A stretch of DNA of 64,000 nucleotides from Paramicrobacterium fandaimingii. GTDB lineage: Bacteria; Actinomycetota; Actinomycetes; Actinomycetales; Microbacteriaceae. The notes under the pieces were generated by a model. It had not been told where the DNA came from and did not search any database. It saw only the letters and a list, made by a program, of their open reading frames with translations. A program made the position numbers and the translations under genes. Below are positions 1 through 64,000 of this stretch, piece by piece (position 1 is the stretch's first letter; every line of letters begins with the position of its first letter). Location: positions 2,542,001-2,606,000 of the forward strand of contig NZ_CP061170.1 of assembly GCF_011751745.2 (NCBI RefSeq), in the 5' to 3' direction.

Positions 1-1
1 C

Positions 2-526
2 GTGCAGGAGACCTTGACCGCAGGGCTCGGCCGCACCCCGACCATCACCGAGATGGCCACGGCGATGGGCACCGATCGCGAAACAATCAGCGAAACGCTG
101 GCGGATGCTGCCCGAACCGTGACAACACTCGAAGACCCCACCGCGCAGTCGATCGCCTCGGAGATTCCGCTCCCCGAAGAGAGCGTGCTGCTCGGCGAAC
201 GACTCGAAGTGCTGGAGATCGCCATCAAGGCGCTTCCCGAACGCATGGCTCGCATCATCCGTGATGTGTACTTCGATGACCGGCCGGTCAAAGACATTGC
301 CGCAGAGCTGGGCATCTCTCACTCGGCGGTGTCGCAGCAGCGCTCGGAGGCCGTGCGGCTGCTTCACGACGCGCTCAACGCCTACTTCGTTGAGAAGCCG
401 GGGGCTGAAGTCGCTTCCACCTCGCGGGTTTCCACGGCGTCGCGCGCCGCGTACTTCGCTCGCATGGCCGAACACAGCAACGTACGTATCTCGACGGTGT
501 TTCGTCAGCACGCTCTGGCGGTCTGA
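2..526 (+). CDS. fliA: Flagellar/sporulation-type sigma factor (FliA/WhiG family), C-terminal part
   Basis: This is the C-terminal ~174 residues of a sigma-70 family protein. The reading frame is open to the window edge, so the GTG at position 2 is probably an internal valine. Residues 10-35 look like the end of sigma region 3. The stretch LPERMARIIRDVYF, then DIAAELGISHSAVSQQRSEA near residues 79-120, is a region 4.2 helix-turn-helix that would read the -35 element. The position directly before flagellin genes carrying CTAA/GCCGATA promoters fits the alternative flagellar sigma. About 50 extra residues follow region 4 and have no assigned role. Family assignment is firm; the exact ortholog (FliA or WhiG) is inferred from context. 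Confidence 0.85.
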   Translation: MQETLTAGLGRTPTITEMATAMGTDRETISETLADAARTVTTLEDPTAQSIASEIPLPEESVLLGERLEVLEIAIKALPERMARIIRDVYFDDRPVKDIAAELGISHSAVSQQRSEAVRLLHDALNAYFVEKPGAEVASTSRVSTASRAAYFARMAEHSNVRISTVFRQHALAV

Positions 527-590
527 TCTCATCGCAACACCCTCTCTACGGCCGTGAGCCGTTCCGCGCCGTCTGTCAGCTTTTCATCGT

Positions 591-613
591 ACGTGACAAA
601 TATTCACGTTTTG
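591..613 (+). terminator. Weak intrinsic terminator after the sigma gene
   Basis: A 6-bp stem (ACGTGA 591-596 with TCACGT 604-609) with a 7-nt loop runs into TTTT. The stem is short, so termination may be partial. Confidence 0.35.
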
Positions 614-654
614 TGCGCAGGGCGCAAGTCCCCCGTCGGGAGGGCACGGCACGC

Positions 655-681
655 CTAACATCCTCATTCCCCCTGCCGATA
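655..681 (+). promoter_or_regulatory. FliA-type promoter of flagellin 1
   Basis: CTAA at 655-658 and GCCGATA at 675-681 are separated by 16 nt. This matches the flagellar sigma consensus, and the same spacing recurs before flagellin 2, flgB and fliM. Transcription should start near 687-689. Confidence 0.85.
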
Positions 682-690
682 GCTGACAAC

Positions 691-734
691 AGAGCCCATG
701 GATGGGCTCTGCACCATGACCCACTCACGGAGGA
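691..734 (+). promoter_or_regulatory. Flagellin 1 leader with a CsrA-type hairpin and GGA at the ribosome-binding site
   Basis: Positions 691-710 form a perfect inverted repeat: AGAGCCCA pairs with TGGGCTCT and leaves the loop TGGA. The sequence around the loop, CATGGATG, resembles the CsrA core ANGGAUG. A second ANGGA (ACGGA, 727-731) overlaps the Shine-Dalgarno GGAGGA at 729-734, 7 nt before the start codon. One site in a hairpin and one on the ribosome site is the arrangement known from the Bacillus hag leader. CsrA binding here is an inference. Confidence 0.6.
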
Positions 735-1069
735 ACCAACAATGGGTATGCAAATCAACACAAACGTTGCGGCACTCAACGCGTACCGCAACCTGTCGAA
801 CACGCAGAACGATCTGTCGAATTCGCTGGAGAAGCTCTCGAGCGGTCTGCGCATCAACCGGGCAGCAGACGATGCTGCCGGCCTCGCGATCTCCGAGGGC
901 CTGCGCTCGCAGGTCAACGGCCTGAACGTTGCAGCCCGCAACGCGCAGGACGGCATCTCGGTCATCCAGACCGCGGAAGGTGCACTGACCGAGGTCCACT
1001 CAATTCTTCAGCGCGTCCGCGACCTCGCTGTTCAGGCCGGCAACGACTCGAACAACACCGAATCACGCG
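691..1069 (+). repeat. 5' block identical to the second flagellin (1721-2099)
   Basis: The 379 bp from the leader hairpin through codon ~109 of flagellin 1 match 1721-2099 base for base by line-by-line comparison. The match breaks sharply at both ends (c690/a1720 and c1070/a2100). This indicates recent duplication or gene conversion. Confidence 0.9.
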
Positions 1070-1611
1070 CAGCGATTCAGACGGAAGTGACACAGCTGAC
1101 CGACGAGCTCGTACGCATCGCCGATGCAACGAACTTCAACGGGATCGATCTACTGAAGGGCGGCGACCTCACATTCCAGGTTGGTGCCGACGGTGGCGCC
1201 GCGTCTCAGATCACTGTGTCGCTTGCCGACATGCAGGACGCTCTTTCGTCAATCACAGCCTTGACCTACGCCGCTGGTGCTCCGACGACGCACACACCTG
1301 ACGCGACGAACTACCTGTTCGACTCGGCAGCGAATGCGGCACTCGCGATCACCGCGATCGACACGGCCATCACGAAGGTGTCGTCTGCGCGTGCCGAGCT
1401 CGGTGCGTCGCAGAACCGCTTCGAGTCGACGATCAACAGCCTCAACGTCTCCTCGGAGAACCTTGCCGCTGCTGAGAGCCGCATCCGCGACACCGACATG
1501 GCGTCAGAGATGGTCAAGTACACCGCAGCGAACATCCTGTCGCAGGCAGGCACAGCAATGCTCGCCCAGGCCAACCAGGCAAACCAGGGCGTACTCCAGC
1601 TGCTCCGCTAA
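742..1611 (+). CDS. fliC: Flagellin, copy 1
   Basis: This 289-residue filament subunit starts at the ATG 7 nt after GGAGGA. The conserved flagellin N-terminal helix domain ([16 protein letters not shown], residues ~3-18, up to about residue 140) and the C-terminal domain ([16 protein letters not shown] onward, ending in QGVLQLLR) assemble the filament core. The variable middle, residues ~140-215, is short, so this is a compact flagellin without large D2/D3 domains. Translation could begin further upstream, but only this ATG has a ribosome site and matches the family start. It lies between its own promoter and a strong terminator, so it is transcribed alone. The ends are identical to copy 2; only the middle differs. 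Confidence 0.96.
   Translation: MGMQINTNVAALNAYRNLSNTQNDLSNSLEKLSSGLRINRAADDAAGLAISEGLRSQVNGLNVAARNAQDGISVIQTAEGALTEVHSILQRVRDLAVQAGNDSNNTESRAAIQTEVTQLTDELVRIADATNFNGIDLLKGGDLTFQVGADGGAASQITVSLADMQDALSSITALTYAAGAPTTHTPDATNYLFDSAANAALAITAIDTAITKVSSARAELGASQNRFESTINSLNVSSENLAAAESRIRDTDMASEMVKYTAANILSQAGTAMLAQANQANQGVLQLLR
1390..1611 (+). repeat. 3' block identical to the second flagellin (2411-2632)
   Basis: The last 222 bp of flagellin 1, encoding the C-terminal coiled-coil and D0 region, are identical to 2411-2632. Together with the identical 5' block, this leaves only the central ~320-340 bp divergent. Confidence 0.88.
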
Positions 1612-1621
1612 CACCGGTGAT

Positions 1622-1664
1622 GAGCGCTCGACGGCAGACCGCCGTCGAGCGCTCGTTGCTTTTC
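1622..1664 (+). terminator. Intrinsic terminator of flagellin 1
   Basis: A perfect 14-bp stem (1622-1635 with 1641-1654) and a 5-nt loop are followed by GTTGCTTTTCC. It insulates flagellin 1 from flagellin 2. Confidence 0.85.
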
Positions 1665-1683
1665 CCCACGCGACAACGTCCGC

Positions 1684-1710
1684 CTAACGGTTCTCTGCTC
1701 GATGCCGATA
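1684..1710 (+). promoter_or_regulatory. FliA-type promoter of flagellin 2
   Basis: CTAA 1684-1687 and GCCGATA 1704-1710 have the same 16-nt spacing as the flagellin 1 promoter. The surrounding bases differ, so the two boxes are conserved by function and not merely as part of the duplicated block, which starts at 1721. Confidence 0.85.
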
Positions 1711-1720
1711 GGTGAGGATA

Positions 1721-1764
1721 AGAGCCCATGGATGGGCTCTGCACCATGACCCACTCACGGAGGA
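1721..1764 (+). promoter_or_regulatory. Flagellin 2 leader, identical CsrA-type hairpin
   Basis: The hairpin with a TGGA loop (1721-1740) and the GGA-containing ribosome site (1757-1764) are exact copies of the flagellin 1 leader. Both filament genes should therefore share any post-transcriptional control. Confidence 0.6.
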
Positions 1765-1771
1765 ACCAACA

Positions 1772-2632
1772 ATGGGTATGCAAATCAACACAAACGTTGC
1801 GGCACTCAACGCGTACCGCAACCTGTCGAACACGCAGAACGATCTGTCGAATTCGCTGGAGAAGCTCTCGAGCGGTCTGCGCATCAACCGGGCAGCAGAC
1901 GATGCTGCCGGCCTCGCGATCTCCGAGGGCCTGCGCTCGCAGGTCAACGGCCTGAACGTTGCAGCCCGCAACGCGCAGGACGGCATCTCGGTCATCCAGA
2001 CCGCGGAAGGTGCACTGACCGAGGTCCACTCAATTCTTCAGCGCGTCCGCGACCTCGCTGTTCAGGCCGGCAACGACTCGAACAACACCGAATCACGCGA
2101 AGCGATCACCACCGAAGTTACCGGTCTCGTCGATGAGCTCATCCGCATCTCCGACTCCACAAACTTCAACGGCATCCAGCTGCTCGACGGTTCGGCCGGG
2201 GCCGCAGGTGACGGCGTGCTGAGCTTCCAGGTTGGAGCAGACGGATCCACCGCGAACCAAATCACGGTTGATCTGGGCGCCGCGGACATCAAGACGCTCG
2301 CGACCACCCTGCAAGGCAGCATTGTCACCACCGATGGCTTTGCGGACGCGACTCTCGCCGCTGCCACGATCGACACCATTGACACGGCCATCACGTCGGT
2401 CTCGTCTGCTCGTGCCGAGCTCGGTGCGTCGCAGAACCGCTTCGAGTCGACGATCAACAGCCTCAACGTCTCCTCGGAGAACCTTGCCGCTGCTGAGAGC
2501 CGCATCCGCGACACCGACATGGCGTCAGAGATGGTCAAGTACACCGCAGCGAACATCCTGTCGCAGGCAGGCACAGCAATGCTCGCCCAGGCCAACCAGG
2601 CAAACCAGGGCGTACTCCAGCTGCTCCGCTAA
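1772..2632 (+). CDS. fliC: Flagellin, copy 2
   Basis: This is a second compact flagellin of 286 residues. Its N-terminal ~109 and C-terminal ~73 residues are encoded by DNA identical to copy 1. The middle differs (for example [20 protein letters not shown] against a shorter segment in copy 1), so the two proteins would share the polymerising core but expose different surfaces. The start ATG follows GGAGGA by 7 nt. Whether both are co-assembled or one predominates cannot be read from the sequence. Confidence 0.96.
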
Positions 2633-2645
2633 GCGGTAATCAGCC

Positions 2646-2696
2646 GGGCGCCTGGGCAGGGAAAGACCTGGACCGTCCTTCCCCGCCCAGGCGCCC
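2646..2696 (+). terminator. Long hairpin between flagellin 2 and fliD
   Basis: A perfect 12-bp stem (2646-2657 with 2685-2696) continues as an imperfect inner stem, giving a very stable ~24-bp hairpin. No T-run follows, so it may terminate poorly or protect the flagellin mRNA 3' end while letting some transcription reach fliD. Confidence 0.6.
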
Positions 2697-2729
2697 AACA
2701 CCGTGACAACTGCATGTGAAAGGCGACTC

Positions 2730-4112
2730 ATGGGACTCTCGTTCGACGGCCTCGCCAGCGGCCTCGACACGACTTCGATCATCAACGCGCTCATGGACGT
2801 CGAGGCAATTCCCCAGACGCTCCTGCAGAACAAGGTGACCGACAAGAACACGATCATCTCGAACCTGCAGTCTCTCAACTCCAAGCTTCAAGAGCTTGTC
2901 GACAACGCGAAGACCGCAGCCGAGGCGCGGTCGCTCTCCGCGTTCACGGGAACGAGCTCGAGTGACAGCGTCACCGTCTCTGCGTCTTCCGCAGCATCCG
3001 CGGGGTCAATCGACATCGTCGTCGATAAGATCGCCACGGCGCAGACTGTCGTCACCGCCGCCCACACCGTGTGGCCCGATGACCCGCCCGTGCTGACGTT
3101 TGTCGACGCCGAGGGCGAGGTGACCGAGATCACCGCCGACTCGGCAGAGCCCGCTGCCCTCGCGAAAGCCATCAACGCCGCAGACATCGGTGCCACGGCG
3201 AGCGTCGTTCCCGCCGGCGTCGATGCAAACGGCGACACCCTCTACCGACTGCAGCTTGTCGCGTCAGAGACGGGCACGGAGGGCGCGTTCACCATGTACC
3301 GGGGCGACGCCGCCTCGCTCGACGCGGGAACCGCCGTCAACATCGCAGACGAGCCCGGTGCCGCCACAATTGCCACGGCGCAGGACGCACAGGTCACCCT
3401 CTGGGCCGGCACCGCCGCCGAGCAGAGCATCACGTCGTCGAGCAACACGTTCGCGGGCCTCATGACCGGCGTCGACGTCACGGTTACGGCGGTGTCGACA
3501 GCCCCCGTCACCGTGACCGTTGCACCGGACTCCGCGGCAAGCACGAAGACGGCGAAGGAGTTCGTCGACCAGATCGCATCGATTCTGGCGGGCATCGCCA
3601 ACGGCTCAAAGGCCACCGTCTCGACAGACTCGGGCACGAACACGACGCTCGGCGTCTTCACAGGGGACAGCACGGTGCGGGCGCTGCGCCAAGCACTGTC
3701 GAACGCTGTGCAGTACCCCGTCGACGGCGACTCGCCCTCGAGCATCGGCATCTCGATCGACCGCTACGGCGTGCTCAGCTTCGATGAGGAGAAATTCACG
3801 GCGGCCCTCGCCGACGACCCCGAGGCGGTGAACGCCATCTTCACCGGTGTCGCGGCCCGCGTGCAGGACGTCTCAGACCAGTACTCCGATAAGTACGACG
3901 GCATGCTCACGATGCGCATCACCGGTCAAGAAGACGAGGTGGGGCGTCTCGGCGACCAGATCGACCGCTGGGACACCCGGCTGGAACAGCGCCGCGCAAC
4001 ACTCGAGCGCACCTACGCGCAGCTCGAAGTGATGCTCTCGCAGATGCAGTCGCAGTCCAGCTTCCTCACATCACAACTGTCATCACTTCCGAGTATGGGG
4101 GAGAGCTCATGA
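2730..4112 (+). CDS. fliD: Flagellar filament cap protein FliD (HAP2)
   Basis: This 460-residue cap protein promotes flagellin folding at the filament tip. The N-terminus MGLSFDGLASGLDTTSIINA is the typical FliD/HAP2 start. The C-terminal ~60 residues form a coiled coil (RLGDQIDRWDTRLEQRRATL) ending in the FliD_C pattern. The middle is Ala/Thr/Val-rich. The ATG at 2730 is chosen because it opens the conserved motif and follows GAAAGGCG. No separate FliA-type promoter is visible, so expression probably comes by readthrough or from a weaker promoter. The stop overlaps fliS in ATGA. Confidence 0.93.
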   Translation: MGLSFDGLASGLDTTSIINALMDVEAIPQTLLQNKVTDKNTIISNLQSLNSKLQELVDNAKTAAEARSLSAFTGTSSSDSVTVSASSAASAGSIDIVVDKIATAQTVVTAAHTVWPDDPPVLTFVDAEGEVTEITADSAEPAALAKAINAADIGATASVVPAGVDANGDTLYRLQLVASETGTEGAFTMYRGDAASLDAGTAVNIADEPGAATIATAQDAQVTLWAGTAAEQSITSSSNTFAGLMTGVDVTVTAVSTAPVTVTVAPDSAASTKTAKEFVDQIASILAGIANGSKATVSTDSGTNTTLGVFTGDSTVRALRQALSNAVQYPVDGDSPSSIGISIDRYGVLSFDEEKFTAALADDPEAVNAIFTGVAARVQDVSDQYSDKYDGMLTMRITGQEDEVGRLGDQIDRWDTRLEQRRATLERTYAQLEVMLSQMQSQSSFLTSQLSSLPSMGESS

Positions 4113-4507
4113 ACGCCGCCCTTCGCGCGCAGCGCCAGTATCAGACGGATGCCGTCATGTCGGCCACGCCGGAACGACTGCTCACGATGCTCTACGACCG
4201 GCTTCTTCTCGACGTGGAGCGCGCCGAGGCCGCTCAACGCGCAGAGAACTGGCCCGTCGCCAACGAGAACCTTCAGCACGCGCAGGCGATCGTCACCGAG
4301 CTCACGTCGTCGCTCACCGACGCGTGGGAGGGCAGCGCAGGGCTCCGCGCCGTCTACGTCTACCTCACCCAGACGCTCATCACCGCGAACGTCACCCGGA
4401 ATGCCGACACGACGCACGAGTGCGTCGACATCATCGCTCCGCTGCGCGAGGCGTGGCACGCTTCCGCGGCATCCGTCACCTCTGCTCCGGTGAGCGCGCA
4501 TGCCTGA
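4109..4507 (+). CDS. fliS: Flagellar export chaperone FliS
   Basis: This 132-residue protein is in the FliS size class. It opens with RAQRQYQTDAVMSATPERLLTMLYDRLLLD, in which the QY...A..A.P..L..MLYD..L pattern marks the flagellin-binding chaperone family. It binds the flagellin C-terminus in the cytosol and prevents early polymerisation. It overlaps fliD by ATGA and the next gene by 8 bp, so the three are probably translationally coupled. Confidence 0.92.
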   Translation: MNAALRAQRQYQTDAVMSATPERLLTMLYDRLLLDVERAEAAQRAENWPVANENLQHAQAIVTELTSSLTDAWEGSAGLRAVYVYLTQTLITANVTRNADTTHECVDIIAPLREAWHASAASVTSAPVSAHA

Positions 4508-4772
4508 CGCGTTCGCCGAATGGACGGCGCTGCTGATCCGCTTTGAGGCCGATCTCGACCCGGCGACGCGAGTGGCTGACCCGTGGACGGCCCCGACATC
4601 GCCGATTCCCGCGCAGCTCGAGGAGTGGGCTCGCGGCATCGCCGATCGGCAGCGCGAGGCCATCGCCCACGTCGAGCACGAGAAGGCGCAGGCGCAGCAG
4701 CACCTCAACGCGCTCAGGCAGGTGCCGCCCGTGCGCGGCAACGAAGCCGTCTATCTCGACGTTGACGGATAG
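4500..4772 (+). CDS. Small FliT-position protein, possible flagellar chaperone
   Basis: This 90-residue protein is rich in Ala, Glu and Gln. It is predicted mostly helical, with a likely coiled coil at residues ~40-72 (EEWARGIADRQREAIAHVEH). No diagnostic motif is visible. Its place directly after fliS, with an 8-bp overlap, and its size suggest a FliT-like export chaperone for FliD. The assignment rests on position and helicity only. Confidence 0.6.
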   Translation: MPDAFAEWTALLIRFEADLDPATRVADPWTAPTSPIPAQLEEWARGIADRQREAIAHVEHEKAQAQQHLNALRQVPPVRGNEAVYLDVDG

Positions 4773-4835
4773 CCCAGGAAACAGCATCTCAGCGACGGCT
4801 TTGAGTCTCGCGCTGAGCTTTGTGCCGACGAGCAG

Positions 4836-4862
4836 CTAACGCGAGGGGGCTGGCTGCCGATA
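4836..4862 (+). promoter_or_regulatory. FliA-type promoter of the flgB operon
   Basis: CTAA 4836-4839 and GCCGATA 4856-4862 again have a 16-nt spacer. Predicted start is near 4869. This is the likely main promoter of the basal-body/export operon. Confidence 0.8.
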
Positions 4863-4871
4863 GAGCACAAG

Positions 4872-4910
4872 GAGCACGGATCGCTCACCACATGAGGCCA
4901 CGGATCGGCC
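4872..4910 (+). promoter_or_regulatory. flgB leader: two tandem hairpins with identical ACGGATC loops
   Basis: GAGC (4872-4875) pairs with GCTC (4883-4886), and GGCC (4896-4899) pairs with GGCC (4907-4910). Both enclose the same 7-nt loop ACGGATC, which contains the ANGGA core bound by CsrA. The stems are unrelated in sequence while the loops are the same, which argues for selection on the loop. Only four base pairs support each stem, so folding needs testing. Confidence 0.55.
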
Positions 4911-4937
4911 ACTCGTCAACACTTGGGAACGGTGTTC

Positions 4938-5279
4938 GTGTTCGATTCAGTGACAGCTGTGGCACTCACCAGCGCGCTTGACGGCTTGTCGCAGCGCCAA
5001 CGTGCCATCGCCGACAACATTGCAAATATCAACACTCCCGGCTACCACTCCAAGCGCGTGCAGTTCGAAGACGAACTTGCCGCCTCGGTTGCCGCCGGGG
5101 ACGGTCACGTGACCGCATCGGTCGGCGAGTCTCTCGAGCCGACGCGCCTCGACGGAAACAACGTCAATCTCGACACCGAGACGCTCTCGAACATCGACAC
5201 CGTGCTGCGCTACCAGTTCGCCACACAGGCGATGAACGGTCAGTTCAGTGCGGTGCGCACCGCATTGAGGAGCAACTGA
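4938..5279 (+). CDS. flgB: Flagellar basal-body rod protein FlgB
   Basis: This proximal rod subunit of ~113 residues contains the rod/hook signature ALDGLSQRQRAIADNIANINTPGY near its N-terminus and a helical C-terminus. Start choice is uncertain: TTG 4923, GTG 4932 and GTG 4938 are in frame. GTG 4938 is preferred because GGGAA (4925-4929) lies about 8 nt upstream and the protein then begins at the family position. The gene opens a chain of overlapping genes; its TGA shares a base with the flgC ATG. Confidence 0.92.
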   Translation: MFDSVTAVALTSALDGLSQRQRAIADNIANINTPGYHSKRVQFEDELAASVAAGDGHVTASVGESLEPTRLDGNNVNLDTETLSNIDTVLRYQFATQAMNGQFSAVRTALRSN

Positions 5280-5671
5280 TGACGTTTGATGCAATCGGAA
5301 TCGCGGGAACGGGTCTCACCGTTCACCGCAAGTGGCTGGATGCCCTGAGCGACAACATCGCGAATATCAACACGGCGACCTCCGGAGACGACGCGGCGTT
5401 TCAAGAGCGCTACATTGTCGTTGAAGCCGGGCAGGAAACACCCGGCGTCTATGTTGCGGGAACCGCTCTCGGCGATGCCGAGGGCCGCTTAGTGTACGAG
5501 CCGGCGAACCCGCTCGCAAATGACGACGGCTACGTGCGATACCCCGACATCGATCTGGGCACTCAGATGAGCGAGCTCATTCTCGCCCAGCGCGGCTACC
5601 AGGCAAATGCCGCCGTTGTCGATCGCGCCAAGACAAGCTATGAAGCCGCCCTGCAGATCGGACGCAGCTGA
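5279..5671 (+). CDS. flgC: Flagellar basal-body rod protein FlgC
   Basis: This 130-residue rod subunit has the N-terminal motif LSDNIANINT (residues ~21-30) and the conserved C-terminal motif QMSELILAQRGYQANAAVVD. It lies between flgB and fliE with 1-bp overlaps on both sides, the standard flgBC-fliE order. Confidence 0.95.
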   Translation: MTFDAIGIAGTGLTVHRKWLDALSDNIANINTATSGDDAAFQERYIVVEAGQETPGVYVAGTALGDAEGRLVYEPANPLANDDGYVRYPDIDLGTQMSELILAQRGYQANAAVVDRAKTSYEAALQIGRS

Positions 5672-5973
5672 TGCCCATCCCACCCGTTGACGGAGCCTCC
5701 TCCACCGCCGCAGCCTTTGCTCCCCCGGCGCTTGAGACGCAGCCGACCGATGACAGCGCATTCGCCTCGTCGCTGACGGGCGCCATCGATGACCTGCAGC
5801 AGCTGAAAGCGACGTCGAACGAGCTCTCCGTCGCCGCCGTGACCGGTGATCTCAGCGACATCCATGCCGCCTCCATCGCCTCTGCGCGCGCCGCCGTCAC
5901 TCTCGAGCTCGTCGCCGCGGTGCGAAACAAGGGAGTCAACGCGTTCAACGAGATCATGAGGATGCAGGCCTGA
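5671..5973 (+). CDS. fliE: Flagellar hook-basal body protein FliE
   Basis: This 100-residue MS-ring/rod junction protein has the C-terminal pattern AVTLELVAAVRNKGVNAFNEIMRMQ, which is typical of FliE and resembles other axial protein C-termini. The N-terminal half is Ala/Pro-rich and poorly conserved. Starts and ends overlap flgC and fliF by one base. Confidence 0.93.
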   Translation: MPIPPVDGASSTAAAFAPPALETQPTDDSAFASSLTGAIDDLQQLKATSNELSVAAVTGDLSDIHAASIASARAAVTLELVAAVRNKGVNAFNEIMRMQA

Positions 5974-7562
5974 TGCCCCGCGCCGTCTCCTCCCTCTTTC
6001 AGCGGTTCGGTCGCACCGTGAACGCGTTCACGGTTCCGCAGCGCGCCATCGCCATCATCGGCGTTGCGGTGCTCGTTCTCGGCACCGTCGCCCTTGCCAC
6101 CTGGCTGACCCGGCCGTCGATGTCTCCGCTGTTCACCGACCTCAGCGCCTCAGACGCGAACGCCGTCGTCGAGCAGCTCAAGTCGTCTGGCGTTGAGTAC
6201 GAACTCGCCGACGGCGGCGCCACAGTGATGGTTCCCGAGAAGAACGTCTACGACCAGCGCCTCGCCGCCGCATCCGCCGGTCTCCCCACCTCAAGCTCCG
6301 AGGGGTACACGCTCCTCGACGACATGGGCGTGACGACCTCGGAGTTTCAGCAGTCCGTCACCTACAAGCGCGCAATTGAAGGTGAGCTCGCCGACACGAT
6401 CTCGTCGCTCGACGGCGTCACCGCGGCATCCGTTCAACTCGCGATTCCCGAGGAGAGCGTCTTCGTCTCAGAGAAGGTCGACCCGACGGCATCCGTCTTC
6501 ATCGAGACGGATAAGGGCGCGACGCTCGCGAAGGGCCAGGTGGAGGCGATCGTTCACCTCACGTCTGCAGCGATCACCGATCTTAAGGCAGAGAACGTCG
6601 CTGTCATCGACCAGGCCGGCGAGGTGCTCTCGGCCGTGGGCGTCGGCGCGACAGGGGGAACAGACCAGCAGGCAGGGGATTACGAGGCTCGCGTCAGCCA
6701 GAACATTCAGGACATGCTCGACGCGATCGTCGGCGCGGGCAACGCGACGGTGACCGTTGCGGCCGAGATGAACCTGTCGGCGACCGAGAAGCTCGACGAA
6801 GCGTATTCGCTTCCCGAAGGTGACATTCCGATCGACGAGAAGACGAAATCAGAGAAGTACTCGGGCGGGAGCGGAGGCGGCTCCGGCGTGCTCGGCCCAG
6901 ACAACATCGGCGTTCCCGGAGGCGGGAACAACGGCAACTACGAAGCGACAGAGACAACGCGAAACAATGCGGTGAACAAGTCGACGGAGAAGACGACGAC
7001 GCCCGCCGGCGCAATCAACCGCCAGACCGTGTCTGTGGCCGTCGATTCGGATGCCGCAGAGAACGTCGACCTCGGCCAGATTCAGAACCTCGTCACAACG
7101 GCAGCCGGAATCGACACGGCCCGCGGCGACGACGTCACAGTCGCGCTCGTGTCGTTCAGCGAGACTGACGCGAATGCCGCCAAGGAAGCGCTGCAGGCAG
7201 CGAAGGATGCCGCTGCCGCCGACCGCATGAGCGCCATCATCCGCACGGGAATCATCGCCGCGGCGATCCTCGCGACGCTGATCGCCGGCATCGTGCTCTA
7301 CGCACGACGCAACAAGCAGCAGACCCGCGAGTCAATTGAGCTGACGCAGATTGACGAGCCGTCGGCCTTCGACGAGCTGCTTGAGGCGCCGACCGAGAAG
7401 CTCTCGCTCGAGACATCCGACCCCGGGCCCGATCCCGAGCCCGGTCCGGAGGAGATCTCGATGAACAAGCGACGTGCCGAGATCGACGCCATTGCCGGGC
7501 GCGACCCGGGCAAGACCGCTGAGCTGCTGCGCACGCTCATGGACGACAGGCAAGACGCATGA
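5973..7562 (+). CDS. fliF: Flagellar MS-ring protein FliF
   Basis: This 529-residue ring protein has two membrane helices, near residues 25-45 (AIIGVAVLVLGTVALATWL) and ~430-450 (IIRTGIIAAAILATLIAGIVL). The periplasmic-side YscJ/FliF domain includes SPLFTDLSASDANAVVEQLK and the MS-ring motif around LADTISSLDGVTAASVQLAIPE. A Gly-rich, low-complexity loop (~residues 300-325) precedes the second helix. The cytosolic tail, ending NKRRAEIDAIAGRDPGKTAELLRTL, binds FliG, the next gene (ATGA overlap). Confidence 0.96.
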   Translation: MPRAVSSLFQRFGRTVNAFTVPQRAIAIIGVAVLVLGTVALATWLTRPSMSPLFTDLSASDANAVVEQLKSSGVEYELADGGATVMVPEKNVYDQRLAAASAGLPTSSSEGYTLLDDMGVTTSEFQQSVTYKRAIEGELADTISSLDGVTAASVQLAIPEESVFVSEKVDPTASVFIETDKGATLAKGQVEAIVHLTSAAITDLKAENVAVIDQAGEVLSAVGVGATGGTDQQAGDYEARVSQNIQDMLDAIVGAGNATVTVAAEMNLSATEKLDEAYSLPEGDIPIDEKTKSEKYSGGSGGGSGVLGPDNIGVPGGGNNGNYEATETTRNNAVNKSTEKTTTPAGAINRQTVSVAVDSDAAENVDLGQIQNLVTTAAGIDTARGDDVTVALVSFSETDANAAKEALQAAKDAAAADRMSAIIRTGIIAAAILATLIAGIVLYARRNKQQTRESIELTQIDEPSAFDELLEAPTEKLSLETSDPGPDPEPGPEEISMNKRRAEIDAIAGRDPGKTAELLRTLMDDRQDA

Positions 7563-8566
7563 CAGATATGACCGGCGTGCAGAAGGCAGCGATCGTCTTG
7601 ATGTCACTGGAGCGTGAGCGCGCGGCAGAGGTGATGAAGCAGTTCACGGATGCCGAGGCGGAAGAGATCACCGCCGAGATCATTCGCATTCGCCGCGTCG
7701 ACGGTGAAACCGCGGAGGGCGCCCTCACCGAGTTTCACACGCTCGCAACGCAGCAGCTCTTCCAGGGGCGGGGCGGGCGCGACGTCGCCGCGGGAATTCT
7801 CGAGGCATCGTTCGGCTCTGAGCGGGCCGAGACGGTGATGACCCGCGTCACATCGAGCCTCGCGGGCAAGTCGTTCGAGTTTCTCTCGGTGGCAGACCCG
7901 GGCCAGGTCGTCTCGCTGCTCGATGGCGAGCTCCCCCAGACGATTGCTCTCGTTCTCGCGCACCTCACGCCTGCGCAGGCATCCGCTGTGCTCGCCACCC
8001 TCCCCGACCCGCGCCGCACCGATGTCGCACAGTGCATCGCCACAATGGGAACGGCAACCCAAGAGGCGATCACGATCGTCGCAGACACGCTCAAGTCGCG
8101 CACGGGCGGGGTCTTTCCGCAACGCGACAACACCGGAGTCGTCGGCGGAGTTCAGCCGCTCGTCGAGATCATCAACCGGTCGGATGCCGCGACGGAGAAG
8201 GCGCTTCTCGAGAGCCTCGAGGCGCGCGACGCCGAGCTCGCCGAAGACGTGCGCTCGCGCATGCTGACATTTGCCGACATCGTTCGACTCGGCCAGAGGG
8301 ACGTGCAGCTTGTGCTGCGCGGAATCGACACGACGGTGCTCGCGACCGCCATGAAGGGTGCGAGCGATCCCGTCGCCGAGGTGATTCGCGCCAACCTCTC
8401 AGAGCGCAACCGTGCCCTGCTCGATGACGAGACCGAGAACCTTGGCCCCGTGCGCGTGTCGCAGGTGGAGGAGGCGCGATCAGAGATCGTGCGCGTCATC
8501 CGCACTCTCGAATCGCAGGGCGACATCACCGTTCAGCGCGCCGACGAGGAGGCGTATGTCTACTGA
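7559..8566 (+). CDS. fliG: Flagellar motor switch protein FliG
   Basis: This 335-residue rotor protein couples MotA torque to the MS ring. The start TGVQKAAIVLMSLERERAAEVM is the FliG N-domain. The C-terminal domain contains the charged torque helix (TFADIVRLGQRDVQLVLRGI). Length matches the family. An in-frame ATG also exists at 7568; 7559 is preferred for its ATGA coupling with fliF. It overlaps fliH by 11 bp. Confidence 0.96.
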   Translation: MTDMTGVQKAAIVLMSLERERAAEVMKQFTDAEAEEITAEIIRIRRVDGETAEGALTEFHTLATQQLFQGRGGRDVAAGILEASFGSERAETVMTRVTSSLAGKSFEFLSVADPGQVVSLLDGELPQTIALVLAHLTPAQASAVLATLPDPRRTDVAQCIATMGTATQEAITIVADTLKSRTGGVFPQRDNTGVVGGVQPLVEIINRSDAATEKALLESLEARDAELAEDVRSRMLTFADIVRLGQRDVQLVLRGIDTTVLATAMKGASDPVAEVIRANLSERNRALLDDETENLGPVRVSQVEEARSEIVRVIRTLESQGDITVQRADEEAYVY

Positions 8567-9161
8567 CGGTTTCACTCCAGGCATCTTTCCCCGCATCACC
8601 ACTCCCGAGTCGGAGCGGGAGGTCGAGCGTGCGCGGCTCAGCGGCTACGCCGCCGGACACGCGGAGGGAATGCGCGCGGCTGCCGAGGCAGCAGCGGCCC
8701 AGCGCGCCCGCATCGATGCCGAGAACACGGTTCTGCGCCGCGAGCAGGTGCGCCAGCTTGAGCGCGCGACAGAGATTCTCGATGCCGCGGCGCTGTCTCT
8801 CGCCCACCGCGAAGAGACCCTCCTCTCGGCAGCGCAGAGCCACGTGGAGAGCCTCGCCGTCGACCTCGCCGAAGCCGTGATCGCCCGCGAGCTCGACTCC
8901 GACGATGAGTCGGCGAGGAACGCTCTGCACCGCGCGCTCTCTGTCGTCGATGTGCACGCGCTCAGCGGTGTGCGGCTCAACCCCGCTGACATCGACGTTC
9001 TGCATCGACGGGGTGGGGAGACGGCGCCGATCCCGCTCGTTGCCGACCCGACCGTTGCGGTTGGCGACGCTGTTGCCATGCTCGAAGACGGCACGATCGA
9101 CGCCCGCCTCGACGCGGCATTCGCCCGCGTGCGTTCCGCCCTCAGCGAGGGACGATCATGA
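8556..9161 (+). CDS. fliH: Flagellar export ATPase regulator FliH
   Basis: This ~201-residue protein has an Ala/Glu/Arg-rich coiled-coil N-half, including YAAGHAEGMRAAAEAAAAQ with the GxxxG-like repeats of FliH, and a C-terminal domain related to V/F-ATPase delta/E subunits (AVDLAEAVIARELDSDDES). It should dimerise and hold FliI. The frame opens further upstream, but the ATG at 8556 lies in the fliG end and gives normal length. Confidence 0.9.
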   Translation: MSTDGFTPGIFPRITTPESEREVERARLSGYAAGHAEGMRAAAEAAAAQRARIDAENTVLRREQVRQLERATEILDAAALSLAHREETLLSAAQSHVESLAVDLAEAVIARELDSDDESARNALHRALSVVDVHALSGVRLNPADIDVLHRRGGETAPIPLVADPTVAVGDAVAMLEDGTIDARLDAAFARVRSALSEGRS

Positions 9162-10456
9162 CGCTCGCCTGGCCAGAGATCATCGAAACAGCGCGCCCCG
9201 AACGGCTCGGAACCGTCTCGCAGGTTCTCGGGCTGGGCGTCGACGTGCGCGGTCTGACCTGCGCCGTCGGCGACATGGTGACGATTGCCGGCGGCATCGA
9301 CGCCGAGGTCGTCGCCACGAGCAACGGGCAGCTGCGCTGCATGCCGCTGACGCCCATGACCGGCATCACTGTGGGCGATGCTGTGCACTCGAACGGGCGG
9401 CCGCTCTCGGTGCCGACGGGCCCGGCATTGCTCGGGCGCGTGCTTGACGGACTCGGGCGTCCGATCGACGGCAAGGGCCCGCTCACGGATGCTCCTCGAG
9501 TGACCCTCGATCACCAGCCGCCGTCGGTGATGGGCCGCAACAGAATCGCCACTCCGCTCACGCTCGGCGTGCGCGCGCTCGACACGCTCACGACAACCGG
9601 CGTCGGTCAGCGGCTCGGCCTGTTCGCGGGCTCCGGCGTGGGCAAATCGTCGCTGATGTCGATGATCGCCAGGGGAACCGACGCTCAGGTCTCGGTGATC
9701 GCGCTGGTCGGCGAGCGCGGTCGCGAGGTGCGCGAATTCATCGAAGACGATCTGGGCCCCGAGGGTCTTGCCCGATCCGTCGTCGTCGTCTCCACATCGG
9801 ACCAACCGGCGATGGCTCGCCTGCGGGCATCCTTCGTCGCAACGCGCATCGCCGAGGCATTTCGCGATGACGGCTTCGACGCCATGCTCATGATGGACTC
9901 GCTGACCCGCGTCGCAATGGCCCAGCGCGAGATCGGCCTCTCTGCCGGCGAACCTCCGGCCACGCGCGGCTATCCGCCGTCGACGTTCTCGGTGCTCGCG
10001 CAGCTTCTCGAACGCGCCGGAACGGATGTCGCCGGTTCGATCACCGGGCTGTACACGGTTCTCGTCGACGGCGATGACCACAACGAGCCGATTGCCGATG
10101 CGGCCCGCTCCATTCTCGACGGACACATCGTGCTCGACCGCTCGCTCGCCGTCACCGGGCACTACCCTGCCATCGATGTGCTCGGCTCCATCTCCCGCGT
10201 TGCGGGAAAAATCACCTCGGCGGGGCAGCGCGCACGCGCGACGAGCCTTCGCACGGTTCTCGCCGCGCGGCGAGAGGCAAGCGATCTCATCGACGTCGGC
10301 GCATACCAGCCGGGGGCAAACCCGCGAGTGGATGCCGCCGTTGCCAACGAGCGCGGCATCTCCGAGTTCCTCACCCAAAGCATCGACGACGTCGTCACCG
10401 CCGAGGAGTCGTGGCGCCAGCTTGACCGCCTTGTGTCGACGTTCGGAGGCGTCTGA
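9158..10456 (+). CDS. fliI: Flagellum-specific ATPase FliI
   Basis: This 432-residue hexameric ATPase serves the flagellar type III export gate. Walker A GSGVGKSS is at residues 158-165. Walker B (FDAMLMMDSLTR) and the GLSAGEPPATRGYPPS segment place it firmly in the FliI/YscN family and not among F1-beta subunits. It overlaps fliH by 4 bp and fliJ by 1 bp. Confidence 0.97.
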   Translation: MTLAWPEIIETARPERLGTVSQVLGLGVDVRGLTCAVGDMVTIAGGIDAEVVATSNGQLRCMPLTPMTGITVGDAVHSNGRPLSVPTGPALLGRVLDGLGRPIDGKGPLTDAPRVTLDHQPPSVMGRNRIATPLTLGVRALDTLTTTGVGQRLGLFAGSGVGKSSLMSMIARGTDAQVSVIALVGERGREVREFIEDDLGPEGLARSVVVVSTSDQPAMARLRASFVATRIAEAFRDDGFDAMLMMDSLTRVAMAQREIGLSAGEPPATRGYPPSTFSVLAQLLERAGTDVAGSITGLYTVLVDGDDHNEPIADAARSILDGHIVLDRSLAVTGHYPAIDVLGSISRVAGKITSAGQRARATSLRTVLAARREASDLIDVGAYQPGANPRVDAAVANERGISEFLTQSIDDVVTAEESWRQLDRLVSTFGGV

Positions 10457-10878
10457 TGGCCCGAAAGTTCGCCCTCACCGGCCTGCTCAGGCTGAGGAGC
10501 ATCCAACAGCGTCAGGCGGCAGAGCGGCTCTCGCGTGAGACGATGAATGCCCGCCAAGCCGAGACGCGTGAACGCCACGCCCGCGCCGCGCTCGGCTCGT
10601 CTGGCACGGAGGCCGTCGACGTGCGCACGCTGGCCGCCCTGGCGGCATCCCGAGTCGCCGCCCGCAGCCAGCTCGCCGAACTGACAAACCTCACCGAGCA
10701 GCACGTCACGGCCCGCGACGAGGCCGCGCACGCGCACGCGCTTGCGAAGCGCGAGGAGAAGAGCCTCGAGAAGCTCAAAGACGCGCACGACGACCGCGAA
10801 CGCACAGCAGATCTGCGTGCGGAACAGGCAGTTCTCGACGAGATAGCCACAACCAGGTGGACGGAGACCGACTCATGA
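10456..10878 (+). CDS. fliJ: Flagellar export protein FliJ
   Basis: This 140-residue protein is almost entirely Arg/Glu/Ala-rich and should form an antiparallel coiled coil. The N-terminus FALTGLLRLRSIQQRQAAERL matches the F..L..LL..R...E..A pattern of FliJ. It would act as the stalk of the FliI ring and recycle chaperones. Identification relies on that pattern and on its place right after fliI. Confidence 0.85.
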   Translation: MARKFALTGLLRLRSIQQRQAAERLSRETMNARQAETRERHARAALGSSGTEAVDVRTLAALAASRVAARSQLAELTNLTEQHVTARDEAAHAHALAKREEKSLEKLKDAHDDRERTADLRAEQAVLDEIATTRWTETDS

Positions 10879-11561
10879 GCCTCACAGTCGCACTCGAGCG
10901 CATCAGCGACATCCAAACGCAGATTCACCAGCTCACCACGCCGGCCACAACGACGCCGACGTCTGCGGCGCCGGCGGCAGCAACCAGCTTCGCCGCAGCC
11001 CTCGACGCGGCCGGAACGGCGCCGAACGGCGGCGTCTCAGGAACCGACATCGTCGATCAGGCACGAAGCTACATCGGGGTTCCCTACGTGTTCGGCGGCG
11101 AAGACCGGTCGGGCATCGACTGCTCCGGCCTCGTGCAGCGCGTTCTCGCCGACCTCGGCATCGACGCACCGCGCGTTGTGCAGGATCAGGCAGACATCGG
11201 CGTTGAGGTTCCCTCGCTCGATCAGGCGCAGCCAGGCGACCTTCTCGTCGTGAAGGGCGAGGGCCACATTGTGATCTACGCCGGCGACGGCAAGATCATC
11301 CACGCGCCGCGGCCTGGAAAGAGCGTCGAGCTCGTCGACAACTACCTTTCGCCGTCTGAGATTTCGACGATTCGCCGCGTTGTGCCGTCGGCGGATGCTG
11401 CCGCCTCAGCGTCCGTCGCCGGTCTCGGTGGCGCGAACGCCTCCCTGATGAGCATGCTGGGCCTCGGCGGCTCCTCCGTGACCGGCACATCTGACTCGTC
11501 GCAGGCACAGTTGCTGGCGATGCTGCGATCTGGCTTTCTCAGTCAGGCGGCCGGACAATGA
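10875..11561 (+). CDS. NlpC/P60 peptidoglycan hydrolase of the flagellar operon
   Basis: This 228-residue protein has a C40 peptidase domain at about residues 55-175. The nucleophile is Cys83 in GIDCSGLVQRVLADLGI, and the catalytic His is probably His131 in GEGHIVIYAGDGKIIHAP. There is no classical signal peptide, so it may leave through the flagellar export gate, as FlgJ does. The N-terminus is helical (MSLTVALERISDIQTQIHQL). It probably opens the wall for the rod in place of the FlgJ muramidase. ATG 10875 (ATGA with fliJ) is preferred over the upstream GTG. Confidence 0.88.
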   Translation: MSLTVALERISDIQTQIHQLTTPATTTPTSAAPAAATSFAAALDAAGTAPNGGVSGTDIVDQARSYIGVPYVFGGEDRSGIDCSGLVQRVLADLGIDAPRVVQDQADIGVEVPSLDQAQPGDLLVVKGEGHIVIYAGDGKIIHAPRPGKSVELVDNYLSPSEISTIRRVVPSADAAASASVAGLGGANASLMSMLGLGGSSVTGTSDSSQAQLLAMLRSGFLSQAAGQ

Positions 11562-13075
11562 CGAACATCGCACTGATCGCGCCCGGGGCGTCGCCCGCGC
11601 CTGAGCGTCGGACGAGCGGGACCGCAGGCGGCGTCTCCGCCTTCGACGAGGCGTTTACAGCTGCGGCGTCGGCGAACGCGCGCGGCGCGGAACCGACAGC
11701 GACGCCGACCGAGCGGCGGCCGGATGCTCACCGGTCGACGACGCACAGCACAGAATCTGCAGACGGCGAGAGCACGGCGACCGCCGACAGTGTGCTCCCC
11801 GCCCAGCCTCGAGCACACACGGAAGCCGGCGCGGCACTCACGGCAGACCCCGATGCTGCCGCGGAAGCACAGGCGACGACGGTCACCACAGACAGCGAGC
11901 CCGGCGGCGAATCCAGCGGCCAGGCCGACGTGATGCCCGAGTCAGCGGCAGATTCGCCTGCGCCGAGCACCCTCACGACACCCGCCGCGGGAACAGCCAC
12001 GGGCACAGGCACAGCCACAGGCGCTGGCACGGCCGAGAGCGCAGCGGCCTCCGCTCCCACTGACCCTTCCGTCACGACGCAGCCTGCGACAGAAGCCCGC
12101 GCGGCCTCGGCCGCCGTCGCCGCGACGACGCCCGCTTCCACGCGCACAGCTCCCGACGCAACGTCAACGAGGCAACGCGCCGTCCGCACAGAAGCACACC
12201 CGACCAGCACAGTGGCACACCCGACCGGCACAGAGGCTGCTGCCTCGACCGTCGACACGGCAGCCCCAACGCCCGCGGCTCCAGCATCAGTCGCGACACC
12301 GGCGTCGGCACCCAGCTCACCCGTGGGTGCCGCGGCGGGAGCAGCGCTGCCGATCGCCCCCGGCACAGTGCCCGCCACAGTGCCCGCCACACCACCCGCC
12401 ACTCCCGACTCCGGCACGACCGCCGCCGGGTCCGTTGGGCGCACGGCGGCTCTGACCGACCCGAGCGCGGCACCCGATACTCCACCTGTCGGCGTCACGG
12501 CATCGGGAACCGCCGCGACGACTCCGACGCAAGCGGCGCCCGCCGCGACTGCCGCGCCCCCGCCAAGACCGCCTCTGGCACCGCAGCTGAGCGCTCCGGT
12601 GCTCGCCATGGCTCGGGCAGGAAACGGTGATCACCAGCTCACGGTCACGGTCTCACCCGAGAGCCTCGGCCCCGTCACCGTGCGAGCGCACATCACCGGA
12701 ACCACGATGCACATCGAATTGTTCGCACCGACGGATGCCGGGCGCGACGCGATTCGTCAGGTGATGGCAGACCTGCGGCGAGACCTCGCCGGTGTCTCTC
12801 CCCACGCGGCACTCGTGCTTTCGACAAACGACCAACCGGGGTCGGGGCAGGGCTCCGGCGGTGCCGGGGGTGGCTCCGCGAACGCGCAGGGGCAGCCCGG
12901 TTCCGGAAACTCGCAGAGCCTCCTCAGCCAGCAGGAACGCTCGGGCTCGCAGGCAGCACAGCGTGACAACCGCGGCGCGCCGCACGACGACGCCGTGCCC
13001 GCAGACGGGGTGCCGGCGCAATCGCCTGCGCCGCAGCATCCGTCCCCTCTGACGACAATCGACGTCTTCGCCTGA
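11558..13075 (+). CDS. fliK: Flagellar hook-length control protein FliK
   Basis: This 505-residue protein is a long Ala/Thr/Pro/Ser-rich, probably unstructured ruler (residues ~25-340). It is followed by the compact hook-length domain LTVTVSPESLGPVTVRAHI (~residues 365-425), which switches FlhB specificity. A Gly/Ser/Gln-rich tail follows. Short internal repeats of ~12-21 bp are visible around 12195-12240 and 12365-12400 and may let the ruler length drift. It overlaps the upstream gene by ATGA. Confidence 0.9.
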   Translation: MTNIALIAPGASPAPERRTSGTAGGVSAFDEAFTAAASANARGAEPTATPTERRPDAHRSTTHSTESADGESTATADSVLPAQPRAHTEAGAALTADPDAAAEAQATTVTTDSEPGGESSGQADVMPESAADSPAPSTLTTPAAGTATGTGTATGAGTAESAAASAPTDPSVTTQPATEARAASAAVAATTPASTRTAPDATSTRQRAVRTEAHPTSTVAHPTGTEAAASTVDTAAPTPAAPASVATPASAPSSPVGAAAGAALPIAPGTVPATVPATPPATPDSGTTAAGSVGRTAALTDPSAAPDTPPVGVTASGTAATTPTQAAPAATAAPPPRPPLAPQLSAPVLAMARAGNGDHQLTVTVSPESLGPVTVRAHITGTTMHIELFAPTDAGRDAIRQVMADLRRDLAGVSPHAALVLSTNDQPGSGQGSGGAGGGSANAQGQPGSGNSQSLLSQQERSGSQAAQRDNRGAPHDDAVPADGVPAQSPAPQHPSPLTTIDVFA

Positions 13076-13089
13076 CCGAAAGGATCACC

Positions 13090-13509
13090 ATGCCCACTGT
13101 CGACCCCGTCTCTTCAACGGGTCTGTACACCAGCACGGTCACGCCCGCGCAAGACCGCAAGCAGACTCTCGACTCCGAGGTGTTCATGCAGCTGCTCGTC
13201 ACGCAGCTCAAGAACCAAGACCCGAGCTCGCCCATGAACACAAACGAGATGATCTCGCAGACGACGCAGCTCGCCATGATGGAGCAGCTCACGGCGATGG
13301 CCACGACGTCGAACGAGAACTTCGCGCTGAGCATGCGGCAGACCGCCGCATCGCTTCTCGGTCAGCAGGCGAGCTACCTCGACGCTGACGGCGAGTCCCA
13401 GACGGGCCTCGTCACCTCAATCTCGTTCGCCGAATCGGTGCCGCAGGTCACCATCGGCGACAAAACTGTCCCGCTCGACGCCGTGTCGGGCATGAGCACC
13501 ACACCCTGA
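13090..13509 (+). CDS. flgD: Hook-capping protein FlgD, short form
   Basis: This 139-residue protein carries the core FlgD motif (SEVFMQLLVTQLKNQDPSSP, then MNTNEMISQTTQLAMMEQL). It is much shorter than enterobacterial FlgD and lacks the tandem C-terminal Ig/Tudor domains, as in several Gram-positives. The ribosome site GAAAGGA lies 6-9 nt upstream. It scaffolds assembly of FlgE, encoded next. Confidence 0.93.
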   Translation: MPTVDPVSSTGLYTSTVTPAQDRKQTLDSEVFMQLLVTQLKNQDPSSPMNTNEMISQTTQLAMMEQLTAMATTSNENFALSMRQTAASLLGQQASYLDADGESQTGLVTSISFAESVPQVTIGDKTVPLDAVSGMSTTP

Positions 13510-13530
13510 AACTCATAGAAAGGCAGCACA

Positions 13531-14691
13531 ATGCTCCGCTCGCTCTACTCCGGCATTTCGGGCCTTCGCTCTCACCAGACGATGCTCGACGTCACCGGAA
13601 ACAACATCGCCAACGTCAATACGACGGCCTTCAAGGCATCGTCTGTGCAGTTTCAAGACACGCTGTCGCAGCTTGTCAAGAACTCGACTCTGCCCCAGCA
13701 GAACACCGGCGGCTCCAACCCGGCCCAGGTCGGGCTCGGCGTGCAGGTCGCCGGCATCTCGACGAACTTCGCGCAGGGTGCTGCGCAGTCAACCGGTGTG
13801 CCCACCGACTTGATGATCGCGGGCGATGGCTTCTTCATCGTGCAGTCGGGAAACGAAACGCTCTACACGCGAAACGGCGGGTTCTCGTTTGACGCGCAGG
13901 GCCGCATGGTGAGCGCCGACGGCGCCTTCGTGCAGGGGTGGACGGCCACGAACGGTGTGATCACCCCGGGCAGCGCCATCGGATCGATCACGCTTCCCGT
14001 CGGTGCCGTATCGCCTGCGGCCGCGACAAACTCTGCGACAGTGACGGGAAACCTGCCGTCTGACACGCCCGTCGGCGACGAGCTCGTGCGCGACTTCACC
14101 GTCTACGACAACGAAGGAACATCAGACACTCTGACGCTGACATTCACCCGCACCGCGGGCGGATGGGACGTCGCCACAGACGGGGGCGCCACGACGAATC
14201 TGACCTTCGTCGACGGAGTGCTCACCGGCGGAGGCGCGCTCACGGCTGGCCCCGTCGACATCGACCTCTCGGGCGTCACCGGCTTTGCCGAGCTCTCGAC
14301 CGTTGCGGTGACCGACCAGAACGGTCGCGCCGCCGGCACACTGGAGTCGTACGCGCTGAGCGACGACGGCAGCCTCATCGGCACGTTCGGCAACGGTGAG
14401 ACCGCCGTGCTCGCTCGAGTGGCACTCGCCACGTTCACGAACCCGACGGGACTCGAGAAGGCCGGATCGTCTCAGTACCGACCGACAGTGAACTCGGGTG
14501 ACGCCGCGATCGGCACAGCCGGCGTCGCGGGCATGGGCGAGATCATCAGCGGTGCACTCGAGATGTCGAACGTCGACCTCTCGCAGGAGTTCACAAACCT
14601 CATCGTTGCCCAGCGTGGTTTCCAGGCAAACGCCCGCATCATCACAACGAGCGACGAAGTGCTTCAGGAGCTCACGAACCTGAAGCGCTAG
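13531..14691 (+). CDS. flgE: Flagellar hook protein FlgE
   Basis: This 386-residue hook subunit has the N-terminal motif SLYSGISGLRSHQTMLDVTGNNIANVNT, the middle FlgE/F/G core (GDGFFIVQSGNETLYTRNGGF) and the C-terminal axial motif VDLSQEFTNLIVAQRGFQAN. The ribosome site AGAAAGG is 7 nt upstream. No separate flgF or flgG gene follows within the window. Confidence 0.95.
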   Translation: MLRSLYSGISGLRSHQTMLDVTGNNIANVNTTAFKASSVQFQDTLSQLVKNSTLPQQNTGGSNPAQVGLGVQVAGISTNFAQGAAQSTGVPTDLMIAGDGFFIVQSGNETLYTRNGGFSFDAQGRMVSADGAFVQGWTATNGVITPGSAIGSITLPVGAVSPAAATNSATVTGNLPSDTPVGDELVRDFTVYDNEGTSDTLTLTFTRTAGGWDVATDGGATTNLTFVDGVLTGGGALTAGPVDIDLSGVTGFAELSTVAVTDQNGRAAGTLESYALSDDGSLIGTFGNGETAVLARVALATFTNPTGLEKAGSSQYRPTVNSGDAAIGTAGVAGMGEIISGALEMSNVDLSQEFTNLIVAQRGFQANARIITTSDEVLQELTNLKR

Positions 14692-14706
14692 CACCGGGCA
14701 TCTCCC

Positions 14707-14752
14707 CTGTCGGCATCCACCTGACTTACCTCAGCCGGTTGGATGCCGACAG
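14707..14752 (+). terminator. Inverted repeat after flgE
   Basis: A perfect 13-bp stem (14707-14719 with 14740-14752) encloses a 20-nt loop. There is no T-run. It may attenuate the upstream operon; its right arm also holds the GCCGACA box described separately. Confidence 0.5.
14725..14751 (+). promoter_or_regulatory. Possible FliA-type promoter of flbD-motAB (variant boxes)
   Basis: CTTA 14725-14728 and GCCGACA 14745-14751 keep the 16-nt spacing of the other flagellar promoters but differ by one base in each box. The overlap with a terminator-like hairpin makes this less certain. A predicted start at ~14758 would put the leader hairpin just downstream, as at the other promoters. Confidence 0.45.
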
Positions 14753-14763
14753 TACGCTGTGAC

Positions 14764-14800
14764 GGCCCAGGATGGGCCAGACACATTTTCCAAGGATGGA
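14764..14800 (+). promoter_or_regulatory. flbD leader with a CsrA-type hairpin and GGA-rich ribosome site
   Basis: GGCCCA (14764-14769) pairs with TGGGCC (14773-14778), leaving GGA as the loop. The core GCCCAGGATGGGC closely resembles the flagellin leader core GCCCATGGATGGGC. Two overlapping ANGGA motifs (AAGGA 14792-14796, ATGGA 14796-14800) form the ribosome site of flbD. Confidence 0.55.
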
Positions 14801-14803
14801 CCG

Positions 14804-15076
14804 ATGATCGTTGTCACTCGGCTGAACGGCAGCCAATTCGCAGTGAATCCCGATTTGATCGAGCGGATTCACGCTTCCCCCGACACCACACTCGTCATGG
14901 TCGACGGCGCCAAGTTCGTCGTCACTGAGTCGATCGACGAGGTGATCGATCGGATCGCGGCTTTCCGCGCTCGCGTGCTCTCTGAAGCAACCAGCTACCC
15001 GCGCACGACGGCTCGCGCGGCAACGCTCGGTCTCGTCGCGCCGCTCGCAGAGGCACAGTACGAAGGGAGCGAGTGA
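14804..15076 (+). CDS. flbD: FlbD-family flagellar protein
   Basis: This 90-residue protein opens with MIVVTRLNGSQFAVNPDLIERIHASPDTT, the hallmark of the small FlbD family found beside motA in many monoderm flagellar clusters. Its molecular role is poorly defined. ATG 14804 is chosen over the upstream in-frame start because it begins the conserved motif and follows AAGGATGGA. Its stop shares a base with the motA ATG. Confidence 0.9.
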   Translation: MIVVTRLNGSQFAVNPDLIERIHASPDTTLVMVDGAKFVVTESIDEVIDRIAAFRARVLSEATSYPRTTARAATLGLVAPLAEAQYEGSE

Positions 15077-15876
15077 TGGATCCCGCATTCATCATCGGGC
15101 TCGTTCTGGCGTTCGGCGCTCTTCTCGCGATGATCTCCATCGAGGGCGCCCACGTCACGGCGCTGCTTCTGCCCGCCCCCATGGTTCTGGTCTTCGGCGC
15201 CACGATCGCGGTGGGCATCGCCAGCTCCACGATGAAAGACGCACTGCTCGCCGTGAAGGCTCTGCCGAAGGTTGTGCGCGGAAAGTCCCCGTCGCTCACC
15301 GCGACGATCGACGACGTTGTGGGCTATGCCGAGCGCGCTCGTCGCGAGGGCCTGCTGTCACTGGAGAACGACGCGAACGAGGCATCCGACCCATTCGTGA
15401 AGAGCGGGCTGCAGAACATCGCAGACGGAACCGACGCCGAAGACCTGCGCATCATGCTCGAAGACGAAATCTCGACGACGGCATCCAGGAATCGCATCGC
15501 CGCACGCTTCTTCTCGCTCATGGGAGGCTTCGCGCCGACGATCGGAATCATCGGCACCGTCGTGTCTCTGACACACGTGCTCGAGCGTCTCGACACACCC
15601 GAAACGCTCGGACCGCTCATCGCCACAGCCTTCGTCGCAACACTGTGGGGTCTGCTCTCGGCCAACTTCATCTGGCTGCCCATCGGCATGCGCCTCGCTC
15701 GCCTCGGCGAGCTCGAGGTGGAGCGCAAGACACTGCTCATGGAAGGACTTCTCGCCGTGCAGGCTGGAAGCCAGCCGCGACTCGTCGACGAACGCCTGCG
15801 TGCGCTTGTCGCCGACGGTCCGTCGCGCAAGGAACGCGACAGCTCGTCAGACATCACGTCGAGCCAGGCGGCCTGA
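15076..15876 (+). CDS. motA: Flagellar motor stator protein MotA
   Basis: This 266-residue stator subunit has four hydrophobic helices: residues ~1-24, 28-52, ~150-175 and ~180-205. The conserved cytosolic and pore parts include LENDANEASDPFVKSGLQNI and GGFAPTIGIIGTVVSL, the Pro-containing TM3. It assembles 5:2 with MotB to convert ion flow into rotation. A GTG codon directly before the ATG is an alternative start. Confidence 0.95.
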   Translation: MDPAFIIGLVLAFGALLAMISIEGAHVTALLLPAPMVLVFGATIAVGIASSTMKDALLAVKALPKVVRGKSPSLTATIDDVVGYAERARREGLLSLENDANEASDPFVKSGLQNIADGTDAEDLRIMLEDEISTTASRNRIAARFFSLMGGFAPTIGIIGTVVSLTHVLERLDTPETLGPLIATAFVATLWGLLSANFIWLPIGMRLARLGELEVERKTLLMEGLLAVQAGSQPRLVDERLRALVADGPSRKERDSSSDITSSQAA

Positions 15877-15877
15877 C

Positions 15878-16690
15878 GTGAGTGTGCGTCAGCGCCGGCG
15901 CAGTCCGCGCACGGATGAAAGCCACGTCGACGAACGCTGGATGGCGTCGTATCTCGACATGGTGACGGTGCTGATGTGCATGTTCATCGTTCTCTTCGCC
16001 ATGTCGACTGTTGATCAAGAGAAGTTCGCCGCGCTCCGCGACTCTCTCGCCACGGGCTTCGGCCAGACGGCGTCAGACAGCACGGATGTCTCTGAGGGGC
16101 TGATCGTTCCGAAGGAGCTCGTCGACCAGAAAGGCGAGGGATTCATCGCAGACGCGAACACGGTTCTCGCCAACGAGGAGTTGCAGAACCTCGAAGCTCT
16201 GCGAGCGCGCATGCAGAAGGCACTGGCAGACCACAATCTGCAGAACACCGTGAAATTCACCATCGACGAGCGCGGACTCACGGTGGGGCTCATCGGAGGC
16301 GAGACCTTCTTCGCCACAAACAGCACCCAGCTCAGCAGCACAGCGAACGACGTGCTTGACGCCCTCGGCGGAATCATCGTCGACGTTCCTAACCAGGTGT
16401 CTGTCGAGGGGCACGCCGATTACCGCAAGTCCGTTGCGCCGTTTCCGACAAACTGGGAGCTCTCCTCCGGCCGCGCAACCGAAGTGCTGCGGCATCTCGT
16501 CGAGAGCTGCGATGTTCCCGGAAAGCGCGTGAAATCCGTCGGCTACGGCGACACCCGACCCATTGCCGAGGGAACAAGCGACGACGCCCTTGCGCTCAAC
16601 CGGCGGGTCGACATCGTCGTGCTCTCTGACGCAAGCGAAGAGGTGCGCAACCTGCTCGCGGAGTTGCCGGAGGCCACACCGACGTCATAG
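15878..16690 (+). CDS. motB: Flagellar motor stator protein MotB
   Basis: This ~270-residue protein has a single N-terminal membrane helix with the ion-carrying Asp (WMASYLDMVTVLMCMFIVLF) and an OmpA-like peptidoglycan-binding domain (SVEGHADYRKS...NWELSSGRATEVLRHLVE). GTG 15878 is the first start after the motA stop; GTG 15884 is possible. Together with motA it gives a complete stator. No FliL gene is present between motB and fliM. Confidence 0.95.
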   Translation: MSVRQRRRSPRTDESHVDERWMASYLDMVTVLMCMFIVLFAMSTVDQEKFAALRDSLATGFGQTASDSTDVSEGLIVPKELVDQKGEGFIADANTVLANEELQNLEALRARMQKALADHNLQNTVKFTIDERGLTVGLIGGETFFATNSTQLSSTANDVLDALGGIIVDVPNQVSVEGHADYRKSVAPFPTNWELSSGRATEVLRHLVESCDVPGKRVKSVGYGDTRPIAEGTSDDALALNRRVDIVVLSDASEEVRNLLAELPEATPTS

Positions 16691-16703
16691 CCTCTGCCTC
16701 CAT

Positions 16704-16730
16704 CTAACGTGTTCGGTCCGGCATCCGATA
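16704..16730 (+). promoter_or_regulatory. FliA-type promoter of fliM
   Basis: CTAA 16704-16707 and TCCGATA 16724-16730 have a 16-nt spacer. The predicted start lies at about 16737-16740, at the GTG start codon of fliM, so the transcript would be leaderless or nearly so. It gives the switch/export genes a second promoter. Confidence 0.75.
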
Positions 16731-16739
16731 GTCACGGGC

Positions 16740-17648
16740 GTGACGGTCCAGGAACGCAGCACCACAGTCGCGCCTTCGCGCAGCTCTGTCGACGTTTATG
16801 ACTTCGGCAGGCCCGCGACGCTCGCGCGCGAGCACTCGCGCGTGCTCGAGCTGGCGTTTGAGACGTTCGCCCGTCAATGGGCGACACAGCTCACCGCGAA
16901 GATCCGCGTGCGCTCTCACGTGACGAGCGAACAGCTCGTCATGCTGACCTACGACGAATATGCGGCGTCACTGCCCTCGACGACGGCAATGGTGATCTGC
17001 GGGTTCCCCGACACCGACCACAAGGCAGTCGTGCAGTTTCCGCTCTCGGCTGCGCTGTCGTGGGTCGTTCAGATGCTCGGCGGACGCCCGACCGTCATGG
17101 ACGACGAACGCACGTTCACCCCCATCGAGCAGGCCCTCGTCAAGCGGCTGATGTCCGATGCGCTCGAGGACCTCGACTACTCTTTCAACAATCTGCTGCC
17201 CGACGGCATCGCCCTCTCGGCAATGCACTACAACTCGCAGTTCGCGCAGGCCGCGGCATCCAGTGATCTCGTCATCGTGTCGCACTTCTCCATTCGCGTC
17301 GGCGACCACGTGTCGCCCGCGAGCGTCATGCTTCCCTCTGAGCTGGTCATTCCGCGCCTGTCCAGCGTGAACCCGACCACGCCGATCGACAATGCACCCG
17401 AGCTTCTGCGCCGACAGGTGCACGAGACACCGGTCGAACTGGCGCTGCGTCTCAGCCCCGTTGCCATGACTCCCCGCGAGGTGCTTCAGCTTTCGGTCGG
17501 TGACCTCATCACCGTTCCCCATTCCCAAGACAAGCCACTTGAGCTCGTCATCGACGGCAACGTCATCGCCACAGCAGCCGTGGGCTCGAACGGCACGCGA
17601 CTCGCGTGCGTACTGACCGGACCCACAAGCCCCGAGGAGTCACCGTGA
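16740..17648 (+). CDS. fliM: Flagellar motor switch protein FliM
   Basis: This ~302-residue C-ring protein contains RPATLAREHSRVLELAFETFARQW and the middle CheC-like domain with LGGRPTVMDDERTFTPIEQALVKRL, followed by a C-terminal SpoA domain. The usual N-terminal CheY-P binding motif (LSQxEID) is not visible in the first 20 residues. GTG 16740 is chosen because the FliA-type -10 box ends 10 nt upstream. The stem GTCAC/GTGAC at 16731-16744 covers this start codon. Confidence 0.93.
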   Translation: MTVQERSTTVAPSRSSVDVYDFGRPATLAREHSRVLELAFETFARQWATQLTAKIRVRSHVTSEQLVMLTYDEYAASLPSTTAMVICGFPDTDHKAVVQFPLSAALSWVVQMLGGRPTVMDDERTFTPIEQALVKRLMSDALEDLDYSFNNLLPDGIALSAMHYNSQFAQAAASSDLVIVSHFSIRVGDHVSPASVMLPSELVIPRLSSVNPTTPIDNAPELLRRQVHETPVELALRLSPVAMTPREVLQLSVGDLITVPHSQDKPLELVIDGNVIATAAVGSNGTRLACVLTGPTSPEESP

Positions 17649-18298
17649 CCAGCACAACCACTCACGAGTCAGCCATCGCCGCTGCCTTCGCAGCAAAGCT
17701 GCCGACGGCCGAACCGATAACGGCAACCGCGTCGCAGTCATCGGGCGACACAGGGGATGCCGTCATCGCGTCGTTCGTCGGCGAGGCCGGCGCCGATCTC
17801 GCGGCGCAGATCATCGACCCGGGCGTGCTCTCTGACGGCCTCTCGACGGAGCCGATCGCCGACCGCATCCACGAGGCGCTCAAGGCCGCGGCCAGCGTGC
17901 TCGGCGCAGGAGTGCTTGGTGATCCCGTCGTCGGCGACGCCAGCTCCATCTTCGCTGCCTCGGAGGCTCAGGTCTTCGACCTTGTCGACGCTGTCGGCTC
18001 GACGGTCGGCCGCGTTGCCGTGCGCATTACGCGCACCGGAAGCGCGTCGCCTTCGGGACGCCTGCGTCGGATCGCCGGAGTGGAGATGGACCTCACCGTT
18101 GAAATCGGCCGGGCGCGAATGGCCGTGCGCGACGTGCTCGACCTCGAGCCGGGCCGCATCGTCGAACTCGACCGCTCCGCAGGCGCACCTGCCGACATCA
18201 AGCTCAACGGCCGCCTCATCGCCCACGGCGAAGTCGTCGTCGTCGACCAAGACTATGCGGTTCGCATCACCCGCATTCTCGAGAACACCGAGGCCTAG
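17645..18298 (+). CDS. fliN: Flagellar motor switch protein FliN
   Basis: This 217-residue protein is longer than the ~100-140 residue enterobacterial FliN. An Ala-rich N-terminal domain of ~140 residues (degenerate CheC/FliY-like fold possible) precedes the SpoA domain (MDLTVEIGRARMAVRDVLDLEPGRIVELDR...VVVDQDYAVRITRIL). The GTG start overlaps the fliM stop (GTGA). It forms the lower C-ring with FliM. Confidence 0.93.
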   Translation: MTSTTTHESAIAAAFAAKLPTAEPITATASQSSGDTGDAVIASFVGEAGADLAAQIIDPGVLSDGLSTEPIADRIHEALKAAASVLGAGVLGDPVVGDASSIFAASEAQVFDLVDAVGSTVGRVAVRITRTGSASPSGRLRRIAGVEMDLTVEIGRARMAVRDVLDLEPGRIVELDRSAGAPADIKLNGRLIAHGEVVVVDQDYAVRITRILENTEA

Positions 18299-18299
18299 C

Positions 18300-18770
18300 A
18301 TGGATGGCCTGCTGCTCACTCTTCGCGTCGTCGTATCGCTCGCCGCTGTGCTTGGCGTGCTCTGGTACGTGCAGCGCAGACTGAGCCGCGGGTCCGGTCG
18401 CCGCAAGGCAAGCGAACCGATCACGGTGCTCGGTAGGCAGAGCCTCGGCCAGAAGGCGCACCTTGTGATCGCACAGGTCGACAACACGCGCTACGTTCTC
18501 GGCGTGACGGAGCACGGCGTCACCGTCATTGACTCGACCCCCGGCCGCCCCCGCCTTACCGCGGTCGACCGCCCGACGGAGTCGACACCCGCAACCGATC
18601 CGGCCGGCGAGCAGACGGAGTTCGATCGCGTTCTCTCGGCATCCTCGTCCACCGAGCCTGCCCCGCTGCGCCGACCGCGCAACAATGCGAAGCAGAGTGC
18701 CCTTGCCGGCTCCATCCTCTCCCCGACAACGTGGCGGCAGACCGCCGACGCCTTACGCCACGTGCGATGA
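18300..18770 (+). CDS. fliO: Flagellar biosynthesis protein FliO
   Basis: This 156-residue protein has one N-terminal membrane helix (LLLTLRVVVSLAAVLGVLWYV). The short FliO domain follows (SEPITVLGRQSLGQKAHLVIAQVDNTRYVLGVTEHGVTVI), then a polar tail. It helps FliP assemble into the export gate. One base separates its ATG from the fliN stop, and it overlaps fliP by ATGA. Confidence 0.9.
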   Translation: MDGLLLTLRVVVSLAAVLGVLWYVQRRLSRGSGRRKASEPITVLGRQSLGQKAHLVIAQVDNTRYVLGVTEHGVTVIDSTPGRPRLTAVDRPTESTPATDPAGEQTEFDRVLSASSSTEPAPLRRPRNNAKQSALAGSILSPTTWRQTADALRHVR

Positions 18771-19612
18771 CAACGGGGACGATCACTCAGCGGCGACGCC
18801 TTCTTCGCGTCGCCGTCATTGTGCTGGGCATCGCGATTCTCGGTGCGACGTTCATGCTGCTTTCCGCAACGGGCGCCAACGCCGACCCGGCGGACCCCAC
18901 AGACCCGACGCCTCCGACAGACCCGGAAGATGCTCCGACGGGAGGCATCACCGTCGACATCAACGGCATCAACGGGTCGCCCTCGGCATCCGTCGTCACG
19001 CTGATCGGCATCACGCTTCTCTCTGTCGCCCCGGCGATTCTGCTCATGATGTCGTCGTTCACGAAGATCTTCGTTGTGCTCGCCATGACGCGCAATGCGC
19101 TCTCACTGCCGTCGATCCCGCCGAACCAGGTTCTTGCGGGGCTCGCGCTGTTTCTGTCGCTCTTCATCATGTGGCCCGTGCTCACCGACATTCAGGCCGT
19201 CGCCGTCCAGCCGTATCTGGATGGCACGATCACCTTTTCGCAAGCCGTCGACATCGGGCAGCAGCCTCTGCGCGAGTGGATGCTCGCCTACACACGGGAT
19301 CAGGATCTCGCGCTCATGACGCGTGCCGCTGATCAGCCGAACCCGCTCGATCCCGCAAGCGTTCCGATGTACACGCTCATCCCCGCGTTCATGATCTCGG
19401 AGCTGCGCGCCGCCTTCATCATCGGCTTCGTCATCTTCGTGCCGTTTCTCATCATCGACCTCGTCGTCGCCGCGGCGCTCATGTCCATGGGCATGATGAT
19501 GCTGCCGCCCGTCATGATCTCCCTCCCCTTCAAGATTCTGCTGTTCATCCTCGTCGATGGCTGGGGTCTGATCATCAGGGCGCTACTCGAGAGCTATGGA
19601 GGTGTCGGATGA
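18767..19612 (+). CDS. fliP: Flagellar export gate protein FliP
   Basis: This 281-residue protein starts with a signal-like hydrophobic segment (residues ~12-35) and an unusual Asp/Pro/Thr-rich linker (DPADPTDPTPPTDPEDAPTG). The FliP core follows (LLMMSSFTKIFVVLAMTRNALSL, PPNQVLAGLALFLSLFIM, then AFIIGFVIFVPFLIIDLVV). It builds the FliPQR pore with the next two genes. Confidence 0.96.
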   Translation: MTTGTITQRRRLLRVAVIVLGIAILGATFMLLSATGANADPADPTDPTPPTDPEDAPTGGITVDINGINGSPSASVVTLIGITLLSVAPAILLMMSSFTKIFVVLAMTRNALSLPSIPPNQVLAGLALFLSLFIMWPVLTDIQAVAVQPYLDGTITFSQAVDIGQQPLREWMLAYTRDQDLALMTRAADQPNPLDPASVPMYTLIPAFMISELRAAFIIGFVIFVPFLIIDLVVAAALMSMGMMMLPPVMISLPFKILLFILVDGWGLIIRALLESYGGVG

Positions 19613-19884
19613 CCCCCGAAGCGGTTCTCGACATCGGCATGCAGGGGCTGATCATCGCGGCAAAGCTTGCCGCGCCGCTGCTGGTCACGGCGCTCGTCGT
19701 CGGCTTTGCCATCTCGCTGCTGCAGTCGATCACGCAGGTGCAGGAGGTGACGCTGTCATTCGTGCCGAAGGCGGTGGCCGTCGCTCTCGCGCTCGTGATC
19801 GCCGGCAACTGGATGATCACCGAGATGATCGCGTTCACGAACGCGCTTTTCGACCGCATCCCCCAGCTCTTGGCTGGAGGCTGA
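19609..19884 (+). CDS. fliQ: Flagellar export gate protein FliQ
   Basis: This 91-residue protein has two membrane helices (~15-40 and ~50-78). The motif LLVTALVVGFAISLLQSITQVQEVTLSFVPK is diagnostic of FliQ. It overlaps fliP by ATGA. Confidence 0.96.
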   Translation: MTPEAVLDIGMQGLIIAAKLAAPLLVTALVVGFAISLLQSITQVQEVTLSFVPKAVAVALALVIAGNWMITEMIAFTNALFDRIPQLLAGG

Positions 19885-19885
19885 C

Positions 19886-20644
19886 GTGACTCTGGCGCTC
19901 AACCTGGGCTGGCTCGAAGCGACGATGCTTGCCGCCGTGCGCATCACCGCATTTCTCATGATCGCTCCCCCGTTCTCGTATGGCGCCATCCCCGCGCGCG
20001 TCAAGGCGATGCTCGGCGTCGGGCTCTCCCTCGCCGTCGGCGCCTCCGTCTCGGTCGGCTATGAGCCGCTGGGCACGGGACAGTTCTTCGGAACGCTCGT
20101 TCTGCAGCTCGTGACGGGCGCCCTCCTCGGCTTTCTCGTTCTCGTGTGCTTTTCAGCCGTGCAGGCGGCGGGAAACCTCCTCGACGTGTTCGGCGGGTTC
20201 CAGCTTGCACAGGCCTTCGACCCGCAGGCGATGATCAACGGCGCCCAGTTCACCAGGCTCTTTCAGATGACCGCGCTCGCCCTGCTCTTCGCATCTGGCG
20301 GCTACCAGCTCATCTTCGCCGGCCTGATCGGCAGCTTTCGTGCGATCCCCCTCGATGGAATCTTCGCCATCAGCCAGCCGGCCGACATGATCGTCGCCGC
20401 CGTCGGCCAGATGTTCCTCTCGGCCGTGCAGATCGCCGGCCCGCTCGTGATCGTGCTCTTTCTCGCCGACGCGGGCCTCGGCCTCATCACCCGCGTCGCT
20501 CCCGCGCTCAACGCGTTCGCAATGGGCTTTCCGCTCAAGATCATCATCACGCTCATGCTCGTGGGAACGGTGTACCTCGTTCTCCCCGGCGTCGTGAACG
20601 CCCTGACAGAGGACGCTCTGAACATGATGGCGGGGGTGAGATAG
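19886..20644 (+). CDS. fliR: Flagellar export gate protein FliR
   Basis: This 252-residue protein has about six membrane helices. It shows FliR features such as AAVRITAFLMIAPPFSYGAIPARVKAMLG and the DPQAMINGAQFTRLF loop. The GTG start lies 1 nt after the fliQ stop. Its final base is shared with the GTG of flhB. Confidence 0.95.
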   Translation: MTLALNLGWLEATMLAAVRITAFLMIAPPFSYGAIPARVKAMLGVGLSLAVGASVSVGYEPLGTGQFFGTLVLQLVTGALLGFLVLVCFSAVQAAGNLLDVFGGFQLAQAFDPQAMINGAQFTRLFQMTALALLFASGGYQLIFAGLIGSFRAIPLDGIFAISQPADMIVAAVGQMFLSAVQIAGPLVIVLFLADAGLGLITRVAPALNAFAMGFPLKIIITLMLVGTVYLVLPGVVNALTEDALNMMAGVR

Positions 20645-21735
20645 TGGCGAAGGACGACAGCGGTGAACGCTCCGAGAAAGCAACAGACAAGCACCTCCGC
20701 GATGCACGGCAGAAGGGGCAGCTCTCGCGAAGCCAAGACCTCACTGCCTGGGTCGGCATCGCTGCCGCCGCCGTCATGATGCCCGTCGCCATTGCCGCCG
20801 GCGCCTCGGCAGGCACAGAGCAGATGGTCACCGTCGCCACCATTGCGAGCAACCCCGACCCGGGCGAGGCCCTCGCCGCCCTCGGCAACGGCTTCGCCAT
20901 GATTCCGGATGTTCTCGGCCCGATGTTCGTCGTCGTCGCCGTCGCCGTGCTCATCGCCGCCGTCACGCAGGGCGGCGTTCACCTGAAGAAGATGACGGGA
21001 CGCTTCGAGCAGTTCAACATCGTCAGCGGCGTGAAGCGCGTTTTCGGCGTTCGCGCACTGTGGGAAGGCGCAAAGGCGATCCTCAAGACAGCGGCCATCG
21101 GCGGCGCGCTGTGGATCGTCGTCTCCGGACTGATGCCCGTTCTCATGTCGAGCGGATCCCACTCGGTGAGCCAGCTGCTTGAAGCGGCCGCAGGCGGCAC
21201 GGCGGGGATGCTGCAGGCAGCCGTCGCCGTCGGTGTCGGCCTCGCGATCATCGACCTCTTTGTCGTCATGCGACGCAACCGCAAGCACACACGCATGACC
21301 AAGCGCGAGCTGAAAGACGACAACAAGAACTCAGACGGCGACCCGCTCATTCGGCAGCAGCGGCGGTCGCGTCAACTCGCGATGAGCCGTAACCGCATGA
21401 TCGCCGCCGTCACAGACGCCGACGTCGTTGTTGTGAACCCCACCCACGTTGCCGTCGCCCTCAAGTACGAGCCGGGCAAGTCTGCCCCGCGCGTCGTCGC
21501 AAAGGGCGCGGGGATCATCGCCACGCGCATTCGAGAAAAAGCAGACAAAGTCGGCGTTCCCATGGTGCAAGACATTCCGCTCGCACGCGCCATCCATGCA
21601 GCGTGCCAGCTCGGCCAAGAGATTCCCGCCGACCTGTACAACGCCGTCGCCCAGATTCTGGTCTTCGTCATGGCCCTCAAGAAACGCGGCTCAACCCGCG
21701 GCATCCATTCGCTTCCCCAAAGGAGGACAGCATGA
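20644..21735 (+). CDS. flhB: Flagellar export switch protein FlhB
   Basis: This 363-residue protein begins with the FlhB pattern DDSGERSEKATDKHLRDARQKGQLSRS. It carries four membrane segments and the cytosolic self-cleavage motif Asn265-Pro266-Thr267-His268. Cleavage between Asn and Pro switches export from hook to filament substrates under FliK control. GTG 20644 overlaps the fliR stop and starts the conserved N-terminus; the frame extends further upstream only by chance. Confidence 0.96.
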   Translation: MAKDDSGERSEKATDKHLRDARQKGQLSRSQDLTAWVGIAAAAVMMPVAIAAGASAGTEQMVTVATIASNPDPGEALAALGNGFAMIPDVLGPMFVVVAVAVLIAAVTQGGVHLKKMTGRFEQFNIVSGVKRVFGVRALWEGAKAILKTAAIGGALWIVVSGLMPVLMSSGSHSVSQLLEAAAGGTAGMLQAAVAVGVGLAIIDLFVVMRRNRKHTRMTKRELKDDNKNSDGDPLIRQQRRSRQLAMSRNRMIAAVTDADVVVVNPTHVAVALKYEPGKSAPRVVAKGAGIIATRIREKADKVGVPMVQDIPLARAIHAACQLGQEIPADLYNAVAQILVFVMALKKRGSTRGIHSLPQRRTA

Positions 21736-23771
21736 GCGGCACTCTGAGCAAACTCGCCGTACCCGTTGGCGTCGTCGGCATCATCATGCTGCTCGTCGTT
21801 CCCATTCCCACGTTTCTGCTCGACATGCTGATCATCACGAACATCCTCTTCGCTCTCGTGATTCTGCTCACGACGATGTTCGTCAAGAAGCCGCTCGACT
21901 TCTCGGTATTTCCGTCTCTGCTTCTCGTGGCGACGCTCTTTCGACTCGGCCTCAACGTCGCCTCCACCCGGCTCGTGCTCGGCGAGGCCTACGCCGGCCA
22001 GGTGATCGAGGCGTTCGGAACGATCGCCGTTGGGGGCTCGCTCATCATCGGCGCCGTCGTCTTTCTCATTCTCGTCGTCATTCAGTTCGTCGTCGTCACG
22101 AAGGGCGCCGAGCGCGTCGCGGAGGTCGGCGCGCGGTTCACCCTCGATGCCATGCCCGGCAAGCAGATGGCCATCGACGCCGACCTGAACGCCGGGCTCA
22201 TCACCGATGCCGAGGCCCGCAAACGTCGCGCAGATGTCGCTGCCGAGGCCGACTTCTACGGCGCGATGGACGGCGCGTCGAAGTTCGTCAAGGGCGATGC
22301 CATCGCCGGCATCGTGATCATCATCATCAACATCATCGGCGGCATCGCCATCGGCATGGTGCAGCACGGAATGACCATTGAGGATGCCGTCAGCACGTAC
22401 AGCCTTCTGACCATCGGCGACGGGCTCGTCACGCAGATTCCGGCTCTGCTCATGGCGGTCTCCACCGGCATGATCGTGACGCGATCAAACGCCGAGTCCG
22501 AGATGGGAAGCGAGGCGTCTGCTCAGCTGATGCAGTCGCGCGGCGCCCTCACGATCGCCGGCTCCGCTGCCATCGTCATGGCCCTCATTCCGGGAATGCC
22601 CAAGATTCCGTTCGTCGCGATCGGCGCTCTGCTGCTTCTCGCCGGGCAGCGCATCAAGGCGCGCGAGAAGCGCGCGCAGACTGAGGTGGCAGAAACCGAG
22701 ACGCCGCAGGCGACCGATCCGACGGAAGAGCTGATGGAGAGGATGCGCGTGCACGCTCTCGAGATCATGCTCGCTCCGAACCTCGTCGATCTTGTCTCGG
22801 GTGGCCCAGACGATCTTCTCGCCCGCGTCAAGGCACTCCGCCGCAAGATCGCTCTCGAGAACGGCTTCGTCGTGCCTCCCGTGCGCACCCGCGACAGCAT
22901 CGAGCTGCCGCCCTCGACGTACTCAATCCGCATTGCGGGAGTCGAAGCCGGGCGCGGCATCGCCCCGCCTGGCTCCGTGCTCGCCCTCGGTGACGAACTC
23001 GACGCCCTGCCTGGCCGCACCGTTGTCGACCCGGTTTTCGGGCTCGACGGAAAATGGATTCCCCTCGAAATGCGGCACAGCGCCGAGCTGACCGGGGCGA
23101 CGGTGATCGACCGCGCAAGCGTGCTCGTGACGCACCTGTCGAGCATCGTGCAGGCGAACGCCGCGCGCCTTCTCACCCGCGAAGACGTCCGCCAGCTCAC
23201 AGACGGGCTCAAACACCTCACGCCGTCAGCCGTCGACGAGCTCACGCCTGCGCTGCTGTCCCTCGCCGAGGTGCAGCGCGTTCTGCAGAAACTGCTGGCC
23301 GAGCGCATTCCGATCAACGACCTCGCGCGCATCTACGAGGCTCTGTCCCTTCGTGCGAAGGTGTCGACGGACCCCGAGGGTCTCGTCGAGGCCGCACGCG
23401 TCGCCTTGGGCCCGGCGATCTCCGCCCGCTTCGCCGAAAATGGCCGCCTTCGCGTGCTCATGGTCGATCCGCTCCTCGAGCAGGCCATGCTCGAGGGTCT
23501 GCGGTCGACAGATGACGGCCCGCAAATCGTTCTCGACCCCGATCGTCTCGAGTCGGTGATCGGGTCGGTGAAGCATCTCGTCGCCGCCGCGGACACGTCT
23601 CTGGGAGAGCTCGTCCTCGTGTGCGCACCGTCGCTACGACCCGCGCTGCGCAAGCTCGTATCCTCGCAGACCGATGGGCTCCCTGTGCTCTCCTACTCGG
23701 AGGCAACCGTCTCCGGCCTCGCAATCGATACCGTTGGAGTGGTGCGTGACAACCAAACGCTTTCAGCTTGA
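21732..23771 (+). CDS. flhA: Flagellar export gate protein FlhA
   Basis: This 679-residue protein has eight N-terminal membrane helices and the conserved FHIPEP cytosolic loop (GAERVAEVGARFTLDAMPGKQMAIDADLNAG). A ~330-residue C-terminal chaperone/substrate docking domain follows. The ribosome site AGGAGG lies 6 nt before ATG 21732. It forms the export gate with FlhB and FliPQR and receives substrates from FliH/FliI/FliJ. Confidence 0.97.
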   Translation: MSGTLSKLAVPVGVVGIIMLLVVPIPTFLLDMLIITNILFALVILLTTMFVKKPLDFSVFPSLLLVATLFRLGLNVASTRLVLGEAYAGQVIEAFGTIAVGGSLIIGAVVFLILVVIQFVVVTKGAERVAEVGARFTLDAMPGKQMAIDADLNAGLITDAEARKRRADVAAEADFYGAMDGASKFVKGDAIAGIVIIIINIIGGIAIGMVQHGMTIEDAVSTYSLLTIGDGLVTQIPALLMAVSTGMIVTRSNAESEMGSEASAQLMQSRGALTIAGSAAIVMALIPGMPKIPFVAIGALLLLAGQRIKAREKRAQTEVAETETPQATDPTEELMERMRVHALEIMLAPNLVDLVSGGPDDLLARVKALRRKIALENGFVVPPVRTRDSIELPPSTYSIRIAGVEAGRGIAPPGSVLALGDELDALPGRTVVDPVFGLDGKWIPLEMRHSAELTGATVIDRASVLVTHLSSIVQANAARLLTREDVRQLTDGLKHLTPSAVDELTPALLSLAEVQRVLQKLLAERIPINDLARIYEALSLRAKVSTDPEGLVEAARVALGPAISARFAENGRLRVLMVDPLLEQAMLEGLRSTDDGPQIVLDPDRLESVIGSVKHLVAAADTSLGELVLVCAPSLRPALRKLVSSQTDGLPVLSYSEATVSGLAIDTVGVVRDNQTLSA

Positions 23772-24708
23772 CGGCACCTCGATCGACGAGCTGCGCGCGA
23801 GAATCCGCCGTGAACACGGCGACAGGGCGCGAATCATCTCACTCGAGAAGGTCACCGTCGGCGGCATCGCCGGCTTTCTCACGCGGCACAAATACGAAGC
23901 CACAGTCGACGTCCCTTTCGACGGTGACGGTGACGTTGACGCGCCGATTCGCCCGGGCAAACAAGGCATCGAGATGCTGATCGCCGACGCGGAAGAGGCC
24001 GAGCAGACGCTCGGCTACAGTGTCGCGACAAGCGGCACGAGCTTCGATTCGATCATGCAGAGTCTGCAGGCGCAGATCCGCACGACGCCGCGCGAGGAGG
24101 TACCGGAACCTTCTCCGGCCGTGCGCCCCCTTCAGCTGTCGGCGGTGCCGACGCCACGCGCTCTTCCCGCCGCACACCACGAGGCCGCGGCCCCAGAACC
24201 CGAGATCGAGCCGCTGTCGTCAGCGGGCGATCTCGTCGTGTTCATCGGCCTCGGGACGCTCGCGCTCGACGCCGCGCGCGAGGCGCGCGGGCTACTCGCT
24301 GCGGCCGGGGACAGCATGCCCCGCGGCATCCGTCCGGTGACCGATCGCCGTGCCGCCTACCTCGCTCGCGCGGACGCTGTCGAAGAGAATGTCCCGGTCA
24401 ATCTGGCATGGCGCCTGAGCAGCGCCCTCGCGGTGAGCAGCGAGCTCGACGAACTCGCCCGCCTTCAGCCCGACCAGACGTGGATCGTCGTCGATGCCCG
24501 GCACAAAGCAGACGACACCGAACGCTGGGCGCAGCTGGTGTCTCAGTCGATTCGCGTTGACGCAATGCTCGTCATTGCGGAGAATCTGACGGCAACGCCC
24601 GCGACGGTGACGCAGCTCGGCATTCCCCGCGGGCACATTCCCCCGGCTCGCAGCCGGGAACGGACCGAGTCAGCGGGCACAGTCGCATCGGCAGAGACGA
24701 TAGGCTGA
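23746..24708 (+). CDS. FlhF-like protein without a recognisable GTP-binding P-loop
   Basis: This ~320-residue protein has an N-terminal FlhF-type start, KRFQLDGTSIDELRARIRREHGDRARIISLEKV, up to the VGGIAGFLTRHKYEATVDV segment. The Pro-rich linker (~residues 110-155) resembles the FlhF B domain. The C-terminal ~150 residues begin DLVVFIGLGTLALDAAREAR, where FlhF has its GxxGxGKT P-loop. No GxxxxGK[ST] is present, so GTP hydrolysis looks lost. It lies between flhA and csrA, the normal flhF position, and overlaps flhA by 26 bp. GTG 23746 with GGAG upstream is the likely start. Confidence 0.75.
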   Translation: MTTKRFQLDGTSIDELRARIRREHGDRARIISLEKVTVGGIAGFLTRHKYEATVDVPFDGDGDVDAPIRPGKQGIEMLIADAEEAEQTLGYSVATSGTSFDSIMQSLQAQIRTTPREEVPEPSPAVRPLQLSAVPTPRALPAAHHEAAAPEPEIEPLSSAGDLVVFIGLGTLALDAAREARGLLAAAGDSMPRGIRPVTDRRAAYLARADAVEENVPVNLAWRLSSALAVSSELDELARLQPDQTWIVVDARHKADDTERWAQLVSQSIRVDAMLVIAENLTATPATVTQLGIPRGHIPPARSRERTESAGTVASAETIG

Positions 24709-24712
24709 ACCA

Positions 24713-24958
24713 ATGCTGGTGTTGACGAGACGAATCGGCGAGCGCGTACTGATCGGCGACGACGTCGAGCTCACCGTTCTCGATGTCAAGGGCGACACCG
24801 TGCGCATCGGCGTTCAGGCTCCCCGCGAAACGCGCATTCAGCGGGCAGAGCTTGTCGAGGCCGTGGGGAAAGAGAACGTCGAGGCTGCTGCGGCGCAGTC
24901 CGATGCCGGTGCCGAAAACGCCCTGAAGCGCGCGCTCGCACGCCGCACGCCATCATGA
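24713..24958 (+). CDS. csrA: RNA-binding translational regulator CsrA
   Basis: This 81-residue protein opens with MLVLTRRIGERVLIGDDVELTVLDVKGDTVRIGVQAP, the complete CsrA beta core, including the conserved N-terminal RNA-contact residues and the GVxAP/R motif. The tail is Ala-rich. CsrA dimers bind GGA in hairpin loops and on ribosome sites. Several such sites lie in the leaders of this same cluster. Its usual antagonist FliW is not in the window. A -10-like ATAGGCT at 24701-24707 would give an extra, nearly leaderless transcript. Confidence 0.95.
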   Translation: MLVLTRRIGERVLIGDDVELTVLDVKGDTVRIGVQAPRETRIQRAELVEAVGKENVEAAAAQSDAGAENALKRALARRTPS

Positions 24959-25033
24959 GTTGAAAGACTCAAGATTGGCGCAAGGACATGCGAGCATTCA
25001 CCCATGTCCCCCATTTGGCCCACACGGTGTTCG

Positions 25034-25039
25034 TATGCT
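25034..25039 (+). promoter_or_regulatory. -10 box for a leaderless wecB transcript
   Basis: TATGCT at 25034-25039 ends 6 nt before ATG 25046. This is the spacing expected for leaderless actinobacterial transcripts. No good -35 box is visible. Confidence 0.45.
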
Positions 25040-25045
25040 GAGGTC

Positions 25046-26365
25046 ATGTCCCCTACCTCGGAGATCACCGACCCGAAAGTTCTCATCGTCGTTGGCACTC
25101 GTCCAGAGGCGATCAAAATGGTGCCCGTCATTTTGGCGTTTGCGCAGAGCTCGCGCATCACTCCCATCGTCATCTCAACCGGTCAACACGCGGAACTCGT
25201 GCGGCGGGTGCTTCGCCCGTTCGGGCTCGCCCCAGACATCGAACTCAATGCCACGCGTCCCGGCATGTCTCTGAACAATCTTTTCTCGTCTGTCATGTCG
25301 TCACTTGAGAACTACGTGGCGACGAACTTCGGCGAACCTCCAGCGGATTCCGCAGCGGCGGCATCGTCCGGGTACCCCGTGACGACATTCGTGCACGGCG
25401 ATACGTCAAGTGCGGCAGCTGCGGCATTAGCGTCCTTCCACCTTCGGATCCCCGTCGTGCACGTTGAGGCGGGACTGCGCACATCTGACACACTCTCGCC
25501 ATTCCCCGAAGAGTTGAACCGCCAGTTGATCTCGCGGATCGCAGCCTTTCACGCTGCTCCAACCCACAAGAACCGAGAGAATCTGATTCACGAGGGCGTG
25601 GAACTGTCACGCATTCTCGTCACGGGAAACACCGCGATCGATGCGCTCCAGCTGGCCGTTGAGCTCGACCAGCCCTTTGACGTGCCCGAGCTCGCGGTTC
25701 TCGACACCATGAGCCCGAATTCGCGCATCATCGTCGTGACGGCACACAGACGAGAAAACTGGGGCCCCGGAATCGAGCGCATCAGCAAGGCTGTCTCACG
25801 ACTGGCCATCGCATACCCTCACGACCGGTTCGTTGTTCCTCTTCACCCGAACCCGGCAGTATCGTCTGTCTTTCGCACAATGCTCGAGCAGCACGAGAAT
25901 GTGCTTCTCGTACCGTCGCTTGATTACCTTCCCTTTGCACGCCTCCTCAAACGCGCACACATCATCCTGACGGATTCCGGAGGAGTTCAGGAAGAGGCCC
26001 CGGCGTTAGGCACTCCTGTGCTCGTTCTTCGCGACACAACGGAGAGAAGCGAGGGTGTCAAGGCCGGCACTGTGGAACTCGTTGGCACGACAGTCGATCG
26101 AATCGTCGCGCGGACGTCCATGCTTCTCGAGGACGACATTCTTTACCGTCGCCGCGCAACCCAGGGAAACCCCTATGGCGATGGGCACGCTGCCCAGCGC
26201 ATCGTGCAAGCCTGTGAATTCATAGCCTTCGGAACCGAGGAACCGGAGCAGTTCGGAACGATCTTCGACCGGTCGGCAGTGTTGCGCGCTGGCGGCTATG
26301 GAGCCGCCTCTGTCGTGGCCGCGCAGCCTGAGATGGAGTCTCTCGATGACGTTGCATTTGGCTGA
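25046..26365 (+). CDS. wecB: UDP-N-acetylglucosamine 2-epimerase (non-hydrolysing)
   Basis: This ~439-residue enzyme interconverts UDP-GlcNAc and UDP-ManNAc for cell-surface polymers. Family motifs in order are VGTRPEAIKM, FVHGDTSSA, HVEAGLRT, PFPEELNRQ, GNTAIDAL, VTAHRREN, LHPNP and LTDSGGVQEEAPALG. The linker after residue ~80 is slightly longer than usual. ATG 25046 is preferred because a -10 box sits 6 nt before it; ATG 25004 is in frame but has no clear signal. It overlaps the glycosyltransferase gene by 20 bp, so the two are co-transcribed. Confidence 0.92.
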   Translation: MSPTSEITDPKVLIVVGTRPEAIKMVPVILAFAQSSRITPIVISTGQHAELVRRVLRPFGLAPDIELNATRPGMSLNNLFSSVMSSLENYVATNFGEPPADSAAAASSGYPVTTFVHGDTSSAAAAALASFHLRIPVVHVEAGLRTSDTLSPFPEELNRQLISRIAAFHAAPTHKNRENLIHEGVELSRILVTGNTAIDALQLAVELDQPFDVPELAVLDTMSPNSRIIVVTAHRRENWGPGIERISKAVSRLAIAYPHDRFVVPLHPNPAVSSVFRTMLEQHENVLLVPSLDYLPFARLLKRAHIILTDSGGVQEEAPALGTPVLVLRDTTERSEGVKAGTVELVGTTVDRIVARTSMLLEDDILYRRRATQGNPYGDGHAAQRIVQACEFIAFGTEEPEQFGTIFDRSAVLRAGGYGAASVVAAQPEMESLDDVAFG

Positions 26366-27710
26366 CGCCCCCGATCTCAACCTGTTCACTGGCTTGCCGC
26401 TGTACGTGCAGATCTTCTATTGGGTCGTGCTCACGATCACCCTGAGCTCCGGCCTGTCGGTTGTGGTACTCATCGTCAACGCGCGACGCTACGGCATGGC
26501 TCACGACGATACTCACTCGTCGAACGATGTTGAGAGCGACTTCTTGTGGATCTTCATGGTGCCGGCGCTGAATGAGGAGGTCACGATCGCCGACAGTGTG
26601 ACGCGTCTGCGACGTACTCACGTGCGTCATCGCATGATTCTGGTGATCAATGACGGATCCGATGACCGCACGGGGGAGGTGCTCGACTCCCTCGCTGGAC
26701 CCGATCTCACCGTGCTCACTCGGGTCGCTCCCCATGCCAGGCGCGGCAAGGCTGCCGCCCTCAACAACGCATTCAGCTACGTGCGCGACGTGCTGCTCCC
26801 CTCGTCCGAATACGCACAGTGGAGCGCTGATCGAGTGATCCTCGGAATCGTCGATGCCGACGGTCGGCTGTCCCCGAACGCGTGCCAGAAGCTTGGTCCC
26901 TCCTTTGAGAACCCCAGCGTCGGCGGCGCTCAGTGCCTCGTGAGGATCTACAACAGAGGCCATCTCCTCACGTGGGCGCAGGACATCGAGTTTCGATCGT
27001 TTGGATACGTCTTTCAGGCAGGACGAGCCCACTGGGGAACGGCAAACATGGGAGGCAATGGGCAGTTCAACCGATTCTCCGCGCTGGCGGAGGTCAGCGA
27101 CGGTGACGGCCCGTGGCGTGACCGTCTCACGGAAGACCAAGATCTCGGAGTTCGCCTGGTCCAGCAAGGCTGGCAGGGTGTTCAGGTCAATGAGGCGACG
27201 ATCGAACAGCAGGGGCTGCGGAGCATCCGCCGCCTGTACCGCCAACGTACGCGGTGGGCTCAGGGAGCATGGCAGGCTCTCGGGCTTGTGCCCTCGGTGG
27301 GTCGCTCCCGCGTCACTGTTCTCGCACGCGTGGACTGCCTCTTTTACCTCTTGACACCCGCCCTGCAGCTCACAACCGGCATTGGATTCGTGAGCGCAGT
27401 GCTTCTGGCCACGATGTCTGACGTGGCGCTGTTGCCAGGCAACCTTCTCGTCGCGCTCATCTTCGTCAGCGTCGGTTTCGGCCCAGGAATCGCTACTCTC
27501 CTCATGAGCGGGCGCGGACCGAAGAACATTCTGTACGCGGCAATCGCCGTTCTGCCGTACACGGTCTATTCGTGGCTGATCTTCCCTGTTCTGGTTCAGA
27601 GCGTCATTCGTCAACTCAGCGGGCGAACCGCGTGGGCGAAAACGGCACGCGAGGCCATTGAAGCCCCGCACGCAGAGCATGCCTCGGTGGCGACAAGCGA
27701 GTTTTCCTGA
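26346..27710 (+). CDS. Family-2 membrane glycosyltransferase (poly-N-acetylglucosamine/cellulose-synthase type)
   Basis: This ~454-residue inner-membrane transferase has one N-terminal membrane helix (residues ~17-40), a GT-A domain and a cluster of C-terminal helices (~335-430). Catalytic features are VPALNEE, the DDR-containing INDGSDDR, the DxD-like IVDADG, the base motif TEDQDL, and QRTRWAQG (QxxRW). This pattern defines processive GT2 enzymes such as PgaC. With the upstream epimerase it probably makes or extends an amino-sugar surface polymer; the acceptor is unknown. Confidence 0.85.
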   Translation: MTLHLADAPDLNLFTGLPLYVQIFYWVVLTITLSSGLSVVVLIVNARRYGMAHDDTHSSNDVESDFLWIFMVPALNEEVTIADSVTRLRRTHVRHRMILVINDGSDDRTGEVLDSLAGPDLTVLTRVAPHARRGKAAALNNAFSYVRDVLLPSSEYAQWSADRVILGIVDADGRLSPNACQKLGPSFENPSVGGAQCLVRIYNRGHLLTWAQDIEFRSFGYVFQAGRAHWGTANMGGNGQFNRFSALAEVSDGDGPWRDRLTEDQDLGVRLVQQGWQGVQVNEATIEQQGLRSIRRLYRQRTRWAQGAWQALGLVPSVGRSRVTVLARVDCLFYLLTPALQLTTGIGFVSAVLLATMSDVALLPGNLLVALIFVSVGFGPGIATLLMSGRGPKNILYAAIAVLPYTVYSWLIFPVLVQSVIRQLSGRTAWAKTAREAIEAPHAEHASVATSEFS

Positions 27711-27789
27711 GCCCGGAATCACGTACCCCCAGTACGCGTGGCATTTTCGGTTGCAGAGCGGTTCTGCGGCGTATTCCTGAATATCTTTG

Positions 27790-28509
27790 ATGAGGACGTC
27801 GTTTGCGAGATCTGACTCGCGACGTCGTACGCATGGGGGAATCATCGACGGCACGTCGCGACGCGTCAGCAGTGTCCTGAGCAGGGTGCTGCTGACTCTC
27901 GGTGCCCTCGCGGGAGCAATCGCTCTCGCGGCGGCACCGGCCTCGTCGGCGAACGCCATGGCCTCTGACCAGACGATCACAGCCGGCGACCACATCACCC
28001 TCACGACGGTCGCCGACACGCACGCTCTGCGCTCTCTGGCACCGGGCGTCTCCGTCGCCTGGCAAGTCGGGGTGTCCGTTGACAGCCCCAGCGCAGACGA
28101 AGCCGACATCGCTCTCTCGTCACACGGCGATCTCGACCTCGATATGTCGATTCGAGCATGCACGATCAAATGGGTCGACGACACCTGCCCCGGAGACGAA
28201 GCGCGCGTTGCCGACGTCACGAAGCTGACAGGCGATCAGAAGAACATCGAGCTTCTGTCGATGCCGACAGACGAGCAGCGGTGGCTCCTCTTCACCGTGA
28301 CGTCACCGGGCGACGCACACGGGTCCACGACAGCCGACATTCAGGTCACCGCCAACGGCGAAACCATCGTTGGCAGCGCCGAGGCGTCGACGCCGCCGAA
28401 GACGGGCCCCGATGTGTGGCCCGCTCTCGGCTTCGCGATCTGCGCGATCGTACTCGGGCTGCTGATCGCGGGCATTGCCGTGCGCTCCCAGAAGCGCTCG
28501 AGTGCCTGA
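27790..28509 (+). CDS. Secreted wall-sorted protein with PPKTG tail
   Basis: This ~239-residue protein has a long signal peptide (basic region ending ~residue 30, hydrophobic core ~32-48, AxA-like cleavage SANAMA) and a beta-rich extracellular region of ~150 residues with a Cys pair (RACTIKWVDDTC). The C-terminus is PPKTG (202-206), a 20-residue hydrophobic segment and a basic end (RSQKRSSA). This has the layout of a sortase substrate with a PPKTG variant of LPxTG. No sortase gene lies nearby. It follows the glycosyltransferase by 79 bp. Function is unknown. Confidence 0.75.
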   Translation: MRTSFARSDSRRRTHGGIIDGTSRRVSSVLSRVLLTLGALAGAIALAAAPASSANAMASDQTITAGDHITLTTVADTHALRSLAPGVSVAWQVGVSVDSPSADEADIALSSHGDLDLDMSIRACTIKWVDDTCPGDEARVADVTKLTGDQKNIELLSMPTDEQRWLLFTVTSPGDAHGSTTADIQVTANGETIVGSAEASTPPKTGPDVWPALGFAICAIVLGLLIAGIAVRSQKRSSA

Positions 28510-28541
28510 ATCTGCTCATGATTCGGGCGTACTCTGAAGCC

Positions 28542-28808
28542 ATGGTCGCAACACCCGAGAGCAGAGACAGCGTGCTTGGCCGCATCGCTGACCAGATTCT
28601 TCACAACAACCCGTCTGGCAGGCGACGTGTCGCCGTTGAGGGCGTGACAGCGACCGAGGCATCCAGCTTCGCCGACGACCTGGCGCAGATGCTCCGATGC
28701 CGCGATCAGTCGGTGGTTCGGCGCTCGGTAGCAGCGAGCCTCAGATCGCCGAGAGAGTTTGCCGCGCGATCTCGAGCTCTTCGTTCGTGGGCACGACGAG
28801 AACAGTGA
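28542..28808 (+). pseudogene. Truncated uridine-kinase-like gene
   Basis: The 88 predicted residues begin like small actinobacterial P-loop kinases (DSVLGRIADQILHNNPSGRRRVAVEGV...SSFADDLAQML). The P-loop itself is altered (GVTATEASS where GVxxxGKT is expected). After about residue 62 the similarity stops and the frame merely runs through the end of ackA on the other strand. TACTCT at 28530-28535 is a good leaderless -10 box for ATG 28542, so the 5' end seems intact while the rest was deleted. A remnant is the best reading; a short functional protein is less likely. Confidence 0.5.
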
Positions 28809-29940
28809 CGGCCGAGTCATCGGCAGAGATCACCCGGATGCCGCGTGAGCGCTGCTCATTGCGAGCAGCATCCACCCGAATTCCGAAGTTCTCAAGCCCC
28901 GCGAGCGTCTCCGCACGCACCTGAGCACTGTTCTCACCGATACCCGCTGTGAACACGATGGTGTCAACCCGGCCGAGCTGAAAGACGTAACCGCCGAGGT
29001 ACTGCTTGAGCCTGTGCACGTACACGTCGAGTGCCGCACGCGCCTTCTCGTTTCCGGTGTTCGCCTGCTCGGTGAGATCGCGCATGTCCTTCAGCCCCGA
29101 CAGGCCGTAGATTCCGCTCTTGGAGTTGAACAGCTCGTCGAGCTCGGCAACGCCCATGTCGGCACGACGATGCAGGTGGAACACGACTGCTGGGTCGATG
29201 TCGCCCGTGCGCGTTCCCATCACCAGGCCCTCAAGCGGGGTCAGACCCATCGACGTGTCAACAGACCGCCCGCCGCGCACCGCCGTCATCGAGGCGCCGT
29301 TGCCGAGGTGAAGAACAATCTGGTTGAGGCTCGCGTTGTCGCGGCCGAGAAACCGTGCAGCCTCCTCAGAGACGAACTTGTGACTCGTGCCGTGAAAGCC
29401 GTACTTGCGCACACGGTAACGCTCCGCCGTTGCGGCATCGAGTGCGTAGGTGTACGCCTCGGGAGGCAGCGTCTGGTGAAACGCCGTATCGAAGACGGCG
29501 ACGTGCGGAACATCGCCGAATGCTTCTTGCGCCGCGGTGATTCCCTCGACGTTCGCCGGGTTATGCAGCGGCGCCAGCTCGGAGAGATCTTGAATGTTGA
29601 TGGTCACCAGGTTCGTAACGACTGTGGGTTCGAAGAAGCGTGCTCCCCCGTGCACGACGCGGTGGCCGACGGCAACAGGCGGATGCTCCGTCAGCGACGG
29701 CCCGTGTTCGGCAAACGCATCGAGCATCGCCTGAAATCCGGCAGTGTGGTCGTGAATCTGCGTTATCTGCTCGTGCGACGTGGCGGTGCCGTCGTCGCCC
29801 ATGACCTCGTGCACGATGCGGGACTCGTCCGCCCCAATGCGCTCCACCAGCCCGCGAGCGAGCGTCGCCTCGGCATCCATCTCGATCAGCTGGTACTTGA
29901 ACGACGACGAGCCCGAGTTGATGACGAGCACCGCGGTCAT
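28741..29940 (-). CDS. ackA: Acetate kinase
   Basis: This 399-residue ASKHA-fold enzyme converts acetyl phosphate and ADP to acetate and ATP. Motifs are MTAVLVINSGSSSFKYQL at the N-terminus, VGHRVVHGG, FDTAFHQTLP, KYGFHGTSH, HLGNGAS and TAGIGENS. Length is normal. It overlaps pta by 4 bp, forming the usual pta-ackA overflow/substrate-level pathway. Its 3' end abuts the truncated kinase remnant on the opposite strand. Confidence 0.97.
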   Translation of the reverse strand: MTAVLVINSGSSSFKYQLIEMDAEATLARGLVERIGADESRIVHEVMGDDGTATSHEQITQIHDHTAGFQAMLDAFAEHGPSLTEHPPVAVGHRVVHGGARFFEPTVVTNLVTINIQDLSELAPLHNPANVEGITAAQEAFGDVPHVAVFDTAFHQTLPPEAYTYALDAATAERYRVRKYGFHGTSHKFVSEEAARFLGRDNASLNQIVLHLGNGASMTAVRGGRSVDTSMGLTPLEGLVMGTRTGDIDPAVVFHLHRRADMGVAELDELFNSKSGIYGLSGLKDMRDLTEQANTGNEKARAALDVYVHRLKQYLGGYVFQLGRVDTIVFTAGIGENSAQVRAETLAGLENFGIRVDAARNEQRSRGIRVISADDSAVTVLVVPTNEELEIARQTLSAI

Positions 29941-32048
29941 GAGGACGCCGCCTGAATCGCGGTGATCGCGACAGTGTTGACGATGTCTTGCACGAGCGCT
30001 CCTCGAGAGAGATCGTTGATGGGTTTGTTGAGGCCCTGCAGCACCGGGCCGATCGCCACGGCGCCTGCCGAACGCTGCACCGCCTTATACGTATTGTTGC
30101 CGGTGTTGAGGTCGGGGAAGATGAACACTGTCGCGCGCCCGGCAACGTCGGACTGCGGCAGCTTCGTTGCCGCAACCGCTGCGTCGGCGGCGGCATCGTA
30201 TTGAATCGGCCCCTCAACGAGAATCTCGGGCATGCGCTCGCGCACGAGAGCCGTCGCCTGACGCACCTTGTCGACGTCGGCGCCCGTGCCGGACTCCCCC
30301 GTCGAATACGAGAGCATGGCGACGCGGGGGTCGATGCCGAAGCGCTCGGCCGTCACCGTCGACGAGATGGCGATGTCGCAGAGCTGGTCGGCCGTGGGGT
30401 CGGGAATGACGGCGCAGTCCCCATAGACGAGAACGCGGTCTTCGAGAGCCATGAGAAACACGCTCGACACAACCGAGGTGCCCGGCTTCGTCTTGATGAT
30501 CTCGAAGCCGGGACGGATGGTGTGCGCGGTTGTGTGCGCGGCCCCCGAGACCATGCCGTCAGCGAGCCCCATGTGCACCATCATCGTGCCGAAGTACGAG
30601 ACGTCGGTGACGACCTCGCGCGCCTGCTCAAGCGTGATGCCCTTGTGCTCACGGAGGCGGTGGTACTCCTGCGCAAACTTCATACTGAGCACGGGGTCAT
30701 GCGGTGAGAGCACGTCGGCGCCCGAGATGTCGAGGCCCAGCTCGATCGACCGCGACATCACCTCGAACTTCTCGCCGAGAATCGTCAGCTGCGCAACCTC
30801 ACGCGCAAGAAGCGTGTGCGCAGCCCGAAGCACACGATCTTCGTCGCCCTCGGGCAAGACGATGTGGCGAGGCCGGCGCCGCGCCTGGTCGAGCAGGCTG
30901 AACTCGAACATCAGCGGCGTCACAACATCGGTCTTCGCGACGTCGAGCATGCTCACGAGCGCCTCTTTGTCGACGTGCTTCTCGAAGAGCGAGAGCGCCG
31001 AGTCGAACTTGCGCTGCGACTCGGCCGCGAGTCGGCCGCGCGTGTGGGTGATGCGCATGACCGTGTCATACGTTCCCCACTCCGTTGCGATGATCGGCAG
31101 CTTCACCGTGAGCCCCTCGATGAGCTTGTTTATCGACTCGGGCAGCTCGAAGCCGCCGTTGAGCACGACTCCCGAGATCGAGGGGAACGCGGCAGACTGC
31201 TGCGACAGCAGCACGGCAAGCAGCGTCTCAGTGCGGTCGCCAGCGACGACGACGACGGCGCCCTCAGTGAGCCGAGGCAGCACGTTCTCCATGCTCATTC
31301 CCGCGATCACGACGCCGAGCGCCTCGCGGGTGAGCAGCTCTTCTTCCCCCTTGATGAGCGTGCCAGCGACAGCATCCTTGATGAGGCCGATCGTCGGGGC
31401 GACGAGATACGGCTCCTCGGGGATCGCCCACACCGGGGCACCGGCCGTGACCTCTCCGATGGCGCGGGTGATCTCATCGAGGTGGTCGGGGTCCGCGCGG
31501 TTGGCGACGATGGCGAGCAGAGAAGCGAACGCATCGTTCAGCTCAACAAGGGCGAGGTCGGCGATCTGGCGCATCTCGCTTGCCGTGCGCCCCTCGGCCA
31601 GGCCGAGACGTTCGCCGTGCCCCTGTCCCTCACGGCCGCCGAGCACAAGCAGAACGGGGGCACCAAGGTTGGCGGCGATGCGCGCGTTGTAGCCGAGCTC
31701 GGTTGGGCTTCCGACGTCGGTGAAGTCGCTTCCCACGATCACGACGGCGTCGCATTTCTCTTCGACGGCCTTATAGCGGCTCACGATCGTCGAGAGAGCC
31801 GCCTCGGGGTCGGCGTGCACATCGTCGTAGGTGACGCCGATGCACTCGTCGTAGCTGAGGTCGACGCCGTCGTGGCCGAGCAGCAGCTCGAGAACGTAGT
31901 CTCGCTTGTCGATGGAACGCGCGATCGGGCGAAAGACTCCGACCCGCTTCACCTGGTGCGTCAGGGTGTCGAGAGCTCCCAGCGCAACAGTCGACTTGCC
32001 CGAATATCCTTCGGCCGACGTGATGTAGATCGAACGAGACACCCTCAC
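29937..32048 (-). CDS. pta: Phosphate acetyltransferase, long form
   Basis: This 703-residue enzyme makes acetyl phosphate from acetyl-CoA. It is the long type: an N-terminal P-loop/BioD-like domain (TSAEGYSGKSTVALG), a DRTGG domain (~residues 220-330) and the catalytic C-terminal domain (HIVLPEGDEDRVLRAA, SAAHTTAHTIRPGFEII). GTG 32048 follows an AGGGG ribosome site; in-frame GTG codons just downstream are alternatives. It feeds ackA. Confidence 0.96.
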   Translation of the reverse strand: MRVSRSIYITSAEGYSGKSTVALGALDTLTHQVKRVGVFRPIARSIDKRDYVLELLLGHDGVDLSYDECIGVTYDDVHADPEAALSTIVSRYKAVEEKCDAVVIVGSDFTDVGSPTELGYNARIAANLGAPVLLVLGGREGQGHGERLGLAEGRTASEMRQIADLALVELNDAFASLLAIVANRADPDHLDEITRAIGEVTAGAPVWAIPEEPYLVAPTIGLIKDAVAGTLIKGEEELLTREALGVVIAGMSMENVLPRLTEGAVVVVAGDRTETLLAVLLSQQSAAFPSISGVVLNGGFELPESINKLIEGLTVKLPIIATEWGTYDTVMRITHTRGRLAAESQRKFDSALSLFEKHVDKEALVSMLDVAKTDVVTPLMFEFSLLDQARRRPRHIVLPEGDEDRVLRAAHTLLAREVAQLTILGEKFEVMSRSIELGLDISGADVLSPHDPVLSMKFAQEYHRLREHKGITLEQAREVVTDVSYFGTMMVHMGLADGMVSGAAHTTAHTIRPGFEIIKTKPGTSVVSSVFLMALEDRVLVYGDCAVIPDPTADQLCDIAISSTVTAERFGIDPRVAMLSYSTGESGTGADVDKVRQATALVRERMPEILVEGPIQYDAAADAAVAATKLPQSDVAGRATVFIFPDLNTGNNTYKAVQRSAGAVAIGPVLQGLNKPINDLSRGALVQDIVNTVAITAIQAASS

Positions 32049-32159
32049 CCCTCACGTACGCGTGGTCTCCCTTAAACGTACACGCTTCTACCGACTGTAG
32101 AAATGCGTAAAGCAAGGCGGATGCTCAGGCTTACACCCTTGAGCGCTCATGTCCGTAGC

Positions 32160-34538
32160 TCAGGCTTGCACGTACTCCGCCAGGTGCTCGCCCGTGAGCG
32201 TCGGTTTCTGCGCGACAAGGTCGGCGGGAGTTCCCTCGAACACCACGCGCCCGCCGTCGTGCCCGGCACCCGGGCCGAGGTCGATGATCCAGTCGCCATG
32301 CGCCATCACCGCCTGGTGGTGCTCGATCACGATCACCGATTTGCCCGAGTCGACGAGCCGGTCAAGCAAGGCGAGCATGTTCTCGACGTCGGCAAGGTGC
32401 AGCCCGGTGGTCGGTTCATCAAGAACCAGGATGCCGCCTTTGTCGCCCAGCTGAATGGCGAGCTTGAGCCGCTGCCGCTCCCCGCCCGAAAGCGTGGTGA
32501 GCGGCTGCCCGATGGTGAGGTAGCCGAGGCCGACGTCGACCATGCGCTCGAGGATCTTGTGGGCGGCAGGCACCTTGGCGTCGTCTCGTGCGAAGAACTC
32601 GGCGGCCTGGGTGACCGACATCTGCAGAACCTCGCTGATGTTCTTGCCGCCGAAGAGGTATTCCAGCACGTCTGCCTGAAACCGCTTGCCCTCGCACAGC
32701 TCGCACGTCGACTCGACGCTCGCCATCACCCCGAGATCGGTGAAGATGACGCCGGCGCCGTTGCACAGGGGGCACGCGCCCTCTGAGTTGGCGGAGAACA
32801 GGCCGGGCTTCACGCCGTTTGCCTTGGCAAATGCCTTGCGGATCGGCTCGAGCATTCCCGAATATGTCGCTGGGTTGCTGCGGCGCGACCCCTTGATGGG
32901 CTGCTGGTCGACAAGCACGACGTCGTCGTGCTTCGCGAGTGAACCGGTGACGAGCGAGCTCTTGCCCGAACCGGCGACGCCCGTCAGCACACACAACACG
33001 CCGAGCGGAATGTCGACGTCGACGTTCTGCAGGTTGTTTGTGCTGGCACCGCGAATCTCGAGAGCATCCGGTGATTTTCTGACCGTGTCTTTCACACGCG
33101 ACCGGTCGTCGAGATGCCTGCCCGTGACGGTGTCACTCGTGCGAAGATCGTCGACGGTTCCCTCGAACATGATCGTGCCGCCCTCGGTGCCCGCGAGCGG
33201 GCCCAAGTCGACAGCGTGGTCGGCGATGCCGATGAGCTCGGGCTTGTGCTCGACGACGAGCACAGTGTTTCCCTTGTCGCGCAGTTGAACCAGCAGCGTG
33301 TTCATGCGCGCGACGTCGTGGGGGTGCAGGCCGATGGATGGTTCATCGAACACGTACGTGACGTCGGTGAGGCTCGAGCCCAGGTGCCTGATCATCTTTG
33401 TGCGCTGCGCTTCACCGCCCGAGAGCGTTCCCGCAGGCCGGCCGAGCGAGAGATAGCCGAGGCCGATCGTGACGAAGGCATCGAGCGTCTCAGACAGCGC
33501 CGTGACGAGCGGGGCTACCGACGGTTCGTCGAGCTGCCGCATCCATTCGGCCAGATCGCTGATCTGCATGGCGTTGACGTCGGCGATGCTCAGCCCACGG
33601 ATCTGTGACGACCGCGCTGTGTCGCTGAGCCGTGTCCCCTCGCACTCCGGGCAGGTGTCGAACGTGATGGCACTGTCGACGAACCGGCGAATGTGCGGCT
33701 GCATCGCCTCGCGGTCTTTCGACAGCATCGAGTTCTGAATCTTCGGGATCAGACCCTCGTACCAGACGTTGACGCCCTCGACCTTGATGCGGGTCGCCGG
33801 CTTGTAGAGCAGGTCGTCGCGCTGCTTCGTCGAGAAGTCTTTGATGGGCTTGTCGTTGTTGAAATAGCCGCTGCCTCGGTAGATGCGGCCATACCAGCTG
33901 TCTGCCGTGTACCCCGGAACGAGCAGCGCGCTCTCATTCAGCGACTTCGTCTCGTCGAAAAGCGCCGTCAGATCGAAATCGCTCACCTGGCCCCTGCCCT
34001 CGCATCGCGGGCACATGCCTCCCACGATGTTGAAGTCGCGTCGTTCCTTCACCGTCTTGCCTCCGCGCTCGAACGCGACGGCGCCCGCTCCGCTGATCGA
34101 GGCGACGTTGAACGAGAACGCCTGAGGCGAACCGATGTGGGGGTCACCGAGGCGGCTGAACAGAATGCGCAGCATCGCACCCGTGTCGGTTGCCGTGCCG
34201 ACCGTTGACCGCGGATCGGAGCCGATGCGCTCTTGGTTGACGATGATCGCCGTCGTGAGGCCCTCGAGTACGTCAACGTCGGGGCGCGGCAGATTCGGCA
34301 TGAAGCCCTGCACGAACGAGCTGTAGGTCTCGTTGATCATGCGCTGAGATTCGGCCGCGATCGTCGAGAATACCAGCGAGCTCTTGCCCGAGCCCGACAC
34401 GCCCGTGAAGACAGTGAGACGCCGCTTCGGAATCTCGACGGAGATGTTCTTGAGGTTGTTCTCGCGCGCGCCGACGACGCGAATGGTGTCGTGGCGATCC
34501 GCGGCGGCAATGCCGTTCTCAGACGACTCAGTGCTCAT
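32160..34538 (-). CDS. UvrA-like ABC ATPase (drug-resistance/UvrA2 type)
   Basis: This 792-residue tandem-ABC protein is shorter than UvrA (~950). It has Walker A motifs [13 protein letters not shown] near residue 46 and [13 protein letters not shown] in the second half, and signatures LSGGEAQR and LSGGERQR. Zinc-finger cysteines are present in CPRCEGRG and in CPLCNGAG...CELCEGKR. The reduced N-terminal region suggests loss of the UvrB-binding domain, as in DrrC-type proteins associated with DNA-binding drug resistance. It lies 51 bp after a VOC gene on the same strand. A role in self-protection is inferred. Confidence 0.85.
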
Positions 34539-34588
34539 CGTTTCTTCTCTTTCGGCTTGTCGGATGCTGTCGATGACCGCCCACTGCC

Positions 34589-34999
34589 TCAGCGCGCCTG
34601 CTTGATGCGAATGAGGTTGCCCGCCGGGTCGCGAAACGCGCAGTCGCGCTCTCCGTACGGTTGGTCAGTGGGCTCCTGCACAATCTCCGTGTCCGTTGCC
34701 TGCACCCGTTCGAACAGGCCGTCGAGATCGTCGGAGGCCAGCAGAAGCCAGCCGTAGGTGCCCTTCGCCATCATCTCAGAGATGACGCGGCGCTCGTCGT
34801 CTGTGAGGCCGGGGTCAATGGCCGGCGGAGCTAGCAGCAGAGTCACGTCGGGCTGGCCGTGCGGGCCGACGGAGATCCAGCGCATGGTGCCGTTGCCCAC
34901 GTCGTTGCGAATCTCGAAGTCGAGAACGTCTCGGTAAAACGCCAGCGATTCGTCGGGGTTGGTGTGCGGCAGGACTGTCGTGTCAATGGTGATCGTCAT
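34589..34999 (-). CDS. VOC (glyoxalase/bleomycin-resistance) superfamily protein
   Basis: This 136-residue protein has paired beta-alpha-beta-beta-beta modules, with TTVLPHTNPDESLAFYRDVLDFEIRND at the start and YGERDCAFRDPAGNLIRI at the end. His11 and the Glu/Asp positions could bind metal, but the substrate cannot be told. It starts 10 bp after an AraC-type regulator; such pairs are common in actinobacteria and usually co-regulated. Confidence 0.85.
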   Translation of the reverse strand: MTITIDTTVLPHTNPDESLAFYRDVLDFEIRNDVGNGTMRWISVGPHGQPDVTLLLAPPAIDPGLTDDERRVISEMMAKGTYGWLLLASDDLDGLFERVQATDTEIVQEPTDQPYGERDCAFRDPAGNLIRIKQAR

Positions 35000-35009
35000 G
35001 GTCGTCAGC

Positions 35010-35453
35010 CTAGAGCGGCGCCTCTTTCGATACTTCTCGATTTCTGATCGGTCGTGAAACCTGCTTCACAATGCAGGCGGGCACACCCTCGTGCCGGTCT
35101 GCCGACACCTTGTAGCGCTTTGGGGACATGCCCACCAGTTCGGTGAAGCGCGTGCTGAAGGTTCCCAGCGACGAGAAGCCCACCTCGAAGCAGGCGTCGG
35201 TGACGCTGACATCGCCGCGACGCAGCAGCGCCATAGCGCGTTCGACGCGTCGCGTCATGAGGTAGGAGTACGGCGATTCGCCGTAGGCACGCTTGAATTG
35301 GCGGCTGAGGTGGCCGGCCGAGATGTTGACGCCACGGGCGAGGGCCTCAACGTCGAGGGGCCGCGCAAACTCGCGGTCGATGCGGTCGCGCACACGGCGG
35401 AGCAGCGCGAGATCTCTCGCACGCTGCTCTGCATCACCTTGGGCACGTGCCAC
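35010..35453 (-). CDS. AraC-family transcriptional regulator (short form)
   Basis: This ~147-residue protein is almost only the double helix-turn-helix domain: RDLALLRRVRDRIDREFARPLDVEALARG, then HLSRQFKRAYGESPYSYLMTRRVERAMALL and the second HTH ending GFSSLGTFSTRFTELVGMSPKRYK. The frame extends upstream into modC, but the family starts just before RDLALL, so GTG 35453 is chosen. The ribosome site is weak. It probably controls the VOC gene 10 bp downstream. Confidence 0.85.
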   Translation of the reverse strand: MARAQGDAEQRARDLALLRRVRDRIDREFARPLDVEALARGVNISAGHLSRQFKRAYGESPYSYLMTRRVERAMALLRRGDVSVTDACFEVGFSSLGTFSTRFTELVGMSPKRYKVSADRHEGVPACIVKQVSRPIRNREVSKEAPL

Positions 35454-35523
35454 GTAAAGATCGTGCCAGCACGGCGCAGCGTTGTCTACGGGCAGACCGA
35501 CGAATGGTCGGCCAAGCAAGGCA

Positions 35524-36714
35524 TCAAGCAGGGAGCATGCGCAGCTGCGACGCGTCGGGCGAGAACCAGAGCTCGTCGCCCGGTGCCGGCAGATGGCCGC
35601 CCGCGAGAGTGCGGGCAGCGGCGAACGGAAGCTCGGCGGCGAGACCCGATGCGTCTTCGAAGCGCACGACGCCGCCCCGCGTCGACACCGCAGACAGGGT
35701 CGCCCTCCATGCACCGTCGCCCGGAGACACTGCGGTGCTCGTCACCGCGACGCTCGAGGGCGCGACAATGCCGATCACCGGCTGCCCGTCGGCGAGCGGC
35801 TCGGCGGCGGAGCCCACAAGCATCCGGTCACCGACCCAGAGTGCACCCGAGCGCCAGACTCCCCGTACAACGGCGAAGCCCGCGAGCGCAGCGGTGAACG
35901 GATGCCGCGGCAGGGCGGCCAGCCGATCGGGAGCTCCCCTGTCGACGGCGGTGCCCTCCGAGAGCACAACGCAGTCGTCGGCAAGCTGCCAGGCATCGGC
36001 AAGGTCGTGGGTGACGAGGATGCTCGTCGTCTGCGTGCGCGACAATTCGTCGACGAGCATGCGCCGCACCATCGGGGCGCTCTCGGCATCGAGCGCCGCA
36101 AACGGCTCGTCGAGCAGCAGCACACGCGGCTGTGCGGCAAACGCGCGAGCGATGGCGACGCGCTGCTGCTGCCCTCCCGAGAGCTGATGCGGCTTCGCCG
36201 AGGAGCGGTGCGCAAGACCGATGCGCTGCAGCCAGTCGTGCGCGATCGCGAGCGATTCTCGACGGCCGCTGCCCTGCGAGCGTGGCCCGAAGGCGACGTT
36301 GTGCTCGATGTCGAGGTGGGGAAAGAGGCGCGGCTTCTGGTCGAGCAGCCCGATCTGACGATGCTGCGGCTGCACGCGCGATGCGCCAGTGGACTCCAGA
36401 TCGCGGCCGTCGAGCCGCACGTGGCCGTCGTCGAGCGCGAGAAGACCGGCGATCGCGTGCAGCAGCGTCGACTTGCCCGCACCATTGTGGCCGAGCACCG
36501 CGAGGCAATGCCCCGCAGCAACGTCGAGCTCCACATCGACGGTGAAATCGGCGCGCTGCACCACGATGTGCGCCGCAAGATACCGCTCTGCGGTGGGCGC
36601 AGGAGGATCCGGCGTGCAAGCATTCGGAGAACCACCGCGACGCGCCGCATTTTCGGCGGTTCTGTCGGCGTGTCGCTCCGGATCTCCGAATCTCTGCACA
36701 TCGGAGCCGGTCAT
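35524..36714 (-). CDS. modC: Molybdate ABC transporter ATP-binding protein
   Basis: This ~396-residue protein has Walker A GHNGAGKST, Q-loop, signature LSGGQQQR and Walker B VLLLDEPFAALD. A C-terminal ~130 residues resemble the TOBE/molybdate-binding extension. ATG 36714 overlaps modB in ATGA. The first ~45 residues (VQRFGDPERHADRTA onward) are encoded by a palindromic repeat also found in moaC and are foreign to the family; the ABC domain proper begins near residue 46. Confidence 0.93.
   Translation of the reverse strand: MTGSDVQRFGDPERHADRTAENAARRGGSPNACTPDPPAPTAERYLAAHIVVQRADFTVDVELDVAAGHCLAVLGHNGAGKSTLLHAIAGLLALDDGHVRLDGRDLESTGASRVQPQHRQIGLLDQKPRLFPHLDIEHNVAFGPRSQGSGRRESLAIAHDWLQRIGLAHRSSAKPHQLSGGQQQRVAIARAFAAQPRVLLLDEPFAALDAESAPMVRRMLVDELSRTQTTSILVTHDLADAWQLADDCVVLSEGTAVDRGAPDRLAALPRHPFTAALAGFAVVRGVWRSGALWVGDRMLVGSAAEPLADGQPVIGIVAPSSVAVTSTAVSPGDGAWRATLSAVSTRGGVVRFEDASGLAAELPFAAARTLAGGHLPAPGDELWFSPDASQLRMLPA
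36614..36699 (-). repeat. Palindromic repeat element, copy 1 (inside modC 5' end)
   Basis: An 86-bp imperfect palindrome: GTGCA/TGCAC outer arms, then ATTCGGAGA...TCTCCGAAT and GCGAC.CGCCG inner arms around a ~10-nt centre. Read along modC it starts GTGCAGAGATTCGGAGATCC. It closely matches 41379-41456 in moaC and is read in the same frame in both genes. Confidence 0.85.
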
Positions 36715-37499
36715 CGCACAGCATCCTCTCGCCACGAGCGCATTCCGCCCACGATGACGACGGCGCAGACAAGCAGCAGAAGCGACAGCGCGACGGCGGA
36801 GTCCTGCGAGACGCCGACGCCGTTGAACGCCGTGTAGATGGCAAGCGGCATGGTGCGCGTGACGCCCTCAGCATTGCCGGCGAACAGCGCAGTAGCACCG
36901 AACTCGCCGATGGCGCGGGCGAAGCAGAGCACGGTTCCGCCGACGAGTCCCGGCATGATGAGCGGCAGCGTCACGCGGCTGAGCACCCGCCAGCGCCCGG
37001 CCCCGAGCGTCGACGCGATCTGCTCGTGCGATGTGCCCGAGGTGCGAATGGCGCCCTCGAGGGTGATCACGAGAAACGGCATCGAGACGAACGTCTGCGC
37101 CACGACGACGGCGCCCGTTGTGTACGGAAGGCTGAGGCCGGTTGCCTCGAAGATCGGCTGGCCGATGAGCCCCGACCGGCCGAGCAGTGAGATGAGAGCG
37201 AGGCCGCCGACGAGCGGCGGAAGCACGAGGGGAATCAGCACGATCGTGCGCAGAACAGCGGCGGTACGGATGCTGGAGCGCGCGATGATCACCGCGAGCG
37301 GCGCCCCGACGATGAGGCAGATCACCGTGGCGACCGCGCCCGTCGACACCGAGAGCCACAGCGCCGTGAGAGCTTCGGCAGAGAAGAGATCGCCCGGAAG
37401 GGTCTGCCAGCGCACACGCGAGATCAAGCCGACGATCGGCAGCACCAGCAGCGCCAGCGCGGCGATCGCCGGAATGTAAAGCCCGCGCGGAATGGTCAC
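36711..37499 (-). CDS. modB: Molybdate ABC transporter permease
   Basis: This 262-residue membrane protein has five to six helices and the binding-protein-dependent permease loop EQIASTLGAGRWRVLSRVTLPLIMPGL (EAA motif). The ARSSIRTAAVLRTIVLIPLVLPPLVGGLAL segment is typical of ModB. It overlaps both modA and modC by 4 bp. Confidence 0.95.
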   Translation of the reverse strand: MTIPRGLYIPAIAALALLVLPIVGLISRVRWQTLPGDLFSAEALTALWLSVSTGAVATVICLIVGAPLAVIIARSSIRTAAVLRTIVLIPLVLPPLVGGLALISLLGRSGLIGQPIFEATGLSLPYTTGAVVVAQTFVSMPFLVITLEGAIRTSGTSHEQIASTLGAGRWRVLSRVTLPLIMPGLVGGTVLCFARAIGEFGATALFAGNAEGVTRTMPLAIYTAFNGVGVSQDSAVALSLLLLVCAVVIVGGMRSWREDAVR

Positions 37500-38284
37500 G
37501 GCGCCCCGAAGCCGTAGGAGGCGAGAATCTTCTGCCCCGCGTCAGAGAGCACATAGTCGACGAACGCCTTGGCCGCCTCAGGCGACGGAGCGTTGTTCGA
37601 CACCGCGACCGGGTACCGGTTGACGGCGGCATCGGCGTTCGCGGGAGTGATGCCCTCGAGGGCGTCGCCCGCGGCGGCGACATCCGTTGCGTAGACGAGC
37701 CCGGCATCCGCCTCGCCGTTCTTCACCCGAGTGACGACGCTCGTGACGTTCGTCTCTTCGCTCACGGGCGTCACACTGACTCCGGCGTCGTCGAGGAGCG
37801 TGTGCGATGCCGCACCGCACGGCACCTCTGCGGCGCACAGCACAACAGAGAGGTCGTCGCTCGCGAGATCGGCGAGGGTGTCGATTCCCTTCGGATTGCC
37901 CGGAGCCACGGCGATCTGCAGTGTATTCGTGGCGAAGATCGTGCTCTCGTCTGCCGCACCGGCATCGGTGACGGGCTCAAAGCTGGGCTCGTTCGCGAAG
38001 GCGATAACGTCGACGTCTGCACCGTCGACGATCTGCGTCGCGAGGGCCTGAGAGCCGTCGTAGACGATGGGGTCGACGGGGTATTCCGGATGCTCCGCCT
38101 CGAACTCCTCGGCAAGCTCGTCGAACGAGCCCTGCAGCGACGCCGCCGCGAAGATGACAAGGGGGAAGGATGCCGTCGCGCTGTCTTCTTGCGGCGACGC
38201 CGTGTTCGAGCATCCGGCAAGCAGCAGCGCGGCGACGGCTGTGCTGACGACAGCGGCTGCCGCCCTGCGTTGTCTCGAGCGCAT
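37496..38284 (-). CDS. modA: Molybdate-binding lipoprotein
   Basis: This 262-residue periplasmic-type binding protein carries a lipobox (VAALLLAGCS, Cys ~25). ModA features include LVIFAAASLQGSFDELAEEFE, DGADVDVIAFANEPSFEPV and VDYVLSDAGQKILASYGFGAP at the end. It would bind molybdate or tungstate at the membrane surface and deliver it to ModB. It lies 3 nt after the HTH-TOBE regulator. Confidence 0.95.
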   Translation of the reverse strand: MRSRQRRAAAAVVSTAVAALLLAGCSNTASPQEDSATASFPLVIFAAASLQGSFDELAEEFEAEHPEYPVDPIVYDGSQALATQIVDGADVDVIAFANEPSFEPVTDAGAADESTIFATNTLQIAVAPGNPKGIDTLADLASDDLSVVLCAAEVPCGAASHTLLDDAGVSVTPVSEETNVTSVVTRVKNGEADAGLVYATDVAAAGDALEGITPANADAAVNRYPVAVSNNAPSPEAAKAFVDYVLSDAGQKILASYGFGAP

Positions 38285-38287
38285 CCG

Positions 38288-38689
38288 TCAGCTCTCTTTC
38301 GCCGTTTCGACAATCACCGTCGTCGACTTCACGACGGCCGTGGCGAGCGAGCCGACCTCGAGGCCGAGGTCACGCACGGCCTCGCTCGACATGAGCGAGA
38401 CGACGCGGTGCGGGCCGCACTGCAGCTCGACCTGCGCCATCACGGTATCGGCGATCACGTTTGTGACGATGCCGACGAAGCGGTTGCGCGCGCTCGACGC
38501 CCGCTGCACCGGATCGTGCGGACCGTGGGCGGAGTCACGCAGATGCGTGGCGAGGTCTGCGCCCTCCACAACAATGCGACCTGCACTGTCACGAGCGGAT
38601 GCCAGCTGCCCCGAGTCGATCCACCGACGTAACGTGTCATCACTCACGCCCAAAAGCGGCGCGGCCTCGCTGATGCGAAATGCGGTCAT
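38288..38689 (-). CDS. HTH-TOBE molybdate-responsive regulator
   Basis: This 133-residue fusion has an excisionase/MerR-type winged helix at residues 1-50 (FRISEAAPLLGVSDDTLRRWIDSG) and a single molbindin (TOBE/Mop) domain at ~65-130 (ARNRFVGIVTNVIADTVMAQVELQCGPHRVVSLMSSEAV). Molybdate binding by Mop domains is known. Control of modABC by this protein is inferred from its first position in the operon. ATG 38689 has a -10 box TATTCT ending 6 nt upstream, so it is probably leaderless. Confidence 0.88.
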   Translation of the reverse strand: MTAFRISEAAPLLGVSDDTLRRWIDSGQLASARDSAGRIVVEGADLATHLRDSAHGPHDPVQRASSARNRFVGIVTNVIADTVMAQVELQCGPHRVVSLMSSEAVRDLGLEVGSLATAVVKSTTVIVETAKES

Positions 38690-38845
38690 ATGAGCAGAAT
38701 AACACCGCATTTGCGGAACTATCCAGAAATGGCGCACGCATTCTGGAATTGCACTTTCATTATGCAAAACTCTGAGAGCACGGCGCTGACGTTATTCACG
38801 GCCTCATCACGGGCTTTCCGCGACCGTTCGCGCTAGCGTTGATGC
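38690..38845. promoter_or_regulatory. Divergent mod/moe control region with palindromes
   Basis: On the - strand TATTCT (38701-38696) should drive a leaderless regulator-modABC transcript. The palindrome CCGCA-TT-TGCGG (38705-38716) lies just upstream, in the spacer, and is a good autoregulatory operator candidate. CCAGAAATG...CATTCTGG (38723-38746) is a second dyad. On the + strand TAGCGT (38834-38839) precedes moeB ATG 38846 by 6 nt. Confidence 0.6.
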
Positions 38846-40072
38846 ATGGTTCTTCCCCCTCTCGTCACGCCGGCAGACCAGCTGCCCCCGGGCGAACGCG
38901 ATCGCGCCGCCCGTCAGCTGCGCCTGCCCGAGCTTGGGGAGCCGGGGCAGCGCCGCCTCTTCGCCGCACGCGTCGGCGTTCTTGGCGCGGGCGGCCTCGG
39001 CTCCCCCGTGCTGCTCTACCTCGCCTCGGCGGGCGTGGGCACCATTGGCATTGTCGACGATGACGTTGTTGACGCCAGCAACCTCCAGCGACAGGTGATC
39101 TTCTCGTCGGCAGATGTCGGCAAGCCGAAGGCGGGAGTCGCGGCCGACCGCATCCGGTCGTTGTCACCGCACACGCGGGTGATCGAGCATCGCGAGCATC
39201 TCACCGCCGACAATGCGGCATCGATCTTCGTCGGCTACGACCTCATCATCGACGGCAGCGACACATTTGACACGCGCTATGCCGTCGCCGACGCGTGCGC
39301 TGCCCTCGGCATCCCTCTCGTGTGGGGCTCCGTGCTGCGCTTTGACGCACAGGCCACGGTGTTCTGGTCGCGGCCGCCGACCGGGCCGTCCGTCACGCTG
39401 CGCGACGTCTTTCCCGTCGCGCCTGCACCAGGCGAGGTGCCGTCGTGCGCCGAGGCGGGAGTGCTCGGCGCGCTCTGCGGTCAGCTCGGCGGCATTCTCG
39501 TCACCGAAGCCGTGAAGCTCATCTGCGGCATCGGCGACACGCTGCTCGGCCGCATGCTCGTGCTCGATGCACTCGGCCAACGCCAGCGCGAAGTTCCCTT
39601 GGTTCCGGATGCCGCGGCACCAGCTGCTGCCCCAGCGACGCCGAGCCAGGCAGCGCAGCGCCACACCCACGTCGCGCTCGATGAGCTCGACGATGTGGGG
39701 GACGCCACGCTGCTCGACGTGCGCGAGCCGTACGAGTTTGCCCGTGGCAGCATCCCCGGCGCCGTCTCTGTTCCCCTGTCGCGGGTGCTCGCCGACCCGG
39801 CATCCGTTGAGCTCGACGACTCGGTCGTCGTGTTCTGCGAGGTGGGGCCGCGCGCCCGCTCCGCCGCGCGCGCCCTGGCGGCAGCCCACCCCGACGTTGA
39901 CATTCGGCTGCTCGACGGCGGCTATGCTGCGTGGGCCGAGCGCGCTGAGGCTTCTGAGCGTTCAGAACGCACTGACCGTTCAGAACGCACTGACCGTTCA
40001 GAACGCACTGACCGTTCAGAACGCACTGACCGTTCAGGGCTGTCTGAGCTGTCTGAGAGGAGCCACGCATGA
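38846..40072 (+). CDS. moeB: MoeB/ThiF-type adenylyltransferase with rhodanese domain
   Basis: This 408-residue protein activates the C-terminus of MoaD. The E1-like domain has RQLRLPELGEPGQRRL, GAGGLGSPVLLYLASAGVG (nucleotide loop), DDVVDASNLQRQVIF and a C-terminal rhodanese domain (~residues 270-365, LLDVREPYEFARGSIPGAVSV, active Cys in VVFCEVGPRARSAA). The last ~40 residues are SERTDR repeats from an 18-bp tandem array, which the family lacks. Its stop overlaps moeA by ATGA. A leaderless start at 38846 is likely. Confidence 0.92.
   Translation: MVLPPLVTPADQLPPGERDRAARQLRLPELGEPGQRRLFAARVGVLGAGGLGSPVLLYLASAGVGTIGIVDDDVVDASNLQRQVIFSSADVGKPKAGVAADRIRSLSPHTRVIEHREHLTADNAASIFVGYDLIIDGSDTFDTRYAVADACAALGIPLVWGSVLRFDAQATVFWSRPPTGPSVTLRDVFPVAPAPGEVPSCAEAGVLGALCGQLGGILVTEAVKLICGIGDTLLGRMLVLDALGQRQREVPLVPDAAAPAAAPATPSQAAQRHTHVALDELDDVGDATLLDVREPYEFARGSIPGAVSVPLSRVLADPASVELDDSVVVFCEVGPRARSAARALAAAHPDVDIRLLDGGYAAWAERAEASERSERTDRSERTDRSERTDRSERTDRSGLSELSERSHA
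39959..40037 (+). repeat. 18-bp tandem repeat in moeB
   Basis: Four exact copies of CGTTCAGAACGCACTGAC (39959-40030) and a 7-bp partial copy lie in frame, encoding SERTDR units at the MoeB C-terminus. The unit is a multiple of three, so copy-number change would alter length without shifting frame. Confidence 0.97.
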
Positions 40073-41349
40073 GCGGAACGGAGCACGACACTCATGCACA
40101 GCACGCGCACGACGCAGCCACCACGCGCACCGCCGACACCCGGCTGACCAGCGTCGACGCGCATCGGCAGCGCATTCTCGCCGAAGCGCGCGTGCTGCCG
40201 ACGCATTCCGTCGTGCTGCGCGACGCCCTCGGCCTCGTGCTGGCGGACGACGTGCAGAACCGCTGGCCCGTTCCACTTTTCGACAACTCGGCGATGGACG
40301 GCTACGCCGTGCGCCGAGCGGATGCTGTCGCCGGAGCGCGGCTGCGCGTCGTCGCCGATGTCGCGGCAGGCTCGTCCGAAGACCCGTCGTTCGGGGCAGG
40401 CGAAGCCGTGCGCATCATGACGGGCGCGCCGCTGCCAACGGCCGCCGATGCGATCGTGCCGCTCGAGAGCACCGACATCGGCACGGCGATCACCGAGACG
40501 CCGCCGGAGTTCATCACCATCACCGAGCAGCCGAAACCCTCGGCGCACATTCGCCTCGAGGGCAGCGACGCCGAAGCCGGAAGCATCGCCGTGAGCGCGG
40601 GCGTCGAGCTCGGCGCGTGGCAGCTGTCGTCCATCGCCGCCGCCGGGCACGCCACCATCTCGGTGCATCGCCGCCCCCGCGTCGCCGTGATCTCCACCGG
40701 CTCAGAACTGATCGATCCCGCGGCGACCCCCGTGCGCGGGCAGATTCCCGAGTCCAACTCCATTCTGCTGTCGGCGGCGCTGCGCGCCTCGAACGTCGAG
40801 GTGACGTTGGCAACGACGGTTCCCGACGACAACGACGCGTTGCAGGCCGCCGTCGACGAAGCTCTCGCCGTGAGCGATGCGATCGTGCTGACGGGCGGAG
40901 CCAGCGTCGGCGCCTTCGACGTTGTGAAGGCTGTGCTTGATGGCGCAGCATCCATTCGCTTTGACCGCGTGTCGATGCAGCCGGGCAAACCGCAGGGCTT
41001 CGGACGTATAGACGGCACACTCGTGTTCTGCCTTCCGGGTAACCCCGTGAGTGTCGCCGCGTCGTTTGAGATGTTCGTGCGTCCCGCCCTGCGCGCCATG
41101 GCCGGGCACGCCGACATCGACAGACCGCGCGTCACCCGCACCGCCGCCGTCGGCTGGCGCACCCCCGCCGGACGCACGCAGATTCTGCCGGCGATCTTCA
41201 ACGACCAGATCGTGCAGCCCGCGTCGCGCGGCGGCAGCGGTTCTCATCTGGTGAGCTCGCTCGCCGATGCCGAGGGGCTCGCAATTGTGCCCGCCGATGT
41301 CGACCATGTTGACGAAGGAGACGCGGTGACAGTGATGGTGCTCTCGTGA
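40069..41349 (+). CDS. moeA: Molybdopterin molybdenumtransferase MoeA
   Basis: This 426-residue enzyme inserts molybdate into adenylylated molybdopterin. Motifs are [77 protein letters not shown] and [15 protein letters not shown]. The first ~30 residues are a His/Ala/Thr-rich extension. It overlaps moeB and moaC. Confidence 0.97.
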
Positions 41350-41942
41350 ACGACAACGGTGCTCGGCCCGACGAGCGCGTGCACGCATTTGGAGATTTTG
41401 AGCGACACGCCGAGGAAACCGCTTCCCCACACGGCGTGTCGCCAGAAACTCCGAATCCCGAAACACCCGACCAGCCGTTCACCCATCTCGACGAACGCGG
41501 CCAAGCGCGCATGGTCGACGTCACAGAGAAGAAGCCGACAGTCCGCAGCGCTACCGCCCGCGGCTTCGTGCGCTGCGCGCCCCACGTCATCGCTGCCCTT
41601 CGGGAGGGCACCGCGCCCAAGGGCGACGTTCTCGCCGTTGCCCGAATCGCCGGCATCCAGGCGGCAAAGCGCACCCCAGACCTGCTGCCCCTCGCCCACG
41701 TGATCGGCGTGCACGGCGCCGCTGTCGAGCTTGACGTGCGCGAGCACGGCGTCGCGATCGAGGCGACGGTGCGCACCGCCGACCGCACGGGCGTCGAGAT
41801 GGAGGCGTTCACCGCCGTGAGCGTCGCCGCCCTCACCGTCGTCGACATGGTGAAGGGGCTCGACAAGGCAACGTCGATCGAGAACATCGAGCTGCTCCGC
41901 AAGACGGGCGGCAAAAGTGGCGACTGGGTGCGCGGTGGCTGA
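41346..41942 (+). CDS. moaC: Cyclic pyranopterin monophosphate synthase MoaC with N-terminal extension
   Basis: The MoaC domain starts at residue ~45 with [18 protein letters not shown] and runs to the end ([41 protein letters not shown]). It converts the MoaA product to cPMP. Total length is 198 against ~160 for the family; the surplus is N-terminal. Residues ~12-37 are encoded by the palindromic repeat at 41379-41456. The GTG start overlaps the moeA stop in GTGA. An internal start nearer residue 44 would remove the extension, but no good ribosome site is seen there. Confidence 0.93.
41379..41456 (+). repeat. Palindromic repeat element, copy 2 (inside moaC 5' end)
   Basis: The outer arms ATTTGGAGA (41387-41395) and CTCCGAAT (41449-41456) and inner arms GCGACACGCCG / CGGCGTGTCGC match copy 1 closely. 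It encodes [15 protein letters not shown] here, against VQRFGDPERHADRTA in modC. Confidence 0.85.
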
Positions 41943-42762
41943 TCGCGGCCACCCCGGAGCAAGCACGACGACAGCACCGGATGCCGCGGCGCAGCCACAC
42001 GCGGCGATCATCCTTGCGGGCGGCCGCGCCACACGACTCGACGGTGCGGACAAAGCGAGCGTCGAGGTAGACGGACGGATGCTGCTCGACCACGTGCTCG
42101 CTGCGGTGGAGGGGTGCTCGACGATCGTCGTCGGGCCGACGCACCTCGCACACGAGCCCGGTCGCGGAGCGATGACCCTCGTTCGCGAAGACCCGCCGTT
42201 CACGGGCCCCGTTGCGGCCATCGAGGCGGCGTTCGCTGCACTCGAGGGCGGCACCGCACCTGAGGGCGGCACTGCACGTGAGGGCGGCACTGCACGTGAG
42301 AGTGGCACTGTGCCCGGAGAAGGGAACTGTGCCGGCACGAGGACGAATTTGCCGAAACATCCTCCTGCCAGCACAATGCCCTCGTCCCGGCACTCTGCGG
42401 AGTTCGTACAGCCGAGCCTGCCGCAGCGCGATACGCCCGCCGAAACGTGGCTGCTCGCCTGCGATCTGCCGCGCGCCGCCGAGGTTGTCGCGCTGCTGAG
42501 CACCCCGATTCCCCCGGGCTTCGACGCTGCCGTTCTCGTCGACGCGCGGGGCAAGCGGCAGTGGCTCGCGGGCCGCTACCGCACGGCGTCGCTGCGCTCA
42601 GCGGTGGGCGCGCTGCCCGACACCGCGGGGGCTTCCATGCGGCAGCTGCTCGCCGGCATCCGCGTGCATGAGGTGCCGGATGAGTTCGGCGCAAGCGTCG
42701 ACCTTGATACCTGGGCGGCGATCGACGACTATCGAAGCAAGAGAGAGGACACCCATGGCTGA
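41935..42762 (+). CDS. mobA: Molybdenum cofactor guanylyltransferase MobA with repeat insertion
   Basis: This ~275-residue protein has the nucleotidyltransferase N-terminus [21 protein letters not shown] and a later [16 protein letters not shown]. It would attach GMP to molybdopterin to make the bis-MGD cofactor of NarG. About 55 residues at ~103-158 (EGGTAP repeats and a Pro/Ser-rich stretch) separate the two halves where the family has only a short loop; they come from two kinds of repeated DNA. The frame stays open. GTG 41935 overlaps moaC by 8 bp. Confidence 0.85.
42244..42315 (+). repeat. 18-bp tandem repeat in mobA
   Basis: Four 18-bp units based on GAGGGCGGCACTGCACGT (42244-42261, 42262-42279, 42280-42297, 42298-42315) encode [24 protein letters not shown]. 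Units 2 and 3 are identical; 1 and 4 have drifted. Confidence 0.93.
42329..42393 (+). repeat. Inverted repeat inside mobA
   Basis: A 16-nt arm at 42329-42344 (GTGCCGGCACGAGGAC) and its near-complement at 42378-42393 (14 of 16 pair) flank 33 nt. It lies in frame and immediately after the 18-bp array. It is a different sequence from the modC/moaC palindrome. Confidence 0.75.
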
Positions 42763-42997
42763 CACACCTGCTGAGCTCGACGAGTGGACCACCGAGCTCG
42801 CCACGGCGCTTGGCATTGACGCAAGCACGGTGCCGACGTCGGAGCTTCTCGACCTCACCCGCGATGTCGCGCACGGAATCACGCGCCCGGCCGGACCCGT
42901 ATCGACGTATCTCGTCGGCATCGCCGTCGCGCGCGGAATACCTCTGGATGAGGCCGTGCGCACCACGCGCGAGCTTGTGGAACGGAGAACAGCATGA
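42755..42997 (+). CDS. Small DUF6457-like protein of the Moco operon
   Basis: This 80-residue, probably helical protein (ELDEWTTELATALGIDASTV...LLDLTRDVAHGITRPAGPVSTYLVGIAVARG) is of a type commonly found next to mobA in actinobacteria. No catalytic motif is evident. ATG 42755 follows AGAGAGGA and overlaps the mobA end by 8 bp. A Moco-related accessory role is inferred from position. Confidence 0.75.
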   Translation: MADTPAELDEWTTELATALGIDASTVPTSELLDLTRDVAHGITRPAGPVSTYLVGIAVARGIPLDEAVRTTRELVERRTA

Positions 42998-43233
42998 TTC
43001 GCGTTCGCTACTTCGCCGGAGCGGCGGATGCCGCGGGCCGCGACGAAATGCACCTCGACGCGGCGTCGACGGTCGGTGCCCTCAAACGGCACCTTGCCGA
43101 GTCGCACGGCGCCGAGTTCGCCGGCGTGCTGGGGCGATGCTCGCTCATGGTGAACGGGTCGCGCCTCGGCGACGATGCGGCGATTCCGGATGCCGCGACG
43201 GTCGACGTGCTGCCGCCCTTCGCCGGCGGCTAG
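42994..43233 (+). CDS. moaD: Molybdopterin synthase small subunit MoaD
   Basis: This 79-residue beta-grasp protein (RVRYFAGAADAAGRDEMHLDAA...) ends in FAGG. The terminal Gly-Gly is adenylylated by MoeB and loaded with sulfur, perhaps by its rhodanese domain, then MoaE uses it on cPMP. It overlaps the preceding gene by 4 bp. Confidence 0.95.
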   Translation: MIRVRYFAGAADAAGRDEMHLDAASTVGALKRHLAESHGAEFAGVLGRCSLMVNGSRLGDDAAIPDAATVDVLPPFAGG

Positions 43234-43581
43234 GCACAGTCGCCGGCACCGGCATCAACTCGCTCAGGGGCAGAGAGGGAGGCGATGCCCAGACCCGGCC
43301 GGACCAGCGGATCGATGCGGCCGGCTGTCACCGGCGCAGACAGCATCACCGAGATCCGCGCTCCGTACGACAGCACATTCGGCACCCGCCGCCCCGCCGA
43401 CGCCTCGTCGAGAAGGTTGTGAAGGCAGGCCTCGAGGCCAAGCCCGAACTCGGCATACAGATCGGATCGGGAGGAGACTCCGGCGAATCAGAACTCGCCG
43501 CCGAGGCAGCAGTAGCTCCGCTCGCTGCTCGAGCGCGCACCCACCCGCGAACCGCGGCCTGACTCCGCGCCGCGCTTTGCG
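43234..43581. other. 348-bp stretch without an intact gene; possible gene fragment
   Basis: No start-stop frame here looks real. In one + frame the residues VVKAGLEAKPELGIQIGSGG (about 43417-43476) resemble the phosphoenolpyruvate/pyruvate dikinase motif REAKPxLKIGICGEHGGD, in degenerate form. This may be a decayed fragment left by rearrangement. The resemblance is by memory and weak. Confidence 0.3.
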
Positions 43582-44253
43582 TTACTCGGAGACCGCGGGG
43601 CGATGCAGCCGAACGAGACACAATTCTGATTCGACAAAGGGAAGCAGCGTCGTCTCGTTCGTCTCTCGGCCGAGCCGACGCACGATGCCATCAAGCAAGC
43701 CGCGGTGAGCAGCGCAGACAACCTCGGGATGCGCCGCCGCCACGTCACGGAACGGACAGGCGTGCAGCGCGATCGTTGCATCGGAGTCGCCTCCCTGCAT
43801 CTCAGGGGCGAAGCCGATGGCGTCGAACACACGCATGAGCGGCTCCTCGATGCCGCCGGCTGCGTCGTCGACGTCGCGGTCATATAGTCGGGCCCACCTG
43901 TCGCCAGCGTCGTACGCTCGCGGCGATGCCGCGTCGCCATTGCTGGCTAGGGCGTCAGCGAGCACGTCGTTGAGCTGCCGCTGAGCATCCTCGTCTCGAG
44001 CCTCCGGAACGGCGAGAAAGGCAATCCTCGGTCGCCCCCTCTGCCCGCCATGGTGAACTTCACGGCGCACGAGCGACGCCCGCTCCAGCTGATCGAGGTG
44101 AAATCGGGCGGTCGTAATATGGATGTCGAACCGTTCGGCGATGACAGCGGCGTCGACGGGCTGTGACGTTTCCTGCAGCACACGCAGAATCTCGCGTCGG
44201 ATCGGAGAGGCAAGTGCCGAGTGCCTGTCCTCACCGTTCTCGTGGACCGTCAT
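43582..44253 (-). CDS. HTH regulator with C-terminal cysteine cluster (possible metal or Fe-S sensor)
   Basis: This 223-residue protein has a winged helix-turn-helix at residues ~10-75 (SALASPIRREILRVLQETSQP...HITTARFHLDQLERASLVRRE). A C-terminal domain carries Cys in ALHACPFRDVAAAHPEVVCAAHRG and in ELCLVRL. Three cysteines with this spacing recall SufR-type and related ArsR-like regulators that hold a cluster or metal. ATG 44253 is chosen because the conserved domain begins at once; the frame extends upstream through the intergenic region. It is divergent from fdxA, which it may regulate. Confidence 0.8.
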   Translation of the reverse strand: MTVHENGEDRHSALASPIRREILRVLQETSQPVDAAVIAERFDIHITTARFHLDQLERASLVRREVHHGGQRGRPRIAFLAVPEARDEDAQRQLNDVLADALASNGDAASPRAYDAGDRWARLYDRDVDDAAGGIEEPLMRVFDAIGFAPEMQGGDSDATIALHACPFRDVAAAHPEVVCAAHRGLLDGIVRRLGRETNETTLLPFVESELCLVRLHRPAVSE

Positions 44254-44396
44254 CGCTTCAGAATACTGTCGTGGCTTCACAAATATCGTTGTTCTTTCAG
44301 ACGATCCGTTCGGCGAGGTTTCCCGCGTACAATTAACCGGAAGATGGTGCGGTTTATACCCATTATCCGCCACCTCAGCTCAGGGAGGGAACGAAA

Positions 44397-44747
44397 GTGA
44401 CCTACGTCATCGCCCAACCATGCATTGACGTCGTCGACAGGGCGTGCGTCGACGAGTGCCCCGTTGACTGCATCTATGAGGGCGAACGCGCTCTCTACAT
44501 TCACCCGGACGAATGCATCGACTGCGGCGCATGCGAACCCGTCTGCCCCGTTGAGGCGATCTACTACGAAGACGACCTTCCCAGCGAGTGGGCCGATTAT
44601 CTGCACGACAACGCGGAATTCTTCACCATGCAGCTGCCGGGGCAGGCCTCGCCCATCGGGTCCCCCGGAGGCGCAGCCAAGGTCGGTGCCGTGGGAAGCG
44701 ACACTCCGCTTGTCGCCTCGCTCCCTCCGCAGAACACCGCCGACTGA
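44397..44747 (+). CDS. fdxA: 7Fe ferredoxin FdxA
   Basis: This 116-residue electron carrier has Cys9, Cys17, Cys21-Pro and Cys25, then Cys40-x2-Cys43-x2-Cys46-x3-Cys50-Pro. This is the [3Fe-4S]/[4Fe-4S] arrangement of mycobacterial-type ferredoxins. The last ~45 residues are Gly/Ala/Pro-rich and specific to actinobacterial forms. The GTG start follows GGGAGGGA by 6 nt. The redox partner is not evident. Confidence 0.95.
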   Translation: MTYVIAQPCIDVVDRACVDECPVDCIYEGERALYIHPDECIDCGACEPVCPVEAIYYEDDLPSEWADYLHDNAEFFTMQLPGQASPIGSPGGAAKVGAVGSDTPLVASLPPQNTAD

Positions 44748-45092
44748 CGGGCCTCAAACCGGCCGCGTGACAGCGACCGCGCTAAATCGACTGCCGATAG
44801 CCGAATCCATTTCACAAGCTTGAACCCGAGTTGCACCTCATTGCGCAGTCGAAGCGGCACTCCGTGCCCGAACGAGACGGGCTCGCCGTTCATGGCTCAG
44901 AATGCAGAAGTGCACGGATTCGGGCCGCACCAGATTTTACCGAATTATTATCCTTTTACTCTCCGACTCCGGCATTCTCACGCATATCGCGCCGCACGAT
45001 CAGCAGCAAAACCTGAGCTGTCACTTTGATTGTGACCCGATTTGCGACCAGTATGAAGTACCGCACCATCGATGCCGACGGAACGGAAAGTG
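44748..45092. promoter_or_regulatory. Intergenic region upstream of the BCCT transporter
   Basis: The distal part shows nothing convincing. Nearer the gene, GTCAC (45020-45024) and GTGAC (45032-45036) form a 5-bp dyad with a 7-nt spacer. TTGATT (45027-45032) and TATGAA (45052-45057) could serve as -35 and -10 with a long 19-nt spacer. The dyad overlaps the -35, so it may be an operator. An AT-rich patch lies at 44936-44960. Confidence 0.4.
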
Positions 45093-47030
45093 ATGAGCGT
45101 AGAGAACGACACACCAGAAAACGACGCACAGAACGTCGACGCCTCAGCGCCAGACGAGCAGGAAAAGCATCACCACGCTGCGCCTCAGAGCATTCCTGGC
45201 GCGCCCGAGGAAGACCTGTCATTGACGCCGGTCCCTCAGCACATGCACATCGCCGAGAATGACACAGACGACCAGATCACCGAAAAGCTCAAACGGCAGG
45301 GAGTGCGTCTGGGCAAGGGCCTGATCGCGCCGCGGGTGTTCTGGCCAGCGCTGATCATCATCGTCGCGGTCGTGGTGCTTGCCGTCGCCTTCCCCAAAGG
45401 AACGGCGAAGGTATTCAGCGACGCTCAGGGTTGGATCGTCGCGAATGTCGGCTGGTACTACATGCTCGTCATCGGAGGCTTCGTCGCCTTCATGATCGTC
45501 CTGGCGTTCTCACGCCTCGGCGCGGTGAAGCTCGGCCGAGACGAAGATAAACCCGAGTTCGGCGTCATGTCGTGGTTCGCCATGCTCTTCGCCGCCGGTA
45601 TGGGGATCGGCCTCGTGTTCTACGGCGTCGGTGAACCGCTCACCTATGCGACAGTGAGCCCGAAGCCCGGCTGGGAGGGCGACCAGAGTGACATCGCCGG
45701 CCTCGCCATGGCACAGACCTTCGTGCATTGGGGCCTCCACCCGTGGGCCGTCTATGCCGTCATCGGTCTCGCCCTCGCCTATGCGATTCACAGGCGCGGG
45801 CGCCCCGTCTCTATTCGATGGGCGCTTGAACCGCTCTTCGGCGACAAGGTCAAGTCGTGGCCAGGCGATGTGATCGACATTCTCGCGATCTTCGGCACGG
45901 TCTTCGGCATCGCCACATCACTGGGACTCGGAGTCAAGCAGATCTCGTCCGGCCTGCACGCCATCGGTGTGATCGGCGAGGTCAACAACACGATTCTCAT
46001 CGTGCTGATCATCGTGATCACGTTCCTGGCGACGCTCTCCGTCGTGAGCGGCGTCGGCGCGGGCATCAAGTGGCTCTCGAACATCAACCTCAGTCTTGCC
46101 GGCCTGCTGATGGTGACGATGCTCATTCTCGGCCCGACGCTGTTCCTGCTGCGAAACCTTGTGCAGTCGCTCGGCGTCTACCTGGCCAACGTGCTGAACA
46201 TGACATTCGATGTCGGCGCATACACCGGCGCGGAAGGGCAGGAATGGCTCTCCACGTGGACCATCTTCTACTGGGGCTGGTGGATCGCCTGGGCCCCGTT
46301 TGTCGGAGTTTTCATCGCCCGCATCTCTCGCGGCCGCACCGTTCGCCAGTTCATCGCCGGCGTGCTTCTCGTCCCCACCATCGTCGGGATGCTGTGGTTC
46401 TCGGTGCTGGGCGGTTCCGGCTTGTTCCGGCAGTTCTACGGCGCGGGTGATCTCGTCACAGATGGCGCGGTCTCGGCGGAGGGGTCACTGTTCCAGGTAC
46501 TGGAGGGTCTGCCGCTTGGCAACATCCTCTCGGTGATTGCGATTCTTCTCGTCGCGATCTTCTTCATCACATCGTCCGACTCGGGATCCCTCGTCGTCGA
46601 CATGCTGGCCTCGGGAGGACACCCGAACCCGCCGACCTGGTCGCGCGTACTGTGGGCTGTGCTCGAGGGTGCCGTCGCCATCGCACTGCTCATCGCGGGC
46701 GGTCTCGAGTCACTGCAAGCGGGATCGCTCATCACCGCGCTGCCGTTCAGCATCATCCTCGTCATCATGTGCATTGCGACGGTGCGCGGGCTCACCTACG
46801 AGCGACGGATGATGGACTACGCCGAGAGGCTTGCGCGGCTCGACCGCGTAACCTCGCACATCACCGGCAGAATGACGGAGACGATTCCAGAGATTCCCCA
46901 GCTGCGAAGCTACATCGACGACCGCATCGACTATCGAATCTCCCGCACCACCGGGGTCGTGCGCCCGAGGGCTCCCAAGCAGGCCGAGGATCCGCCGAAA
47001 AAGGAGCCTCGCAAGAGACGCGAGCGATAG
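45093..47030 (+). CDS. BCCT-family compatible-solute transporter
   Basis: This ~645-residue transporter has a hydrophilic N-terminal tail of ~85 residues rich in Glu/Asp/His and 12 membrane helices. The BCCT signature segments are WFAMLFAAGMGIGLVFYGVGEPL and the Trp-rich WTIFYWGWWIAWAPFVGVFIARISRGRTVRQF. The C-terminal ~75 residues are charged and basic at the end, as in osmosensing BetP. It likely imports glycine betaine or a related quaternary amine with Na+. ATG 45093 follows GGAAAG closely. Confidence 0.92.
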   Translation: MSVENDTPENDAQNVDASAPDEQEKHHHAAPQSIPGAPEEDLSLTPVPQHMHIAENDTDDQITEKLKRQGVRLGKGLIAPRVFWPALIIIVAVVVLAVAFPKGTAKVFSDAQGWIVANVGWYYMLVIGGFVAFMIVLAFSRLGAVKLGRDEDKPEFGVMSWFAMLFAAGMGIGLVFYGVGEPLTYATVSPKPGWEGDQSDIAGLAMAQTFVHWGLHPWAVYAVIGLALAYAIHRRGRPVSIRWALEPLFGDKVKSWPGDVIDILAIFGTVFGIATSLGLGVKQISSGLHAIGVIGEVNNTILIVLIIVITFLATLSVVSGVGAGIKWLSNINLSLAGLLMVTMLILGPTLFLLRNLVQSLGVYLANVLNMTFDVGAYTGAEGQEWLSTWTIFYWGWWIAWAPFVGVFIARISRGRTVRQFIAGVLLVPTIVGMLWFSVLGGSGLFRQFYGAGDLVTDGAVSAEGSLFQVLEGLPLGNILSVIAILLVAIFFITSSDSGSLVVDMLASGGHPNPPTWSRVLWAVLEGAVAIALLIAGGLESLQAGSLITALPFSIILVIMCIATVRGLTYERRMMDYAERLARLDRVTSHITGRMTETIPEIPQLRSYIDDRIDYRISRTTGVVRPRAPKQAEDPPKKEPRKRRER

Positions 47031-47040
47031 CGCGAAAGAT

Positions 47041-47072
47041 GAGGGCGGGATGCTGGTCAGCACCCCGCCCTC
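47041..47072. terminator. Bidirectional terminator between convergent genes
   Basis: GAGGGCGGG (47041-47049) pairs with CCCGCCCTC (47064-47072), and an inner TGCTG/CAGCA extends the stem. It sits 10 bp after the transporter and 18 bp before the end of the oxygenase on the other strand. Confidence 0.8.
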
Positions 47073-47090
47073 GTCTCTGTGCGCCGGCCG

Positions 47091-48104
47091 CTACAGGCGG
47101 GCGAGCAGGTCTTTGTGGTGCGCCTCAACGACGTTCGGGTGCGCCCGCATGCGGTAGCGCAGCGCGTTGTCGCCGTAGGTCTCGAGAATCGGGCTGTTCG
47201 TCGGATCGACGGAGAGTCCTCGCGCCTCGGCGGCGAGCTCGGGGCTGAGCTCAAGCTGGGGCATTCGCGTGTCGAGGTGCGGGTTGAAGAAGAACGGCAG
47301 CGAGATGCGGTCTGTGCCCTTGAGCGGCGAGATCACGCGGTGCAGGGTCGCCTTGAGGTAGCCGCCCGTTGCCAGCTCGAGCATCTCGCCGATGTTCACG
47401 ACGAACGCGCCGGGCACGCTGGGAGCGTCGATCCACTCCCCCTCGTGCTCCACCTGCAGGCCGTCCTTGCCCTCTTCGACGAGCAGAAGCGTCAGTACGC
47501 CGCCGTCACGGTGGTGGCCGACGCCCTGCTTGGGCTCCGGATCGGACTCGCCGGGGTACCGCACGATCTTCAGCACAGAGAACGGATCTGTCGCGAAGGC
47601 CTCGTCGAACACGTTCTCGGGGGCGCCGAGCGACACCGCCCACGTGCGCAGCAGCCGCAGCGCAACCTCATTGAGTCGGTCCGTCCACTCGGTCACGGTC
47701 TTCTGAAGCTCAGGGAGCTCCGATGGCCACTGGTTCGGCCCCTCGAGGCGCCAATAGTCCGCAACGCCGTCAGCATCGGCCACCGCAGCGCGCTCGGGGC
47801 CCACGTCGATCTGCTCGCGCCAGTCCACCTCGCCTGCCGTCAATTCGCCGCCCATGCGGGTGTAGCCGCGAAACTGCGGGCTGTTCACGTTCTCGATGGC
47901 GAGCTTCTGCTGGGCGGGCAGGTCGAAGAACCGGCGCGACACGTCGAGCACGTCATCGATGAGCTCTTGCGGAACGCCGTGCCCCACCAGGTAGAAGAAG
48001 CCGACCTCGTGCGTCACGTCGCGCAGTTCGGCGCAGAACGCGGCGGCCTCATCAGCACCAGCGTTGAGACGGGACATGTCGAGAATGGGGAGCGAAGTGA
48101 TCAT
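47091..48104 (-). CDS. 2-oxoglutarate/Fe(II)-dependent oxygenase (isopenicillin N synthase-like)
   Basis: This ~337-residue protein contains the N-terminal DIOX_N domain (SLPILDMSRLNAG...DVTHEVGFFYLVGHGVP) and the jelly-roll catalytic domain. HHRDGGVLTLLLVEEGKDGLQV supplies the HxD iron ligands, and the distal His in LKATLHRVISPLKGTDRISLPFFF is followed by the Arg-x-Ser that binds 2-oxoglutarate. The substrate is unknown. ATG 48104 is chosen; residues further upstream lack family features. Confidence 0.9.
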   Translation of the reverse strand: MITSLPILDMSRLNAGADEAAAFCAELRDVTHEVGFFYLVGHGVPQELIDDVLDVSRRFFDLPAQQKLAIENVNSPQFRGYTRMGGELTAGEVDWREQIDVGPERAAVADADGVADYWRLEGPNQWPSELPELQKTVTEWTDRLNEVALRLLRTWAVSLGAPENVFDEAFATDPFSVLKIVRYPGESDPEPKQGVGHHRDGGVLTLLLVEEGKDGLQVEHEGEWIDAPSVPGAFVVNIGEMLELATGGYLKATLHRVISPLKGTDRISLPFFFNPHLDTRMPQLELSPELAAEARGLSVDPTNSPILETYGDNALRYRMRAHPNVVEAHHKDLLARL

Positions 48105-48251
48105 GTCAAAATACTTGCACCGACAACCACTGTTTGTCACGCGTGTTACGTGCAACAAATGAAATATGACACGGATGCTGATAAATGCACTCATCGTCGG
48201 GCGAGGTGTGCACCCGCTCCCCCCGCGTTCACGAGCGAACGGTTCGCGAAC

Positions 48252-49250
48252 TCACGATGCGCGATCCCACCAATCGAGAACCCGGATGCCCATCATCGTG
48301 AGCCACGGTGACGGTTCGCCCACGGGAACATCGATGTCGAACCAGGCGCGCCCCGGCATCCGGCCGCCCTGCAACCACGTGCCGTCGGGCTGTCGCTGCG
48401 TCCTGACCAAGTCAACGGCGTCAGCGAGACGAGGGTCTGGCGAGCGCCCCTCATAAAGCGAGACCTCTCGAAAGTGCTCGAGTGCGGCCAGTGCACTGTA
48501 CTGATAACGGTTCGGGTAGGTGAACTGCTCGACGAAATCGCCGACTGGCTCACCCGTCGACTCTCGAGACAGCAGGCGCCGTTTCAGCAGGTACTCCTCA
48601 CCGCCGTGGCGCGCATCCCGGAGGCTCTCGTCGCCGCTGATCTTCTCGTAGTGCAGCATCCCGCGGATCGCGTTCAGGGTGGAGTGGAACGATGACCGCG
48701 TCGAGTTCCCTTCTTCCGCCTCGCAGTTCCAGCCACCATCGGCGAGGCGATGTGCAGGAAACCACGCGGCAAGCTGCGAGACGTCAGCGCCGAGCCATGC
48801 GCCGGTCGCGAGTGTGAACGCGTTGATGCACACGTCGACCTCGCCGCCCCAGTACGGCAGATCGTCGTACTCCCAGCGACTGTTCGCCTCCAGCTTCGCC
48901 GCCGTTCCTGCTAGCCCATCGGCATCGAGGCCCCATTCGCGCAGGTCCTTGAGCGACCACGTCGTCGCCGTCCACGGCTGCCCGGGCTCGTCTGCCTCGG
49001 CACTGCCGAAGAACCCGGCGGGAAAATATGCCCCTCCCGCCCACTGCCCATCGGTGTCTTGCTCCGCCAGCAGCCGGGCGCCGAAGCCCTCGATCGCCAC
49101 ACGCGATCGCGTCGCCTGCCAGATCTCGGGCGGAGCTCCGGCGATGTCACGCTCGACCTGCCATCGCAGCGCAGGGTCGGTATCGAGCATCCAATCGAGA
49201 ACCGCTGCGCTCGGCGCGGCATCGTCACGAGACTTCGCCCAGTCGTTCAT
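48252..49250 (-). CDS. Terpene-cyclase/prenyltransferase-fold protein
   Basis: This ~332-residue protein contains QW-like repeats of the alpha/alpha barrel fold (DGQWAGGAYFPAG, DGGWNCEAEE, QPDGTWLQGGRMPGRAWF). It is about half the length of squalene-hopene cyclases and lacks an evident DxDD motif, so cyclase activity is doubtful. ATG 49250 fits the first family-like residues (MNDWAKSRDDAAPSAAVLDWML); ATG 49292 is possible. It is tucked between the oxygenase and moaE on the same strand. Confidence 0.75.
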   Translation of the reverse strand: MNDWAKSRDDAAPSAAVLDWMLDTDPALRWQVERDIAGAPPEIWQATRSRVAIEGFGARLLAEQDTDGQWAGGAYFPAGFFGSAEADEPGQPWTATTWSLKDLREWGLDADGLAGTAAKLEANSRWEYDDLPYWGGEVDVCINAFTLATGAWLGADVSQLAAWFPAHRLADGGWNCEAEEGNSTRSSFHSTLNAIRGMLHYEKISGDESLRDARHGGEEYLLKRRLLSRESTGEPVGDFVEQFTYPNRYQYSALAALEHFREVSLYEGRSPDPRLADAVDLVRTQRQPDGTWLQGGRMPGRAWFDIDVPVGEPSPWLTMMGIRVLDWWDRAS

Positions 49251-49330
49251 GCGCGACACGCTACGCCAAGCCTCCGACGATGAAAACCCCATCACCGGAT
49301 GCTGCGCAGCACCCGGCGGCGATCGCGCTG

Positions 49331-49756
49331 TTACGCAAGACGGCCGAGGCCCACCCAGCCGTAGCTGCCGTCGGCCTCGATCTGCTTCTTCCACACCGGA
49401 AGCTCGGCCTTCACCGATTCAACGAGTGCGCGGCAGACGTCGAAGGCCTCTGCCCGATGAACGCTCGACACGGCGCAGACGATCGCCGCATCGCCGATGC
49501 CGAGACTGCCGACGCGGTGGCTCACGGCGATGCGCAGTCCGTCGGCGTCCACCGCCGCAGCGAGCTCGGCAAGAACCGCCTCGGCATCCGGATGCGCACT
49601 GTACTCCAGCTCGACGACGCGCCCCACGGCATCCGGGTCGTTGTCGCGCACAGTTCCCACGAACAGTGCGCTCGCCCCCTGCTGCGCGTGCGCGACAGCA
49701 TCCATGTGCCCTGTGACGTCGAGGGCGCTCTCAGAGACGCTCGCTGTGCGAATCAT
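49331..49756 (-). CDS. moaE: Molybdopterin synthase large subunit MoaE
   Basis: This 141-residue catalytic subunit has GASALFVGTVRDND, LEYSAHPDAEAVL, SHRVGSLGIGDAAIVCAVSSVHRAEAFDVC and the active-site Lys region PVWKKQIEADGSYGWV. It takes sulfur from MoaD to make molybdopterin. Its ATG overlaps the mog stop by 1 nt. Confidence 0.96.
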   Translation of the reverse strand: MIRTASVSESALDVTGHMDAVAHAQQGASALFVGTVRDNDPDAVGRVVELEYSAHPDAEAVLAELAAAVDADGLRIAVSHRVGSLGIGDAAIVCAVSSVHRAEAFDVCRALVESVKAELPVWKKQIEADGSYGWVGLGRLA

Positions 49757-50244
49757 CAGTGGTCTCCTCCGTCAAGCTGGCTCAGCACGTGATCAGCGAC
49801 CGAGAGAATCACCGGGATGCCGTCGCGCACCGCCCCTGTCGAGCCGGCGAGGTTCACAACCAGCGCCGGGCCGATCACGCCGGCGACGCCGCGCGAGAGA
49901 ATGGCGCCCGCCACATTCTCGGCCCCCACCCGGCGAATCTGCTCGGCAATGCCCGGAAGACTCAGCCGCAGAAGCGGAACCGTCGCCTGCGGTGTGACAT
50001 CTCGAGGGGCAACGCCCGTGCCGCCCGTCGTCACGATCAGTCGAGCTCCGATGTCGATACCCGAGCGGATGCTGCCCGCAATCGCGTCGATGTCGTCGGG
50101 AACCACCCGCACGTCGGCCGTCCATCCGGCCTCCACGAGCAGCGACACGGCGGCGGGCCCCGACCTGTCTTCGCGCTGCCCGGTGCTGGCGCGATCCGAC
50201 ACCGTAATGACCCGGGCGACTCTGCTCGATGGGGCGTGATCCAT
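49756..50244 (-). CDS. mog: Molybdopterin adenylyltransferase (MogA/MoaB family)
   Basis: This 162-residue protein opens with ARVITVSDRASTGQREDRSGPAAV and has the nucleotide-binding LIVTTGGTGVAPRDVTPQA and LAGSTGAVRDGIPVIL. It activates molybdopterin for MoeA. TACACT on the - strand, ending about 6 nt before the ATG, fits a leaderless start. It forms a two-gene unit with moaE. Confidence 0.94.
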   Translation of the reverse strand: MDHAPSSRVARVITVSDRASTGQREDRSGPAAVSLLVEAGWTADVRVVPDDIDAIAGSIRSGIDIGARLIVTTGGTGVAPRDVTPQATVPLLRLSLPGIAEQIRRVGAENVAGAILSRGVAGVIGPALVVNLAGSTGAVRDGIPVILSVADHVLSQLDGGDH

Positions 50245-50598
50245 ACCGCAAGTGTAGGCAATGCCCGCCGTCGCTGCGCGGTGCGCGCGCCCGCCTCCGT
50301 GAAACGTGCACGCTCACGGACAACGTGCATCCGCACACCCCTGCACGATATCCGCAGCCCTGCACAATGCCCGTGCCCACGACTTCTGTCGGCCCGCCTG
50401 ATGAACGTCTGATTAAACACGGTGGTTTCGCACGCGGACAGCCTGATTACCGGCAAAACTCGAAGCAGCCGGGGGTATTTCCCGGCCGGTAGCTCAGAGA
50501 AGTTAGCCTGTCCTAACCCAGTGGCCCCTCGATAGGCTCCACAGTCAAGGCACAGGTGCTGATTTCGGCTACAGCGTTACGTGGTTGGAGGAGGAAAC
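50245..50598. promoter_or_regulatory. Divergent mog / narK intergenic region
   Basis: The mog-proximal part has four loosely spaced TGCA-centred repeats (50307-50364). The narK-proximal part holds a dyad, GTTAG-N6-CTAAC (50502-50517), and a -10 box TAGGCT (50533-50538). The dyad covers the expected -35 position, so it may be the operator for nitrate or oxygen control. GGAGGAGG (50587-50594) is the narK ribosome site. No coding frame is convincing. Confidence 0.5.
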
Positions 50599-51927
50599 GT
50601 GGACGCGACGACGGATACGAACGAGAATGTCCTCCGCCTGAAGCCGGACTTATCGAACTGGGATCCTGAGCAGCCCGAGACCTGGGACAGCGCACGCGCC
50701 TGGCGCACCCTCTGGATCACGACATTCACGATGATCCTGGCGTTCGCCACGTGGTATCTCGTGAGTGCCATCGCGCCGCGCCTCAACGACATTGGCTACT
50801 CGCTCACCGACCAGGAGCTCTACTGGCTTGTCGCGCTCCCCGGGCTGGCGGGCGGCCTCATTCGCCTGCTGTTCATGTTTCTTCCGCCGCTTCTCGGCAC
50901 CCGCACCATCGTCGCCCTGTCGGCGTTTCTTCTCTTGATTCCGCTGCTCGGGTGGACGGTGGTCGTGCGCGACCCGACGATTCCGTTCTGGTTTCTGATG
51001 CTTCTGTCGTTCAGCGCCGGTGTCGGCGGAGGCAGTTTCAGCGGCCTCATGGCCTCGACGAGCTACTTCTTTCCCAAACGTCTCTCGGGAACAGCGCTCG
51101 GACTGCAAGCCGGAATCGGCAACTTCGGCATCGGCATCGTTCAGTTTCTCGTGCCCTGGGTCGTGGGCTTCGGCCTGCTCGGCACCGCCGCGCTGACGCC
51201 GCAGTCGCAGACAGACGGCACCCTCGTCTGGCTGCACAACGGCGGCCTCGTGATGGTGCCGTGGGTGCTGCTCGCCGCGATCGCCGCGATCGTGTTCTTG
51301 CGCCGGGTTCCGGTGAAAGCGAACTTTCGGCAGCAGATGAACATCTTCGGGCTGAAGCACACCTGGATCATGTCGGCGCTCTACCTCATGTCGTTCGGGG
51401 CGTTCTCTGGCCTCGCCGCGCAGACTGGGCTCATCATCGGCGACGTCTTCGGCGGCTTCGACAACGCGCCGAACCCCCTCGCGTGGGCATGGATCGGCCC
51501 GCTGCTCGGCGCCGGCGTCCGCGCCGCGTGCGGGCCGCTCTGTGACAAGTGGGGCGGTGCGAAGTTCACATTCACCGGCGGCCTCGGTATGACGGCGGGC
51601 ACCATCGTCACCCTGTTCTTCCTCTCGCCGTCGAGCGTGAACGAGTTCTGGGGATTCCTCACCGGCATGCTGCTCGTCTTCTTCTTCTCGGGCTTCGCCA
51701 ACGCGGGAACGTTCAAGCAGATGCCCATGATCTTCACGAAGGTGCAGGCGGGCGGAACGATCGGCTGGACAGCATCCATTGGCTCGTTTGGTCCGTTTCT
51801 CGTCGGCATGGCCCTCTCGGTGATGAGCCCCACGACGTTCTTCATCATCTGCGCGGCCTGGTGCGGCTTCTGCACCGGGCTCGCCTGGTGGTACTACGCG
51901 AGACCCGGGGCGGAGAAGCCGAGTTGA
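50599..51927 (+). CDS. narK: Nitrate/nitrite transporter NarK
   Basis: This ~442-residue MFS protein has 12 membrane helices. The nitrate signatures include GLAGGLIRLLFMFLPPLLGTRT (first Arg of the anion path) and GVGGGSFSGLMASTSYFFPKRLSGTALGLQAGIGNFGIG, plus FSGFANAGTFKQMPMIF in the second half. GTG 50599 is set by GGAGGAGG 5 nt upstream. It heads the nar operon. Confidence 0.94.
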   Translation: MDATTDTNENVLRLKPDLSNWDPEQPETWDSARAWRTLWITTFTMILAFATWYLVSAIAPRLNDIGYSLTDQELYWLVALPGLAGGLIRLLFMFLPPLLGTRTIVALSAFLLLIPLLGWTVVVRDPTIPFWFLMLLSFSAGVGGGSFSGLMASTSYFFPKRLSGTALGLQAGIGNFGIGIVQFLVPWVVGFGLLGTAALTPQSQTDGTLVWLHNGGLVMVPWVLLAAIAAIVFLRRVPVKANFRQQMNIFGLKHTWIMSALYLMSFGAFSGLAAQTGLIIGDVFGGFDNAPNPLAWAWIGPLLGAGVRAACGPLCDKWGGAKFTFTGGLGMTAGTIVTLFFLSPSSVNEFWGFLTGMLLVFFFSGFANAGTFKQMPMIFTKVQAGGTIGWTASIGSFGPFLVGMALSVMSPTTFFIICAAWCGFCTGLAWWYYARPGAEKPS

Positions 51928-51987
51928 GGCACGCAGAAGCCAGCACCGGATGCTCGGGCACGACGAACGATGAAAGGTAAGGATCAG

Positions 51988-54900
51988 ATGGCGAAGCGCA
52001 CACGCACCGCACCGCACCGGGTCGACAGCGGAGCCCGCACCGACGGGCCGCTCGCCGACTCGCTTGTGAACCTCGGGCGCTACCTTCGCCCGGGCGAGGT
52101 GTCAGACGATCTGCGTTCCGTGTATCTGAAGGGCGGGCGCGCCGGCGACTCCTTCTACCGCGATCGCTGGTCGCACGACAAGGTCGTTCGCTCGACGCAC
52201 GGCGTCAACTGCACGGGCTCCTGCTCGTGGAAGGTGTACGTGAAAGACGGCATCATCACGTGGGAGACCCAGCAGACCGATTACCCGTCTGTCGGCCCCG
52301 ACATGCCCGAGTACGAGCCACGCGGATGCCCCCGAGGCGCCGCGTTCAGCTGGTACACCTACTCGCCGACGCGCGTGCGCTACCCCTACGTGCGTGGTGT
52401 GCTGCTGCAGATGTACCGGGAGGCAAAGCAGCGCCTCGGCGACCCGGTCGCCGCGTGGGACGAGATCACCAGCGACCCCGAGAAGGCGAAGACCTACAAG
52501 CGGGCACGCGGCAAGGGCGGTCTTGTGCGCGCCGAGTGGGACGAAGCTGCCGAGATCATCGCCGCAGCCCACGTGCACACGATCAAGAAGTACGGCCCAG
52601 ACCGCGTCGCCGGGTTCTCGCCGATTCCCGCGATGAGCATGGTCTCGCACGGCGTCGGCGCCCGCTTCGTCAATCTCATCGGCGGCACGATGCAGTCGTT
52701 CTACGACTGGTACGCCGACCTGCCCGTTGCCAGCCCGCAGGTTTTCGGCGACCAAACCGATGTTCCCGAGTCGGCTGACTGGTTCAACGCCGCCTACCTC
52801 ATGATGTGGGGCTCCAACGTGCCGGTCACCCGCACGCCAGACGCGCACTTCATGACCGAGGCGCGGTATCGCGGGCAGAAGGTGATCACCGTCTCGCCCG
52901 ACTACGCAGACAACTCGAAGTTCGCCGACGAGTGGCTCGCACCGCACCCCGGAACCGACGGGGCTCTGGCCATGGCCATGGGCCACGTGATTCTGAAAGA
53001 GTTCTTCGTCGACCGCGAGACGCCGCGCTTCAACGATTACCTCAAGCGCTTCGCCGATGCGCCGTATCTCGTTGCCCTGCAGAAACGCGGCGACGCCTGG
53101 GTTCCCGGCAAGTTCATCACTGCCGCCGATCTCGGTGGGGCGGATGCCGAAACGGCGAACCCCGCCTTCAAGACGGTGCTGCTCGATCAGAGCGGCTCCC
53201 CCGTCGTTCCGAATGGTTCGCTCGGTCACCGCTTCAGCGAGGCTGACACCGGAAAGTGGAACCTCGACCTCGGCGACGTCGACCCGCTGCTGTCGATCAT
53301 GCATTCGCCCGCCTGGTCGGGAGAAGCCGCGGCGATCGACCTGCCGCGGTTCGATTTGACGCCGACAGACGGCGCGGCAGACGGCACAGGCAACACATTC
53401 GGCACAGACAATGGAGACAGCGCGAGCGACGCGCACACAGGCGGCTCCGGAGTCGTGCGCCGCGGCGTGCCGACAGCATCCATCGCCGGTCAGACGGTCA
53501 CGACGGTGTTCGACCTGCTGCTCGCGCAGTACGGCGTCGGGCGCGACGGCCTCCCCGGTCAGTGGCCCACAGGGTACGACGACCCGTCAACCCCCGGAAC
53601 CCCCGCGTGGCAAGAGGAGATCACCTCGGTGAACGCCGAGCAGGTCGCCCGCATCGGCCGCGAGTTCGCCGACAACGCCGAGCGCAGCAACGGCCGCTCC
53701 ATGATCATCATGGGCGCGGGCACCAACCACTGGTTCCACTCGGACACCATCTACAGAACCTTCCTCACGCTCACGACGATCACCGGATGCCAGGGAGTCA
53801 ACGGGGGCGGATGGGCACACTACGTCGGGCAGGAGAAGGTGCGGCCGCTCACCGGCTACAACCAGTATCAGCTCGCCGCCGACTGGGTGCGCCCCGCGCG
53901 CAACATGATCGGCACAGCGTTCTGGTACCTCGCCACAGACCAGTGGCGCTACGACGGACTGCCGGCCGATCAGCTTGCCTCGCCGCTCGCGAAAGGCCAG
54001 TTCGCCGATCGCACCACGGCTGACTGCATGGTGGAGTCGGCAAAGCGCGGGTGGATGCCCAGCTACCCCACCTTCGACAAGAACCCGCTCGACATCGTCG
54101 ACGAGGCTCGAGCCACAGGCGTCGAACCGCAGCAGTACGTGATCGACAGCCTGAAAGACGGCAGCCTGCACTTCGCCTGCGAAGACCCAGACAGCCCCGA
54201 GAACTTTCCCCGAGTTCTCAGCATCTGGCGCGGAAACATTCTGGGCTCCTCCGGCAAGGGAAACGAATACTTCCTCAAGCACCTCTTGGGAACGGATGCC
54301 GCGGTGCGCGCTCCCGAGGCGGAGGGCGACAGGCGCCCGCGCACAATGACGTGGCACGACGAAGCACCGGAGGGCAAGCTCGATCTGCTCTTCACCGCCG
54401 ACTTCCGCATGACGAGCACGACGCTGTTCTCTGACGTCGTGCTCCCCGCAGCCACCTGGTACGAGAAGCACGATCTCTCGTCGACAGACATGCACCCGTT
54501 CGTGCACTCGTTCAACCCGGCAATTCAGCCGCCGTGGCAGACGCGCACTGACTTCGACATCTTCCACACGCTCGCGAAGAAGATGAGCGACATGGCAGTC
54601 ACGCATCTGGGCGTGCGCGAAGACCTCGTCGCCGCCCCGCTCCTGCACGACACGGCAGACGCCATGGCGACGCCAAACGGCACGGTCACCGATGATGCGC
54701 CGCTCGTTCCCGGCGTGAGCATGCCGAAGCTCATCGTCGTCGAGCGCGACTACACGAAGCTCGCCGAGCAGATGAGCGCCCTCGGGCCGCTCACGGCGAA
54801 GCTGGGAATGCAGACGAAGGGAATCACCTACGATCCGACGCCCGAGATCGAGAAGCTCGGCCGCGTGAACGGACTCGTGCAGGACGGCCCGTTTGCCGGC

Positions 54901-55809
54901 AGTGTTCGCCTCGACACCGATGTGCGCGCGTGCGAGATGGTGCTGGCGTTCTCGGGAACGACGAACGGCAGGCTCGCGCTGCAGGGCTTCGAGAAGCTCG
55001 GTGCCCACACGGGGCAGTCGAGCCTCGAGGAGCTCGCAGCGGGGTCGGAAGAGACCCGCATCACGTTCCCCGACGTGCAGGCGCGACCTGTGGCCGTCGT
55101 CACCTCCCCCGAGTGGTCGGGCTCCGAGCACGGCGGGCGCCGCTACACGGCGTTCGCTGTGAACGTCGAGCACAAGAAGCCGTGGCACACGCTCACGGGA
55201 CGCATGCACTTCTACCTCGATCACGACTGGATGCTCGAGCTCGGCGAGGCGCTGCCGATCTACCGTCCGCCGCTCGACCTCTACCGGCTGTACGGCGATT
55301 CTCAGGTCGGGTCGACGGCACCGACGGGAGCTCCGGGATCCCACGGGAGGGCCGAGGTCGCGGTGCGCTACCTGACTCCGCACTCGAAATGGTCGATTCA
55401 CTCCGAGTACCAAGACAACCTGTTCATGCTCTCGCTCAGCCGCGGCGGCCCGACCATCTGGATGTCGCCTCAGGATGCCGACAAGATCGGCGTGCGCGAC
55501 AACGAGTGGATCGAGTCGTACAACCGCAATGGCGTCGTCGTCGCCCGCGCCATCGTGTCGCACCGGATGCCGGAAGGCACTGTGTTCATGTACCACGCAA
55601 AGGACCGCACGGTGGATGTTCCGAAGACCGAGACGAGCGGTCTGCGCGGCGGCATCCACAACTCACTCACACGCGTGCTGCTGAAGCCGAGCCACCTCAT
55701 CGGCGGCTACGCGCAGCTCTCGTTTGCATTCAACTATCTCGGACCAACAGGAAACCAGCGAGACGAGGTGACGGTGATTCGCCGTCGCAGCCAGGAGGTC
55801 GAATACTGA
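51988..55809 (+). CDS. narG: Respiratory nitrate reductase alpha subunit NarG
   Basis: This ~1273-residue molybdoenzyme reduces nitrate to nitrite on bis-MGD. The N-terminal FS0 cluster ligands are His71, Cys75, Cys79 and Cys114, spaced as in Escherichia coli NarG. Asp244 in DWYADLP aligns with the known Mo-ligating Asp (inferred). An Asp/Gly/Ser-rich segment (~residues 462-490) looks like a low-complexity insertion. ATG 51988 follows GGTAAGGA; an ATG six codons upstream is possible. The stop shares a base with narH. Confidence 0.97.
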   Translation: MAKRTRTAPHRVDSGARTDGPLADSLVNLGRYLRPGEVSDDLRSVYLKGGRAGDSFYRDRWSHDKVVRSTHGVNCTGSCSWKVYVKDGIITWETQQTDYPSVGPDMPEYEPRGCPRGAAFSWYTYSPTRVRYPYVRGVLLQMYREAKQRLGDPVAAWDEITSDPEKAKTYKRARGKGGLVRAEWDEAAEIIAAAHVHTIKKYGPDRVAGFSPIPAMSMVSHGVGARFVNLIGGTMQSFYDWYADLPVASPQVFGDQTDVPESADWFNAAYLMMWGSNVPVTRTPDAHFMTEARYRGQKVITVSPDYADNSKFADEWLAPHPGTDGALAMAMGHVILKEFFVDRETPRFNDYLKRFADAPYLVALQKRGDAWVPGKFITAADLGGADAETANPAFKTVLLDQSGSPVVPNGSLGHRFSEADTGKWNLDLGDVDPLLSIMHSPAWSGEAAAIDLPRFDLTPTDGAADGTGNTFGTDNGDSASDAHTGGSGVVRRGVPTASIAGQTVTTVFDLLLAQYGVGRDGLPGQWPTGYDDPSTPGTPAWQEEITSVNAEQVARIGREFADNAERSNGRSMIIMGAGTNHWFHSDTIYRTFLTLTTITGCQGVNGGGWAHYVGQEKVRPLTGYNQYQLAADWVRPARNMIGTAFWYLATDQWRYDGLPADQLASPLAKGQFADRTTADCMVESAKRGWMPSYPTFDKNPLDIVDEARATGVEPQQYVIDSLKDGSLHFACEDPDSPENFPRVLSIWRGNILGSSGKGNEYFLKHLLGTDAAVRAPEAEGDRRPRTMTWHDEAPEGKLDLLFTADFRMTSTTLFSDVVLPAATWYEKHDLSSTDMHPFVHSFNPAIQPPWQTRTDFDIFHTLAKKMSDMAVTHLGVREDLVAAPLLHDTADAMATPNGTVTDDAPLVPGVSMPKLIVVERDYTKLAEQMSALGPLTAKLGMQTKGITYDPTPEIEKLGRVNGLVQDGPFAGSVRLDTDVRACEMVLAFSGTTNGRLALQGFEKLGAHTGQSSLEELAAGSEETRITFPDVQARPVAVVTSPEWSGSEHGGRRYTAFAVNVEHKKPWHTLTGRMHFYLDHDWMLELGEALPIYRPPLDLYRLYGDSQVGSTAPTGAPGSHGRAEVAVRYLTPHSKWSIHSEYQDNLFMLSLSRGGPTIWMSPQDADKIGVRDNEWIESYNRNGVVVARAIVSHRMPEGTVFMYHAKDRTVDVPKTETSGLRGGIHNSLTRVLLKPSHLIGGYAQLSFAFNYLGPTGNQRDEVTVIRRRSQEVEY

Positions 55810-57458
55810 TGCGCGTCATGGCTCAGATGTCAATGGTGATGAACATCGACAAATGCATCGGGTGCCACACCTGCTCTGTCACCTGCAAGCAGGCGTGGAC
55901 GAACCGAACCGGTGTCGAGTACGTGTGGTTCAACAACGTCGAGACGAAACCCGGCGTCGGATATCCGCGCGAATACGAAGACCAGGAGAAGTGGGGCGGC
56001 GGCTGGGTGCGCACCAAGCGCGGGCGGCTCAAGCTGCGCTCGGGCGGGCGCATTCAGAAGCTCGCGAGCATCTTCTACAACCCGAAGCTGCCCGAGATCG
56101 AGGACTACTACGAGCCCTGGACGTACGACTACGACATGCTGCTGAACGCCCCTGCGGGCGAACATACGCCCGTCGCCAAGCCGAAGTCGCTGCTCACCGG
56201 CGATGACATGAAGATCGGCTGGTCGGCCAACTGGGACGACAACCTGGGCGGCTCGCCCGAGACGGTGCAGAACGATCCGATTCTCAAGCACATGAGCGAC
56301 CACGTCGCCATGGAGTTCGAGCAGTCGTTCATGTTCTACCTTCCGCGCATCTGCGAGCACTGCCTCAACCCGTCGTGCGTCGCCTCGTGCCCGTCTGGCG
56401 CCATGTACAAGCGCAGCGAAGACGGCATCGTGCTCGTCGACCAGGATCAGTGCCGCGGCTGGCGCATGTGCGTGTCGGGGTGCCCCTACAAGAAGGTCTA
56501 CTTCAACCACAAGACAGGCAAAGCGGAGAAGTGCACGCTGTGCTACCCGCGCCTCGAGGTGGGGCTGCCCACCGTGTGCAGCGAGACCTGCGTCGGGCGG
56601 CTGCGCTACCTCGGGCTCGTGCTCTACGATGCCGACCGCGTTCTCGACGCCGCGAGCGTCGAAGATGAGAAAGATCTTCTCGAGGCGCAGCGCGACATCA
56701 TTCTCGATCCGCACGACCCGGCCGTCATCGAAGCGGCGCGTGCAGAAGAGATTCCCGAGGACTGGATCGAGGCAGCTCAGAACAGCCCGATCTACAAGCT
56801 CATCAACGAGTACCGCGTCGCTCTGCCGCTGCATCCGGAATACCGCACAATGCCGATGGTCTGGTACATCCCACCGCTGTCACCCGTTGTCGACGTCGTC
56901 GCGGGAAGCGGCAACGACGGCGAAGACGCGAACAACCTCTTCGCCGCCATCGACCAGCTGCGCATTCCCATGGAGTACCTCGCCGGGTTGTTCAGCGCGG
57001 GCGACCTGGGCCCCGTGACGGAGTCGCTGCAGAAGCTGGCGGCCATGCGCTCGTACATGCGCGGCATCAACCTCGACGAGGGGCGAGACGAGTCGATCGC
57101 CGAAGCTGTCGGCATGACGGGAACCGAGATGGAGAAAATGTATCGGCTTCTCGCGATCGCAAAGTACGAGGAGCGCTACGTCATTCCGCAGGCGCACTCG
57201 GAGCAGGCGCGCGAGCTCGACGAGCTTGCCTGCTCGCTCGACTACGAGGGCGGCCCTGGAATGGGCGGGGCGGGCCCGCTCGGCCTCTCGAGCGGCCACG
57301 GCCCCGAGCCCGTCGCCGTCGAGAACTTCCATGTGCTGAAGGATCGCCAGACGGCCGACCGGCCATCATCGCCCGGCCGGGTGAACCTACTCAATTGGGA
57401 CGGCAATGGCCGCCCAGACGGCATGTTCCCGCCCGACAAGAAGAAAGACGAGCAATGA
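55809..57458 (+). CDS. narH: Respiratory nitrate reductase beta subunit NarH
   Basis: This 549-residue Fe-S subunit has N-terminal CIGCHTCSVTCKQAW and later CEHCLNPSCVASCPSGAMYKR, CRGWRMCVSGCPYKK and CTLCYPRLEVGLPTVCSETCVGR. It binds three [4Fe-4S] and one [3Fe-4S] clusters; the Trp in CRGW marks the 3Fe site. It relays electrons from NarI to NarG. ATGA overlap with narJ. Confidence 0.97.
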   Translation: MRVMAQMSMVMNIDKCIGCHTCSVTCKQAWTNRTGVEYVWFNNVETKPGVGYPREYEDQEKWGGGWVRTKRGRLKLRSGGRIQKLASIFYNPKLPEIEDYYEPWTYDYDMLLNAPAGEHTPVAKPKSLLTGDDMKIGWSANWDDNLGGSPETVQNDPILKHMSDHVAMEFEQSFMFYLPRICEHCLNPSCVASCPSGAMYKRSEDGIVLVDQDQCRGWRMCVSGCPYKKVYFNHKTGKAEKCTLCYPRLEVGLPTVCSETCVGRLRYLGLVLYDADRVLDAASVEDEKDLLEAQRDIILDPHDPAVIEAARAEEIPEDWIEAAQNSPIYKLINEYRVALPLHPEYRTMPMVWYIPPLSPVVDVVAGSGNDGEDANNLFAAIDQLRIPMEYLAGLFSAGDLGPVTESLQKLAAMRSYMRGINLDEGRDESIAEAVGMTGTEMEKMYRLLAIAKYEERYVIPQAHSEQARELDELACSLDYEGGPGMGGAGPLGLSSGHGPEPVAVENFHVLKDRQTADRPSSPGRVNLLNWDGNGRPDGMFPPDKKKDEQ

Positions 57459-58135
57459 GTCCCGTCAAGCCGCTGCCCGAGCCTGTTCCGCCGTTGCAAC
57501 TCACGCCAGACCAGCGGCGCATCGCCCATATGGCGGCATCCATTCTGCTCGATTACCCCGATGCGCAACGGCGTGCGGCCTGGCCTGCCGTCGCCGACGC
57601 CGTCGGGAGCCTCCCGATCTCGATCGCTGAGCGGTTTCTCCATTTTCTGACGGCGATGGCGGATGCTGAGGCCGAAGAGCTGGAGCAAAACTACGTCGCC
57701 ACGTTCGATCTGAAGCGCAAGTGCGCCATGTACCTCACGTACTACGCGGCCGGAGACACGCGCAAGCGCGGCATGGCCCTCGTGCGCTTCATCGAGGCGT
57801 ACCGGGCCGCCGGCTGCGAGCCGGGCGATGAGGAGCTTCCGGATTACCTCCCCGCCGTGCTGGAGTTCTCGGCGGCGAGCGCGTCTGACATTGCGATCGA
57901 TCTGCTGGCGGCGCACCGCGACGGCATCGAGGTGCTGCGGGCGGCGCTCACCGGCATGCAGAGCCCTTACCGGCATCTGATCGAGGCGGTTGCGGCGTCG
58001 CTGCCCGAGATCGACGCCGAAACGCGCGATCGCTACCTGAGTCTTGTCAACGACGGACCGCCGACCGAGTTGGTCGGGCTGACCTTCCTCGGCGACTTGA
58101 AGCCCTACTCCGCACGCGAGGAGGTCGGGGCATGA
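57455..58135 (+). CDS. narJ: Nitrate reductase assembly chaperone NarJ
   Basis: This 226-residue helical TorD/NarJ-family protein contains HMAASILLDYPDAQRRAAW, the motif YVATFDLKRKCAMYLTYYAAGDTRKRGMAL and PDYLPAVLEFSA. It helps insert the molybdenum cofactor into NarG before membrane docking. It overlaps narH and narI by 4 bp. Confidence 0.95.
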   Translation: MSPVKPLPEPVPPLQLTPDQRRIAHMAASILLDYPDAQRRAAWPAVADAVGSLPISIAERFLHFLTAMADAEAEELEQNYVATFDLKRKCAMYLTYYAAGDTRKRGMALVRFIEAYRAAGCEPGDEELPDYLPAVLEFSAASASDIAIDLLAAHRDGIEVLRAALTGMQSPYRHLIEAVAASLPEIDAETRDRYLSLVNDGPPTELVGLTFLGDLKPYSAREEVGA

Positions 58136-58893
58136 ACGCCCTCGACTTCGTTCTCTGGGTCGCGCTGCCCTACGCGGGCATCGCTGTCTTTATCGTCGGG
58201 CACATCTGGCGGTACCGCTATGACCAGTTCGGCTGGACGAGCCGCTCGAGCGAGGTGTACGAGACCCGTCTGCTGCGTTTGGGATCGCCCATGTTCCACT
58301 TCGGGGCGCTGTTAGTTCTCGGAGGGCACATTGTCGGGCTTCTGATTCCCCGGGAGTGGCTCTACGCCATCGGCATCGACGAGCACATGTACCACTGGGG
58401 AGCGACTGTACTCGGCTCTGCCGCAGCAGCGATGCTCGTTGCCGGGCTGGCGATTCTGATCTTCCGGCGCCGCACGGTGGGCACAGTGTTTCTTGCCACG
58501 ACAGTGATGGACAAGGTCATGTACGTGTTCCTGTCGCTCACCATCGCGATCGGCACCGCGGCGACGATCGCGCATCAGATCATCGGCGGGGGTTACAACT
58601 ATCGCGAGACCATCTCGCCGTGGGTGCGCAGCATCCTCTTCTTTCAACCGGACCCGGCGCTCATGATCGACGCACCGCTGCTGTTCCAGCTGCACGCGAT
58701 CAGCGCCACGCTGCTGTTCATCCTGTGGCCGTTCACGCGCCTCGTGCACGTGTTCTCTGCACCGATCGGCTATCTGTTCCGGCCGTACATCGTGTACCGC
58801 TCACGCGACGAGCACCGCGGTTCGCGGTCGATCCGCCGCGGCTGGGAGGGCTCGAACCTGCCAGAGAAGACGCCGAAGCAAAAGCGCTTCTAG
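58132..58893 (+). CDS. narI: Respiratory nitrate reductase gamma subunit NarI
   Basis: This 253-residue cytochrome b subunit has five membrane helices. Heme-ligand histidines are expected in MFHFGALLVLGGHIVGLLIP and in LLFQLHAISATLLFILWPFTRLVHVFSAP. It takes electrons from menaquinol at the outer face. The C-terminus is basic. It ends the operon, convergent with ffs. Confidence 0.95.
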   Translation: MNALDFVLWVALPYAGIAVFIVGHIWRYRYDQFGWTSRSSEVYETRLLRLGSPMFHFGALLVLGGHIVGLLIPREWLYAIGIDEHMYHWGATVLGSAAAAMLVAGLAILIFRRRTVGTVFLATTVMDKVMYVFLSLTIAIGTAATIAHQIIGGGYNYRETISPWVRSILFFQPDPALMIDAPLLFQLHAISATLLFILWPFTRLVHVFSAPIGYLFRPYIVYRSRDEHRGSRSIRRGWEGSNLPEKTPKQKRF

Positions 58894-58914
58894 CCTGTTC
58901 TGCGCCTCAGACAA

Positions 58915-59006
58915 AAGTGACCCCTCGCGCACCCGCCAGAGCCCGGTTACCCTTGCTACGTTTCCGTCCTGGGGGATTTGGCCTGGATGGCGCCACGCGA
59001 GGAGCC
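58915..59006 (-). ncRNA. ffs: Signal recognition particle RNA, small bacterial type
   Basis: On the - strand the sequence CAGGACGGAAACGTAGCA followed by GGGTAACCGGGCTCTGGCGG matches the SRP helix-8 core (CAGG.C.GGAA..AGCA...GGGTAA) of actinobacterial 4.5S-type RNA. The ends pair: CCTCGCG near the 5' end with CGCGAGG near the 3' end. Transcription should end in the CTTTTG at ~58912-58917. Ends are approximate. It binds Ffh and targets membrane proteins. Confidence 0.8.
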
Positions 59007-59013
59007 AGCATCC

Positions 59014-59042
59014 ATTGTACAGACCGAAACCGTGCCGTCGAA
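59014..59042 (-). promoter_or_regulatory. Promoter of ffs
   Basis: On the - strand TTCGAC (59042-59037) and TACAAT (59019-59014) have a 17-nt spacer, giving a start at about 59007, the 5' end of the RNA. Confidence 0.7.
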
Positions 59043-59118
59043 CCGGCCCCGCACACGGCGTGGTCGGCACCACCGCTCGGTCTCGGGTAAGATAACCAAG
59101 GCCGCTTTTCGCGGCCGT

Positions 59119-59206
59119 GGAGAATTCGCCTAGTGGCCTATGGCGCACGCTTGGAAAGCGTGTTGGGTTAACGCCCTCGGGGGTTCGAATCCCCCATTCT
59201 CCGCCA
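59119..59206 (+). tRNA. tRNA-Ser (anticodon GGA)
   Basis: This is an 88-nt class II tRNA with encoded CCA. The acceptor stem pairs GGAGAAT with ATTCTCC, the anticodon loop TTGGAAA is flanked by CACGC/GCGTG, the variable arm is long (TTGGGTTAACGCCC) and the T-arm is GGGGGTTCGAATCCCCC. It decodes UCC/UCU. TAAGAT (59088-59093) is the likely -10, and a hairpin GGCCGC-TTTTC-GCGGCC (59100-59116) lies just before the mature 5' end. Its 3' end is duplicated downstream. Confidence 0.97.
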
Positions 59207-59626
59207 TTGTGATGTCTCGCGACATAGTTCCTATATGTCGCGAGACATCGTTCACTTAATTGTGTTTCTGGCTTGCTGTCAGGGTGGTTTCGGCGGTACC
59301 GGATCAGCTCGCCCCCGGTGTTGATTCGCTGAGGAGCAGGCGAGCTCTCACCGGCGCTGGTCACACTTCGCGATGACATCGGTCCAAGGCGATCGCACGC
59401 CTCTCTGTGCTTGTCTCACAGGCGTTTGAGGCAGTTAGCGGTGCTCGGTTGCAAGGTCGGCCAGGCCGCGTGTTCTCCGGTTTTCCGGGCCATGGCGAAG
59501 GCGAGTGCACGATGTCGTGAGACACCGGTGAACTGTCTCTAGAGAACGATGTCGTGAAACATCGCGGAACTATCTCTTATGAACGATGTCGCGAGACAGG
59601 TATGAACGATGTCCTGACCTCAGACA
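59207..59626. mobile_element. Remnant of integrated/mobile DNA downstream of tRNA-Ser
   Basis: These 420 bp lie between two 15-bp copies of the tRNA 3' end and hold no intact gene. Motifs of the form GATGTCnYGnRACA recur at 59211, 59234 (inverted), 59511, 59548, 59585 and 59608 (degenerate), several preceded by GAAC. Such clusters resemble terminal regions of IS481-like elements as I remember them. A short - strand frame (RINTGGELIRYRRNHPDS, ~59275-59330) might be the end of a lost transposase. No integrase remains. Confidence 0.5.
59211..59249. repeat. Perfect 16-bp inverted repeat
   Basis: GATGTCTCGCGACATA (59211-59226) is exactly complementary to 59234-59249 across a 7-nt spacer, 4 bp after the tRNA CCA. 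It could end tRNA transcription or be the tip of a mobile element. Related single copies recur over the next 380 bp. Confidence 0.9.
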
Positions 59627-59641
59627 CCCCATTCTCCGCCA
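59627..59641 (+). repeat. Putative attachment-site copy of the tRNA-Ser 3' end
   Basis: CCCCATTCTCCGCCA is identical to 59192-59206, the last 15 nt of the tRNA including CCA. The flanking bases differ on both sides. Tyrosine integrases that use tRNA 3' ends leave such a direct repeat, so this is a likely att remnant. Confidence 0.75.
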
Positions 59642-59704
59642 AATTTCTGCGAGTACTCGTTGACGCAACGTCGCTCGCTAGCCGAGCCGTCGTCAATGCT
59701 CATC

Positions 59705-60490
59705 TCAGTTTTCGCCATAAGCGCGGCTCGGCGCTTGTGTGCTGAATTTTCCACCACTGACATCTGTCAGCGTTCCGGTGATGTACCCGGCGAAGTCGCT
59801 GGCAAGGAAACACAGAAGATCAGCAATATCATCTGGCTTGCCCCATCGACGAACAGTAAGCATGTCCAGACGCTTCGACTGTTCGCCATCTGGCAGGTCG
59901 GCAAAGCCATTCATTGCCGTCGGAATCATTCCCGGGGCATACGAATTGACCGTAATCCCCCACGGACCAAGCTCACCCGCCAACGTTCGCGAGAACTGAA
60001 CGACGGCGGCCTTTGATGCAGCGTACGCCGACGCGCCGATGCTTGGCATTATCGCTGCGAACGATGCAGCGTTGATGATGCGGCCGTAGTTCTGATTCTT
60101 CATCACGGGTGCGACAGCCTTGCATGTGTTGAACACGCCCCGCACGTTGATGTCGAAGCAGCGATCCCAGACGTCGCGCTCCAGATTTTCCACGAGACCC
60201 ACGGCGTTCACCCCGGCGTTGTTGACGAGAACGTCGATTCGCCCATGCGCGGCGACAATGCCGTCGATGGCCTCGTGAACACCGTCTGTATCTCGCACAT
60301 CACAAACAACGCCAGCGTTGTCCCACCCCTCGCCAGGGAAATCTGTTGCCAACGCGCGCAATCCGTCGACGTTCACATCGAGAGGAACGACAGTGGCACC
60401 TTCACCCTTGAAACGTCTCGCGATCTCTCGCCCGATACCCGTCGCTGCCCCCGTTATGACAACGACCTTGCCCGTGAAATCAATCTGCAT
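59705..60490 (-). CDS. Short-chain dehydrogenase/reductase
   Basis: This ~261-residue classical SDR has the cofactor motif TGAATGIG, NNAG in VLVNNAGVN, catalytic Ser in INAASFAAI and YAASKAAVVQF (Tyr-x3-Lys), then the PGMIPTAM turn. Asp after the second strand (VPLDVNVDG) suggests NAD preference. ATG 60490 follows AGAAGGAG; GTG 60514 is an alternative. It is divergent from a second SDR gene. The substrate may be a sugar, sugar acid or alcohol. Confidence 0.92.
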   Translation of the reverse strand: MQIDFTGKVVVITGAATGIGREIARRFKGEGATVVPLDVNVDGLRALATDFPGEGWDNAGVVCDVRDTDGVHEAIDGIVAAHGRIDVLVNNAGVNAVGLVENLERDVWDRCFDINVRGVFNTCKAVAPVMKNQNYGRIINAASFAAIMPSIGASAYAASKAAVVQFSRTLAGELGPWGITVNSYAPGMIPTAMNGFADLPDGEQSKRLDMLTVRRWGKPDDIADLLCFLASDFAGYITGTLTDVSGGKFSTQAPSRAYGEN

Positions 60491-60612
60491 GAGGCGTACT
60501 GCTCCTTCTGTCACGATCCACGTAAATTTGAATAACTCTTACTTTATATAGTTATGCTCTAATAAAAGCATACTTTATAGGATGCTGGAGAGCCATGAAG
60601 GAGAGCAAACCA
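60491..60612. promoter_or_regulatory. AT-rich divergent promoter with nested repeats
   Basis: TACTTTATA occurs twice as a direct repeat (60540-60548 and 60571-60579). Between them TATGCT (60553-60558) and AGCATA (60567-60572) form a 6-bp dyad with an 8-nt spacer. This patch is far richer in A/T than its surroundings and is a good operator candidate for the adjacent FadR- or IclR-type regulator. Promoters for both SDR genes must lie here. Confidence 0.6.
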
Positions 60613-61347
60613 ATGCATACGGAAGCGTCGACACCGGTCTTGTGGGTCACGGGTGCGGGAAGCGGGATGGGTCGAGCGATCGCTCTCGCTGCGGCGGAGC
60701 GCGGTTACAAGGTTGCTCTCTCTGGGCGCCGCCTCGCCTCGCTTGCGGGCGTCGCTCGGATAGTCTCCGAGCGGGGAGGAACGAGCTTGACTGTCGCGAT
60801 GGACACCTCCGACCCCGAGAGCGTCAAGCATGCGCACTCAACAATTGAGAGGGAATGGGGCACCGTGACTCACGTTGCGCTGTCGGCTGGTCTCAATAGC
60901 GTGCAACGCTACTGGCAAGATCAATCGATGCAGGAATTCACGTCGGTGGTTCAGACGAATCTGACCGGGGCCGCACTGGTCGTAGATTCGGTGCTTCCCG
61001 GCATGCGGCAGATCGGTCACGGCACAATCGTCTTCATCTCTTCCGTTGCCGGCTGGCGATACGCGAAAGATGCCGGTGTCGCATACAGTGCAAGCAAGAC
61101 GGCAGTCAGCTCCTTGACCAAGACGCTCAACGGGGAGCTCAACAGTCAGGGGATTCGCGCATGCCACCTGTGCCCCGGTGTCGTCGACACAGACTTCCTC
61201 TCGCTCAGACCAAACGTGCCTGGCACGGAGGAACGGGCCACGATGCTCACTCCAGACGACATTGCTATGACCGTGCAGTTCGTGCTCGACGCTCCACAGA
61301 ACATCTGCCTGAACGAGCTGGTAATCACTCCCGTGAGTGCCGCGTGA
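60613..61347 (+). CDS. Short-chain dehydrogenase/reductase
   Basis: This ~244-residue classical SDR has TGAGSGMG (cofactor loop), the LSAGLNS variant of NNAG, ISSVAGWRY and YSASKTAVSSL (catalytic Tyr/Lys), and CPGVVDTDF. The Arg-Arg after the second strand (SGRRLASL) suggests NADP. ATG 60613 is preferred because AAGGAG lies 9 nt upstream; ATG 60595 is in frame. Its stop overlaps the FadR-type gene in GTGA, so the pair is co-translated. Confidence 0.9.
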   Translation: MHTEASTPVLWVTGAGSGMGRAIALAAAERGYKVALSGRRLASLAGVARIVSERGGTSLTVAMDTSDPESVKHAHSTIEREWGTVTHVALSAGLNSVQRYWQDQSMQEFTSVVQTNLTGAALVVDSVLPGMRQIGHGTIVFISSVAGWRYAKDAGVAYSASKTAVSSLTKTLNGELNSQGIRACHLCPGVVDTDFLSLRPNVPGTEERATMLTPDDIAMTVQFVLDAPQNICLNELVITPVSAA

Positions 61348-62114
61348 GCCGCGCGGCACGGCCTACTGGTGGGAGGGTGTCCCCCGTCGATCTCCGACGA
61401 TCGCTCTTTCCCGACAACACCCCTGAGTCCAGCCTTGCGACGTCCTACGTTCACGTCCACGAACTTCTCGGGAAGGCAATCTGCGATCGTCGTCTTCGTG
61501 AGAACGCAGTGATCACAGTTGACGATCTCGAAGTCGCCACGGGCACGTCGAGGAGCGTCGTACGCGAGTCTGCTCGAGTGCTCGGTTCGCTTGGACTCCT
61601 TCAGGCGAAAAAACGCGTGGGTCTTCGGATCTTGCCGGAAAGCGAGTGGAATGTCTTCGATCCACAGGTCATCCGTTGGCGACTCGAATCCTCAGACCGA
61701 GCCCGGCAGATTCGAGAGCTGCTCGATGTTCGATTGGCCATCGAGCCCGACGCAGCACGACTGGCAAGCGAGACCGGATCAGCCGAGCTCGCCGGGCAGA
61801 TCATCAGCGTGGCCGGCGCGTTGTGGACATGCGGCATCGAGGGCAACGCTGACGAGTTCTCGCGCAACGATGCACTCTTCCACCGCCTCATCCTCCACGC
61901 TTCCGGCAACTCGATGTTTCTCAGGCTGTCGGGCGTGATTCGCGAAAGCTTGCACGAGCGCAACATGAATATCCTCAGCGAAAGCCATGCGAGCATGGAG
62001 GATGTTGGACTTCACCTCGACCTTGCTCACCATGTGCAGCGAAGGCAAGGGGACGATGCCGCCACTGTCGCACGAGAGATCATTCGTCGCACTCAGGCAG
62101 ACGAAGCTCGATAA
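61344..62114 (+). CDS. FadR-subfamily GntR transcriptional regulator
   Basis: This ~256-residue protein has an N-terminal winged helix (residues ~35-90, AICDRRLRENAVITVDDLEVATGTSRSVVRESARVLGSLGLL) and a C-terminal FCD ligand domain (LLDVRLAIEPDAARLASE, RNDALFHRLILHASGNSMF) with the Asp/His positions that usually bind metal. GTG 61344 gives 4-nt coupling with the SDR. It likely represses this catabolic unit until a sugar acid or similar ligand binds. Its 3' end overlaps the convergent IclR gene by 22 bp. Confidence 0.88.
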   Translation: MSRAARPTGGRVSPVDLRRSLFPDNTPESSLATSYVHVHELLGKAICDRRLRENAVITVDDLEVATGTSRSVVRESARVLGSLGLLQAKKRVGLRILPESEWNVFDPQVIRWRLESSDRARQIRELLDVRLAIEPDAARLASETGSAELAGQIISVAGALWTCGIEGNADEFSRNDALFHRLILHASGNSMFLRLSGVIRESLHERNMNILSESHASMEDVGLHLDLAHHVQRRQGDDAATVAREIIRRTQADEAR

Positions 62115-62929
62115 GCGTCAGGTGACTCTCCACGTTCGGCTGTCACCCTGTTCGAGAGTATGTGGAGAGGGTTGACAAGGCGCGCTCGAAGTTCGAGAAG
62201 TTCGTCATGGAGTTCCTGACGCGTCTCGGCTGCTGTTGTTGCGCCGACAAACGAAACTCCCAGCCCGAGTGGGGCTTGCCCGACCCTGCCGGCAGGAAGG
62301 CTCACGGCAATACCGTGTACGCCAGGAAGTACAGCACCATCTTCCACGGCGAATCCTCGTTCGCGAACGAGCGCGAGCTTCCCCTGCAGATCCTCCAGAT
62401 TCCGAGTACTCAGTCCTGTCCACGCCGGGAAGGCGTCGTCTGCGCTGAAGCGTCTCTCCACCTCGTCCGTCGAAAGCTCTGCGAGAAGCGCGTTCCCGAC
62501 GGCCGTCGATGCTGCGGGAAATCGGTCGCCGATGCTCGCCGACAAACGCAGCGGCGCCCGACCCTCATGGCGAGCCAGGTAGAGAACGTCCGTGCCGTCG
62601 AGAACCGCCACCTTGACGAGCTCGTGGCGCATATGCGGGAGTTCCGAGCATGCAGCATAGAAGTCACGAAGTTGGTCATAGTTGGACAAATATGCTCCAC
62701 CAAGCTCAACCGTGCGTCTGCCCAACTCGTAGCCTTCAGGAACTCGTGTGATGAGACGACTTTCTTCAAGCTCCCTGCAGAGATTCGACGTTGTCGATTT
62801 CGCAGATGAGATGGCCTCCGCAATCTCCGTCAGGCTCTTTCCACCTCTCGACTCAGCGAGAAAATCTAGGATCGAGATCGCTTTGGAGAGCGCGGGCACC
62901 ACCGAGCGCGAAGTGGAAGCATCCTTCAC
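62093..62929 (-). CDS. IclR-family transcriptional regulator
   Basis: This 278-residue protein has an N-terminal helix-turn-helix (VPALSKAISILDFLAESRGGKSLTEIAEAI...SLC) and a GAF-like effector domain (LGGAYLSNYDQLRDFYAAC, ASIGDRFPAASTAVGNALLAEL, GFAVEDGAVLPGVHGIAVSLP). IclR proteins sense small organic acids. It lies between the SDR/FadR unit and a sulfatase gene on its own strand, with a 102-bp gap to the sulfatase end. Confidence 0.92.
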   Translation of the reverse strand: MKDASTSRSVVPALSKAISILDFLAESRGGKSLTEIAEAISSAKSTTSNLCRELEESRLITRVPEGYELGRRTVELGGAYLSNYDQLRDFYAACSELPHMRHELVKVAVLDGTDVLYLARHEGRAPLRLSASIGDRFPAASTAVGNALLAELSTDEVERRFSADDAFPAWTGLSTRNLEDLQGKLALVRERGFAVEDGAVLPGVHGIAVSLPAGRVGQAPLGLGVSFVGATTAAETRQELHDELLELRARLVNPLHILSNRVTAERGESPDAYRASSA

Positions 62930-63031
62930 AATGCCCCTTCCGTCAAGAGAAACTGATTCAGCATACTGACCTTGTTACAACATTGTGGCACCTGATGACC
63001 GTTATCGATGCAATCGGCGATGACGCCTCCG

Positions 63032-64000
63032 TCACCGGAAGGCCTTTGCCCAGGTAGAGGTCTTGAGCTCGCTCTCTGCCCGCCATCGGGAGATCACCGT
63101 ACTGAGTCTGGATCGCGTCGCATGATGCGTCGGGTCATCCCACAGGTTCACCTCCTCGCTCGGATCTGCATGCAGATCGAAGAGCTGACCGTAGTCGTCA
63201 TCAATGAATTCCACGAGCTTGAACTGATCGTCGCGCACCATCGTCATCAATTCAGTGCCGAAGAGAATGACATCACGAGCATGCTCTGAGAACACAGCTT
63301 CTCTGCCTCGCCAAGCCTCTCCTCTCAACGCCGGCGCGAGTGACTCAGCTTCCATCCACGCCGGAGGCTCAAGCCCCGCAAGCTCGAGAACCGTCGGACC
63401 AAGATCCATGTGAGCGACGAGTCCGTTGAGAACCTGACCCGGTGCCACCGTTGGCCCCCACACGATTGCAGGAACGCGAACACTTGGCTCGTACATCGTC
63501 CACTTCTGCGAGTGCCCGTGGTCATTCAGGCAGTCCCCGTGGTCTGACGTGAAGATGATGATTGTCTCTTCGAGAACGCCGCGCTTCTCGAGCGCATCAA
63601 TGACGTGACCCACCTGTTCGTCGATCATCGAGACATTTGCCATGTAATGCCGCCGTTGTCTCTGCGTCTGCTCGTCAGTGGGGTGCTCGAGATGAACGAC
63701 GCCGTCGTGATCGATATCGAGATGGTCCTGCCGAAGTTCCTTGAGAGCATGAGGCTGGCTCTCGATATCGGTCTCCGTCATTGCAGGTTCTGGCATTCGT
63801 TCACCCTCGTACGCATCAAGGTGCCGAGGGGTCGGATCGTAGGGAGGGTGCGGTCCGGGGAATCCAATTTGAAGGAAAAAGGGCTCGTCTCCTGGATACG
63901 TGTCGAGCCAATGCACGGCGAACCCGCCAACAAAATTGTCTGCATGAAGATCTTCGGGGGCTTCCCACACGAATGCGCCGAGGCGATCCTCGTAGTCAGG
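63032..64000 (-). CDS. Sulfatase, C-terminal part (runs off the window)
   Basis: At least 323 residues of an arylsulfatase-type enzyme. Visible features are GFPGPHPPYDP, MANVSMIDEQVGHVIDALE, IIIFTSDHGDCLNDHG (metal-binding Asp-His and the distal DxGxxxxxHG) and KWTMYEPSVRVPAIVWGP. The N-terminal half with the formylglycine CxPSR motif lies beyond the window edge. The frame is open to position 64000. It likely removes sulfate from a carbohydrate or other organosulfate, upstream of the dehydrogenases. Confidence 0.92.
   Translation of the reverse strand, partial: PDYEDRLGAFVWEAPEDLHADNFVGGFAVHWLDTYPGDEPFFLQIGFPGPHPPYDPTPRHLDAYEGERMPEPAMTETDIESQPHALKELRQDHLDIDHDGVVHLEHPTDEQTQRQRRHYMANVSMIDEQVGHVIDALEKRGVLEETIIIFTSDHGDCLNDHGHSQKWTMYEPSVRVPAIVWGPTVAPGQVLNGLVAHMDLGPTVLELAGLEPPAWMEAESLAPALRGEAWRGREAVFSEHARDVILFGTELMTMVRDDQFKLVEFIDDDYGQLFDLHADPSEEVNLWDDPTHHATRSRLSTVISRWRAESELKTSTWAKAFR

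Follow-up and report, generated by a model that had tools for sequence, protein, structure and literature searches.

Actinobacterial flagellin leaders with a GGA-loop hairpin as probable two-site targets of CsrA

The closest described counterparts of the leaders reported here belong to flaA of Campylobacter jejuni and hag of Bacillus subtilis. In C. jejuni, CsrA control of flaA was demonstrated by gel shifts, footprints and point changes; the flaA leader is 45 nt long and carries two GGA stem-loops, and the core motif CANGGANG was named with it (PMC4894983). The hag leader of B. subtilis has two CsrA sites. BS1 is located at A51-A55 of the transcript (PMC8523840) and BS2 covers the Shine-Dalgarno sequence; csrA and fliW are adjacent genes (PMC7652899, PMC6529632, PMC8523840). 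In RsmE complexes the RNA is an A-N-GGA-N hexaloop closed by a stem (PMC7652899).

In actinobacteria, the idea that CsrA controls flagellin goes back to 2008, when it was put forward for Kineococcus radiotolerans solely on the basis of a Shine-Dalgarno site with 9 of 12 bases matching BS2 (PMC2587704). Actinobacteria were counted among the phyla in which FliW may act on CsrA (PMC4682653), CsrA and FliW were among the queries of a phylum-wide study of actinobacterial flagella (PMC10746217), and a comparison of two Microbacterium strains in a biofilm context reported csrA in one of them (PMC10384088). Among the titles and beginnings of abstracts listed, we found neither a CsrA-flagellin experiment in the phylum nor a description of the hairpin presented here. 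The initial annotation of the locus regarded CsrA control of flagellin as little described in high-GC Gram-positives. For experiments this agrees with the titles and abstracts covered; as a proposal it dates back to Kineococcus.

The flagellin locus and its two leaders

The window, i.e. the entire stretch of 64,000 nt of Paramicrobacterium fandaimingii DNA which was analysed, contains two flagellin genes on the plus strand. The first (742..1611, 289 aa) matched Flagellin_N at 5.6e-50 and Flagellin_C at 1.6e-28, the second (1772..2632, 286 aa) at 2.4e-49 and 1.8e-28, respectively. Upstream on the same strand the window start cuts a sigma-70-family gene, leaving its 3' part with regions 3 and 4 (2..526; Pfam Sigma70_r4 1.2e-11, Sigma70_r3 3.2e-06). 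Judged by its position this is probably fliA (sigma-28). The csrA gene (24713..24958, plus strand, 81 aa, PF02599 9.2e-22) starts exactly where the initial annotation had placed it. Missing from that annotation was fliW, which is located 3.5 kb before the window (G000:C1:2538128-2538478; E 5.2e-23). CsrA and FliW of the source genome match their families over full or nearly full length. CsrA matched solved CsrA/RsmE chains, including 2jpp_A and, over residues 2-63, 5dmb_D, a chain of a FliW complex; by position it possesses Arg44, an important residue in CsrA. As to gene order, fliW lies behind flgL in the source genome, about 28 kb from csrA; in several sampled genomes (G206, G189, G224) fliW and csrA are adjacent.

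Each flagellin gene is preceded by a sigma-28-type promoter, assigned from the sequence by the sigma-28 consensus. Upstream of flagellin 1 (656..682, plus strand) TAAC starts at 656 and a -10-like GCCGATAG covers 675-682; upstream of flagellin 2 (1685..1711, plus strand) the respective elements are TAAC at 1685 and GCCGATAG at 1704-1711. Just 3' of either promoter, at the presumed 5' end of the transcript, is the hairpin AGAGCCC-AUGGAU-GGGCUCU, denoted SL1. In leader 1 (690..711, plus strand) its stem consists of 691-697 paired with 704-710, and the hexaloop AUGGAU occupies 698-703. Counting the A-U loop closure and a flanking C690-G711 pair this amounts to 9 bp. Loop and stem in leader 2 (1721..1740, plus strand) are identical; without the flanking pair 8 bp are formed. 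The loop core is CAUGGAUG, with GGA in the apical loop as in CANGGANG, and the GGA at 700-702 is the proposed high-affinity CsrA site BS1. At the ribosome site of each leader, 16 nt past the hairpin, ACGGAGG constitutes the Shine-Dalgarno sequence (727..733 and 1757..1763, both plus strand). It contains a second GGA (729-731 in leader 1) as the proposed CsrA site BS2, 29 nt from the first, start to start. Thus, the elements of the initial annotation were recovered, i.e. an 8-bp hairpin with a GGA loop directly after each FliA-type promoter and ACGGA overlapping the Shine-Dalgarno sequence 16 nt later.

The two flagellin genes share a 379-base 5' block (691-1069 identical to 1721-2099), which begins exactly at the hairpin, and a 222-base 3' block (1390-1611 identical to 2411-2632). 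Flagellin promoters and middle parts differ. The identical blocks point to recent duplication or gene conversion. The hairpin is indeed present in both leaders as originally annotated, yet with 691-1069 duplicated these are not two independent pieces of evidence. Because they represent one duplicated segment the window leaders were treated as a single observation; therefore, the case rests on relatives.

The leader folded with a z of -2.75 compared to shuffles, 2 of 200 of which folded equally well. Allowing up to three mismatches, the 20-base hairpin element occurred within the 64 kb only in the two flagellin leaders, with matches on both strands (expected 0.00). Rfam had no family at the flagellin leaders at the gathering threshold, and between 600 and 1900 the sole match up to E 5 was an irrelevant one at 1620-1653. 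A scan for sigma-70 promoters and terminators, with sigma-28 outside its coverage, returned nothing on the plus strand between the flagellin genes. A long G+C-rich inverted repeat at 1622-1654, just past flagellin 1, may act as a terminator, although its T run is weak; it is absent from the list of the terminator scan. When the window was searched for further CsrA sites (ANGGAN hexaloop hairpins with at least 6 of 7 pairs), five candidates appeared in addition to the two leaders. These were discounted because the average over all 64 triplets was 4.8. The csrA leader of the window had no such GGA hairpin by eye.

How does this layout compare with the known systems? As in C. jejuni flaA the leader is short (45 nt in flaA and, given the presumed start site, about 53 nt here), SL1 has an ANGGA loop, a second ANGGA is at the ribosome site, compensatory changes are seen, and fliW is in the genome without adjoining csrA. 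In flaA the ribosome site has a second stem-loop; its putative counterpart here, SL2, has a long loop and moderate support. The stem sequences differ, as does the spacing, with 21 nt in flaA versus 29 nt, start to start (PMC4894983). Further, flaA mRNA localisation and CsrA titration are described for C. jejuni (PMC4894983). With hag the locus shares two CsrA sites, here proposed ones, a BS2 over the Shine-Dalgarno sequence, the flagellin gene and the presence of FliW. In contrast to hag, BS1 would lie within about the first 20 nt of the transcript, and csrA and fliW are 28 kb apart (PMC7652899, PMC6529632, PMC8523840). The initial annotation had likened the leaders to the two-site layout of hag. 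Two GGA sites, the second over the Shine-Dalgarno sequence, are borne out; the resemblance to Campylobacter flaA is closer, however, as the transcript is inferred to begin with the hairpin. The leader core equals the ANGGAN hexaloop of RsmE ligands, although those are from other bacteria and not from flagellin leaders of this phylum (PMC7652899). The Kineococcus proposal likewise concerned an actinobacterium with a flagellin Shine-Dalgarno site as CsrA target; in its accessible text it came without the SL1 hairpin, FliW, conservation and covariation (PMC2587704).

Conservation of the loop and covariation of the stem

Relatives were collected with the first flagellin as query against named genomes. 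Of the 583 matches that were confirmed the best 80 were kept, near relatives by choice, from Microbacterium, Cryobacterium, Leifsonia, Curtobacterium, Arthrobacter, Cellulomonas, Nocardioides, Blastococcus, Dactylosporangium, Demequina and other genera. Together with the two leaders of the window, two from the same genus and 40 from a class sample they yielded 124 leaders; removal of those identical over 70 nt left 120. A fixed rule required a hexaloop containing GGA, no fewer than 5 of 6 flanking pairs and a position 24-75 nt before the start. It was passed by 112/120 leaders, a figure which does not equal 112 independent events since the rows are related. Shuffled leaders had a mean of 4.38 and a maximum of 9. 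At the same place the best alternative loop triplet reached 15/120 and the median triplet 2. The reverse-complement triplet TCC was in the loop of only 3/120 leaders. Because of this disparity between GGA and TCC the hairpin element is strand-specific, as for an RNA element. Among the eight leaders which failed the rule, a shorter GGA hairpin was visible by eye in five (L042, L052, L095, L098, L124) and no GGA hairpin in three (L081, L122, L126).

ANGGANG was matched in 121 of the 124 leaders, here not deduplicated. A CCGAT-like element was in range in 90 of these 121, and in 73 of the 90 it was positioned 24-26 nt before the GGA. The ribosome-site GGA was part of TCACGGAGG in 58 and of TCAAGGAGG in 18 leaders (together 76/121); the GGA-GGA spacing was 24-31 nt in 86/121. 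From other classes of the phylum 60 leaders were fetched, a part of all flagellin copies. The rule was passed by 16 of 59, compared to 2.6 in shuffles (maximum 8) and 5 for the next triplet, and in several further leaders a short hairpin of the GGCAAGGAUGCC type was visible by eye.

Next to the loop, the stem was analysed in 117 aligned hairpins, 106 of them distinct. Pairing was possible in 83.4% of the cells versus 61.1% after shuffling. The covariation score was 0.521 against 0.166 in shuffles, none of 500 reaching it; shuffles ignore the relatedness of the rows, whereas slid-partner controls retain it, and these scored at most 0.124. Changes on both sides were seen in 199 cells (77.5 in shuffles, none of which reached 199). 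They affected 8 of 9 pairs, a count which was also reached by 56/500 shuffles. A whole-leader alignment of 61 rows repeated the covariation result, and a consensus fold without supplied structure recovered the same SL1 stem. A-N-GGA-N-G was present in 117/117 rows, preceded by C in at least 90%. GGA itself was a selection rule for the rows; the invariant loop-flanking A10 and G16 were not part of that choice. Very dissimilar stems carry the same core, e.g. GGGGC-AAGGAU-GCCCC in L128 and CCGG-U-ACGGAU-G-CCGG in L119. An alignment of related flagellin leaders had been suggested in the initial annotation, to see whether the stem covaries around an unchanging loop GGA. It gave a positive result: the core is kept as CANGGANG while the stem covaries.

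A second helix, SL2, is predicted over the start codon. In leader 1 (719..747, plus strand) ACCCA at 719-723 pairs with UGGGU at 743-747, which puts the Shine-Dalgarno sequence into the loop; in leader 2 (1749..1777, plus strand) ACCCA at 1749-1753 pairs with UGGGU at 1773-1777. When the folds began at 688 and 1718, two C-G pairs had a predicted probability of 0.97-0.99 and the outer A-U pair one of 0.63-0.67; the values in leader 1 were 0.99 and 0.63, respectively. Among relatives a 5-base upstream complement of +2..+6 was found in 65/119 leaders, with 30.9 expected from upstream parts of leaders with a different target. Complement windows starting at +5 to +12 had no such excess in the 119 leaders. 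In some classes of codon 2 the partners changed along with it. UGGGU occurred with ACCCA and similar sequences in 48/70 leaders, UGAGU with ACUCA or ACUCG in 8/9, UGGGA with UCCCA or UCCCG in 4/6 and UGGCU with AGCCG or GGCCA in 3/5. With UGGGC (1/13), UGGCA (0/6) and UGUCG (0/5) the partner was scarce or missing. In other classes the complement at +2..+6 was not in excess (6/59 versus 5.5 expected). We regard SL2 as likely in the window leaders, with moderate support, and as lineage-dependent outside the window. As a separate observation, leaders of other classes (L137-L196) had an excess of complements at +4..+8 (12/59 versus 4.6 expected), two bases off the class pattern.

Distribution of csrA, fliW and the hairpin

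In a class sample of 296 genomes 38 had a Flagellin_N match over the cut-off and 37 had csrA. Flagellin_N also detects FlgL, so that these flagellin genomes include some with only a FlgL-like match. csrA was present in 35/38 genomes with a Flagellin_N match versus 2/258 without. FliW was found in 38 of 45 genomes searched and in all 37 which carried both a Flagellin_N match and csrA, G001 and G003 included. Within the genus of the window three genomes had flagellin, csrA and fliW, and two had none of the three genes. In the wider phylum 60/396 genomes had a Flagellin_N match, and csrA was present in 54/56 of those not already covered. No csrA match was found in G480 and G626, both with a Flagellin_N match; the G480 leader has only a 4-of-6 hairpin candidate and an uncertain start codon.

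The 296 genomes were then searched with a covariance model built on 61 leaders. Matches at E<1e-6 were in 25 genomes; 24 of these belong to the 37 with csrA, and the only one from the remaining 259 is G027. Twelve of the 25 supplied training rows and 13 did not, although some of the 13 resemble named training loci (the leader of G299 is the same as L071). No match at this threshold was obtained in 13/37 csrA-positive genomes, some of which have broken contigs or Flagellin_N matches of the FlgL type only. In csrA-negative genomes matches, G027 aside, started at 2.7e-5, and at E<=1 217 genomes matched, which is chance level. With strict filters the matches in the source genome at E<=1 were the two flagellin leaders only. 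Genomes with a Flagellin_N match and no csrA were considered as negative controls. In G027, an assembly 80% complete, the hairpin is present and csrA and FliW were not found. G273 had neither csrA nor FliW; its 9.2 Mb contain a single Flagellin_N match, upstream of which no GGA hairpin was visible by eye. G036, without csrA, had one weak Flagellin_N match (49.9 bits), probably FlgL.

Some single loci are recorded here in their own right. csrA matches without a Flagellin_N match are at G109:C14:5534-5677 and G245:C69:6530-6676, and a second csrA copy is at G292:C94:6025-6165. In G199 (C13, just below 127583; L197 about 1633-1974, minus strand) a 113-aa flagellin-like ORF is located upstream of an intact flagellin. 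The ORF is probably a remnant, yet the leader in front of it is retained and scores strongly (model E 1.4e-8).

The initial annotation had named as contrary evidence related genomes which keep csrA and the stem and lose the loop GGA. One such case was encountered. G224 is csrA- and fliW-positive, and a flagellin-like gene near 21671 of its contig C55 (41 bits, L131) has kept the stem with the loop ACGCAA. However, the neighbouring copy, near 20633 and with a Flagellin_N score below the cut-off, has retained the GGA hairpin with the loop AAGGAC. L081 has a stem without loop GGA, and another copy of the same assembly (L076) keeps the GGA hairpin. The ACGCAA copy and L081 appear to be paralogues which have escaped this regulation; the former provides a natural escape test.

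Proposed mechanism and alternative readings

Taken with the Bacillus and Campylobacter systems, the data argue that the flagellin mRNA is, in all likelihood, a two-site CsrA target within a flagellin-FliW-CsrA homeostasis loop. The CsrA-type switch proposed in the initial annotation is thereby supported, i.e. by stem covariation, by the loop GGA in 112/120 leaders and by csrA and fliW tracking flagellin. Transcription would start about 8 nt after the sigma-28 -10 box. The mRNA would then probably begin with SL1, whose ANGGAN hexaloop may capture one RNA-binding face of a CsrA dimer. The other face would bind the GGA in the Shine-Dalgarno sequence 29 nt on (start to start), which SL2 may hold in its loop. 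With CsrA on SL1 and the Shine-Dalgarno sequence 30S binding would be blocked. Export of flagellin would release free FliW, CsrA would be taken off and translation would resume. By analogy to Bacillus and Campylobacter, where binding, repression, FliW antagonism and feedback are described, SL1 very probably lets CsrA block flagellin translation.

Could the hairpin serve without CsrA? It might be a stabiliser of the mRNA 5' end or a feature of the transcription start, with an incidental loop GGA. The stable hairpin and its fixed distance to the -10 box in 73/90 leaders would agree with this. Yet a stabiliser needs a stem and not a loop, whereas A-N-GGA-N-G is least variable and the stem changes; the runner-up to GGA as loop triplet is far behind (15 leaders versus 112), and the hairpin co-occurs with csrA. 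We thus deem this reading quite improbable. The inverted repeat could also be an operator in the DNA, placed just past the start site and bound by a transcription factor; a perfect dyad right after the promoter would fit this. But its arms covary without a fixed sequence, and its centre is strand-specific, with GGA far exceeding TCC, which is unexpected for a symmetric operator; an operator is therefore extremely unlikely.

A further alternative retains CsrA binding and has it mainly alter transcript stability or activate, rather than block ribosomes. In B. subtilis CsrA binding also lowers the amount of hag transcript (PMC6529632). Against this, the window and the majority of the 121 leaders have their second GGA at the Shine-Dalgarno sequence, a layout by which ribosomes are blocked in B. 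subtilis and translation is repressed in C. jejuni (PMC7652899; PMC4894983). Accordingly, we give little credence to stability or activation as the main effect and favour the translational block.

On this two-site reading the actinobacterial phylum would join Bacillus and Campylobacter, for which such a flagellin switch has been shown, and Clostridioides, for which one has been reported. The covarying RNA motif is directly testable and, being without an Rfam match, could be added to Rfam. In the class csrA goes closely together with flagellar genes, so that the flagellar role of CsrA could be studied cleanly in these bacteria. Beyond this we tentatively suggest, at somewhat less than even chances, that in the class Actinomycetes CsrA is a dedicated flagellin regulator and not a global one. 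It would be kept or lost with the flagellum and act with FliW on essentially one mRNA, via a class-wide 5'-terminal CANGGANG hairpin and a start-codon helix. If true, this would be the flagellin homeostasis module in stripped-down form.
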